Below are positions 1-33,450 of a DNA stretch of 33,450 nt, in pieces. Under the pieces are notes generated by a model. It was not told where the DNA came from. It saw only the letters and a program-made list of their open reading frames with translations, and did not search any database. The first letter of the stretch is position 1; every line of letters starts with the position of its first letter. The DNA comes from a virus, in the IMG/VR virus record IMGVR_UViG_3300012920_000132, positions 1 through 33,450 of that record; one strand, written 5' to 3'. The translations under genes and the position numbers were made by a program.

Positions 1-50
1 ACTGTCTTAGCAGTGATGGTAGTTACATTTACGATATTAGGTGCCGCCAT
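1..50 (-). CDS. Start of a fibre-tip/structural protein (runs off the left edge)
   Basis: An ATG at position 50, read leftwards, opens a frame that begins MAAPNIVNVTTITAKT and is open to the edge. A strong GGAGG ribosome binding site lies in the last codons of the tail fibre gene (60-56), and only one base separates that gene's stop from this start. N-termini of the type MAAPNIVNV are common in structural proteins of marine phages. The final two bases join in phase with the open frame entering from base 33450, which would give a single 167-aa protein if the molecule is circular. Function is inferred from position and the distal part only. Confidence 0.7.
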   Translation of the reverse strand, partial: MAAPNIVNVTTITAKT

Positions 51-51
51 G

Positions 52-1770
52 TTAGCCTCCAAATACAATAGCCATAGCTATCGCCTTTCCTGTTGTGGCG
101 ACATCCGCGCCGTTGATTTGAATGTTGCCAAGGAAATTGCCACCCGATGATTTAGACACCGTGTCAGCAACCGTGAATGATTTGAAAGCGTAGATGACAA
201 TCTCAGAGCCAACAGCCGCTGTCGATGCAAGCACGATGCTTGTGCCATTGGTAGAGGTGTAGTCATCGTCATGGAGAATGACACCATCCTTCACCACAAT
301 CACATTGTCTGTCGTGTAAGAGAGCGTCAGCCCATTGTCGTCAGCCCCAGAGAACGTGTCCTCTGCTGAACCTGAGACTGTGTATTCATATATGACCATT
401 GAGGCGGAGCCAGCCGCAGAGGCCGCAATCCAGTTAGCCCCGTCATAGACACGCATTTCGTTGTCGGTTGTATTAAAATATAATGCGCCTGTAACTAGCG
501 ACCCATTGTCATTGTCCGTGGCAGGGCCGTCAGTGCTTGAGTTAAATGTGCCAAAGACGCCATGCCCTGCAAATGTTGAACTAGTCCCAGAGCCAGCCGC
601 AGTAGCAGAGTTGCTCAAACTGACAGTCGTGCCGCTTATGCCGACTACGTTTGTTCCAGCAGGAATATTTGCAGAAGTTACAAGCATACCAATAGACAAG
701 CCTGTTGCGTTATCTACAGTAATATCAGCAGACCCATTTGTTGTTGTAATAGTTGGCGTCTTAGGAGTTGGCGCAGTAGCACCATCAGCCATAGTCCCCA
801 GGTATCTATCATCAAAACTATCAAGAGCCGCACCCATAGCCGCGGAGATAGCTTTCGCACTATCCCTGGCTGATGCCGCGTCTGTCGCGGCTTGTGATGC
901 ACCTTGTACTGCGCTGATGTTTGTGGCTACAGTTTGAATGGCATCAGTCGCATCCGTGCCATCTTCAATGTGAGCCAGTGTCGTGATGTCTGCGCTGATG
1001 TCTGCCAGGGTATTCATATCAGCAACAATCGCCGCAGTACCAAGAGTGTTCATATCAGCAACAGCATCAGCCGTGCCAAGGCGACCAATCTCTGTGGTCT
1101 TGCCAGAGACGTTGGCCATTGCTGTTGCGCCGATATTGGCAACCGTTGTCACGTTGCTTGAAATACCAGCCACAGTCTGAATAGCGTCTGTGGCGTCAGT
1201 ACCGTCTTCAATGTCAGCCAGGGTAGCAATATCGTCAGTGATAGCGGCCAGGCTGTTTACGTTAGATGTAGACGGGCCAGCTTCAGGCGCACCTGATGTA
1301 GAGTTGAAGGCCAGGTACTTGCCCTTCCTGTCATCAACTGAAGGCAGGGTCATGTCCAGGCTAGTCGGGTCAGAGATGTTACCAATCAAGGCGCGGTCAA
1401 CACGCTCAGAGATTTGCTGGTCAAAGATGGTCAGGGCGTCTAGCTGTTCATTGAGAGACGCGGCGGTGAGGTCACCAGCAGTAACGAAATCTGTAGTGCG
1501 TTCAATGTCTCGCGCACCGATGATAGTAATCTTGTCAGAAGCAGTAGGGGTCGAGGAAACATTCCCGCCCGTGACCAGGGTAACTGAGCCAGTCCCGTTG
1601 GCGTTGACTGTGACTGTATAGTCTGTGGTCAGGGTCAACAGGGTTGCGTTCAGATGGACGTTGATGTCAGTCTGGTCTAGGACTTCAAAGGTAAAGCTGT
1701 ACGGTCCCAGGCCGACACTACCTGTCTGCACGGTCCTCCTGGTAACAGCATTGATGTTATAGTCAGCCAT
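52..1770 (-). CDS. Tail fibre protein, T7 gp17-like N-terminus
   Basis: A 572-aa virion protein that should attach to the tail and contact the host surface. Residues 1-130 (MADYNINAVTRRTVQTG..., ending near FDQQISERVDRAL) match the T7-type tail fibre N-terminal anchoring domain. Residues about 170-290 form low-complexity repeats, with IEDGTDATDAIQTVA present twice (187-201 and 268-282), probably a trimeric coiled shaft. Residues from about 325 to the end are Gly/Ser/Thr-rich, beginning with the common FDDRYLG motif and including YFNTTDNEMRVYDGANWI, and are probably the receptor-binding part. It follows the internal virion genes as in T7. The DNA for the C-terminal part (52-780) contains no CCWGG, unlike the N-terminal part, suggesting domain exchange. 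Confidence 0.9.
   Translation of the reverse strand: MADYNINAVTRRTVQTGSVGLGPYSFTFEVLDQTDINVHLNATLLTLTTDYTVTVNANGTGSVTLVTGGNVSSTPTASDKITIIGARDIERTTDFVTAGDLTAASLNEQLDALTIFDQQISERVDRALIGNISDPTSLDMTLPSVDDRKGKYLAFNSTSGAPEAGPSTSNVNSLAAITDDIATLADIEDGTDATDAIQTVAGISSNVTTVANIGATAMANVSGKTTEIGRLGTADAVADMNTLGTAAIVADMNTLADISADITTLAHIEDGTDATDAIQTVATNISAVQGASQAATDAASARDSAKAISAAMGAALDSFDDRYLGTMADGATAPTPKTPTITTTNGSADITVDNATGLSIGMLVTSANIPAGTNVVGISGTTVSLSNSATAAGSGTSSTFAGHGVFGTFNSSTDGPATDNDNGSLVTGALYFNTTDNEMRVYDGANWIAASAAGSASMVIYEYTVSGSAEDTFSGADDNGLTLSYTTDNVIVVKDGVILHDDDYTSTNGTSIVLASTAAVGSEIVIYAFKSFTVADTVSKSSGGNFLGNIQINGADVATTGKAIAMAIVFGG
930..1260 (-). repeat. Imperfect internal repeats in the tail fibre shaft
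   Basis: The stretch encodes two copies of IEDGTDATDAIQTVA about 81 residues apart, plus a shorter duplicated unit around ADMNTL. At DNA level the two copies have diverged, but short exact repeats remain, such as GTTCATATCAGCAACA-like stretches at about 1015-1065. They are shaft-building repeats rather than a mobile element. Confidence 0.7.
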
Positions 1771-1829
1771 TGTAATACCTCTTCGCCTGTCTCAGTTCTA
1801 ACATGAAAGCCTCAAAAAATCCATCAACC

Positions 1830-4316
1830 TTATCCACCCGTTACGCCCAGGATGTTAGGGGCGCGGTCAGGGAGTGTCTGTCCTGGACGCCACCAGTAGT
1901 CCTGGTTGTAGTCTCTTTGACGGCCCCTCTCTAGCTGTCTAAACCGCTTGTAAGCGTCTGGGTCAACCATCAGCCTCAACTGGTCCAGGACAGCACGTTC
2001 AATAGCCAGGCGAAGATACCAGGTAGACGCACCAGGTAAGTTGCGTCCAAAGAAGTCTATGGTCTCTTTGCCAAGGTTAGTTTTCTCATCTCTCACAAAC
2101 TGCGCCACATTTCCGACTGTTAGGTTGCGGAGTGAGTTAAGAAACCCAACTTTAGGACCTGATGCTGTTTCTACCAGGCCACCGCCGAAACGATTGACCC
2201 CAGCAAACATGAAGTCTCCCAGGATGCCCAGGCCACCGCCAGTCAGGATAGCCGCACCCCAGAAGGACACAGTGTCCATAGGCAGTGGGTCACGGCCCTT
2301 GGTCATCTCGCGCAACTGTATAGATAGAGCCGCCATGGCAGAGGAACTGATGAGTAGGTCGGCACCGATGGCCATCTTCCTGGTTGTCCCCTTTTGGTAT
2401 ATCGCGGCCATAAGGTTGTTCTGATAGAACGTGACAGGGAAGTTTTTGAACATAGCGAACGACCTGACCAGTTCACCCGCCAAGGTTCCTGCCCTAGTGT
2501 TGCTTACCAGGGTGGTTCTGGCTCGAACTGAGCCTACAGGAACAGCCAGGTTAGTCATGCCCTGGACCATCTCCAGCATCTTGAACGCCAGTTCTCTGTC
2601 AGTTTCCATCATCTCATCAGGACGCAGGAACTTGGCACCTTTGAAGTCATATTGCTCAAAGCTGGCCATCTTGCCCCACTCAGCCTCACTGATGCCGAAC
2701 CTGGACAAAGTATCCTTGAACGGCTGGTTCAGTTGGGCATAGGGCTTGGCCGCGTTATCAGCGATGAAGCCCATGAACTCCATGCCAAAGGCCCAGCGTC
2801 CTGCCTGGGTAAATGGTGACAGGAGAGACAGGTTCATTGCAGTGTTAGCAATAGCCTCAGAAACCCTACCACCCATAATCTCACCAGCGTACCTGGCCTG
2901 GCCATAAGCAACCGATGACCAGTTCTCAGCAATAAGACCCATACGGATGGACTGCTGTTTCGTCATCTTGCCAGCAGTCATCATGGCAAAGGACTTTTGC
3001 ATTGACGACCTAAGGACAGGCATACCAGCCATGCGCTTTGCAATCCTGGTAAAGTTCGGGTCAGTAGCAATCGCCAGGATAGAAGTCGAGCCGAGGTAAG
3101 CCGCAGTAAGCAAATTGCCCAGGCCAGCAAATGTCCTGGCTACACCTTCATTCGTTGGGATGTGAGCCTTGCCACTGATATAGTCAAACATATCATCGAA
3201 CTTGTTGAAGGCCCCCTGGAGTTTAGATGAAGCCTTGTCATTGCCATTCTTCGCGTCAATCTCCTTGGCCTGTTTGGTCACCTGGGTCTTGAGAAAACGA
3301 ATAGTCGAGTTGGGGTTCGGCCCCAGGATTTCTAGCATCGCTACATCCCTGGACATCCCGTCAATGTGGTTCATCATGATTGAGAACACATCGCCGCCGC
3401 CGAACTCTTCCTGGTACTTTATCCAGGCATCTGCATCCTTGAACACCAGGAAGCGATGGTCCTGCCTTCTCCTGGCAAGTGACTTGCCCTGTCCCCCGAC
3501 AGAGGTCTCCTTAATCTTCGAGAAGCCTTCAGTCGCAATGGTCTCCCATACTTCTTCCAGTGCCTCTTCGAACTCGACCATGGTCATAGGCTTGCCAGTC
3601 TTGAAGCTGACCATCTTCTCCTCATCCAGGAGAGGCCTGACAAAAGACTTCCAGGTCTCAAGCCCTGCTTTCCTGATGGCCGAGTTGTCATGCACCTGGG
3701 GCATACCCCAGTCAGTACGCTTGGGGATGTCGCCCCCAGCCTTATTGAATGACAGCCTCAGAAACTCAGCGGCTCTTTGCCATGCCTGGGCAAGTTCCCT
3801 TGCCGCCGCGTCACCAGTGTTCTGCCCGAATATCTCACGGACCATCGGCTCATATTTAGCTTTCGCCTTCCTGGTAGTGCGGCCCAGGACCTGGGTCTTC
3901 CGCAACTGTGTAATGACATCGGACATCATAGAATGAGCCATGCCGCGAATGACTGCCTGGCGACCCACAACATTGGAGTAAGGGCTGAGACCCTTACCAT
4001 CACGCTCCAGGAACGCAATCATAGCCTCACCCTTGTTAGGGCCTTTGTATGCTTCTAGGTTCTTCAGGCTCCGTTTTAGGGTGGCCCGTTGCAATATCAT
4101 CCTGCGCTTAGTCTGGAAGGCCTCATACTCAAGAACGTCAAATGTGTCCTTCCCTGCCTTGGCATCAGCGTCAGCAGGAGACATCTTCATGTTCTTCTCA
4201 TTGTTTACCTTGAACTCAGTAAACAGTTCCCTGGCTCTCTTGGCTTGCTCTTTGGTCAAGCCGCCATTGGCTGGGCCTTCTTTCTCAGCGTTTGCGATAC
4301 AATCCAGGAGGCTCAT
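1830..4316 (-). CDS. Large internal virion protein, gp16-like (second part)
   Basis: An 828-aa protein, the last internal virion gene before the tail fibre, which is the T7 gp16 position. Its C-terminal half has hydrophobic glycine-rich segments (LGNLLTAAYLGSTSILAIA near 410, WGAAILTGGGLGILGDFMFAG near 690) alternating with amphipathic helices. That pattern is typical of ejected proteins that form a channel through the host envelope. No lytic transglycosylase motif was recognised. I chose the ATG at 4316 over an upstream in-frame GTG at 4325. The ATG overlaps the preceding stop as ATGA and has AGAGGG eight bases upstream. The gp16 role is inferred from order, size and composition. Confidence 0.75.
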   Translation of the reverse strand: MSLLDCIANAEKEGPANGGLTKEQAKRARELFTEFKVNNEKNMKMSPADADAKAGKDTFDVLEYEAFQTKRRMILQRATLKRSLKNLEAYKGPNKGEAMIAFLERDGKGLSPYSNVVGRQAVIRGMAHSMMSDVITQLRKTQVLGRTTRKAKAKYEPMVREIFGQNTGDAAARELAQAWQRAAEFLRLSFNKAGGDIPKRTDWGMPQVHDNSAIRKAGLETWKSFVRPLLDEEKMVSFKTGKPMTMVEFEEALEEVWETIATEGFSKIKETSVGGQGKSLARRRQDHRFLVFKDADAWIKYQEEFGGGDVFSIMMNHIDGMSRDVAMLEILGPNPNSTIRFLKTQVTKQAKEIDAKNGNDKASSKLQGAFNKFDDMFDYISGKAHIPTNEGVARTFAGLGNLLTAAYLGSTSILAIATDPNFTRIAKRMAGMPVLRSSMQKSFAMMTAGKMTKQQSIRMGLIAENWSSVAYGQARYAGEIMGGRVSEAIANTAMNLSLLSPFTQAGRWAFGMEFMGFIADNAAKPYAQLNQPFKDTLSRFGISEAEWGKMASFEQYDFKGAKFLRPDEMMETDRELAFKMLEMVQGMTNLAVPVGSVRARTTLVSNTRAGTLAGELVRSFAMFKNFPVTFYQNNLMAAIYQKGTTRKMAIGADLLISSSAMAALSIQLREMTKGRDPLPMDTVSFWGAAILTGGGLGILGDFMFAGVNRFGGGLVETASGPKVGFLNSLRNLTVGNVAQFVRDEKTNLGKETIDFFGRNLPGASTWYLRLAIERAVLDQLRLMVDPDAYKRFRQLERGRQRDYNQDYWWRPGQTLPDRAPNILGVTGG

Positions 4317-6460
4317 ACTACGCACCCTCTCAGTCTATCCAGCATCTGCTGGTCTTCGGCCAGTTTTTCTTTGGCAGACTTGCCACTCATTTCCCTGGTC
4401 ACAACCTGGTCGTCAATAACCTCATCAAAGAACAGGACTTCATCGTCTGGCATATTGTCGAAGTCTGTGTCTCTGGCAACTTGCTCAACGCCATCATCCA
4501 CATCTTTTGCCTGGATAGCCGTTTCCTGAGGCGCAGGGCGTGTCTGAGTGGACCCTACGGGGTCGTCTGGTAGGTTACCCCTATCCAGGTTAGCCGATGC
4601 GTCATCGGCCTTATTCATCCTCGCTATGAATTGCTCAACTGCGAGAGTATCCGCTTCATCCGCGCCTGTCCCTCTGGGCTGTCCGCGTACTGTGCTATCC
4701 TCTGGTCCGCCGCCTCGAAGTCGTAGGTCAACCCCTTCGAGGAGGTTTCTTGTGTCTTCGATGACTGGCTTGGGGTCTTCGACCCGTCCGTTGTTGTCGA
4801 TGTGCGTGTAGCCATCTGCCACTCCTTCTTCTTTTAATGTTCTGTAAGTTTGCATCGGACCATCGCCGATGCTCTTGATGTATTCATGGGGGATATAGCG
4901 ACCCGTGTTAGCGAACCGCATAAACATCCTGTTCCTGGCATTGGTGAAATTCACATCCATGCCGACCAGGTCAACCTCATAACCGTTCTTCTTCAGCTTC
5001 TGAATGATGCGTCTGATGCTGTCGGGTTTACCACCCACTTTGGGTATGACCATATTGACGCCATCTTCCAGGGCCTTGGCCATGACGATTTCTGCCAGGT
5101 ATCCACTTTCCTCATGAACAGCAGAAGCCCCGACACCATCATTGAACTCAGGCAGTATCTTTTTTGCCTCATCTGGGTCAATGATTGCGGCACCGTATCT
5201 CCTGGCAATCGGGTTAGCTATTGTAGATTTACCCGCGGCTGGTGGCCCAAGGACAACCACAGCCCTCTTGTTAAACTGGCTAGGAGCGTCAGGGATGGGC
5301 AATCCATCGTCTAAGTACCCAAGTACCTTGGCATCGTCATAGAGCCTCTGTACGGCTGTTGTATAGCCAGTAAACGTCTCTCCAGTCTTATTGTTCGTAA
5401 ACTGTCGCTCCAGGTCGTACTTGATTGACCCGTACTCAGGAGCCTTCACTGTCTCAGGAATAGAGTTCAGAGCGGCATCAGCCTTCCTGATAGCATCATT
5501 GTTCAGCAGTGTTGCCTCATCGACATTTCTGTTCAGGTCATCGACCAGCTTCAGAATATCTGCATCGGCACTTTCAGGAGGTGTAAACACATCTGGTGCA
5601 TCTGGGCTATTGATTTGAGCCAGGTCGTCTAGCTGGTCAGTAATGATGTCAGCATCAGCGGCTCTGATGCCATTGCCCCTGAAGGCTTCAATCCCACGTT
5701 TCACCTGGTCGGCGGTCAGCTTAACTCCTGTGACCCCGCCTCTCAACGCCACAGGAAAAGCTGACCCCAGGATGCCGCCAGCGGCAACATTGGTAAAAAA
5801 CTGTTCATAGGTGTAGTCCAGGCCCAGTGACTGATACCACTGCATCACACCAGCCTGGAGCATGGCCTCTGTCCCTGCGCCAATGACACCTTCTGTCAAC
5901 ATCTGACGGCCCAGGCTTGTAGTCCCTGTCCTGGCAAAAGCGGCAGGACCCATCATAAATAACTGTTCCAGGAAAGCATCGTCAGAGAAAACGCCGCCAG
6001 CAGTTCCAACGAACCCGCCAACTTTGCCCATAACTGTTTCTCTTTCCCTGGCCTCCTGCCCTGTTGTAATCGCCTCCAGGGCTTGGCTCTTGATACGCTC
6101 TTCCAGGCTCTCACGGGTCAGGTCAGCGAACTCTGGGTACAGTTCACGGTTCTCATCCAGGTGTTCGAACAACTGGTCTAGCCTGTATTCTCTCATCCTG
6201 TCGTTGTGACCAGGAGTGGCGGACATCCCAAAGTAATGACCAGGATTGATGAACTTGATGTCCTCACGCTCTTTGATTGCGTCAACCAGCGGCGCAAGTT
6301 CTTCAGTCATTAGTTCAACATAAGTGTCGATGTTTGAGCCTCTGACCTGGCTATCATAAGCCTGGCTCATGGCATCAAAAAAGCCCAGTTCCTCTCCACC
6401 GTATGCAAGGGGCGTGTCCCCTATGCCTGTGTTGTAGTATTGGTCAAAGAAGATGGTCAT
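4313..6460 (-). CDS. Internal virion protein (gp16-like first part) with a zeta-toxin-like kinase domain
   Basis: A 715-aa protein between the gp15-like gene and the second gp16-like gene, overlapping both by ATGA. Residues 1-250 are helical with hydrophobic glycine-rich segments (about 145-240), as in ejected virion proteins. Residues about 397-570 resemble the zeta toxin/UDP-GlcNAc kinase P-loop family. There is a strand-P-loop VVVLGPPAAGKST with Walker A at 405-412, then IIDPDEAKK (D428, D430), HEESGYLAEIVMAKAL (449-464), and a basic cluster R509, R511, R515 and R521 ending GRYIP. The last 130 residues are acidic and probably disordered. No antitoxin gene is visible nearby. The kinase family call is by motif; its activity and substrate are unknown. 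Confidence 0.8.
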   Translation of the reverse strand: MTIFFDQYYNTGIGDTPLAYGGEELGFFDAMSQAYDSQVRGSNIDTYVELMTEELAPLVDAIKEREDIKFINPGHYFGMSATPGHNDRMREYRLDQLFEHLDENRELYPEFADLTRESLEERIKSQALEAITTGQEARERETVMGKVGGFVGTAGGVFSDDAFLEQLFMMGPAAFARTGTTSLGRQMLTEGVIGAGTEAMLQAGVMQWYQSLGLDYTYEQFFTNVAAGGILGSAFPVALRGGVTGVKLTADQVKRGIEAFRGNGIRAADADIITDQLDDLAQINSPDAPDVFTPPESADADILKLVDDLNRNVDEATLLNNDAIRKADAALNSIPETVKAPEYGSIKYDLERQFTNNKTGETFTGYTTAVQRLYDDAKVLGYLDDGLPIPDAPSQFNKRAVVVLGPPAAGKSTIANPIARRYGAAIIDPDEAKKILPEFNDGVGASAVHEESGYLAEIVMAKALEDGVNMVIPKVGGKPDSIRRIIQKLKKNGYEVDLVGMDVNFTNARNRMFMRFANTGRYIPHEYIKSIGDGPMQTYRTLKEEGVADGYTHIDNNGRVEDPKPVIEDTRNLLEGVDLRLRGGGPEDSTVRGQPRGTGADEADTLAVEQFIARMNKADDASANLDRGNLPDDPVGSTQTRPAPQETAIQAKDVDDGVEQVARDTDFDNMPDDEVLFFDEVIDDQVVTREMSGKSAKEKLAEDQQMLDRLRGCVV

Positions 6461-9054
6461 CCACCAGCCCTCTTCAGGTCAATCAGATAAGGCTGATTGT
6501 TGGGGCCGAACAAGGTATTGCCCTTGTAGCCCAGCTTATACAGGCCATCTCCAACAGAAATCAGATAGGACTTCTTAATTACACTGAGCGGGATGTCCTG
6601 GTCATTGCCAAACCCATAAGGAGGCTGGTCGTAAGGAACAATCTCGCCGCGGTCATTTTGAGTAACAGCCAGGGCGATGACATCATCGACAGTATTCATG
6701 TTGTCAAAGATTTCATCGACCCCGCCATCACGCTTGATATTACTTGGCAGAAGGATGTTGCGCTTGTTGTAAGTGGTGAAGCCACCGAACTCTTCATCTC
6801 CTAGGATACGCATACCAGCCGCCTCTTGAAGCGCACGTTCATAGAGCCTATGGTCAAAGGCACCGCCAGCACTACCGCCTCGGCCCAGGTAGATAAGGTC
6901 AGCGACAGCAATCAGTCTGTCAGAGGTTCTAATCATCGCCTCTGAGCCGCCAGATACACCGTCCATAATTCTGACCCTGGCTGTGCGCTGGTCAGTCATC
7001 TCACCTAAGGCACGTTCCTCAGTGCCATCCTTAATGACCTTGCCACGCATTGCGGCGTCAATGATGTCTGGGGTCGCACCCGATACCATCAGGCCACCGA
7101 TATGAGCCAACTCAGGAGCGTCCTTAGAAATCTGCTTCATTACGTCCAGGGCGTTAGGACCAAACGCACCGACCACCTTCTCCAGCAATCCAGCCTGGGC
7201 TTCGATAGGAGCCTCAGACAAAGCTGTACTCAGCGCAGTCGCTTCTGACTTGGTCAGTATCTGACGAGGGATGCCATAGTGCGATGCCACTTTGTTTGCG
7301 TGTTCGACACGGCTCTGGACTGCTTCGTTGATAGCGTTAGCGTCACCGCCCAGGACAGTCTCCACGACATCAACCTTCAGGGTCACAACACCAGCACCGT
7401 TAGCCCAGGACATCGGGTCATCCTTCAGTGCTGTACGCATAGAAGTCAGACGCTTCTTCATGTCATCCAGGAGGTCGCTTTGTGCTGGAGATAGACCACC
7501 CACTTGCTGATTGATGACTGCAATCTTGTCTTCCAGGGTCATGGTGCTGTCATCAGCCACATCGTTGTAGACCTCTGACATCTTCTTCAGCATCTCAACT
7601 TCAGACCTCAATGCACCAATCATGTTCTCTGGTGCGCCTTCTGCTTCTAGCTGATTGATAGCCTCATCGACTGCACCCAGGTCTTCTTCTCTGATTTGGT
7701 CAAACCGCTGAACAACCTTCTCCAGGCTTTCAATGCTTTTGCCCACTGTCTTAGCCGCCGCACCCCACACCAGGTTCTGTTCCCTGGCGGCTGTCTCCAT
7801 AGATGACAGGCGAGACTTAACGACCTTGAGCCGCAGGATGTCATCAGGGGTCGCCCCCATATCTTTGACTTCCATGAGGCGTTGCTCTTCTGCCTCTAGC
7901 TGTTCGATGTTATAGCCCTGGATGCCCTGGAAGTATTCGATGTTCCCTTCGGCAGTTGTCAGCAAGTCCTTCAGTTCAGCAATCTTCTCCTTGTCGCCAC
8001 CCTGTTCTTCCAGGGCTGTGACACGGGAACGCAACTTGTCTACCACCTGTTGACCAGGCACACCGCCAGCAGTGACCACACTGGTTACCTCTAGCTTGAT
8101 GTCAGCCTTCAGGTTTGTAATCTCACCGTTCAGAGCCGACCTGGCTGACTTTGCCAGGGTCTCGAAGCTGTTTGCCAGGGTTTCTGCTGTACTGTCTGCC
8201 ATGCCACGGGCCAGACCTTTGCCCTTGCCAATGTCTTTGCGGAAGTCCTCTACGAACTGGAGTTGAGCCTCTGGGCTTTCCAGCCGCTCAAACTCACCCC
8301 TGGCTCTCGCAACAACAGCACGTTTCTGAGACCTAAGGCGTTCTGCCGCAATCTCTTCATCTGTAAATCCTTGACCCTTCAGATAAGCACCCATGCTGTC
8401 AAGCTGGTCATTTAGCATCTTGTCCATTGCGGCGGGGGCCATAGGAGACCTGGCAAAGTTTTCCAGGCTCTGGTTCATGACATCCAAGTTGATAGCACCA
8501 GCCGCACGGCTGGCCCTACGCTGTTCCTTGATGTAGTCCTCAGAGAAGTTCAGATACTGAGCGTTCCGATAGTTATCCAGGGTAAGCTGTAGCTTCTGCG
8601 CTGTGCCTGGGTCCAGAAGAGCCAGGGAATCGGAAAAGCCGATGACAGCCATATCCAGGCGTTCGCCTAGTTGCTGGGGGTTCTCACCCTTCTGGGTGGA
8701 ATCCAGCATGATTTCACCCATAGTCTTCTTAGCTTCGACCTCAACTTGTGCGCTAAGACCTTCGACAGCACTGGCATACGCCGCACTCTCTCGGAAGCTG
8801 AATGAAGATGGGTCACGGTCCTCCAGGCTCAAAAGGGTGCCTTTAGGGTCAGCGGCACCAGCCCGACTACCTTCAATGGTCTGGCTACGCTTTGCACTCT
8901 CGAACGCATAGTTAGAGATGCGGTCCATAGCGTTGGCGAGTGTTTGAGAAGTTCTCGCGGCCTCACGCCCCGCGGCAAAGTCTACCCTGGGAAGATTACC
9001 AGGAGCGGCAGAACGGATGGGCTGATTAGTAAGTCTGTCAAATAAATCTGCCAT
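6457..9054 (-). CDS. Internal virion protein, gp15-like
   Basis: An 865-aa, predominantly alpha-helical soluble protein, rich in Glu, Gln and Ala with extended coiled-coil-like stretches (about 300-560). It occupies the T7 gp15 slot: after the small gp14-like gene (stop and start overlap as TAATG at 9054-9056) and before the gp16-like gene (ATGA overlap). T7 gp15 is part of the internal core that is ejected into the cell ahead of the DNA. No enzymatic motif was recognised. Assignment rests on gene order, size and composition, not on a motif. Confidence 0.7.
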   Translation of the reverse strand: MADLFDRLTNQPIRSAAPGNLPRVDFAAGREAARTSQTLANAMDRISNYAFESAKRSQTIEGSRAGAADPKGTLLSLEDRDPSSFSFRESAAYASAVEGLSAQVEVEAKKTMGEIMLDSTQKGENPQQLGERLDMAVIGFSDSLALLDPGTAQKLQLTLDNYRNAQYLNFSEDYIKEQRRASRAAGAINLDVMNQSLENFARSPMAPAAMDKMLNDQLDSMGAYLKGQGFTDEEIAAERLRSQKRAVVARARGEFERLESPEAQLQFVEDFRKDIGKGKGLARGMADSTAETLANSFETLAKSARSALNGEITNLKADIKLEVTSVVTAGGVPGQQVVDKLRSRVTALEEQGGDKEKIAELKDLLTTAEGNIEYFQGIQGYNIEQLEAEEQRLMEVKDMGATPDDILRLKVVKSRLSSMETAAREQNLVWGAAAKTVGKSIESLEKVVQRFDQIREEDLGAVDEAINQLEAEGAPENMIGALRSEVEMLKKMSEVYNDVADDSTMTLEDKIAVINQQVGGLSPAQSDLLDDMKKRLTSMRTALKDDPMSWANGAGVVTLKVDVVETVLGGDANAINEAVQSRVEHANKVASHYGIPRQILTKSEATALSTALSEAPIEAQAGLLEKVVGAFGPNALDVMKQISKDAPELAHIGGLMVSGATPDIIDAAMRGKVIKDGTEERALGEMTDQRTARVRIMDGVSGGSEAMIRTSDRLIAVADLIYLGRGGSAGGAFDHRLYERALQEAAGMRILGDEEFGGFTTYNKRNILLPSNIKRDGGVDEIFDNMNTVDDVIALAVTQNDRGEIVPYDQPPYGFGNDQDIPLSVIKKSYLISVGDGLYKLGYKGNTLFGPNNQPYLIDLKRAGG

Positions 9055-9539
9055 TAGAACAACCCGAACTGTTTTGCATCACTAGCCGCGCCACCAAAAC
9101 TCTGAAGTGCCAGGATTTGTCCCTGGCGTTTGGCCAGGTTGCCAGCACCGATATACTGGGCAGACTGCATTGCACCAGCCGCTTCAATAATCTTAGCTTG
9201 CTCTTGAGACATCTCCTGGTTCTCTTTGGAGGTGTAGAAGTCAGTCACACCCTTGCCCAGGTTGTAGACAGCCAGGTTTTGAACAGAGCCAGAGAACGGG
9301 TCAACAGAACCAGCCGCGGCCCTAGCATTGATGGATGCCAGGTTCTCGGCCACTTTCTTCAGGACCTCAATGCCCTGGCGTTTGTGGTTCAATGTCTCGG
9401 CACGGGCCTGAAGCATCTGGACCTTTGCTTGCATGGTCGCTTGCTGGGCTTGCATATTGTACATGGCTTGTTGTGCGCGGCCCATTTGCATCTGGGCAAA
9501 ACCACCTATAACCTGTGCGCCTACTGCTATTGCTTCCAT
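9054..9539 (-). CDS. Internal virion protein, gp14-like
   Basis: A 161-aa Ala/Gln/Met-rich helical protein starting MEAIAVGAQVIGGFAQMQMG, then a long amphipathic helix rich in Gln and Ala, and a GSVDPFSGSVQNLAV turn near residue 77. Short Ala/Gln-rich proteins directly after tail tube B are typical gp14 counterparts, which T7 places in the outer membrane during ejection. Its start lies one base after the tail tube B stop, and its stop overlaps the next start. The role is inferred from position and composition. Confidence 0.7.
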   Translation of the reverse strand: MEAIAVGAQVIGGFAQMQMGRAQQAMYNMQAQQATMQAKVQMLQARAETLNHKRQGIEVLKKVAENLASINARAAAGSVDPFSGSVQNLAVYNLGKGVTDFYTSKENQEMSQEQAKIIEAAGAMQSAQYIGAGNLAKRQGQILALQSFGGAASDAKQFGLF

Positions 9540-9540
9540 A

Positions 9541-11514
9541 TTACTGCCCCACTGAAACCTTATAGTCCAAAGCCAGCACCGTCAGATTGAGCGGCACGGT
9601 TTGGGTGATTGTTATCTGCCCCTCTTTGTCAAAGCCCAGGAGAGGCCCCACGGTCTTGATACCCGTAAACTCTTGGACAGCCGTGTCCAGGTTGCTCTGA
9701 CCAAACTGTCGGAACTGGACTTGCTGATTATTGACGGTCATAGCCTGGGTCTCGAACAGTTCGGCGTTGACCTCCAGGATGCGCTTCTTAAAACCTCGCA
9801 ATGAGCCAGACTGTATCTGCGGCTCCACTGGCATGGTCTTGAGTGTAACGCTGTAGTTCAGGCCCACTTCGTAATCTGTTGCGCTGGCTCTGTCAAAAGT
9901 GACGGTATTGCTGGAGACCGTTTCGTCTGGCTGAATGATGCCATCCAGGATGACCTTTACAGTCTCAGTATCCAGGTGAGCGGCTGTGACAGAACTGGCC
10001 ACGCCTGTTGCTTTGACCGCGCTATCCAGGTGAAGGTCGCTATCAAAGTATTCGACAAAGTATTTATCGACACTGTTGATGGTCCGCTTCACCACCGTAT
10101 AAATCCTGTCAACGTCCACGCCTATAGCCTGGAACTCACCATCAGTTGTGAACTTGGCTGGGGCTGTCACCTCCTGGGAACGCAGGAGAGAGAAGACAAT
10201 CATCGACCCATCATCGCCATTCACAATCATCAGACGGTCACTTTCGTCTGTAGATGTGGCTCGGCGGATAGACATATCGACTGGAGACTTGAACAAGTGT
10301 CCAGACAGCATAGAGACGTTGCTGGTGTTGTAGGCCAGTTCGGTATCGGTAAAGGCCAGTTCGTTGAGCGACTTGCCCTTCCGTTGAATGAACAGGGTGC
10401 CACTGTCAACACCCACAATGGGTACATCAGCTTTCGAGCCGTTGCGTGTCGCAATCTTCACAATGAAGTTTGTTGGGGTAATCGGCTCCAGGTTAGCCTG
10501 GGGAACGTAGAACTCACCGCCAGTGGTGAAGATTTGTAGGTCACGACCTGAGAAGATGTCGGTCACGCTGTTCAGGGTTGATGTCGAGATGGTGGCCTCA
10601 AGGCCAGCGTCATCCAGGCCCTCGCCCTTATCGAAGTTGAAAAACTCATTTACCCTGGAAGCCCACACCGTAGATGGCAAAGACCTAGAGCCAGCCATCC
10701 ACAGACGGCCTTCATGGAAGGTCACAGACTTAGGCCAGCCCCGTGATGATGACCAGGCGTCCTCATACCCCGTCTCTAGTTCCCAGTTTCCAGTGGAGAT
10801 GGCGTCAGTCGAGAACAAGGGGACTTCTGCAACGCACCTGACTACAGTGCCTGAGACACGCTCTACAATTCGTAGACGGCCAAAAGTATTTAAGACGTTG
10901 ATGTACTGACCCTCATGCGCTGTCGTGAACACAGAAGATGAGCCAGTGATTTTGATGTTTCCCTCAGTCGCATCTGGAGTGATGCTTCCTGCTGGGTTGC
11001 TGGTAGTAATAGTGAAAGCGTGTTTAGGTAGTTCAGTGAAAGAGATTACAGACTTGGTCCACTCATCATGGTCTGCGCCTCGCACCAGCTTCAGAGGCGT
11101 CATATTTTCATGAACCAGGATAACTGTGTCGGCAGACTGAGCGAAACGCATCTCTGCCAGGTAGGACGCCGCAATCTCACTGATTGCCAGGTAATCGTTT
11201 CCCGACCCATTAATGTTTGTCACCAGGGAACCGTCACGGAAGACGTACATCTTCCCAGCAGTAAAGGCGAACATATAAGTGTCGTCAGTGTTGAACTCGA
11301 AGGGAATGAGACGGACGCCGTTGGCGGCACCGCTATCCAGGGTCGTTACATACCGCAACCCTTCCCTGCGCTTCGCGCCACCCTGGGGCTGAATGACCAC
11401 GTTGGTCGCTGTCTCCAGGGCAGAGTAATACTGCTTCAGGTCAATCCTGGCACGGAGTAGCGGGTCAATTTCACCTACAGAGAAATTTGTTTGTATCTGA
11501 ACAATTCGGCTCAT
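9541..11514 (-). CDS. Tail tubular protein B (nozzle), gp12-like
   Basis: A 657-aa beta-rich structural protein. The N-terminus MSRIVQIQTNFSVGEIDPLL with AKRREGLRYVTTL near residue 50 is the hallmark of the podovirus tail nozzle family. Motifs such as FHEGRLWMAGSR near 265, FNFDKGEGLDDAGLEATIS near 293 and LQIFTTGGEFYVPQ near 325 also fit the family. It forms the distal tail tube below the adaptor. It overlaps the upstream tail tube A gene by ATGA and is one base from the downstream gp14-like gene, so all are probably translated from one messenger. Confidence 0.92.
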   Translation of the reverse strand: MSRIVQIQTNFSVGEIDPLLRARIDLKQYYSALETATNVVIQPQGGAKRREGLRYVTTLDSGAANGVRLIPFEFNTDDTYMFAFTAGKMYVFRDGSLVTNINGSGNDYLAISEIAASYLAEMRFAQSADTVILVHENMTPLKLVRGADHDEWTKSVISFTELPKHAFTITTSNPAGSITPDATEGNIKITGSSSVFTTAHEGQYINVLNTFGRLRIVERVSGTVVRCVAEVPLFSTDAISTGNWELETGYEDAWSSSRGWPKSVTFHEGRLWMAGSRSLPSTVWASRVNEFFNFDKGEGLDDAGLEATISTSTLNSVTDIFSGRDLQIFTTGGEFYVPQANLEPITPTNFIVKIATRNGSKADVPIVGVDSGTLFIQRKGKSLNELAFTDTELAYNTSNVSMLSGHLFKSPVDMSIRRATSTDESDRLMIVNGDDGSMIVFSLLRSQEVTAPAKFTTDGEFQAIGVDVDRIYTVVKRTINSVDKYFVEYFDSDLHLDSAVKATGVASSVTAAHLDTETVKVILDGIIQPDETVSSNTVTFDRASATDYEVGLNYSVTLKTMPVEPQIQSGSLRGFKKRILEVNAELFETQAMTVNNQQVQFRQFGQSNLDTAVQEFTGIKTVGPLLGFDKEGQITITQTVPLNLTVLALDYKVSVGQ

Positions 11515-12128
11515 CCTCTAACCGAAATCAGACTATAGTCCTCAATCGCCTCTATCTGTCTATTCTGGCTGTCAATGGAGGTCGCAACACGAAAGAAACC
11601 GCCACGCATATTCTCAGAGGGAGTACCCATCGCAATGCCTCTGAAATAATCCGCTTTGGTTATCTGGTCGGTCACGGTCTCCGCAATGTTCCAGGCCATC
11701 ATATACTTTAGAAGCTGAACGAAGTAAGTCGGCATCTCACTCTCAGGAGTTTGATACTGGTAATCCACGAATATCTTTTCTTCGCTGGTGATAATCTTAT
11801 CACCCAGGACTTCCCACCCGTACTGGATAGGCCTCGCCGCAGTAGTGCCATCATTGAACACGGCTCTCACATTGTTGAGCCTGTCACCTGGCAACTGGTA
11901 CTCATACTGGAACTCGTTGACAGGAGTGTTGATGGTTCGGGAGAGTTGTGTCTTCTTGAAAGAGAATGTCCAGGGGTGCATCCCAATAGTGCTATCGCGG
12001 ATGTCGTCATAGAGGCGGTCAGTAATCTGAGCCGCATCCGTACCCTCGGAGAAAGAGGAAAGGGGAGAAGCCCCAAGCATAATCAAAGCGTCTGAACATA
12101 TAGACAGTTTGGTATCACCAGAGGCCAT
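11511..12128 (-). CDS. Tail tubular protein A (adaptor), gp11-like
   Basis: A 205-aa protein beginning MASGDTKLSICSDALIMLGA, with WTFSFKKTQLSR near residue 53, YQLPGDRLNNVRAVF near 80 and a C-terminal helix. This is the standard pattern of the podovirus adaptor/tail tube A family, which joins portal to nozzle. It has a TAAGGAG-type ribosome binding site about eight bases before the ATG and sits just after a stem-loop that separates it from the capsid genes. Order before tail tube B matches T7. Confidence 0.92.
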   Translation of the reverse strand: MASGDTKLSICSDALIMLGASPLSSFSEGTDAAQITDRLYDDIRDSTIGMHPWTFSFKKTQLSRTINTPVNEFQYEYQLPGDRLNNVRAVFNDGTTAARPIQYGWEVLGDKIITSEEKIFVDYQYQTPESEMPTYFVQLLKYMMAWNIAETVTDQITKADYFRGIAMGTPSENMRGGFFRVATSIDSQNRQIEAIEDYSLISVRG

Positions 12129-12148
12129 GCCACTCTCCTTAAAGTCTG

Positions 12149-12172
12149 TGGCGACCCCGTTAAGGGTCGCCA
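12149..12172 (-). terminator. Stem-loop between head and tail genes
   Basis: A perfect 9-bp stem TGGCGACCC/GGGTCGCCA with a six-base loop lies in the 54-base gap between the decoration-like gene and tail tube A. No clear run of T follows on the minus strand, so it may be a partial terminator, an RNA-stability element or a processing site. Its position after the capsid genes matches the T7 terminator downstream of gene 10. Confidence 0.6.
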
Positions 12173-12182
12173 GGGAGGAAGT

Positions 12183-12458
12183 TTAGTCAGTGTCTGTGAC
12201 AGCGATGGTTGTACCATCTGACACATCAACCACACCTGAAGCGTTCGAAAGAACGATACACAGGCTACCAGTTGGAGTGTTGCTGTCATGGACATAGATG
12301 AGGTCACCGACCTTCAGAACATCGCTGGCACTATTAAAGTAACCAGCAGTATTCACAGTCGCAATCGCATCAGCCGAGGTGTACGCCCACATCTGAGGTG
12401 AGTTACCAGCTTTCGCTTGGCCACCAATAGGCTGAAGACCAGTTTCAGAATATGCCAT
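12183..12458 (-). CDS. Head decoration/fibre-like protein
   Basis: A 91-aa protein starting MAYSETGLQPIGGQAKAG, followed by PQMWAYTSADAIATVNTAGYF and DVLKVGDLIYVHD. Small proteins with this N-terminal pattern occur directly after the major capsid gene of many marine podoviruses and other phages, where they are taken as capsid decoration or stabilisation proteins. It is the second gene after the scaffold/capsid junction and is followed by a stem-loop. The family resemblance is clear; the exact function is inferred. Confidence 0.7.
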   Translation of the reverse strand: MAYSETGLQPIGGQAKAGNSPQMWAYTSADAIATVNTAGYFNSASDVLKVGDLIYVHDSNTPTGSLCIVLSNASGVVDVSDGTTIAVTDTD

Positions 12459-12471
12459 GTGTCAGTCTCCC

Positions 12472-13317
12472 TTAGCTTTCTCGACAAGTAATCTTCGTTA
12501 TGCCCTCGCCGTCAATCGCTACTGAGCCAGCAGAGAACATTGACGCAACCAGGAAGGAAGTCTTCTCTGGAATGTAGTCAACACGGCTCTGTTGGTTCAT
12601 GCCGATGCCGAGGCCGACAGCGTCCTTATGGAACGCATACACAACACGGTCATTAGAGCCGTCAATGGCCAGGCCACCTTCGTCTCTGTCCCCAATTTTG
12701 ACGAAGGTAAAGCCGAGGAACGAATTTCCAGACAGGTCCCCGCTTACTAAAGCCTTGACCGTGTTGAAATCGCTTGAAGTTACCTCGGTTTCCGCCAGTA
12801 GGGAATCCATGTTGTTGGCGTGGACAAGCATACAACGACCTTCAGCAGGGACGTTTTTCGCGTCCATTACTTTCTTTGCCGCCCGTAGCTTTGCCACGTT
12901 CAGGTTTGTGTTCGAACCACCAACGCTGTTGGCCACAGTGTTTGTGCCAGAAGCGGCTGACAGAGCGTCAATCACTACCTGGTCCATACGGCGACCAATG
13001 GCTCCAGAAACAACCTGGACGAGTTCTGCACGTTCCTGGAAGTTTACTTTTGCCTGGTTGAAGATGTCCGAATATTCCGCGGCGATGTAATCTTCCATCG
13101 TTGCGGTGACCTGTGAGTAGGTCACGTTCAGAGGAGTTACGTCAGTTTGCGGGACACGGATAGTAGCACTACCCTTGCCAATCTTAGGGAATTTAACAGT
13201 TGAACCCTCGACAGTCCGTTCGCGTGTCAGACCAGCCAGCGCACGTTGGCCCTGGTAGGCTTGCTTCACCTCACTGTCGAAGAGGGTTACAAATGCGTTG
13301 CTGATAGATACAGCCAT
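12472..13317 (-). CDS. Major capsid protein
   Basis: A 281-aa protein beginning MAVSISNAFVTLFDSEVKQAYQGQRALAG, followed by VKFPKIGKGSATIRVPQTDVTPLN and YSDIFNQAKVNFQERAELVQVVSGAIGRRMDQ. This is the pattern of coat proteins of the Bbp17-like podovirus family with an HK97-type fold. I chose the ATG at 13317 because AAGGAG sits seven bases upstream; an extended frame starting at 13335 lacks such a site. It follows the scaffold gene after an unusual 178-base structured gap, which may adjust its expression relative to scaffold. Confidence 0.9.
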   Translation of the reverse strand: MAVSISNAFVTLFDSEVKQAYQGQRALAGLTRERTVEGSTVKFPKIGKGSATIRVPQTDVTPLNVTYSQVTATMEDYIAAEYSDIFNQAKVNFQERAELVQVVSGAIGRRMDQVVIDALSAASGTNTVANSVGGSNTNLNVAKLRAAKKVMDAKNVPAEGRCMLVHANNMDSLLAETEVTSSDFNTVKALVSGDLSGNSFLGFTFVKIGDRDEGGLAIDGSNDRVVYAFHKDAVGLGIGMNQQSRVDYIPEKTSFLVASMFSAGSVAIDGEGITKITCRES

Positions 13318-13354
13318 TTGCTTGCTCCTTCGCAAATTAAAAACAAGGTTTCAC

Positions 13355-13475
13355 ATCGCTAACGGTTGTCCGTGTCGGGCCGCATATTGCGAGAACTGGC
13401 CGCAAAAGAAAACGGTTGTCAGTTACACCCAACATAACCCCAAAAGGGGCGATTGGCAACTAACAACCGTTTGTA
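13355..13475 (-). repeat. Structured spacer between scaffold and capsid with nested hairpins
   Basis: The 178-base gap 13318-13495 is the longest in the late block. On the minus strand, arms 13472-13458 and 13424-13410 pair over 15 bases. The one DNA mismatch becomes a G.U pair only in the minus-strand RNA. The loop holds a second hairpin, CCCC-TTTT-GGGG (13449-13438). The distal arm is followed by TCTTTTGCGG, so it can act as a terminator or attenuator. A further copy of the arm (10-mer AACGGTTGTC on the plus strand) lies at 13361, exactly 50 bases from the one at 13411. Confidence 0.7.
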
Positions 13476-13495
13476 ATGGTTAGTTATGTTACGCC

Positions 13496-14323
13496 TTAGG
13501 CTTCCCCAAAGGCCTCCATAAACTTCCTTTCGACACCCTGGGTGTAGTGCATATCGACACCATAACGGGGGTCAGCAACCATGCTGTCCAGTTCGGCACG
13601 GGTTACTTGTGCGCCTTCCTGGAGGTCGATGGTTGGGATAGGCGTCTCATTGTAAGACTGCCTAATCTTGTTGATGCCTGTAATGAAATAAGCGTTCGTT
13701 GAGGCATCAGCCAGGGCCTGGAGTTCCTGGTCATTGATAACGCCAGAAGTGCCTAGCTTTGTGAGCCACTTCTCAGTTTCACCAATAACCCTATCGGCGT
13801 TACGGCCTATTTTGGCCCGTTCCTCCGCCATAGTCGTTTGGGCCACTTCTTCAGCGGCACCCACCGTCTCCAGGTAAAGTGATGCCATTTTGTTGAACGC
13901 ATCCTGGGAGATGCCGTTCTCTTTAGCAATCTCAATGAACTCTCCTAGCATTTCATCATCATCAGAGACGCCAGCGTCAGCCATGACACTGATGTCATAG
14001 TTCCCATCCTTGGGAGCCTTGTGCATCCCTGCGGACATCTTGCCTCGGAGTTCATTGTAAGATTTGAAAACGCCCTCAACGTCAGGCCCATCTTCATCGG
14101 ACCAGAACTGCTGGGGTATCCATTCGGGGCGGTCACCCCAATCAATAGCCTCATCATCAACATCAGGCTCCTGGCCTTCGAGATGGGGCATGGCTTCTGG
14201 CTCTGAGGCCTCCGCCTGTTGTGGTTCTGGGGTTAAATTAAGGAGAGTTTCTTGCTCCTGGTTGTCGCTCTGCGGCTCAGTTGCTTCTGAGTTATCGCTC
14301 ACGGCCAGTTCTTCATCACTCAT
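13496..14323 (-). CDS. Capsid assembly scaffolding protein
   Basis: A 275-aa highly acidic protein. The first 75 residues are rich in Glu, Gln, Pro and Asp, followed by WIPQQFWSDEDGPDVEGVFKSYNELRGKM and a helical middle. It lies immediately before the major capsid gene and after portal, the usual place for scaffold. Phage scaffolds are acidic, helical and have little conserved sequence, and this protein fits that. Start ATG 14323 overlaps the preceding stop by ATGA. No protease domain is evident. Confidence 0.82.
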   Translation of the reverse strand: MSDEELAVSDNSEATEPQSDNQEQETLLNLTPEPQQAEASEPEAMPHLEGQEPDVDDEAIDWGDRPEWIPQQFWSDEDGPDVEGVFKSYNELRGKMSAGMHKAPKDGNYDISVMADAGVSDDDEMLGEFIEIAKENGISQDAFNKMASLYLETVGAAEEVAQTTMAEERAKIGRNADRVIGETEKWLTKLGTSGVINDQELQALADASTNAYFITGINKIRQSYNETPIPTIDLQEGAQVTRAELDSMVADPRYGVDMHYTQGVERKFMEAFGEA

Positions 14324-14529
14324 GTTTCACGACCTCTTTTGATACGCCTCTCAATTTCTCTGACCAGGGAGTTCTGCCCCTCACGGTGAAAACCGTGAGA
14401 AGCCGCGTCCCCTGGGAACCAGGTCGGCTGTTCAATCGTCACATTACGGAGATGTTCCAGGACGGCCTGGCCTTCTTTCGTGGAGAAGCATCGCACGAAA
14501 ATCTTGTCAATCTCTTCGACATCATTCAT
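14320..14529 (-). CDS. Bbp19-like small head-region protein
   Basis: A 69-aa protein containing EEIDKIFVRCFSTKEGQAVLEHLRNVTIEQPTWFPG..., GFHREGQNSLVREIERRIKR. It resembles the Bbp19 family first named in Bordetella phage BPP-1 and common between portal and scaffold genes in podoviruses. Its function is unknown; the position suggests a head-morphogenesis role. It overlaps the portal gene by eight bases upstream and scaffold by four downstream. Confidence 0.8.
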   Translation of the reverse strand: MNDVEEIDKIFVRCFSTKEGQAVLEHLRNVTIEQPTWFPGDAASHGFHREGQNSLVREIERRIKRGRET

Positions 14530-16072
14530 TCGTCTGCTGTCCTTGTTGCATTTGTGTCATTGCGCTTTGCATTTCTGCCACAATCTGCTCACGTTGTTCT
14601 GCGGAGTTCACGACACTGCGCGGCACTCCCATCTTCTCAATGATGTAATCAACCATTGCATCCTGGTTGATTGCCACCTGACCCATAGGCCCTGCTCCTG
14701 CCGCAATCTGAGCGAACTGAAGCACGTTCTGTAGGTCTTCCATGTTTTGAGCCTGGGCCAGCGGGGACACAGGCACAATGCGAACCACCTTGCCATCCGC
14801 TTTCAGCGGCATATCAAGTAGGTTCTGTTCATCCATCACATACAGGATACGGTTCACCAGGGGCATCATGCACTCGGTAATCAGACGACCATAGGCCGCT
14901 CCCAGGTTCTGGGACAGTTCCTTCATGCGTTCCACGATTTCCGTGGCTGACCTGGCTGACTGTGTATCCAGAGGAAGCGTGTCGTCCAGGAGCATCTTCT
15001 TGATGCCCATCACCAGGTCATTGATGACTAGCTGACCGACATTGAAGTCAGACGCAGAGCGTAGTGGCTTCAGGCTTTCGCCCTGGGGACCACCGTTCCT
15101 GGCCACAGGGATGATGGCACCAGGAGCGATGGTTATGTTCTGTGGGTTCAGGACGCCATCATCGGCGGCGGTGTAAACACCAGACACGGCGATAGAAGCG
15201 TTCTTCAGCACCAGTTCCTTGACCTTGTTAAGGGTCTTAATATCAGGCAAAGCACTGACCAGGGGACCTCGGCCATAGACCTCGCCAGAGACTTTCATAT
15301 ACCTGGCAACAATCCACGGGCTGACTTCCATTGTCCGATAGACAATATCGACAGCACCAGCCGCCTTCTTGTCCTTCGAATAGGTCAGGTGATAGCAGTA
15401 AGTCTGCATCTTCTCGGACCAGACAGTGGCCTCAATGAGGTCAATCTCCTCATCTGGCTTCTCGGTCACCTTCTGTTCCAGGTCAGCAGGAAGTTTGGCA
15501 TCTGGCCACTGCCGCTGGATAACATCCAGGCGGACACGCATTTTGCGGTAGACGTTATCGACCACGCCATACGGGCCTTCTTCCAGGCTCACCAGGTACT
15601 GTGGGACAGCCGTGAAGCGGACAGGAGCGTCCTCATCGCCTGGCTGAACCATCATGACGGCTGTGCCAACACAGAGGTCCAATAGAAATTCCGACATAGC
15701 CAGGTCGAAGTTGGTCTGACGCACAACGTCAAACAGCTTCTCGGTGTAGATGTCGAGAGCCTGGCTGATTTCATCTTTACGTTCCTCAGGCACATCGTTG
15801 CCAGCCTGGAGGCGGCACCAGTTACGATATGGCGGGAACAGGGCAGACTGGATGCGGTTAGCGAAACGCTGGGTCGAGTTGATGGCAGTAGCGTCAAACA
15901 CCCTGGCCATCTTGTTCTGACCTGGCGTCTTCCCCTCATAGTAGCCAGAATACAGGTTGCGCTGGGGCAGTGCGAACTCATAGCACTCCTCATAGATGGT
16001 GCGCCACTGGTCCTTCCTGGCTTCGGCCTTCTCGGCCCGTTTCATAACCTCTCGCGGTTCAAGTTTTGCCAT
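14522..16072 (-). CDS. Portal (head-tail connector) protein
   Basis: A 516-aa protein of the T7 gp8/podovirus portal family, forming the dodecameric ring through which DNA enters and leaves the head. Recognisable elements are ATAINSTQRFANRIQSALFPPYRNW near residue 60, EVSPWIVARYMKVSGEVYGRGP near 250, a LPDIKTLNKVKE helix near 275, and the late SARSATEIVERMKE motif near 375. The length is typical. It overlaps the DUF6321-like gene upstream by 14 bases and the Bbp19-like gene downstream. Confidence 0.93.
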   Translation of the reverse strand: MAKLEPREVMKRAEKAEARKDQWRTIYEECYEFALPQRNLYSGYYEGKTPGQNKMARVFDATAINSTQRFANRIQSALFPPYRNWCRLQAGNDVPEERKDEISQALDIYTEKLFDVVRQTNFDLAMSEFLLDLCVGTAVMMVQPGDEDAPVRFTAVPQYLVSLEEGPYGVVDNVYRKMRVRLDVIQRQWPDAKLPADLEQKVTEKPDEEIDLIEATVWSEKMQTYCYHLTYSKDKKAAGAVDIVYRTMEVSPWIVARYMKVSGEVYGRGPLVSALPDIKTLNKVKELVLKNASIAVSGVYTAADDGVLNPQNITIAPGAIIPVARNGGPQGESLKPLRSASDFNVGQLVINDLVMGIKKMLLDDTLPLDTQSARSATEIVERMKELSQNLGAAYGRLITECMMPLVNRILYVMDEQNLLDMPLKADGKVVRIVPVSPLAQAQNMEDLQNVLQFAQIAAGAGPMGQVAINQDAMVDYIIEKMGVPRSVVNSAEQREQIVAEMQSAMTQMQQGQQTNE

Positions 16073-16358
16073 TCTTCTTACCCTTCAATCTCTTTGACAT
16101 TGCCGCGGCCTTCTTCCTGGCATCAGCTTTGGATGACGCCCCCCAGGCGCGTAAGGAAAGGAGTAACCTGGTGGGGCGTCCTTTGCTGTCCCGTTCTGGG
16201 CCAGAGTTCCCTGCCATTCTGGCCAGGAAAGAAGCGCGGCGTGGGTTGTCACCCGAACGAACTGGGGGCTTGAGGTTGGCTCCTTCGGTGCGCTTGAAAT
16301 GAGCGCGACCCGCGGCGTTCAATCCACCCTTAGGATTTTGATGTCTTTTTAGCGTCAC
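16059..16358 (-). CDS. Small basic DUF6321-like protein
   Basis: A 99-aa very basic protein with NPKGGLNAAGRAHFKRTEGANLKPP, RRASFLARMAGNSGP and LLLSLRAWGASSKADARKKAAA. It matches the DUF6321-type proteins found near terminase and portal genes of many marine phages; the function is unknown and DNA contact is plausible. The start is a GTG at 16358, with AAGGGA seven bases upstream and no better ATG in frame before the conserved NPKGG. It overlaps both neighbouring genes. Confidence 0.75.
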   Translation of the reverse strand: MTLKRHQNPKGGLNAAGRAHFKRTEGANLKPPVRSGDNPRRASFLARMAGNSGPERDSKGRPTRLLLSLRAWGASSKADARKKAAAMSKRLKGKKNGKT

Positions 16359-16569
16359 CCGACTTTCCCTTCAACAAATCCGCATCAGCCTTCCGCGCAC
16401 CGCCCTTGCCAGTGACGAAAGATTTTACGCGGCCCATCGCCCAAGCGTTAGCTGAGACCTTGGGGCGTGAGCCAGAGGAGTAGTATGCTCCCAGTCCACG
16501 GCGGTAAACTTGCATCAGCTTTGAATGACTGAACTTCCCAGCACCTGGGATGCCGCTAAAACTAGGCAT
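16330..16569 (-). CDS. Small basic hypothetical virion-region protein
   Basis: A 79-aa protein, MPSFSGIPGAGKFSHSKL..., with KL and RR-rich helices and a C-terminus rich in Lys, Asp and Ser. The start ATG at 16569 has AAGGAG seven bases upstream; the GTG two codons earlier would leave the site only one base away. It overlaps the genes on both sides, so it belongs to the translationally coupled chain of small basic genes between terminase and portal. No function was recognised. Confidence 0.65.
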   Translation of the reverse strand: MPSFSGIPGAGKFSHSKLMQVYRRGLGAYYSSGSRPKVSANAWAMGRVKSFVTGKGGARKADADLLKGKSGDAKKTSKS

Positions 16570-16744
16570 TTTCACGCTCCTTCGAGATACGGTCCATCAT
16601 TGCTGGCGTTAGCTTGCCAGCCTTATACAAACGCCGCGTGTTCAAGATTTCCCTGCGCCTGGCGTCAGGGTTCTTCGACCCCGCGATGTACTTCTTCGGA
16701 ACACCAGACTTCTTGTCCTTCGGGACTTTCTTGAACTTACGCAC
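16562..16744 (-). CDS. Small basic hypothetical protein
   Basis: A 60-aa protein with KKSGVPKKYIAGSKNPDARRREILNTRRLYKAGKLTPAMMDR, a pattern seen in small basic phage proteins near portal genes. The start is GTG at 16744 with GGAG ten bases upstream. The next in-frame Met comes only near residue 49, so the GTG is needed. Almost a third of its residues are Lys or Arg, which suggests nucleic-acid contact. The function is unknown. Confidence 0.65.
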   Translation of the reverse strand: MRKFKKVPKDKKSGVPKKYIAGSKNPDARRREILNTRRLYKAGKLTPAMMDRISKERENA

Positions 16745-17123
16745 CGCTCAACTTCTCCGACTTGTTCTTTGGAATACCCTTACTCGCGTTTGCGCGGTAA
16801 GGCGACAACAGCAACCTGGTTGCACGACTGCCTCTGCGCCTGGCTCTCGACCTGGCAGAAGCATTGGCCTTGCGCCGCTTCTCCTGGTCGTCCAGGCGTT
16901 TCTCTTGTTTCTCCAGGACGGCTATTTGTTTAGCCAGGGCTTTTTCGGCTTTCTTTTTTTGGGCCTCCATAGCCTTCTTCTGAGCGGGAGACGGTTCGCC
17001 CCTACGCTCATGCTTGTCAATGCCAGCAACAGTATCGACTGTTTCTTGAAGGGCCTTTTTGCCGATATTTGTGACGGCATCTGTGACCTTCTTAAAAGGC
17101 TTGAAGAACGAACCCAGGCCCAT
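16737..17123 (-). CDS. Small basic coiled-coil protein, paralogue of its neighbour
   Basis: A 128-aa protein starting MGLGSFFKPFKKVTDAV, with a Lys/Glu/Gln-rich coiled coil near 40-85 (LEKQEKRLDDQEK) and a basic tail RSRARRRGSRATRLLLS. The same coiled-coil-plus-Arg-rich order occurs in the gene immediately upstream (17126-17395), so the two are tandem paralogues. Proteins of this kind sit next to terminase in many podoviruses; a DNA-packaging or virion role is inferred from position only. Confidence 0.7.
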   Translation of the reverse strand: MGLGSFFKPFKKVTDAVTNIGKKALQETVDTVAGIDKHERRGEPSPAQKKAMEAQKKKAEKALAKQIAVLEKQEKRLDDQEKRRKANASARSRARRRGSRATRLLLSPYRANASKGIPKNKSEKLSGA

Positions 17124-17125
17124 GA

Positions 17126-17395
17126 CTATGCACCCAGGGTCGTGTTACCACCCTTGCTCAAGCCTTGTGCGGCAGAACCGCCACGGGCGGCTGACAAGAG
17201 GAGACGATAACCGCCACGACCTCTGCGCCTTGCACGGGCTGAAGATGCGGCCTGTCGCTGTGCCGACTTCTCTTGAGCATCAAGACGAGTTTCCTGCTTC
17301 TCCAGGATTTCAGTCTGCTTATCAATCGCCTTTTGTTGCGCTTCCATCTGTGGTCGCGTGTCAGGAATTTTTGGTTTAGAGAAAATGCCACCCAT
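17126..17395 (-). CDS. Small basic coiled-coil protein, paralogue of its neighbour
   Basis: An 89-aa protein, MGGIFSKPKIPDTRPQ..., with coiled coil ILEKQETRLDAQEK near residues 30-43, then SARARRRGRGGYRLLLS and a Gly-rich end. It shares the LEKQE-RLD-QEK core and the RARRRG--RLLLS stretch with the next gene. The short N-terminal MGGIFSKPK motif is common in phage structural proteins and could be myristoyl-like in appearance only; no bacterial lipidation is implied. The start overlaps the preceding stop by ATGA. Confidence 0.7.
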   Translation of the reverse strand: MGGIFSKPKIPDTRPQMEAQQKAIDKQTEILEKQETRLDAQEKSAQRQAASSARARRRGRGGYRLLLSAARGGSAAQGLSKGGNTTLGA

Positions 17396-17871
17396 CAGTA
17401 AAACCTCGCGTAAACATGATAATCATCGCCCTCAGGCCCATATCGGGCCAGAGTAGCTTCCTTCTTAAAATATAACGCTTCGGCAAATCGTGTCGCCTGT
17501 AAGTGAGACGAACGAACCATGAACTGCAATCGCCGTAATTGCATAGCAGTACCAATGTGGGAGAATATCTCCCTTCCACCCTTCACTAATGCTACTGCCC
17601 TGCGATTTATGTGATTGCTTGGCACCATCCACCCTTCTGCCAGGCCTGGCCAGATAGGATAGATGCCGAACGACAAAGCTGGCTTACCCTGGTCCAGGAC
17701 GGTAAAAGCTGGCGTATCTTTCGCCTGGTGCCGCAGATACATAGCGAAATCAGGAATAGCCTGGGACAACTCGCGGCTGTAGTTGGTCAGGTCCATCAGG
17801 TGGATGTGACCATAGTGGAAGTCCACTGTCTTATATCCACACCAGTTCTCAATCGTCCTGGCTGTTACCAT
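17395..17871 (-). CDS. GNAT-fold phage protein (T7 gp13-like)
   Basis: A 158-aa protein that looks like a degenerate N-acetyltransferase fold. It has a central FTVLDQGKPALSFGIYPIWPGLAEGWMVPS strand region (55-84), a helix near 88-105, and the C-terminal RRLQFMVRSSHLQATRFAEALYFKKEATLARYGPEGDDYHVYAR arrangement typical of GNAT strand beta-5 and beta-6. Similar proteins near terminase or internal virion genes are annotated as DUF2833 or T7 internal virion protein A-like. The start ATG overlaps the terL stop by seven bases. Enzymatic activity is uncertain. Confidence 0.65.
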   Translation of the reverse strand: MVTARTIENWCGYKTVDFHYGHIHLMDLTNYSRELSQAIPDFAMYLRHQAKDTPAFTVLDQGKPALSFGIYPIWPGLAEGWMVPSNHINRRAVALVKGGREIFSHIGTAMQLRRLQFMVRSSHLQATRFAEALYFKKEATLARYGPEGDDYHVYARFY

Positions 17872-19415
17872 ACGGAGAACTCAGTTTTCGCAACCGCTCC
17901 CTGGAAGGCACCGCGGTTCACGCCCCTGGTTATACGGCGATGCTCACCCGCCCCCAGAAGAAGATACCCAAACGCATCCCCAACGTGGGAACTATCATTC
18001 TTGTTCGGCGCATCTCGGAAACGGTCATTGCCTCCACTGATACCAACACGCTTGAAGTGGTATCCACCAGCCAGGGCTTTACGCAACCTGGTACACCTGG
18101 CGTTCACTCTCAGCCCAGGCTTGCCATCCACCAGGCGCAACATCGGAGCGGCACCCGCTTCCCGCCGCACCTGGAAGTCGTTTGAGGCTGTCGGCTGGGC
18201 TTGCAACCCAATCGTCCTCAGATGGTCAAACGCGGTCACCTCGAAGATTTCATCGCGCTTCATACCAGCAGGGTCACCCCATACCTTCACATCCAGCTTC
18301 GGATACTTCATGTTCAACTCATACAGCAACATCTGACCGAACCGCTCCAGGCCCATATCCTCGGTGACAATCTCATCCAGGATATGCCACTTGCCAGAGA
18401 TGAACCGCTGGCCAATCACTGCCGCAGGGGTCAAACCAAAGTCGAGACCAATATGCAGGGGCAAGCTGTTATCAATGCCCAGGTCATGGTCCACCATTAT
18501 CGTGTCATCATACTCATGCCAGACAGGCTTGCCCTCCTTAACGTAGACATACTTGCCGCCGACATAGCACTCAATCCAGTCAAGTTCCTTGTCGCCTATC
18601 TGCTGTTCATAGTAACCGACAGGCAAGTTCTTCACGTTCTCAGCCTTCGGGTTGTTGGTCCACAACCGTCCGCCACCTGGTAACGCTTCTGGGTCCTCGC
18701 CCTTGACCTCAATCATGCCAGGCGGCTGTTTGTAGAAGTTCCATTTGTACTTCCCGCGCACTGGCTCCCGCTCCGACAGCCGATGCCACCAATGGTCATC
18801 TGCCATAGGGTTCGTGTCAGCCCAGATACCGCGCCAGGGACAACCGCCATGCCCCTTGGTCGGGAAACGTCCGACACGATGCGTAAGGCCCTGGACAATA
18901 CTGAGCGGGAGTTCCCTGGCCTCATTTACCCAGGCCCCTGATAATTCTAGAGAAAGCAATTTCCGAACATCTTTCGGCTGGTCCAACGCCAGGAATATGA
19001 TCTCGCAATCAATCCCCGCGGCATCTCCCCTGGCTGGCAACTTGATATGATGCGTCAGCGGCGGTGACCAACGCATCGGCCCAAACGTATGTTCTGGAAA
19101 CAACTCCAGCCAGGTCTTAATTGTGGTGGTCCGCAGTTCGGGGTAACTGTTCCGAACCACCACAAACCGTGAATAACGAACTCCATCCTTCGGAGACGCG
19201 GGTTGTTTGACAGCACGGAGCATAACCTCCGCCGCACAAGCATAAGACTTGCCCGAACCAACAGGCCCCATCAGGCCCCTGAAAAACGCATCATCACTTA
19301 AAAATTTCCAAACAGTCGGGCTGGTACTAAAATCCAGGTCCAGCCCACCAAATACACCATCCGCGTCAGTCTTCCGCCTGGATGACCTGTCACTCGCCGC
19401 TTTCGTCCTCGCCAT
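17865..19415 (-). CDS. terL: Terminase large subunit
   Basis: A 516-aa DNA-packaging motor. Walker A is GPVGSGKS at residues 50-57, followed by an FVVVRNSYPELRTTTIKTW adenine-side motif and LELSGAWVNEAREL, which holds the catalytic acid of the ATPase. The RNase H-like nuclease shows HIGLDFGLTPAAVIGQ, WGDPAG and SHVGDAFGYLLLG with its three metal-binding Asp residues. I chose ATG 19415 over ATG 19427 because GAGG is well placed for the former, while the latter has a site only one or two bases away. It overlaps terS by 26 bases. Confidence 0.95.
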   Translation of the reverse strand: MARTKAASDRSSRRKTDADGVFGGLDLDFSTSPTVWKFLSDDAFFRGLMGPVGSGKSYACAAEVMLRAVKQPASPKDGVRYSRFVVVRNSYPELRTTTIKTWLELFPEHTFGPMRWSPPLTHHIKLPARGDAAGIDCEIIFLALDQPKDVRKLLSLELSGAWVNEARELPLSIVQGLTHRVGRFPTKGHGGCPWRGIWADTNPMADDHWWHRLSEREPVRGKYKWNFYKQPPGMIEVKGEDPEALPGGGRLWTNNPKAENVKNLPVGYYEQQIGDKELDWIECYVGGKYVYVKEGKPVWHEYDDTIMVDHDLGIDNSLPLHIGLDFGLTPAAVIGQRFISGKWHILDEIVTEDMGLERFGQMLLYELNMKYPKLDVKVWGDPAGMKRDEIFEVTAFDHLRTIGLQAQPTASNDFQVRREAGAAPMLRLVDGKPGLRVNARCTRLRKALAGGYHFKRVGISGGNDRFRDAPNKNDSSHVGDAFGYLLLGAGEHRRITRGVNRGAFQGAVAKTEFSVW

Positions 19416-19812
19416 CCTTTTCCTCATACTCCGTTACAATAGGCCCATGTAAGTTAATCCCCAGGACAGACGGCCTATCCGACTTCTCTAGCCCTGGCTC
19501 CAACAGCCCATGATGCTTCGCCAACATCCGCAAAGCCGAGACCTTGTCGTGCATCTCAACCTCAATCGCGTTCCCCATCCTGGTCGGCGTCACCTTAACC
19601 TTCTTAATCGCCTTCCTGGTATGCTTCGGAACATCCTTCGCATCCTTCAGCGTCACCCGACCCTGTTCATCCCAGGACATGACCTCAGTAATATCAGACG
19701 CGGCAATCGTAGCAAGTTCATGCTTCACCGCCTCTTTCTCATCCTCCGAACCAAACACCAGGGCATTTCGCGCCTGGCGGGTCGTCAGCTTCTTATCTTC
19801 GTCCCTTGCCAT
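19390..19812 (-). CDS. terS: Terminase small subunit
   Basis: A 140-aa protein immediately before terL. Its C-terminal ALRMLAKHHGLLEPG and VLGINLHGPIVTEYE patterns are typical of small terminases that bind the packaging start site and recruit terL. The N-terminus TTRQARNALVFGSEDEKEAVKHEL is helical. A GGGGAG site stands six bases before the ATG. The acidic tail EEKDGEDESGE overlaps the terL start. Confidence 0.85.
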   Translation of the reverse strand: MARDEDKKLTTRQARNALVFGSEDEKEAVKHELATIAASDITEVMSWDEQGRVTLKDAKDVPKHTRKAIKKVKVTPTRMGNAIEVEMHDKVSALRMLAKHHGLLEPGLEKSDRPSVLGINLHGPIVTEYEEKDGEDESGE

Positions 19813-19930
19813 AAAAGTCTCCCCGCTTCTGTTGCGCCTTCGGGCGGTTAGCCTGGTGCTGATTAGCGTAAATCCGCAACGCCTTCTCTCGAATACGCCT
19901 CAACTCCTGCTTGAACTCCTCAACCGTCAT
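19793..19930 (-). CDS. Small basic protein of 45 residues
   Basis: An open frame MTVEEFKQELRRIREKALRI... ending KRGDFYGKGRR fills the gap between the DUF6378-like gene and terS, overlapping both. The composition (helix-forming, strongly basic) fits a phage protein, and coverage of this gap by a coupled frame supports it. The ribosome binding site is weak (AGCGAG directly before ATG), so it probably depends on coupling to the preceding gene. The function is unknown. Confidence 0.55.
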   Translation of the reverse strand: MTVEEFKQELRRIREKALRIYANQHQANRPKAQQKRGDFYGKGRR

Positions 19931-20237
19931 CTCGCTTGCTGTCTTTAACCGCATTTTGAACATCCCTCTCTATATCAGCAATACCACGGCCCACTCCGCC
20001 GTAACCAATAATATCGGCCCAACTGTCGTCATGGGTAGGCTGGTGAATGAGCCGCGACAGTTTTACGGCCACCATGCACATCGCCACCTGTTCAGGACCA
20101 ATGTCCTTCTGCAATATCACAGACCACAACTGCGCTATCGCAACATGGTTAGAATACGGGGTGCCATAGTTCTGACCCCTGGCTTCCAGGATGGCGGCTA
20201 CGCTCTCTATAGCTTCTGAATAACGGTCAATGCTCAT
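19920..20237 (-). CDS. DUF6378-like protein
   Basis: A 105-aa protein with RYSEAIESVAAILEARGQNYG, then HVAIAQLWSVIL, VAMCMVAVKLSRLIHQPTHDDSWADIIGYGG. This is the recognisable DUF6378-type helical domain common in phages, related in look to all-alpha nucleotide pyrophosphohydrolase-like folds; its activity is not established. ATG 20237 is chosen because GGAGG lies eight bases upstream; the frame extends further but without a ribosome binding site. Confidence 0.75.
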   Translation of the reverse strand: MSIDRYSEAIESVAAILEARGQNYGTPYSNHVAIAQLWSVILQKDIGPEQVAMCMVAVKLSRLIHQPTHDDSWADIIGYGGVGRGIADIERDVQNAVKDSKRDDG

Positions 20238-20397
20238 GATGAAATCCTCCAAAATTTTGAGTGAGACCCCCGTACATACACGCGGACGGGGAGGGGGCAA
20301 GGTGCTTTGTCAACGAAATCAAGGACTTAGCCAGATAATCGGCACCCCCTTGCAATAGCGAAGCCAGCGTTTGGCCATTGTAATTGTGCCGCTTCAT
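20227..20397 (-). CDS. Small hypothetical protein of 56 residues
   Basis: MKRHNYNGQTLASLLQGGADYLAKSLISLTK... ends in a Pro/Gly/His-rich tail. The start at 20397 overlaps the winged-helix gene's stop by ATGA, and the end overlaps the next gene by 11 bases, so it fits the coupled gene chain. No known domain was recognised. The GGADYLAKSL helix is the only feature with a protein-like pattern. Confidence 0.5.
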   Translation of the reverse strand: MKRHNYNGQTLASLLQGGADYLAKSLISLTKHLAPSPSACMYGGLTQNFGGFHHEH

Positions 20398-21050
20398 AGT
20401 GCCGCCCATTGTGCCACCTGTTCGATTGTCATAGGCGGCGTCCTGCCTTGCTTCAGGTTTGCCCTGGTCATCTCTAGGCTTGCGGCCTTCACCTTCTCAG
20501 CAGTGACGCCTCGGTCGGCCAGCAACCTGGCGAACTCCTGGCTCGGACCAGGTAATCTATGCTGGCCACTTCCCATCTCGACACCTTGACAGAACGCTTG
20601 TGCCAATATCCGAAAGTCCTGGTTCTCACCCCCAGACCCCCTTCTATTATGTGTAACCTCCTGAATGTCAGGGTCCTCTGCCAGCTTGGGTCTCGGCGCA
20701 TAGAACTGTTCTTTGGTTGGGAGTGGCGTCTTCTCTCCTTCGAACAGCACCTGGTATCGGTTTGTCTTCCAGGTCTTCTGTGCTTTCACGGGGTACTGCT
20801 TGGGCTGTAGCTTACGCACATATCCCGCCTTAATTAGTCTACTGACATGAACGCTGACAGTCTTGGTGCTTCGGCTGATATGCCTGGACAGAGTGATACG
20901 GCTTGGCCAGCAGATGCCATAGGCATTGGTATGAAGGCAAAGCGCACCAAGTAGTCTCAGTGTCGTTGGGTGCAGTTCATCGTCCTGGATGGCTCTCGCA
21001 GGGATGATGCTGTACTTCCTTATCTCTGGCTTAGAATGGGATTGGGTCAT
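20394..21050 (-). CDS. Winged-helix DNA-binding protein (possible replication initiator)
   Basis: A 218-aa protein with an N-terminal winged helix at about residues 25-85: LHPTTLRLLGALCLHTNAYGICWPSRITLSRHISRSTKTVSVHVSRLIKAGYVRKL, i.e. helix, recognition helix (TVSVHVSRLIKAG) and wing. The C-terminal 80 residues form a separate small domain (QEFARLLADRGVTAEKVKAASLEMTRA). Such HTH_36-type proteins in phages act as replication initiators or regulators. Its gene is two genes away from the primase/helicase and near a repeat cluster at 21518-21655, which supports a replication role by inference. Confidence 0.7.
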   Translation of the reverse strand: MTQSHSKPEIRKYSIIPARAIQDDELHPTTLRLLGALCLHTNAYGICWPSRITLSRHISRSTKTVSVHVSRLIKAGYVRKLQPKQYPVKAQKTWKTNRYQVLFEGEKTPLPTKEQFYAPRPKLAEDPDIQEVTHNRRGSGGENQDFRILAQAFCQGVEMGSGQHRLPGPSQEFARLLADRGVTAEKVKAASLEMTRANLKQGRTPPMTIEQVAQWAAL

Positions 21051-21633
21051 CGGGGAACCTATCTTTTGGTTTAATGTCTGTGACCTTCGCTCCTGCGAAC
21101 GTGGCCTTTATCTGAAGAACTGAGGGCGGGACGAACTCAATCATTTCTTCCGCGGCAACATACGCCACATGGTCAGGCTTCTCTTTAGGCATCTCTTCTG
21201 CTGTTCTGACTAGCCTGACAACTATCCCTTCAGCCCTGGGGTGTTTCATTTCCCAGTAATCATTCGGGTCAATCTGCTTGGCCCCTATCTTTGTCGCTTC
21301 CTGGTCCAATACCTGGAAGGCCCGTTTCATTGCGGCTCCATGCTTTTGGATGTCATCTTCTTTAGACTGAGCGATTGCCTGGTTGAACTTATCCATCTGA
21401 GCCGTGAACTTGCGACCCAGCGGCTCATCAACCAGACGCTCCAATCTTCCCACCCCCCACTTGAGTTCCATCTCCCTGGCAATCATGTCGAAGGCAGAGA
21501 TGACAGCCTTGGTTTCCTCGGACAGGCGGACAGTGGGACAGGACTCTAGAGAGTGTCCTGTCCGTCCCGTCTGTCGGACATTTGTCCCACGCTTGTCCCC
21601 TTTACCGTAACCCTTTGATTTCATTCTGGACAT
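21031..21633 (-). CDS. Hypothetical protein of the replication block
   Basis: A 200-aa protein between the primase/helicase and the winged-helix protein. The first 30 residues are basic and Gly-rich (KSKGYGKGDKRGTNVRQTGRTG), encoded by a DNA stretch packed with TGTCC/GGACA motifs, so the sequence may be shaped by a DNA signal. The rest is helical and charged, ending KPKDRFPDDPIPF, a short acidic-aromatic tail reminiscent of the SSB tip. I do not recognise the family. ATG 21633 has AAAGGAG nine bases upstream. Confidence 0.6.
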   Translation of the reverse strand: MSRMKSKGYGKGDKRGTNVRQTGRTGHSLESCPTVRLSEETKAVISAFDMIAREMELKWGVGRLERLVDEPLGRKFTAQMDKFNQAIAQSKEDDIQKHGAAMKRAFQVLDQEATKIGAKQIDPNDYWEMKHPRAEGIVVRLVRTAEEMPKEKPDHVAYVAAEEMIEFVPPSVLQIKATFAGAKVTDIKPKDRFPDDPIPF

Positions 21634-21655
21634 TTTGTCCCACTCCTTTGTCCCA
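21518..21655. repeat. TGTCC/GGACA cluster with a palindrome (candidate origin or operator)
   Basis: Within about 138 bases TGTCC or GGACA occurs roughly ten times, including two near-identical units GTGGGACAAA(A)TGTCC on the minus strand. A 28-base inverted repeat (21536-21563) has 8-bp arms GGACAGGA/TCCTGTCC around a CTCTAGAG core. It lies between the primase/helicase gene and the next coding frame. Iterated sites beside replication genes often act as initiator-binding sites. Confidence 0.5.
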
Positions 21656-21658
21656 GGC

Positions 21659-23503
21659 TTAGTTGCACTTCCATACCAGGTTCTGCCACTTAGCCACGAT
21701 TTTCTTTTGAATTAGCACTTCAGCCGCCCTGCTGAACGCCTTACGCTCGGCATCTGGGTTGCCAGTAGAAATGCTGGTTGCCAGGGCGATTTGTCTCCAG
21801 GCACTTTCCTGGACGACTGTCACCCCGCTTGGGTAGTTCTCGCCGCCTGGTGATGACTGACCATGCCGCACCAATGCTTCTGTCAGTGCGTCCAGGACAG
21901 CCTTCTGGGCTGGTCTCAGCCCCTTTGTACCGCCGCCAGTTGGCCCCTGGTCTGTTCTGTCCAGGACCAGGCTTGTCTCAATGTCCAGGCCTAGCTGGTC
22001 GGTTGTGACCTCCACGCTGACCGTGTTCATCCAGATTGGGTCCATCATCTCGGCGTCTTTCTGTTTCTCTACGACCAGGCTGACTGTCTCACCCACCCGC
22101 TCTATCTTCATAGATGCGTCCACTGCACCCAGGATGGCGGAACTTCCCCTGGCCCCTCTGCTATTGTCCTTGCCAGAGTGGTGAATAGCCATGACACAGC
22201 AGTTGAAAGCCTCGCGGACGCCGTCCATAGCCTTGATGGCTCGGCCAATGTCCTGGGAACTGTTTTCGTCCCCGCTCATGCTTCTAGCCAATGTGTCGAA
22301 TATCACCAGGGCGACAGGACCGTCAGCCACTGCCTGGATAGTCAGGTGGAGTTCTTCTGTGTTGGTCTCATCCATCAGGTCAACAGCCGATGGCACGACC
22401 ACAAAGGGAGCCGCCTGGTCCAGTTGCTTATGTATATGCCAGGCCGCAATCCTCTTTTTAAGGCCACCCACGCCTTCACCAGCCACATATACTACCTGGC
22501 CACCCGTAACCGTCTGACCCTGCCACATGGCCTTGTGAGCGACACTGAGGGCCATATCCAGGGCGATGAAGGTCTTGCCGCAACCTGGCTCACCATACAT
22601 CATGGCCAGGCTCTTCTCTGGTATCAGCCCTTCGACCAGCCATTCGACTGGCGGAAGCTGGGCAATATCACCCAGGGTCAGGACAGGCAGGGGAGTGACT
22701 TTGTCAGTCGTTTCTCCTGAGGCCTTGATGAGATGGCGCAACGCCTGGGCATCATTGCCCTGGTTTAGCCAGTCTGAGATGTCGCCTTTGTCCTGGACGG
22801 GGAGGTTCACCACCTTCAGCCGCTTGGCTATGCCCTGAAGATTAGCCAGGACAGTCTTGGTATGCTTCTCCCCCGCCTGGTCATTGTCAGGCAGGATAAT
22901 AACGTCACGGCCCTGGAAGTATTTGTTCAGGACCCCTGACCACTTGCCAGCACCGCCTGAGTTACAGGTCGCAACGAAGCCCAGGTTGGCCAGGGCATCG
23001 GCATCCTTCTCCCCTTCGACCACCAAGATGGGCTTGTCTGGATTGTTGATAATGTCTGGCAACCTGTAAGGCAGGGGCTGAGTATCGCCCAAGCCCCAAA
23101 CAGCTTTGCCATTCTCTATGCGGCGTTGTCTGAAGGTCTTAGGCTCGAAGCGTAACACCTCATAGGTAACCTCGCCGTCCTCATTCGTATAAGAATAGGT
23201 TGCCACCAGGGAAGCCTTGACCGTGTCATGACCGTTAGCCTGGCCGTTAGCTGGTCGGTCCACTGGTATGCCCAGCCCCTCCAGCACATCATTGATGTTG
23301 GCCAGCGGATTGTCCCTCCTGATGAGGTCAACACAGCCGCCGCCTGTCTCGCTTTCATGGCAGAACCAGGTTCCCTTCTCCAGGTCAACGGACATAGAGC
23401 CATGAGTTCCGAAACGTAATTCCTTTGAACTAGACAGCCGCGGGTTCGGCTCTCCCAACAGAGCCTTGGCCACCGTGCCTATATGTTGTGAAATATCTGA
23501 CAT
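21659..23503 (-). CDS. Primase/helicase: TOPRIM plus RecA-like ATPase
   Basis: A 614-aa replication protein. The N-terminus has a zinc-ribbon-like WFCHESETGGGCVDLIRR (46-63; one Cys-rich remnant rather than four clear cysteines). TOPRIM follows with ILVVEGEKDADAL (159-171, E164) and ILPDNDQAG (203-211, D206 and D208). Next is a RepA/DnaB-like ATPase with Walker A GEPGCGKT (304-311), Walker B ALVIFDT (398-404) and HHSGK (441-445). The last 80 residues look like a winged helix (RPAQKAVLDALTEALV...). It should prime and unwind DNA for a host polymerase, as no phage polymerase is present. A terminator-like hairpin precedes it. Confidence 0.9.
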   Translation of the reverse strand: MSDISQHIGTVAKALLGEPNPRLSSSKELRFGTHGSMSVDLEKGTWFCHESETGGGCVDLIRRDNPLANINDVLEGLGIPVDRPANGQANGHDTVKASLVATYSYTNEDGEVTYEVLRFEPKTFRQRRIENGKAVWGLGDTQPLPYRLPDIINNPDKPILVVEGEKDADALANLGFVATCNSGGAGKWSGVLNKYFQGRDVIILPDNDQAGEKHTKTVLANLQGIAKRLKVVNLPVQDKGDISDWLNQGNDAQALRHLIKASGETTDKVTPLPVLTLGDIAQLPPVEWLVEGLIPEKSLAMMYGEPGCGKTFIALDMALSVAHKAMWQGQTVTGGQVVYVAGEGVGGLKKRIAAWHIHKQLDQAAPFVVVPSAVDLMDETNTEELHLTIQAVADGPVALVIFDTLARSMSGDENSSQDIGRAIKAMDGVREAFNCCVMAIHHSGKDNSRGARGSSAILGAVDASMKIERVGETVSLVVEKQKDAEMMDPIWMNTVSVEVTTDQLGLDIETSLVLDRTDQGPTGGGTKGLRPAQKAVLDALTEALVRHGQSSPGGENYPSGVTVVQESAWRQIALATSISTGNPDAERKAFSRAAEVLIQKKIVAKWQNLVWKCN

Positions 23504-23513
23504 AAATAACCCC

Positions 23514-23547
23514 GAAAAAGCGGAACGGGGAGCCGAAACCCCCCGCT
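23514..23547 (-). terminator. Terminator-like hairpin between the SSB-like gene and primase
   Basis: On the minus strand AGCGG-GGGG (23547-23539) pairs with CCCC-CCGCT (23530-23527 and 23523-23519) across an 8-base loop with a three-base bulge, followed directly by TTTTTC. This is a short intrinsic terminator shape in the gap of 56 bases. It may attenuate transcription from the early nuclease/SSB genes into the replication and structural genes. Confidence 0.6.
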
Positions 23548-23559
23548 CCTACACTGACC

Positions 23560-24102
23560 CTAGAAAAGTGGCTCATCATCCTCTGCCTGGGCAGGGGCCG
23601 CAGGGGCTTCTGCTACAGGCGGAGCGGCAGGGGGTTGTTCTGCCTTAGGAATGTCATTCCACTGGACCAACTCGAAGTTGGGGATGCGGGTTGCTCCTTT
23701 GCCGCTAGTGTCAGCGGTAGAGCCAGTGTATTTCAGACCAGCCATCTTTCCCTGGTTGGCACCCATGCCTTCATGGATTGCCTTCCAGATGTTGCTGAGA
23801 CCTTTATTGACACCAGCACCATTGGATGACCACTCGCGCCAGCCGATGTCACGGATGTTCACCATAACACTGAAGCCGCGCTTGTATTCCCCATCAGGGC
23901 GGGGACCTTTGACCCCGACAACCTCATCCCATTTCCATTCAGGTGCGACACCCTCCTGGATAAGGCCCCAGCCTGTCTTCAATGAAGCAGGGTCCAGAGA
24001 GAAACCTTTGAAGTCGATTTCATCGCCGTCCACATACCAGGCATTAACTGAAGGTTTGAAGCGGATGTACTCGCCAGAGCCGCCGTTATCTAAATCAAGC
24101 AT
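23560..24102 (-). CDS. Phage single-stranded DNA-binding protein-like
   Basis: A 180-aa protein with a beta-rich N-terminal domain (about 10-145, with IRFKPSVNAWYVDG and GFSVMVNIRDIGWREW). An Ala/Pro-rich linker (AAPPVAEAPAAPAQ) and an acidic tip DDEPLF at 175-180 follow. The linker plus acidic-aromatic tip is the trademark of SSBs that recruit partners. It lies between a Holliday-junction-resolvase-like gene and primase/helicase. The fold is inferred from the layout. AAGGAG stands six bases before the ATG. Confidence 0.75.
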   Translation of the reverse strand: MLDLDNGGSGEYIRFKPSVNAWYVDGDEIDFKGFSLDPASLKTGWGLIQEGVAPEWKWDEVVGVKGPRPDGEYKRGFSVMVNIRDIGWREWSSNGAGVNKGLSNIWKAIHEGMGANQGKMAGLKYTGSTADTSGKGATRIPNFELVQWNDIPKAEQPPAAPPVAEAPAAPAQAEDDEPLF

Positions 24103-24451
24103 CTTTTTCTCCTTGCTCTCTCTTAGTAATCCATCCCATTTCTGTGGCGAACCTCACCATGAGTGCCTCTGGGATGACGTACAAGCGAGGTGACCTGTCA
24201 GCCCTGATGACCAGGAGGTCAGCCTCATCTTGTTTGAACCAGGTGTAGAGGCTCTTAAAGCCGTCTGCACCCTTCCGCCTTTTACACTCGACCAGGAGGC
24301 CGTTCAGGTGAACGTCTCCAGCCAGGTCAGGCGAATACTGTTTGAACGACCCAGAGCCTAGCACCCTTTTGCACGGGACACCCAGGTCGGTCCAGAAATC
24401 CTGGACTTCCTTTTCGAGTTCATAGCCTCTGCGCTTGTTCCTGCTGGTCAT
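24095..24451 (-). CDS. PDDEXK nuclease, Holliday junction resolvase-like
   Basis: A 118-aa protein whose motifs follow archaeal Hjc-type resolvases. They are RRGYELEKEVQDFW (E at 12-14), CKRVLGSGSFKQYSPDLAGDV (catalytic D near 42-46) and LLVECKRRK (E-x-K near 55-57), then a Q/W region KSLYTWFKQDEADLLVIRADR. It should cut branched DNA to resolve recombination or packaging intermediates. It overlaps the regulator gene by ATGA and the SSB-like gene by eight bases. Confidence 0.82.
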   Translation of the reverse strand: MTSRNKRRGYELEKEVQDFWTDLGVPCKRVLGSGSFKQYSPDLAGDVHLNGLLVECKRRKGADGFKSLYTWFKQDEADLLVIRADRSPRLYVIPEALMVRFATEMGWITKREQGEKDA

Positions 24452-24648
24452 CGGATAGTCTTTGCTATCTTTTCCAGATGCTCAAGCTGGGCCTGTTGAC
24501 TGTTCAAAGTCGGCTCACGCCTGGCCAGGGCTTCGGTCAGCAGTTCCTCTGCCAGGCTCGAAACACTGCGCCGCTGGCTTTTAGCCGCAGATTTCAGCAA
24601 ATCACGCAGTCCACTGGACAGGTAAAGCTGTTGTTGTTGAACGTCCAT
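24448..24648 (-). CDS. Ribbon-helix-helix regulator (Arc/CopG-like)
   Basis: A 66-aa protein, MDVQQQQLYLSSGLRDLLKSAAKSQRRSVSSLAEELLTEAL..., with a strand (QLYLS), helix, turn (RRSVSSL) and helix typical of Arc/MetJ-type repressors. Start ATG 24648 follows AGAGGG at seven bases; an extended frame from 24687 through a poly-A tract is rejected. As first gene of the leftward block and divergent from the early promoter, it is well placed to repress either direction. A palindromic TAGCTA at 24689-24694 is a candidate site. Confidence 0.75.
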   Translation of the reverse strand: MDVQQQQLYLSSGLRDLLKSAAKSQRRSVSSLAEELLTEALARREPTLNSQQAQLEHLEKIAKTIR

Positions 24649-24660
24649 TTTTCTACCCTC

Positions 24661-24730
24661 TCGAAAAAAAATGAAAAAAAATTGCATTTAGCTATTGTAA
24701 TAATTGTTTTGCGGTACTATATTCAAGGTG
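24661..24730 (+). promoter_or_regulatory. Early promoter P1 with upstream A-tracts
   Basis: Two eight-base A-tracts (24663-24680) resemble an UP element. Next come the shared 14-mer TTAGCTATTGTAAT (24688-24701), with a -35-like TTGTAA at 24695-24700, a 17-base spacer and -10 TATATT at 24718-24723, so transcription should start near 24730. The first early gene starts at 24760 behind AAGGAG. The same 14-mer and spacing recur at 26413. Confidence 0.78.
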
Positions 24731-24759
24731 TAAGAGAGATGAACAAAAGGAGAAACCCA

Positions 24760-25002
24760 ATGATTTTGACCCACAACGCAGTGAAACATCGGATGCTTCA
24801 GGACCCCATGACACGGCCCCTGGTCGTCAAGTTCGCCGAGGAATACCACAAGACAAAAGACCTGGCCCAGGCCCTGGAGACTGTCCTTCCTGACTACATT
24901 CCTGGGGCCACGATTGTTCGGTTGCTCAACCCCGTCATGACTGAGAAGGAAGAGTGGCACAACATGGACCAGGACTTCGTTGAAAAATGGATGAACACTT
25001 AA
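24760..25002 (+). CDS. First early protein, unknown
   Basis: An 80-aa protein MILTHNAVKHRMLQDPMTRPLVVKFAEEYHKTKDLAQALETVLPDYIPGATIVRLLN..., mixed helical. ATG 24760 has AAGGAG seven bases upstream; an in-frame ATG at 24739 would lie only about nine bases after the predicted transcript start. It directly follows promoter P1, so it should be the first product in the infected cell. No family was recognised; a host-takeover role is possible but not shown. Confidence 0.7.
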   Translation: MILTHNAVKHRMLQDPMTRPLVVKFAEEYHKTKDLAQALETVLPDYIPGATIVRLLNPVMTEKEEWHNMDQDFVEKWMNT

Positions 25003-25016
25003 CAGAGGAGACGCTG

Positions 25017-25292
25017 ATGAAGAAAGTCAAATACATCCCCTGGGAGACCCTGGTGGCCTTGAATGACAAGGCCATCGATATCGGGTTCAATCGGGCGTTG
25101 GACCCAGACCACATGATGGAGGTCCTGCCTTACGGACACAACTTCCCCATCGTGTTCGACATGGTCCACAACGACACAGAGATGCGGGTCATGTTCGCCT
25201 GGACAGAAGACGGGGAGGTCAAGAAGGCTATGCTGGACATGACCTTCGAAGACTTTGATGAGTTGCCAGTCTACGAAATGGAGGCCGCGTAA
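25017..25292 (+). CDS. Early hypothetical protein
   Basis: A 91-aa protein, MKKVKYIPWETLVALNDKAIDIGFNRALDPDHMMEV..., with a beta-like middle (FPIVFDMVHNDTEMRVMFAW) and an acidic end. I chose ATG 25017, which has GAGGAGA five bases upstream, over the longer frame from 24987 that overlaps the previous gene. The stop overlaps the next start as TAATG. The function is unknown. Confidence 0.7.
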   Translation: MKKVKYIPWETLVALNDKAIDIGFNRALDPDHMMEVLPYGHNFPIVFDMVHNDTEMRVMFAWTEDGEVKKAMLDMTFEDFDELPVYEMEAA

Positions 25293-25687
25293 TGAACTGG
25301 GTCAAGACTGACGGCGGCAGGGCCGAGGCAGGGTTCAAAGGCAACACGGGTGATTGTGCGGTTCGCGCAATGGCTGTTGCCCTGGGCCTCGACTACCAGG
25401 CCTGTTACCAGGAATTAGCCCTGGCTCACAAAGAGAAGACAGGCAAGAAGACCTGTCGCCAGGGGATTTACAAAGAGACCCTGGACAAGGTCCTGGCCAA
25501 GCACGGCTGGACCTGGCACCCAGCCCCCAAGTTTGATGGCCGCAAGGCGCGGCACCACGATATGCCGCAGGGCGTAGTGATTGCCAGGATGGCTCGGCAC
25601 TATGCCGCGGTGATAGACGGGGTTGTCCACGACAGTTGGGACAGCACCCACAAAATGATTTACGGCTTCTGGAAGGAGACTGCCTAA
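25292..25687 (+). CDS. Papain-like cysteine-peptidase-fold protein
   Basis: A 131-aa protein with the layout of papain/C39-like peptidases found in phages. GNTGDCAVRAMAVALG gives the candidate nucleophile Cys22 at a helix start. ARHYAAVIDGVVHDSWD gives His103 and Asp114 (or Asp117) in a strand pair. Motif order Cys-His-Asp and spacing fit a compact peptidase or transglutaminase-like fold. It is expressed early, so the target could be a host protein. Activity is inferred; a catalytically inert relative is possible. Confidence 0.65.
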   Translation: MNWVKTDGGRAEAGFKGNTGDCAVRAMAVALGLDYQACYQELALAHKEKTGKKTCRQGIYKETLDKVLAKHGWTWHPAPKFDGRKARHHDMPQGVVIARMARHYAAVIDGVVHDSWDSTHKMIYGFWKETA

Positions 25688-25914
25688 TGATTACCCACTT
25701 TGAAGTTATCGCGGATGGTGTTGTCCGCGTGTTTGTCGGCGAGGGAATGGTCGCCCAGGTCGATAACGCCAAGGCCCTTGGCTATGTGATGAATATGTAT
25801 GGCCTGGCCGATGAGACCAAAATCAAGGGCGGGAACGGGATGCCTTACGATGATGTCATCATTGATGAGGCCATTGAGATTTACAACTGGGAAACGAATG
25901 GAGTTGCGGGATGA
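25687..25914 (+). CDS. Early hypothetical protein, acidic
   Basis: A 75-aa protein beginning MITHFEVIADGVVRVFVGEGMVAQV, with an N-terminal beta pattern and helix ALGYVMNMYGLADE, and an acidic second half (YDDVIIDEAIEIYNWE). The start overlaps the preceding stop as TAATG, and its stop overlaps the next start as ATGA, so it is part of the coupled early chain. No family was recognised. Confidence 0.7.
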   Translation: MITHFEVIADGVVRVFVGEGMVAQVDNAKALGYVMNMYGLADETKIKGGNGMPYDDVIIDEAIEIYNWETNGVAG

Positions 25915-26225
25915 CTACTACTGCTGAAATCAATGTCGGAGATTTTTGGTACGACAGTTGGGGCTATGACCAAACCAATGTCGGCTTCTACCAGGTAATC
26001 GCCAAGACGGCTTGCATGGTGACCCTTCAGGAGGTCGAGACAGAGTATGAGGCCGAGACCTGGGGAAGCGGGAAGAAGGTCCCGACCAACAAGCCGCGGG
26101 AGGGTAAAGAGCCATTCAAGAAACGGGTCAGCATCTGTTACGGACGGCCCACCTTTGGAAGCCCCTGGCACGGTAGCTGTTTCCCTTATGAGGGTGCGCC
26201 AGTTTACACCAGTGACTGGGCCTAG
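25911..26225 (+). CDS. Early hypothetical protein with a GDFWYDSWGYDQTNVGFYQV motif
   Basis: A 104-aa protein with VGDFWYDSWGYDQTNVGFYQV near residues 9-29, a beta-rich motif that recurs in small phage proteins of unknown function. Beta strands and a positively charged middle (KKVPTNKPREGKEPFKKR) follow, then FGSPWHGSCFPYEG. It resembles small barrel-like proteins. The function is unknown. It overlaps the previous gene by four bases. Confidence 0.7.
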   Translation: MTTTAEINVGDFWYDSWGYDQTNVGFYQVIAKTACMVTLQEVETEYEAETWGSGKKVPTNKPREGKEPFKKRVSICYGRPTFGSPWHGSCFPYEGAPVYTSDWA

Positions 26226-26227
26226 CC

Positions 26228-26416
26228 ATGAAGGACAGCGAACTCAAAATCTTTGGCGTCCTGGTCATGCTTGCCGCGACCATTGACGCCACCCAGGACA
26301 AGGCCTTCTGTCGAGACAGGAAGGCCCTGGAGTATTTTGAACAGGCCCAGGATAAACTCCTTGAAGCCCAGGGCCTGTTGGTCAGAGCAAAGCAACTTGA
26401 AAAAAATATCGGTTAG
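26228..26416 (+). CDS. Small early helical protein
   Basis: A 62-aa protein, MKDSELKIFGVLVMLAATIDATQDKAFCRDRKALEYFEQAQDKLLEAQGLLVRAKQLEKNIG. A hydrophobic N-terminal stretch (IFGVLVMLAATI, 8-19) is followed by an amphipathic helix with heptad-like Leu spacing. It lacks a strong ribosome binding site and starts two bases after the previous stop. Its stop codon lies inside promoter P2. The function is unknown. Confidence 0.6.
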   Translation: MKDSELKIFGVLVMLAATIDATQDKAFCRDRKALEYFEQAQDKLLEAQGLLVRAKQLEKNIG

Positions 26417-26455
26417 CTATTGTAATTGTGGTGAACAAACCCTATATAAGAAGTG
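26393..26455 (+). promoter_or_regulatory. Early promoter P2, copy of P1 architecture
   Basis: An A7 tract (26400-26406) precedes TTAGCTATTGTAAT (26413-26426), identical to P1. -35-like TTGTAA is at 26420-26425, with a 17-base spacer and -10 TATATA at 26443-26448. Sequence between the 14-mer and the -10 differs from P1, so the match is not a simple duplication of the whole region. The upstream gene's TAG stop is inside the motif. It drives the 26468 gene onwards. Confidence 0.75.
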
Positions 26456-26467
26456 AAGGGAGAACGA

Positions 26468-26608
26468 ATGAAGACTGCACTAGGGTTTATGGCTTTCATG
26501 ATTAGGTTTCCAGCCGCCAAGCTAGAGGAATTGCTTGAGCGGTTCGAGGCCCTTCCCGCAGAAGAAAAAGCCAAAGTCAAAGAAGCGTTCAAAGAGAAAG
26601 AGGAATAG
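26468..26608 (+). CDS. Very small early protein of 46 residues
   Basis: MKTALGFMAFMIRFPAAKLEELLERF... ends with a charged Glu/Lys-rich helix. The N-terminal 14 residues are hydrophobic, so membrane contact is possible. AAGGGAG stands about five bases before ATG 26468, directly downstream of promoter P2. The stop is one base before the next start (26610). No family was recognised. Confidence 0.62.
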   Translation: MKTALGFMAFMIRFPAAKLEELLERFEALPAEEKAKVKEAFKEKEE

Positions 26609-26609
26609 C

Positions 26610-26786
26610 ATGAGTGAAAAGAAATTTGCAAAGCTGATTGGCCGCAACGGTAAAGAGGCAATCGGCGTTTGGGTAGGCGACTCAATCAAAGTCAAAAATG
26701 AGGAGGGTGACTGGACACCAATTACATGGAAAGACTTTGGCGGAGAGGCTGAGATTATTCACAACCTTGATAAGGAGACAGCATGA
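26610..26786 (+). CDS. Small early hypothetical protein
   Basis: A 58-aa protein, MSEKKFAKLIGRNGKEAIGVWVGDSIKVKN..., mainly beta with a KOW/SH3-like alternation (IGVWVGDSIKVKNEEGDWTPITW). I chose ATG 26610 over longer frames reaching into the previous gene, since GAAAGAGGAA lies upstream. The stop overlaps the next start by ATGA. The function is unknown. Confidence 0.62.
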   Translation: MSEKKFAKLIGRNGKEAIGVWVGDSIKVKNEEGDWTPITWKDFGGEAEIIHNLDKETA

Positions 26787-27130
26787 GTATTCAGTTCTAT
26801 AATGATGAGTTGGCCTGTATGACGAACGGCAAGGTCAAGTATGACACCATCGACTTCGACCCCAAGAAATATAAGACTTGCGCTGGCGCGGCCAAGGCCT
26901 TGTTCAAGGCACTGTGTAAACGGGCCGCGGACGAAGGGCAGAAGCCAGAGATGGAGGTCGCCATCTGGACCCCTGAAGAGAACTTCGAGCGGAGCGGGAC
27001 CAAGGCCTGGCGGGTAAGCTGGGAGGCTGGCCCCTTCGAGTGGGCCATCGGAGCCAGCTTCGAGATTACTGGCCCCTGGGGTTATGCCGAACCGTACTAT
27101 AGCTTCGACCTTGAATTTGTGGAGGCTTAG
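26783..27130 (+). CDS. Early hypothetical protein
   Basis: A 115-aa protein, MSIQFYNDELACMTNGKVKYDTIDFDPKKYKTCAGAAKALFKALCKRA..., with an alpha/beta pattern and aromatic second half (WRVSWEAGPFEWAIGASFEITGPWGYAEPYYSF). It follows the preceding gene by ATGA overlap. No family was recognised. Confidence 0.68.
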   Translation: MSIQFYNDELACMTNGKVKYDTIDFDPKKYKTCAGAAKALFKALCKRAADEGQKPEMEVAIWTPEENFERSGTKAWRVSWEAGPFEWAIGASFEITGPWGYAEPYYSFDLEFVEA

Positions 27131-27133
27131 TCA

Positions 27134-27310
27134 ATGACCCTTCGGGAAAAGATATGGACCTTCTTCGATGTCACCGAGAAGATGCACCGCCTCGACTACA
27201 GCACTGGCGCAGTCTTGTACTGCGTCACCTGGAACGGGAAGCCTTACCAGGCGGCGACACCTCATGACCTGGTTGAGGCAGTAATCACAGACACGGAGGA
27301 AGCCGAGTGA
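27134..27310 (+). CDS. Small early hypothetical protein of 58 residues
   Basis: MTLREKIWTFFDVTEKMHRLDYSTGAVLYCVTWNGKPYQAAT... starts at ATG 27134 with GGAGG eight bases upstream, and ends in an acidic tail. Its stop overlaps the GTG start of the recombinase gene by four bases (GTGA). The good ribosome binding site and exact fit between neighbours support it as a gene. The function is unknown. Confidence 0.65.
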   Translation: MTLREKIWTFFDVTEKMHRLDYSTGAVLYCVTWNGKPYQAATPHDLVEAVITDTEEAE

Positions 27311-27996
27311 AGAAGAAAGCCGCCATTTATCTTCGGGTCTCGACCCAACGCCAGGGCCAGAGTGGCCTTGGCATCGAAGCCCAGAGGGAGATTGTCAACA
27401 AACACCTGGGCGATGACTGGGAGGTTGTCGCCGAGTTCACAGAGCATGAGAGCGGCAAGCGTTCTGACCGTAAGCGTAAGGAACTTCGTGCCGCCCTGGA
27501 ATACTGCAAGGCCAACGATGCGACCCTGGTCATCGCCAAGATTGACCGACTGACCCGTAACCTGGCTTTTCTGACCAGGCTCCTGGAACAGGGCGTCCCC
27601 GTGATTGCCTGTGATATACCGCAGATGCACAACCCTGCGGCCACCAAGTTCGTCCTGCAACTCATGGCCAATATCGCCGAGTATGAGGCAGAACTTATCT
27701 CTGAAAGAACAACCAACGCCCTGGCCGCTAAGAAGGCACGGGGCGAGACGTTAGGCACCCCGACACCAGAGCGGGGCAGTAAGCTAGGTGGTGAGGCCAC
27801 CAAGCAAGCTGTCCAGGACTGGGCTGAAGACCTGAGACCGATTGTCCAGGACCTTCAGAAGTACGGGTGCGACACGCTCAAGAAAGTTGCCCAGGGCCTG
27901 GAGGCCAGGGGAGCGACAACTTTCCGCGGCGGAAACAAGTGGGCGTTGTCTAGCGTCCGTAATCTTCTCAACCGTTTGGAGGTAGCTAATGGATAA
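27307..27996 (+). CDS. Serine recombinase (resolvase/invertase family)
   Basis: A 229-aa site-specific recombinase. The catalytic domain has YLRVSTQRQ with Ser12 and Arg10, VIAKIDRLTRN with Asp80, Arg81 and Arg84, and the long E-helix (about 110-140). The C-terminal 70 residues carry a DNA-binding helix set (DTLKKVAQGLEARGATTF...WALSSVRNLLNRL). Start is GTG 27307 with GGAGG seven bases upstream. It is the size of a resolvase rather than a large phage integrase. It may resolve multimers, invert DNA or integrate. No att or res sites were recognised. Confidence 0.88.
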   Translation: MKKKAAIYLRVSTQRQGQSGLGIEAQREIVNKHLGDDWEVVAEFTEHESGKRSDRKRKELRAALEYCKANDATLVIAKIDRLTRNLAFLTRLLEQGVPVIACDIPQMHNPAATKFVLQLMANIAEYEAELISERTTNALAAKKARGETLGTPTPERGSKLGGEATKQAVQDWAEDLRPIVQDLQKYGCDTLKKVAQGLEARGATTFRGGNKWALSSVRNLLNRLEVANG

Positions 27997-28201
27997 AGGG
28001 AAAAAAAATCTGATGTATCACATCTTAAACAATCAGCCGCACAACACCATTGATGATGGGGTCAAGCGGTATTCGCTCAAAGAAATTTTCACCTTCATCG
28101 CGGAGTTCATCGCCTGTGCGCTGTTGTTTGCGATGTTCATCTTCTTCATCAGCATCTCTGATGGATTTGACCAACACATCATTGAATGGATGGGACGTTA
28201 G
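27989..28201 (+). CDS. Small single-pass membrane protein
   Basis: A 70-aa protein with one long hydrophobic segment (about residues 34-57, FTFIAEFIACALLFAMFIFFISI) and short charged ends. GGAGG precedes ATG 27989 by about five bases, overlapping the end of the recombinase gene. An early membrane protein could be involved in superinfection exclusion or host membrane changes, but there is no direct evidence. Confidence 0.65.
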   Translation: MDKGKKNLMYHILNNQPHNTIDDGVKRYSLKEIFTFIAEFIACALLFAMFIFFISISDGFDQHIIEWMGR

Positions 28202-28468
28202 ATGAAGCAGGAGTTCTGTGTGAATTGTGGTGATGGGGCCAAGAAGACCACCACCACTGTCGAGGTTCCTTACAAGGAGCCTTACCAGGGAAACATGATT
28301 GTGGTGCTGACCAGGCACTCGCATCCAGAACATCCAAGCCCCTGGACTGAATACTCTGTCTGGGACGGGGAGACTTACGAGCCTCTGCGTTATGGGCATT
28401 TTTGTAGGCTCAAATGCTGTCGGGAGTTTGCAAACGATTGTGCGGCGGCAGGATACAGGAGAAAGTAA
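28202..28468 (+). CDS. Zinc-ribbon-like early protein
   Basis: An 88-aa protein with CVNCGDG near residue 6 and HFCRLKCC near 66-73, so two CxxC-like pairs could bind zinc. Between them is a beta pattern (IVVLTRHSHPEHPSPWTEYSVWDGETYEP). It begins directly after the previous stop, and its stop overlaps the exonuclease start as TAATG, so it is coupled to that gene. A role in nucleic-acid binding is inferred. Confidence 0.65.
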   Translation: MKQEFCVNCGDGAKKTTTTVEVPYKEPYQGNMIVVLTRHSHPEHPSPWTEYSVWDGETYEPLRYGHFCRLKCCREFANDCAAAGYRRK

Positions 28469-29445
28469 TGGTAGGAAAAATAACGAGTGACGGAATTCTC
28501 TCAGCTTCATTGGCCCCAGTGCTGATGAATGAGAGCCACCCAACTTATGGCATGAGCCGTAACGACCTGATGGCACGGGTGATGAACGCCAGGGGGCTTG
28601 GCGAATATCCCCAGGAAGAGTTCAAGGGCAGTGAAGCCGCTGAACACGGGAACGAACTCGAAGGGTACATCATCAAGACGGCGGCAGACCGCCTGGGCAT
28701 AGACCACTTTGCTGACGAAGTATCCATCACCTATGACTATGAAAACCTGTTCTCTGTCAGCCTGGATGGCATCCTTTTCAACAAAGAAGGCATGACCCTG
28801 AAGGCTAGTGACGGTATCATTCTCATGAATGGTGAAGACACCATGGAACTGAAGGGGGATGGACCCATCGAAGCAAAGCTGACCTCCGCGGCTTATACCG
28901 AGGTCCCTCCCCCTTACCGTGGCCCCTGGCAACTGGAGATGCAGATGCTCTGCAAGGGGGCGTCCTGGGGCGTTATAGCCACGCTGTACCAGGGAACACG
29001 CCTGGTGCTGAATGTTTACCAGGCAGACCCTGAGAGACAGAAGCTGTTGATTGACGCGGCTCATGACTTCTATCAGCGCATCAAGGGGCCTGACTGGTAT
29101 CCAGCCATGGACAGTGCTGATGGTGCCAGGACCTGGGACAAGGGTGAGGAACTGCCAGCCATTGACCTGGAGCCTATCGCCCAGGTGGCCATGTCATACT
29201 ATGAGGCAAAAAGAGCCATGAAGGCGGCAGACGAACTGGCGAAGAAGCTGGAGCCGCAACTGATGACCCACATGGGAAACCATGAGTTGGCTCAACTGAC
29301 CGATGAGAATGGGGATGTTCTGTTCGAACTGAAGTGGCCGACCCGTAGTTTCAAGGCCCAGCCTGAGAAGGTGACCCCTGCCAAGGAGGCCAGGGTCGAG
29401 CGTCAGAAGTCTCTATCCATTCCTGCGAAGTGGATTAACCAATGA
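28468..29445 (+). CDS. YqaJ-like phage exonuclease
   Basis: A 325-aa protein of the PDDEXK YqaJ/lambda-exonuclease type. HGNELEGYII (E63/E65), FSVSLDGIL (D100) and GPIEAKLTS (E135, K137) give the metal site, followed by a WQLEMQM motif with Gln155. The C-terminal 100 residues are helical. It would resect double-stranded ends for recombination, with the SSB-like protein as likely partner. No Beta/RecT-type annealase is visible. ATG 28468 has AGGAG upstream. Confidence 0.82.
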   Translation: MVGKITSDGILSASLAPVLMNESHPTYGMSRNDLMARVMNARGLGEYPQEEFKGSEAAEHGNELEGYIIKTAADRLGIDHFADEVSITYDYENLFSVSLDGILFNKEGMTLKASDGIILMNGEDTMELKGDGPIEAKLTSAAYTEVPPPYRGPWQLEMQMLCKGASWGVIATLYQGTRLVLNVYQADPERQKLLIDAAHDFYQRIKGPDWYPAMDSADGARTWDKGEELPAIDLEPIAQVAMSYYEAKRAMKAADELAKKLEPQLMTHMGNHELAQLTDENGDVLFELKWPTRSFKAQPEKVTPAKEARVERQKSLSIPAKWINQ

Positions 29446-29684
29446 GCCTGACCAAGAAACAGAAGGAAATCCTGGACGTTATCGTGGCGTTCCAGGAGGA
29501 CAAGGGATACAGCCCCACTTACCGTGAGATTGCTGACATGACCCAGGTATCTTCAATCGGCGGCATCGCCGCTCACATTCAGAAGATTGAGGCCAGGGGT
29601 TACATCAGGACCATCAAAGGTAACAGGCGTATGATTGAGGTCCTGCGGACCAAGGTCACACCAGGGAGTGAGCCTGTTCTCTAG
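29442..29684 (+). CDS. Free-standing LexA-type DNA-binding domain
   Basis: An 80-aa protein matching the N-terminal domain of LexA, with LTKKQKEILDVIVAFQEDKGYSPTYREIADM and SIGGIAAHIQKIEARGYI. The autocatalytic peptidase domain is absent, so it cannot be self-cleaved. It could act as a non-inducible repressor, competing with host LexA or controlling phage genes. It is the last early gene and overlaps the convergent endolysin gene by 29 bases. Confidence 0.85.
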   Translation: MSLTKKQKEILDVIVAFQEDKGYSPTYREIADMTQVSSIGGIAAHIQKIEARGYIRTIKGNRRMIEVLRTKVTPGSEPVL

Positions 29685-30183
29685 TCTCATCGTTGCGGCG
29701 GGTCCATCCAGCACCAAAGGTCTCGAAGGTCTTTAGCCGCTCGTAAAAGGCTTGTCGCCTGTAATACAAATCATCTATCAAGCTGGCCGCGTCAAACTCT
29801 CTGATTGCGGCCAGTGTCTTTGGACCTATGTCCCCGTCAGCTTTGACATTTACAATCTTTTGTATCGCCCTGGCACTTCGTCCAGGCCCAGAGTTCACGG
29901 CCCAGTCGAAGATGGCATGGTCCAAACCGCTAGGCAGATTGTCTCCAGAAATTTTCAGCCAGTATTCCTCACGGTAAATCTGTTTGACATGATTGTCGGG
30001 AATGTTCCGCAACACCTCCTCAGTCACCTCGGCCTCATTGTCTACGACCTCAGACAGCCACCGTTGGTAAGTCCTGGCGGTGATGCCTTTCATGGTCATC
30101 CCACCTGGGTCGCTTTCATGGTCACTCCAAAGACCCTCATGACGCAACAGCCAGGTCAGGCTCTGTTCAAAGTTTTCTCTCAT
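29656..30183 (-). CDS. Endolysin, GH108 family with PG_binding_3-like domain
   Basis: A 175-aa peptidoglycan hydrolase. WLLRHEGLWSDHESDPGGMTMKGIT (11-35) gives the glycoside hydrolase 108 (ZliS/N-acetylmuramidase) signature with catalytic Glu16 and the DPGG loop. FDWAVNSGPGRSARAIQKIVN and DGDIGPKTLAAI (about 92-128) form the PG_binding_3-like region. It lacks a signal peptide, so it needs the adjacent holin. It overlaps the holin gene by ATGA and ends convergently with the LexA-like gene. Confidence 0.9.
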   Translation of the reverse strand: MRENFEQSLTWLLRHEGLWSDHESDPGGMTMKGITARTYQRWLSEVVDNEAEVTEEVLRNIPDNHVKQIYREEYWLKISGDNLPSGLDHAIFDWAVNSGPGRSARAIQKIVNVKADGDIGPKTLAAIREFDAASLIDDLYYRRQAFYERLKTFETFGAGWTRRNDETREQAHSLV

Positions 30184-30572
30184 TTCAGGTTCTCCCTTGC
30201 TACACCCCTACTCTTTTCCCAGGACCGCATACCACCAAGCCCCAGGAGAGACAAGGTAAGGGTCATGAGTTCTTCTGTCTCCAGGCTAGGGAGAGGCGTA
30301 CCAGGGAACCAGACAGCGACAGCCCATTCAGCTATTGGCATAAGGAAAAAATTTGTCATTAGGCCCAGCGCACAAATCCACATTATGGCTGGCCTTGCCC
30401 CCGCCACAAAGATGCTGGGGTGCTTGGCTTGTTCGACATTTGCCTGGGCTTGAGCCGCATCCAGGGCAATCAGTTGGCTTTCGAGTTGAGCCTTGATTTG
30501 GTTCTTGGCGTCCTTGTCCTCAACAAACTTGTCCAGGATAGGCCCTGCCAGTCCGAGTATCTGTGCAATCAT
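30180..30572 (-). CDS. Holin, GTA_holin_3TM-like
   Basis: A 130-aa membrane protein. An N-terminal amphipathic helix rich in Ala and Gln (LIALDAAQAQANVEQAK) precedes FVAGARPAIMWICALGLM, and two or three hydrophobic segments (about 57-72, 73-87, 100-114) follow. This matches the 3TM holin family known from gene transfer agents and alphaproteobacterial phages. It should form the pores that release the endolysin, whose gene follows. Confidence 0.85.
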   Translation of the reverse strand: MIAQILGLAGPILDKFVEDKDAKNQIKAQLESQLIALDAAQAQANVEQAKHPSIFVAGARPAIMWICALGLMTNFFLMPIAEWAVAVWFPGTPLPSLETEELMTLTLSLLGLGGMRSWEKSRGVARENLK

Positions 30573-30578
30573 CAGCCA

Positions 30579-30731
30579 TCAAGCCTTCTTCTTCATGGCT
30601 TTCTTCTTAGCCGCCATGATGATGTCACCACGGGTGACCTTGTTCTTGTCACCATACATTGCGGCCAGGTTGCTTTTCTTCTTCGGCGGACGACCCACCT
30701 TCGAACCATAAGTCCCTTTACCCATCGGCAT
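30579..30731 (-). CDS. Small Lys-rich protein of 50 residues
   Basis: MPMGKGTYGSKVGRPPKKKS... ends AAKKKAMKKKA. Small highly basic proteins with MPMGKGTYG-like starts are common near lysis and tail genes of marine phages. GGAG precedes the ATG by seven bases, and the preceding stop overlaps as TGATG. It could neutralise or bind DNA or be a virion component; no data decide. Confidence 0.65.
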   Translation of the reverse strand: MPMGKGTYGSKVGRPPKKKSNLAAMYGDKNKVTRGDIIMAAKKKAMKKKA

Positions 30732-31030
30732 CACTTGTCTCCTTTTATTGACATTAGGGTTTCTAGTTTCAGGAGCCGCAGTTCTATCTCACGGACCCTG
30801 GCGATATTGTCCTGCACCTGGGTTGGCGGCTCAAAGTTGTCAATCCAGTCATCATTCTCTTCAATCTCGACAATCATCATCTCCTGTTCATGCTCCAGGA
30901 AAGACAGTCTTTCAATGATGCCGAAGTATGCCCATACAGCCAGGGCAGTAAAACCAATGAGGCCCACCAGGTTCTTCAATGGTATTGAGAACTCACTGCC
31001 TTCATTTATCCTGGTGGGTCTAGGAGCCAT
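30731..31030 (-). CDS. Single-pass membrane protein with coiled coil
   Basis: A 99-aa protein with NLVGLIGFTALAVWAYFGII (19-38) as one membrane segment, followed by a long coiled-coil-like domain (40-97). It resembles a conserved cyanophage/pelagiphage membrane protein and could act in lysis, for example as a spanin-like subunit. No Rz/Rz1 pair is recognised. The stop overlaps the next start. Confidence 0.65.
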   Translation of the reverse strand: MAPRPTRINEGSEFSIPLKNLVGLIGFTALAVWAYFGIIERLSFLEHEQEMMIVEIEENDDWIDNFEPPTQVQDNIARVREIELRLLKLETLMSIKGDK

Positions 31031-31032
31031 AC

Positions 31033-31248
31033 TCAGCTTTTCTCCGAATTGAGCCAGACGGCCAGCGACCCAGTGGCGGCACCTGTGACAACAGAAATGA
31101 GAGCCGCTCTTTCAGCCGTGGTTTCTTCGACCGACAACCCAGTGAACCAAAAAATGCAGTACATATAGACGCCAGTAAAAACCAACATCATGAACCTGGG
31201 CAATATCTTTAGCTCCAGCATCTTTCTTGCAATGTCTTCTGCACTCAT
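31033..31248 (-). CDS. Two-helix membrane protein, holin-like
   Basis: A 71-aa protein, MSAEDIARKMLELKILPRFMMLVF..., with two hydrophobic segments (about 16-38 and 48-67) separated by an acidic turn (LSVEETTAER). ATG 31248 is chosen: it overlaps the preceding stop as ATGA and has AAGGA eight bases upstream. The family is common in marine phages near lysis genes. It may be a second holin or antiholin. Confidence 0.65.
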   Translation of the reverse strand: MSAEDIARKMLELKILPRFMMLVFTGVYMYCIFWFTGLSVEETTAERAALISVVTGAATGSLAVWLNSEKS

Positions 31249-31691
31249 TCGAACCATCCTTTCAACCAGGCAATCCAGACCAGCAGTCCTGCCAGTGCTG
31301 ATGTTATAGCCAGGGCAACAAACCCCAGGCCCAACATCTCCATAATCTCAGCCCGTCTCCGCTTGGCTAGTTCCTCCTGGACCCGTCTCTCTTTCCGAGC
31401 CTGGGCCTGGAACCTTTGCCAGTCATTCCACAGACCAGGGCGTCCTGCATATATCATGAACTGTTTGAGTTCGTCCTCCTTTTGGCGGATGCTCTCAAGA
31501 GCCATGAACTCTTCCAGGTCAGATGTGTTGACGCCAGGTTTCTTCTTCTTGTTTCCCTTCCGTTGCAGTTCTTCCTTCGCAATTACGAAATCAGATATTG
31601 CCTTCCCCGCCTTGGCCAGTTCACCCGTGTTAGCCAGTGTCTTGCGGATAATACTGTAGGCCGCATTTGCCGCCGCAAGTTCGGCCAACAA
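31245..31691 (-). CDS. C-terminally anchored membrane protein, conserved in marine phages
   Basis: A 148-aa protein. The N-terminus is LAELAAANAAYSIIRKTLANTGELAKAGKAISDFVIAKEELQRK, the middle has DLEEFMALESIRQKEDELKQFMIYAGRPG, and the C-terminus has one hydrophobic segment (about 118-141). The pattern occurs in many cyanophages and pelagiphages. The start is TTG 31691 with GGGAG seven bases upstream, overlapping the end region of the previous gene; no ATG fits. A tail- or lysis-related role is assumed. Confidence 0.65.
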   Translation of the reverse strand: MLAELAAANAAYSIIRKTLANTGELAKAGKAISDFVIAKEELQRKGNKKKKPGVNTSDLEEFMALESIRQKEDELKQFMIYAGRPGLWNDWQRFQAQARKERRVQEELAKRRRAEIMEMLGLGFVALAITSALAGLLVWIAWLKGWFE

Positions 31692-31694
31692 TGT

Positions 31695-31868
31695 TCAACT
31701 CCCTCTAATAAGCATAGTCAGCAACAGGACAATAGTCGTGCCAGCCGACCCCATCATCACGGCCTCTATCCGCTTGATACGGGTTATGGTTTCGCGCCAC
31801 CGCTCAGAGCAAACAGCTTCATGCGTATCTATCTGAGCCTTCACATCTGAGACGGACGGGCGGGTCAT
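31695..31868 (-). CDS. Small XhlA-like membrane protein of 57 residues
   Basis: MTRPSVSDVKAQIDTHEAVCSERWRETITRIKRIE... has a charged helix followed by one hydrophobic segment (about 38-53). The layout resembles hemolysin XhlA-type small phage proteins that associate with holin and endolysin genes. It overlaps the preceding stop by ATGA. The role is inferred from layout and the lysis neighbourhood. Confidence 0.6.
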   Translation of the reverse strand: MTRPSVSDVKAQIDTHEAVCSERWRETITRIKRIEAVMMGSAGTTIVLLLTMLIRGS

Positions 31869-31987
31869 TTTTTATTCTTACTGCCCTTAGGACGACCACG
31901 CTTCTTAGGCGCGGCGGCTTTAGGCTTCACAACAGTCGGCTCCTTCTTCGCCTTCAGTTGCGGGTTCAAGTCATAAAGGTGTGGCAT
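31865..31987 (-). CDS. Small AT-hook-like basic protein of 40 residues
   Basis: MPHLYDLNPQLKAKKEPTVVKPKAAAPKKRGRPKGSKNKK contains RGRPKG, the core of an AT-hook, in a Lys/Pro/Ala-rich tail. GGAGGG stands five bases before the ATG. Its stop overlaps the next start by ATGA. It could bind DNA minor groove; short AT-hook-like phage proteins are common and mostly uncharacterised. Confidence 0.62.
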   Translation of the reverse strand: MPHLYDLNPQLKAKKEPTVVKPKAAAPKKRGRPKGSKNKK

Positions 31988-32019
31988 GAACACCCTCCTC
32001 AGTTTGTTAATTAGCCAGG

Positions 32020-32367
32020 TCATGGTTTTGTCGGCCATGTTACATCATCGAGGCTGGTGGCATTATCAGTGATGTCACGCAAAGCCTGACGATAATCTAT
32101 CTGGGCTTGGGTCATGGTCAGGTCAGACGATGCCCACCAATCTGTCTCAGCTAGTTTAGCGTTCCTTTCAGCCCTCAAGTCTTTTGGCCCATCTTCAGCC
32201 AAAAACTCTTGTTGTTTTTTCTGGGCGGCTGATTTGTCAAAGCTGATGACTGTTTCCCCCTCACCGTATGCGGTGTAAGTGTCAGTCTCGGCATCGTGCT
32301 TCACAGCAATGATGTCACTGTTTAGCAACATGATTGCGTCTTTCATGCGTGCTATTGCCTTACTCAT
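32020..32367 (-). CDS. Tail fibre assembly chaperone-like protein
   Basis: A 115-aa protein whose C-terminal half RAERNAKLAETDWWASSDLTMTQAQIDYRQALRDIT is the conserved helix hairpin of phage tail assembly chaperones (XkdW/DUF4376-like). The N-terminal half is a small beta domain (DTYTAYGEGETVISFD). It directly follows fibre-tip genes, where a folding helper is expected. AAGGA precedes the ATG by seven bases. Confidence 0.78.
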   Translation of the reverse strand: MSKAIARMKDAIMLLNSDIIAVKHDAETDTYTAYGEGETVISFDKSAAQKKQQEFLAEDGPKDLRAERNAKLAETDWWASSDLTMTQAQIDYRQALRDITDNATSLDDVTWPTKP

Positions 32368-32370
32368 ATC

Positions 32371-32985
32371 TTAATCCTTAATTCTAAACATGAAGGTTTG
32401 ACCATTACCAGTTGAGGTCATGGTTGTCCCAGCATTGTGATTGTGAACCGAATCCAGATATTCACTTGAACCATTAAAATGCTGAATCCCGATAGTGATA
32501 TGCGCTTCAGTGTGGCCGCTTGCATAGCTTTCAATAAAAGAACTATTAACAAAAACAGAGCCGCTTTTTCTTAGAAACATAGACGGTGTGTAGCCACTCC
32601 CGCCATTGCCGTTAAAAGAATGAACGGCGCAACAAAAATAAGTCCCCGCAACAGTAGGCGTTAATCTATTATTAGCAGTGCTAATTGTAACATCTGACGA
32701 TGACAAGTCGTTGGCTAATCCCTGTAGTGTTGTTGTCCCAGTGAAACTGGTTGAGTTGTCATGCCCAGCCATGCCATGAGGAATATCCCCACCAAGTCTG
32801 CCTGTAAAAAGGTAATTCGTGGCGAGGTTAATTGCATCAGCCCCAACGCTGTCTGTAGCCAGCAACGCAGATGTGATTGCATCATCAGCAACCTTGGCCG
32901 TGGTAATAGCATCATCCGCAATGCTGGCTGTCGCAATCGTTGAACCAGTGCCGAGAAGGTCAGAGAGGTTTCTTGCGTTGCTCAT
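32371..32985 (-). CDS. Receptor-binding/fibre-tip protein, C1q-like
   Basis: A 204-aa protein with N-terminal MSNARNLSDLLGTGSTIATASIADDAITTAKVADDAI, a heptad-like repeat common in phage fibre proteins (trimerising), followed by a C1q-like jelly-roll region. TPTVAGTYFCCAVHSFNG, SMFLRKSGSVFVNS and ITIGIQHFNGSSEYLDSV carry the typical strand pattern. No CCWGG occurs in the whole gene. It probably is a tip or accessory fibre contacting the host. Confidence 0.75.
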   Translation of the reverse strand: MSNARNLSDLLGTGSTIATASIADDAITTAKVADDAITSALLATDSVGADAINLATNYLFTGRLGGDIPHGMAGHDNSTSFTGTTTLQGLANDLSSSDVTISTANNRLTPTVAGTYFCCAVHSFNGNGGSGYTPSMFLRKSGSVFVNSSFIESYASGHTEAHITIGIQHFNGSSEYLDSVHNHNAGTTMTSTGNGQTFMFRIKD

Positions 32986-32996
32986 GTCTGTCTCTC

Positions 32997-33450
32997 CTAT
33001 TGCCTAACTTCATACAGGGTTAATGTGCTAGTCGGCTTCCAACCGCTACCGAAGCTAGTTGAGTTCATCCCCCAGTGATTGAACAAGACATCCTTATTAG
33101 CTGTGTTGCCTGTTATTTGGAGCTTGTAAGTCAGCTGGTTTGTTGAATTGGGAGAATCAAAAGTGCATATAGAGTTGTGATTAATCCCCATGTAAGCAGT
33201 GCTTCCAGAATTAGCATATACAGTAGCGGAGCCACTTGTAGTGTCGTTACTACCCCCAGAAACATTTGAAACCATCGTTGTGGTTCCACCGTCAACACGG
33301 ACTATCCTTCCAGAGCAAACAACAGCGGTGTCTTCAGGAACCATAAAAAACAATGCCCGAACCATGATTTTGCTGTTGGGAAATATAGGGGTTATATTCA
33401 ATGTCAAAGCAGTATCCGCATAGCCGCCAACATTGATGCCGCCTGGAGCC
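32997..33450 (-). CDS. C1q/jelly-roll-like fibre-tip protein (5' end missing at right edge)
   Basis: An open frame from the right edge, ...APGGINVGGYADTALTLNITPIFPNSKIMVRALFFM..., continues to TAG at 32997. The frame is open throughout; a TTG at 33407 is only an internal codon. The YADTALTLNITP-xxx-NSKIMV pattern, then LTYKLQITG and STLTLYEVRQ, is that of phage fibre tips with a C1q-like or similar jelly roll. Joined with the 16 codons at the left edge it gives a 167-aa protein. RBS and start codon for the next gene lie just after its stop. Confidence 0.72.
   Translation of the reverse strand, partial: APGGINVGGYADTALTLNITPIFPNSKIMVRALFFMVPEDTAVVCSGRIVRVDGGTTTMVSNVSGGSNDTTSGSATVYANSGSTAYMGINHNSICTFDSPNSTNQLTYKLQITGNTANKDVLFNHWGMNSTSFGSGWKPTSTLTLYEVRQ

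What the first reader, a model, noticed from the sequence alone, without database searches (positions are those of the whole stretch)
4313..6460. Zeta-toxin-like kinase domain inside an ejected internal virion protein
The 715-aa protein sits at the gp16 position, so it is expected to be packaged and injected with the DNA. It carries a P-loop (GPPAAGKS, 405-412), IDPDE, HEES and an R-rich NARNRMFMRF...GRYIP segment in the order of zeta toxin/PezT kinases. Zeta toxins phosphorylate UDP-GlcNAc and block wall synthesis. I know of MuF-type toxin fusions in phages, but not of this one in a gp16-like protein. No epsilon-like antitoxin is visible, which a lytic virion-delivered effector would not need. 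It could weaken the cell wall on entry, act on a nucleotide-sugar pool, or be a repurposed ATPase that powers ejection.
Basis: partly seen in the sequence, partly recalled or inferred. Interest (0 to 1): 0.78.

Follow-up and report, generated by a model that had tools for sequence, protein, structure and literature searches.

The report
Swappable toxin cartridge in phage ejection protein
A short-tailed phage appears to carry a zeta-toxin-type kinase inside a protein that its particle probably ejects into the bacterium, and in related phages the same spot in that protein holds a different toxin enzyme (a Tas1-like alarmone synthetase), as if it were a cartridge slot for enzymes that disturb the host.

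Summary
The 715-aa gene is on the minus strand (4313-6460). Residues 393-558 match Pfam Zeta_toxin at E=4e-23, and the predicted fold matches zeta toxin 1gvn best (Z 16.3). The gene sits in the slot of epsilon15/phiV10 gp16, between a gp15-like protein and a phrog_684 (epsilon15 gp17) homologue, so a virion/ejection role is likely but unproven.

The UDP-GlcNAc part is weakened. The Walker A lysine and catalytic Asp are kept. The UNAG-contacting Thr118 and Arg120 of zeta are replaced by V475 and G477, and T118V in PezT was reported non-toxic.

Contigs L002 and L003 share flanks (84-95% DNA identity), but L003 carries a Tas1-like alarmone synthetase in its place. A second pair (L051/L048) shows the same zeta-to-Tas1-like exchange. 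A third clade has zeta, RSH-like and empty versions. In 52 slot proteins Pfam finds zeta in 14, peptidoglycan hydrolases in 9, plus RelA_SpoT and PBECR nucleases. No gap for an immunity gene follows the gene.

Best reading: an ejection protein that delivers an exchangeable, metabolite-targeting effector, close in concept to MuF toxins and polyvalent proteins but with a different carrier. Substrate, injection and toxicity are untested.

The parts
4313..6460 (-). Slot gene: 715-aa epsilon15-gp16-type internal virion/ejection protein with a zeta kinase cartridge
   Evidence: ORF; synteny and conserved C-terminal tail with epsilon15-type phages
5570..6460 (-). Conserved N-terminal delivery region (aa 1-297), with a hydrophobic stretch at about 219-250
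   Evidence: 87% aa identity between L002 and L003 despite different cargo; hydropathy
4649..5569 (-). Exchangeable cartridge (about aa 298-604)
   Evidence: Swap breakpoints of L002/L003 mapped onto P0001; unrelated phage proteins align only to aa 301-582
4787..5284 (-). Zeta_toxin domain (aa 393-558)
   Evidence: PF06414 E=4.3e-23; 1gvn_B Z 16.3 over 197 residues
5225..5248 (-). Walker A GPPAAGKS (aa 405-412); K411 corresponds to zeta K46
5168..5182 (-). IDPDE (aa 427-431); D430 corresponds to catalytic zeta Asp67
   Evidence: Asp67 role from PMC3062530
5105..5116 (-). HEES (aa 449-452); H449 and S452 invariant in 18 homologues
5030..5044 (-). PKVGG (aa 473-477): subfamily motif P-x-V/I-G replacing E116/T118/R120 of zeta
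4898..4930 (-). Arginines R511, R515 (corresponds to zeta Arg158) and R521
4316..4648 (-). Conserved C-terminal tail (aa 605-715, ending DQQMLDRLRGCVV)
   Evidence: Shared by slot proteins with different cargo
6457..9054 (-). gp15-like internal virion protein (865 aa), overlapping the slot gene start
   Evidence: phrog_992 head protein E=1e-13; position
9054..9539 (-). Small gp14-like internal virion protein (161 aa)
   Evidence: position and size
1830..4325 (-). epsilon15 gp17/phiV10 p20 homologue (phrog_684 virion structural protein); its start overlaps the slot gene stop
   Evidence: (E=6e-165)
52..1770 (-). Tail fibre protein downstream

Best explanation
The gene encodes the epsilon15-gp16-type ejection protein of a podovirus. 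Between a conserved N-terminal delivery region and a conserved C-terminal tail it carries an exchangeable effector cartridge, here a zeta-family P-loop kinase. Most likely steps: the protein is packaged in the head and ejected ahead of or with the DNA; its hydrophobic N-terminal part helps form the envelope channel; the cartridge is exposed to the host cytoplasm, where the kinase transfers ATP phosphate to a small nucleotide-type metabolite, disturbing host metabolism or growth during takeover. Related phages do a comparable job with a Tas1-like alarmone synthetase in the same place. Shown computationally: fold, catalytic residues, slot, repeated cartridge exchange. Inferred: packaging, ejection, cytoplasmic exposure, activity, substrate class.
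For: Zeta profile and fold. Walker A K411, D430 and R515 conserved in 18 diverse homologues. Synteny with epsilon15-type ejection genes; epsilon15 gp15 and gp17/16 are assigned to its packaging/injection device (PMC12391199). L002/L003 cassette swap: flanks 90.7%, 83.7% and 95.4% DNA identity, middle at chance. The swapped module matches Tas1 6ox6 by sequence (E=9e-6), and its homologue in L048 matches Tas1 by predicted fold (Z 16.6 over 188 residues). Second pair L051/L048: flanks 82% and 79% aa identity, zeta against a Tas1-like module homologous to the L003 one at E=1e-27. Third clade with zeta (L083), RSH-like (L081, L087, L105) and empty (L070, L088, L091) versions. On a gp17 tree the zeta label changes 11 times, at least 10 forced by well-supported branches. 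Other cargo in the slot: PBECR1, PBECR3, RelA_SpoT, lysozymes.
Against: No proteomics shows this protein in a virion, and no experiment shows injection or toxicity. Several slot proteins carry peptidoglycan hydrolases, so part of the slot's role may be mechanical entry in the periplasm. The substrate is unknown. The L003 contig contains Ns and all these contigs are metagenomic assemblies, although three independent lineages show the pattern. The slot survey is positional and only covers the closest 80 of 514 relatives.
Confidence: 0.58

Rival explanations
1. One reading: the kinase phosphorylates UDP-GlcNAc (or another UDP-sugar such as UDP-MurNAc) and weakens cell-wall synthesis to help entry or lysis.
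For: Closest solved relatives are zeta and PezT. Zeta toxins differ in sugar and site: gonococcal ng_zeta1 prefers UDP-MurNAc (PMC5923241). Peptidoglycan hydrolases occupy the same slot protein in relatives. Iyer 2017 proposed this role for MuF-zeta fusions.
Against: Thr118 and Arg120 of the UNAG site are replaced by V475 and G477, with V or I at the Thr118 position in nearly all subfamily members; PezT T118V is non-toxic (PMC3062530). The most frequent non-hydrolase alternative cargo, an RSH/Tas1-like enzyme, does not act on the wall.
Confidence: 0.22
2. Polymorphic toxin of a temperate phage used between bacteria (MuF-like): virions released from lysogens poison non-lysogens, and lysogens are protected by an immunity protein.
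For: Cargo exchange like that of MuF toxins (PMC5576092); serine recombinase in the window; zeta slot genes in bacterial MAG contigs L109-L111.
Against: No small ORF after the gene: 69 of 73 slot genes run into gp17 with a gap under 100 bp, while 89% of MuF toxin genes are followed by one (PMC5576092). Integration is not shown.
Confidence: 0.12
3. The domain is a structural or energising ATPase of the ejection machine.
For: P-loop in an ejection-slot protein.
Against: Close relatives replace it with a Tas1-like module or nothing while flanks stay highly similar; cultured relatives have short slot proteins without it, such as HTVC024P gp46 of 418 aa; top fold matches are small-molecule and polynucleotide kinases, not motors.
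Confidence: 0.04
4. A degenerate or inactive kinase kept as filler.
For: Changed substrate motif.
Against: Walker A, D430, K433, H449, S452, R511, R515 and R521 are invariant across 18 diverse homologues.
Confidence: 0.04

Closest known systems
Zeta toxin / PezT (PF06414; PDB 1gvn, 2p5t)
   Same: Fold, Walker A, catalytic Asp67 equivalent D430, Arg158 equivalent R515
   Different: Thr118 and Arg120 become V475 and G477; fused inside a virion-slot protein; no adjacent antitoxin
MuF polymorphic toxins (Jamet 2017, PMC5576092)
   Same: Phage structural protein carrying exchangeable toxin domains, including RelA-like; MuF-zeta fusions are known (PMC5512222)
   Different: Carrier is a podovirus ejection protein without a MuF match; cargo is followed by a conserved C-terminal tail; no downstream immunity ORF
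Polyvalent proteins (Iyer 2017, PMC5512222)
   Same: Injected multidomain phage proteins; zeta and RelA/SpoT domains listed; one slot relative carries an LPD23 domain (L055)
   Different: This protein has one recognised enzyme in a defined cassette site of a conserved ejection gene
epsilon15 gp16 / phiV10 p19 / VP5 gp17 / HTVC024P gp46
   Same: Gene position before the gp17/phrog_684 homologue; short conserved C-terminal tail with a Cys
   Different: The cultured ones examined show no zeta domain by Pfam or by our profile
Tas1, type VI effector (6ox6)
   Same: Relative of the module that replaces zeta in L003 and L048
   Different: Not in this window; delivered by a secretion system, with an immunity protein in the solved complex

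Membership tests
Zeta toxin family (PF06414) | Profile score above curated cut-off | tested here: met
   82.2 bits vs 22.3, E=4.3e-23
Zeta toxin family (PF06414) | Zeta/PezT fold | tested here: met
   1gvn_B Z 16.3, rmsd 2.6 over 197; PezT Z 15.2
Zeta toxin family (PF06414) | Walker A and catalytic Asp (zeta Lys46, Asp67) | tested here: met
   K411 and D430, invariant in 18 homologues
Zeta toxin family (PF06414) | Active-site arginines (zeta Arg158 and Arg171) | tested here: inconclusive
   R515 aligns with Arg158; R521 is invariant but its match to Arg171 lies outside the sequence alignment
UNAG-3' kinase subfamily (zeta/PezT) | Thr118 and Arg120 contacts to UNAG | tested here: not met
   V475 and G477; roles from PMC3062530
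UNAG-3' kinase subfamily (zeta/PezT) | Phosphorylates UDP-GlcNAc | not testable with these tools
   needs enzyme assay
Epsilon/zeta toxin-antitoxin system | Adjacent antitoxin gene | tested here: not met
   Gene overlaps both neighbours, which are virion genes
MuF polymorphic toxins | N-terminal MuF domain | tested here: not met
   No MuF match at E<=1 in Pfam
MuF polymorphic toxins | Exchangeable toxin domain on a constant carrier | tested here: met
   L002/L003, L051/L048, L083/L087/L091
MuF polymorphic toxins | Small immunity ORF directly downstream | tested here: not met
   gap <100 bp to gp17 in 69 of 73
Polyvalent proteins (Iyer 2017) | Several effector domains in one protein | tested here: not met
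   One recognised enzyme in P0001
epsilon15-gp16-type ejection protein | Position between gp15-like and gp17/phrog_684 genes, shared C-terminal tail | tested here: met
epsilon15-gp16-type ejection protein | Present in virion and ejected | not testable with these tools
   needs proteomics or fractionation

The most novel reading that the evidence does not exclude
Podophage ejection proteins are a separate class of polymorphic effector carrier. They have a fixed delivery region and C-terminal tail with a cassette site in which metabolite-targeting toxins (zeta kinases of at least two subfamilies, Tas1-like alarmone synthetases, RNases) replace one another without immunity genes. The P-x-V/I-G zeta kinases carried there act on a substrate other than UDP-GlcNAc.
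Probability: 0.42. Interest if true: 0.85.

Novelty: new variant of a known kind. Interest (0 to 1): 0.72.

Why it matters
It suggests that the DNA-ejection proteins of short-tailed phages double as carriers of exchangeable host-attacking enzymes. That would explain why this gene is so variable in size, and it makes what ejected proteins do in the cytoplasm directly testable. The repeated zeta-to-Tas1-like exchange at one site implies that the two enzymes solve the same problem for the phage, which gives a handle on the purpose of both. It also marks a large zeta subfamily whose substrate pocket does not fit the textbook UDP-GlcNAc chemistry.

Tried and rejected
Near-identity DNA search of the window in phage records found nothing. 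Pfam and PHROG scans of the L003 module gave no significant hit; only the PDB sequence search exposed Tas1. A search for further copies of the L003 module in viral contigs returned only its own contig; homologues were found instead inside the slot survey. N- and C-terminal-only searches returned few loci, so the survey was anchored on gp17. Filing the kinase with the ng_zeta1 (UDP-MurNAc) subclass by residue spacing was considered but dropped: the lysine at Asp+3 is also in canonical zeta, and ng_zeta1 has a rewired topology. A short-ORF partner downstream of cellular standalone relatives exists, but shows only weak mutual similarity, so no antitoxin family is claimed. Papers: no report of zeta in an internal virion or ejection protein in the library searched. 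The ejection-protein review (PMC8954989) lists epsilon15 gp11-13 as its ejection proteins, unlike PMC12391199; it was not used for the slot assignment.

Full report
Observation. The gene lies on the minus strand, 4313-6460, 715 aa with an ATG start. Pfam PF06414 Zeta_toxin matches residues 393-558 at E=4.3e-23, 60 bits above the curated cut-off; the next family, AAA_33, is below its cut-off. An AlphaFold model built on 21 sequences has pLDDT of about 85-94 over most of the domain. Its best solved matches are zeta toxin 1gvn_B (Z 16.3, 2.6 A, 197 residues, model 340-572) and PezT (Z 15.2), ahead of AvrRxo1 (14.6) and polynucleotide kinases (13.7).

Context. On the minus strand the order is terminase, portal, major capsid protein, tail tubular A and B, a 161-aa and an 865-aa protein, this gene, an 831-aa phrog_684 virion protein, tail fibre. 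The phrog_684 protein is the homologue of phiV10 p20, VP5 gp18 and epsilon15 gp17, so this gene occupies the slot of epsilon15 gp16. A short C-terminal tail ending in a conserved cysteine region is shared with distant slot proteins. A recent epsilon15 paper, citing earlier work, places gp15 and gp17/16 in the packaging/injection device (PMC12391199). That the protein is packaged and ejected is therefore likely but inferred.

Catalytic and substrate residues. Against 1gvn K411 aligns with Lys46, D430 with catalytic Asp67, E457 with Glu100 and R515 with Arg158. Glu116, Thr118 and Arg120 are replaced by P473, V475 and G477. In 18 diverse homologues K411, D430, H449, S452, V475, G476, R511, R515 and R521 are invariant. 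In 17 slot hits the Thr118 position is V 13, T 3, I 1; in 81 hits from bacterial genomes it is I 39, V 36, T 2 (the genome set was gathered with patterns from this subfamily and is biased towards it). Thr118 contacts the UNAG beta-phosphate, Arg120 the UDP phosphates, and PezT with Thr118 changed to Val is non-toxic (PMC3062530). An active kinase with a changed substrate is the simplest reading. Other sugars or nucleotides remain possible: ng_zeta1 prefers UDP-MurNAc (PMC5923241).

The kinase is a cartridge. Relatives fall in two sets: full-length ones (L001, L002), and unrelated phage proteins that align only over P0001 residues 301-582. L003 has the same N- and C-terminal parts as L002 but a different middle. 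At DNA level the flanks are 90.7% (5.4 kb), 83.7% (0.9 kb) and 95.4% (1.4 kb) identical, and the middle is at chance. The protein breakpoints (L002 298-604) coincide with the independently defined module 301-582. The L003 middle matches the type VI effector Tas1 (6ox6_A, E=9e-6).

The exchange recurs. L048 and L051 share 82% over residues 1-661 and 79% in the tail. L051 carries a zeta domain of another subfamily (IDKTLGK, Thr retained); L048 carries a module homologous to that of L003 (E=1e-27). The model of the L048 module matches Tas1 at Z 16.6 over 188 residues. Related RSH-like modules are in L040, L069, L080, L081, L087, L095 and L105 and, by Pfam RelA_SpoT, L062. In one clade the same site holds zeta (L083), the RSH-like module (L081, L087, L105) or nothing (L070, L088, L091); L087 and L091 are 95% identical over 740 residues.

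Survey. Anchored on gp17, 52 non-redundant slot proteins were scanned. Families present: zeta in 14, Phage_lysozyme2 4, GH108 3, SLT 2, GNAT 3, RelA_SpoT 1, PBECR1 1, PBECR3 1, LPD23 1 (members identified). On a gp17 tree of 71 phages (19 with zeta) the zeta label changes 11 times, at least 10 of these forced by well-supported branches, against 17 for shuffled labels. Thus it is clustered but repeatedly gained or lost. The slot stop lies within 100 bp of the gp17 start in 69 of 73 loci, leaving no room for an immunity gene.

Mechanism. Shown: fold, catalytic residues, position, exchange. Inferred: packaging, ejection, exposure of the cartridge to the cytoplasm (both zeta and Tas1-like enzymes need ATP, from established knowledge of these families), and disturbance of a nucleotide-type metabolite pool early in infection. 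I put about 0.97 on the zeta-family fold, 0.85 on a virion slot, 0.7 on injection, 0.6 on an active host-directed effector, and 0.2-0.25 on UDP-GlcNAc or another UDP-sugar as the substrate.

Known or new. Zeta and RelA/SpoT domains fused to MuF, and wall-weakening by injected zeta kinases, were proposed in PMC5512222; MuF polymorphic toxins are described in PMC5576092. P0001 lacks a MuF match and an immunity ORF and sits in an ejection gene. The carrier, the defined cassette site with a conserved tail behind it, and the repeated zeta-to-Tas1-like exchange are what is new in the material searched. Limits: metagenomic contigs, a positional survey of the 80 closest of 514 relatives, and no experimental data.

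Noticed in passing
L126:4958-8458 (Roseococcus MAG contig): A zeta domain (aa 678-858) is inserted inside the gp17/phrog_684 homologue itself (HMM matches before and after it), so the cartridge also lands in the neighbouring ejection gene.
   Followed up: partly
L109, L110, L111 (Aquisalinus, Rhodobacter, Polaribacter MAGs): Zeta-bearing slot gene overlapping a gp17 homologue on bacterial MAG contigs, possibly prophages.
   Followed up: partly
L130, L132, L134, L148, L159, L164, L177 and others: Cellular stand-alone P-K-I/V-G zeta proteins of about 305 aa, many in Bacteroidota, are often followed within about 20 bp by a 70-110 aa ORF, a possible antitoxin; mutual similarity of these ORFs is weak.
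   Followed up: partly
window 27307-27996 (+): Serine recombinase (phrog_125 invertase, phrog_95 integrase); the phage may be temperate or switch a segment.
   Followed up: no
window 16059-16358, 16737-17123, 17126-17395 (-): Three small basic proteins between portal and terminase share an R-L-L-L-S motif; the last two look like tandem paralogues.
   Followed up: no
L039, L022 (Dunaliella viridis virus SI2), L015, L070: Slot proteins share a region with the motif F-Q-F/Y..ADGHQR, resembling the ParB-like domain of polyvalent proteins by eye; L039 matches phrog_10691 and the C-terminal part of portal family phrog_21.
   Followed up: no
L010:4028-6786: In another phage type a stand-alone zeta protein of this subfamily lies directly after a gene matching a DNA ejection protein family (phrog_26400).
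   Followed up: no
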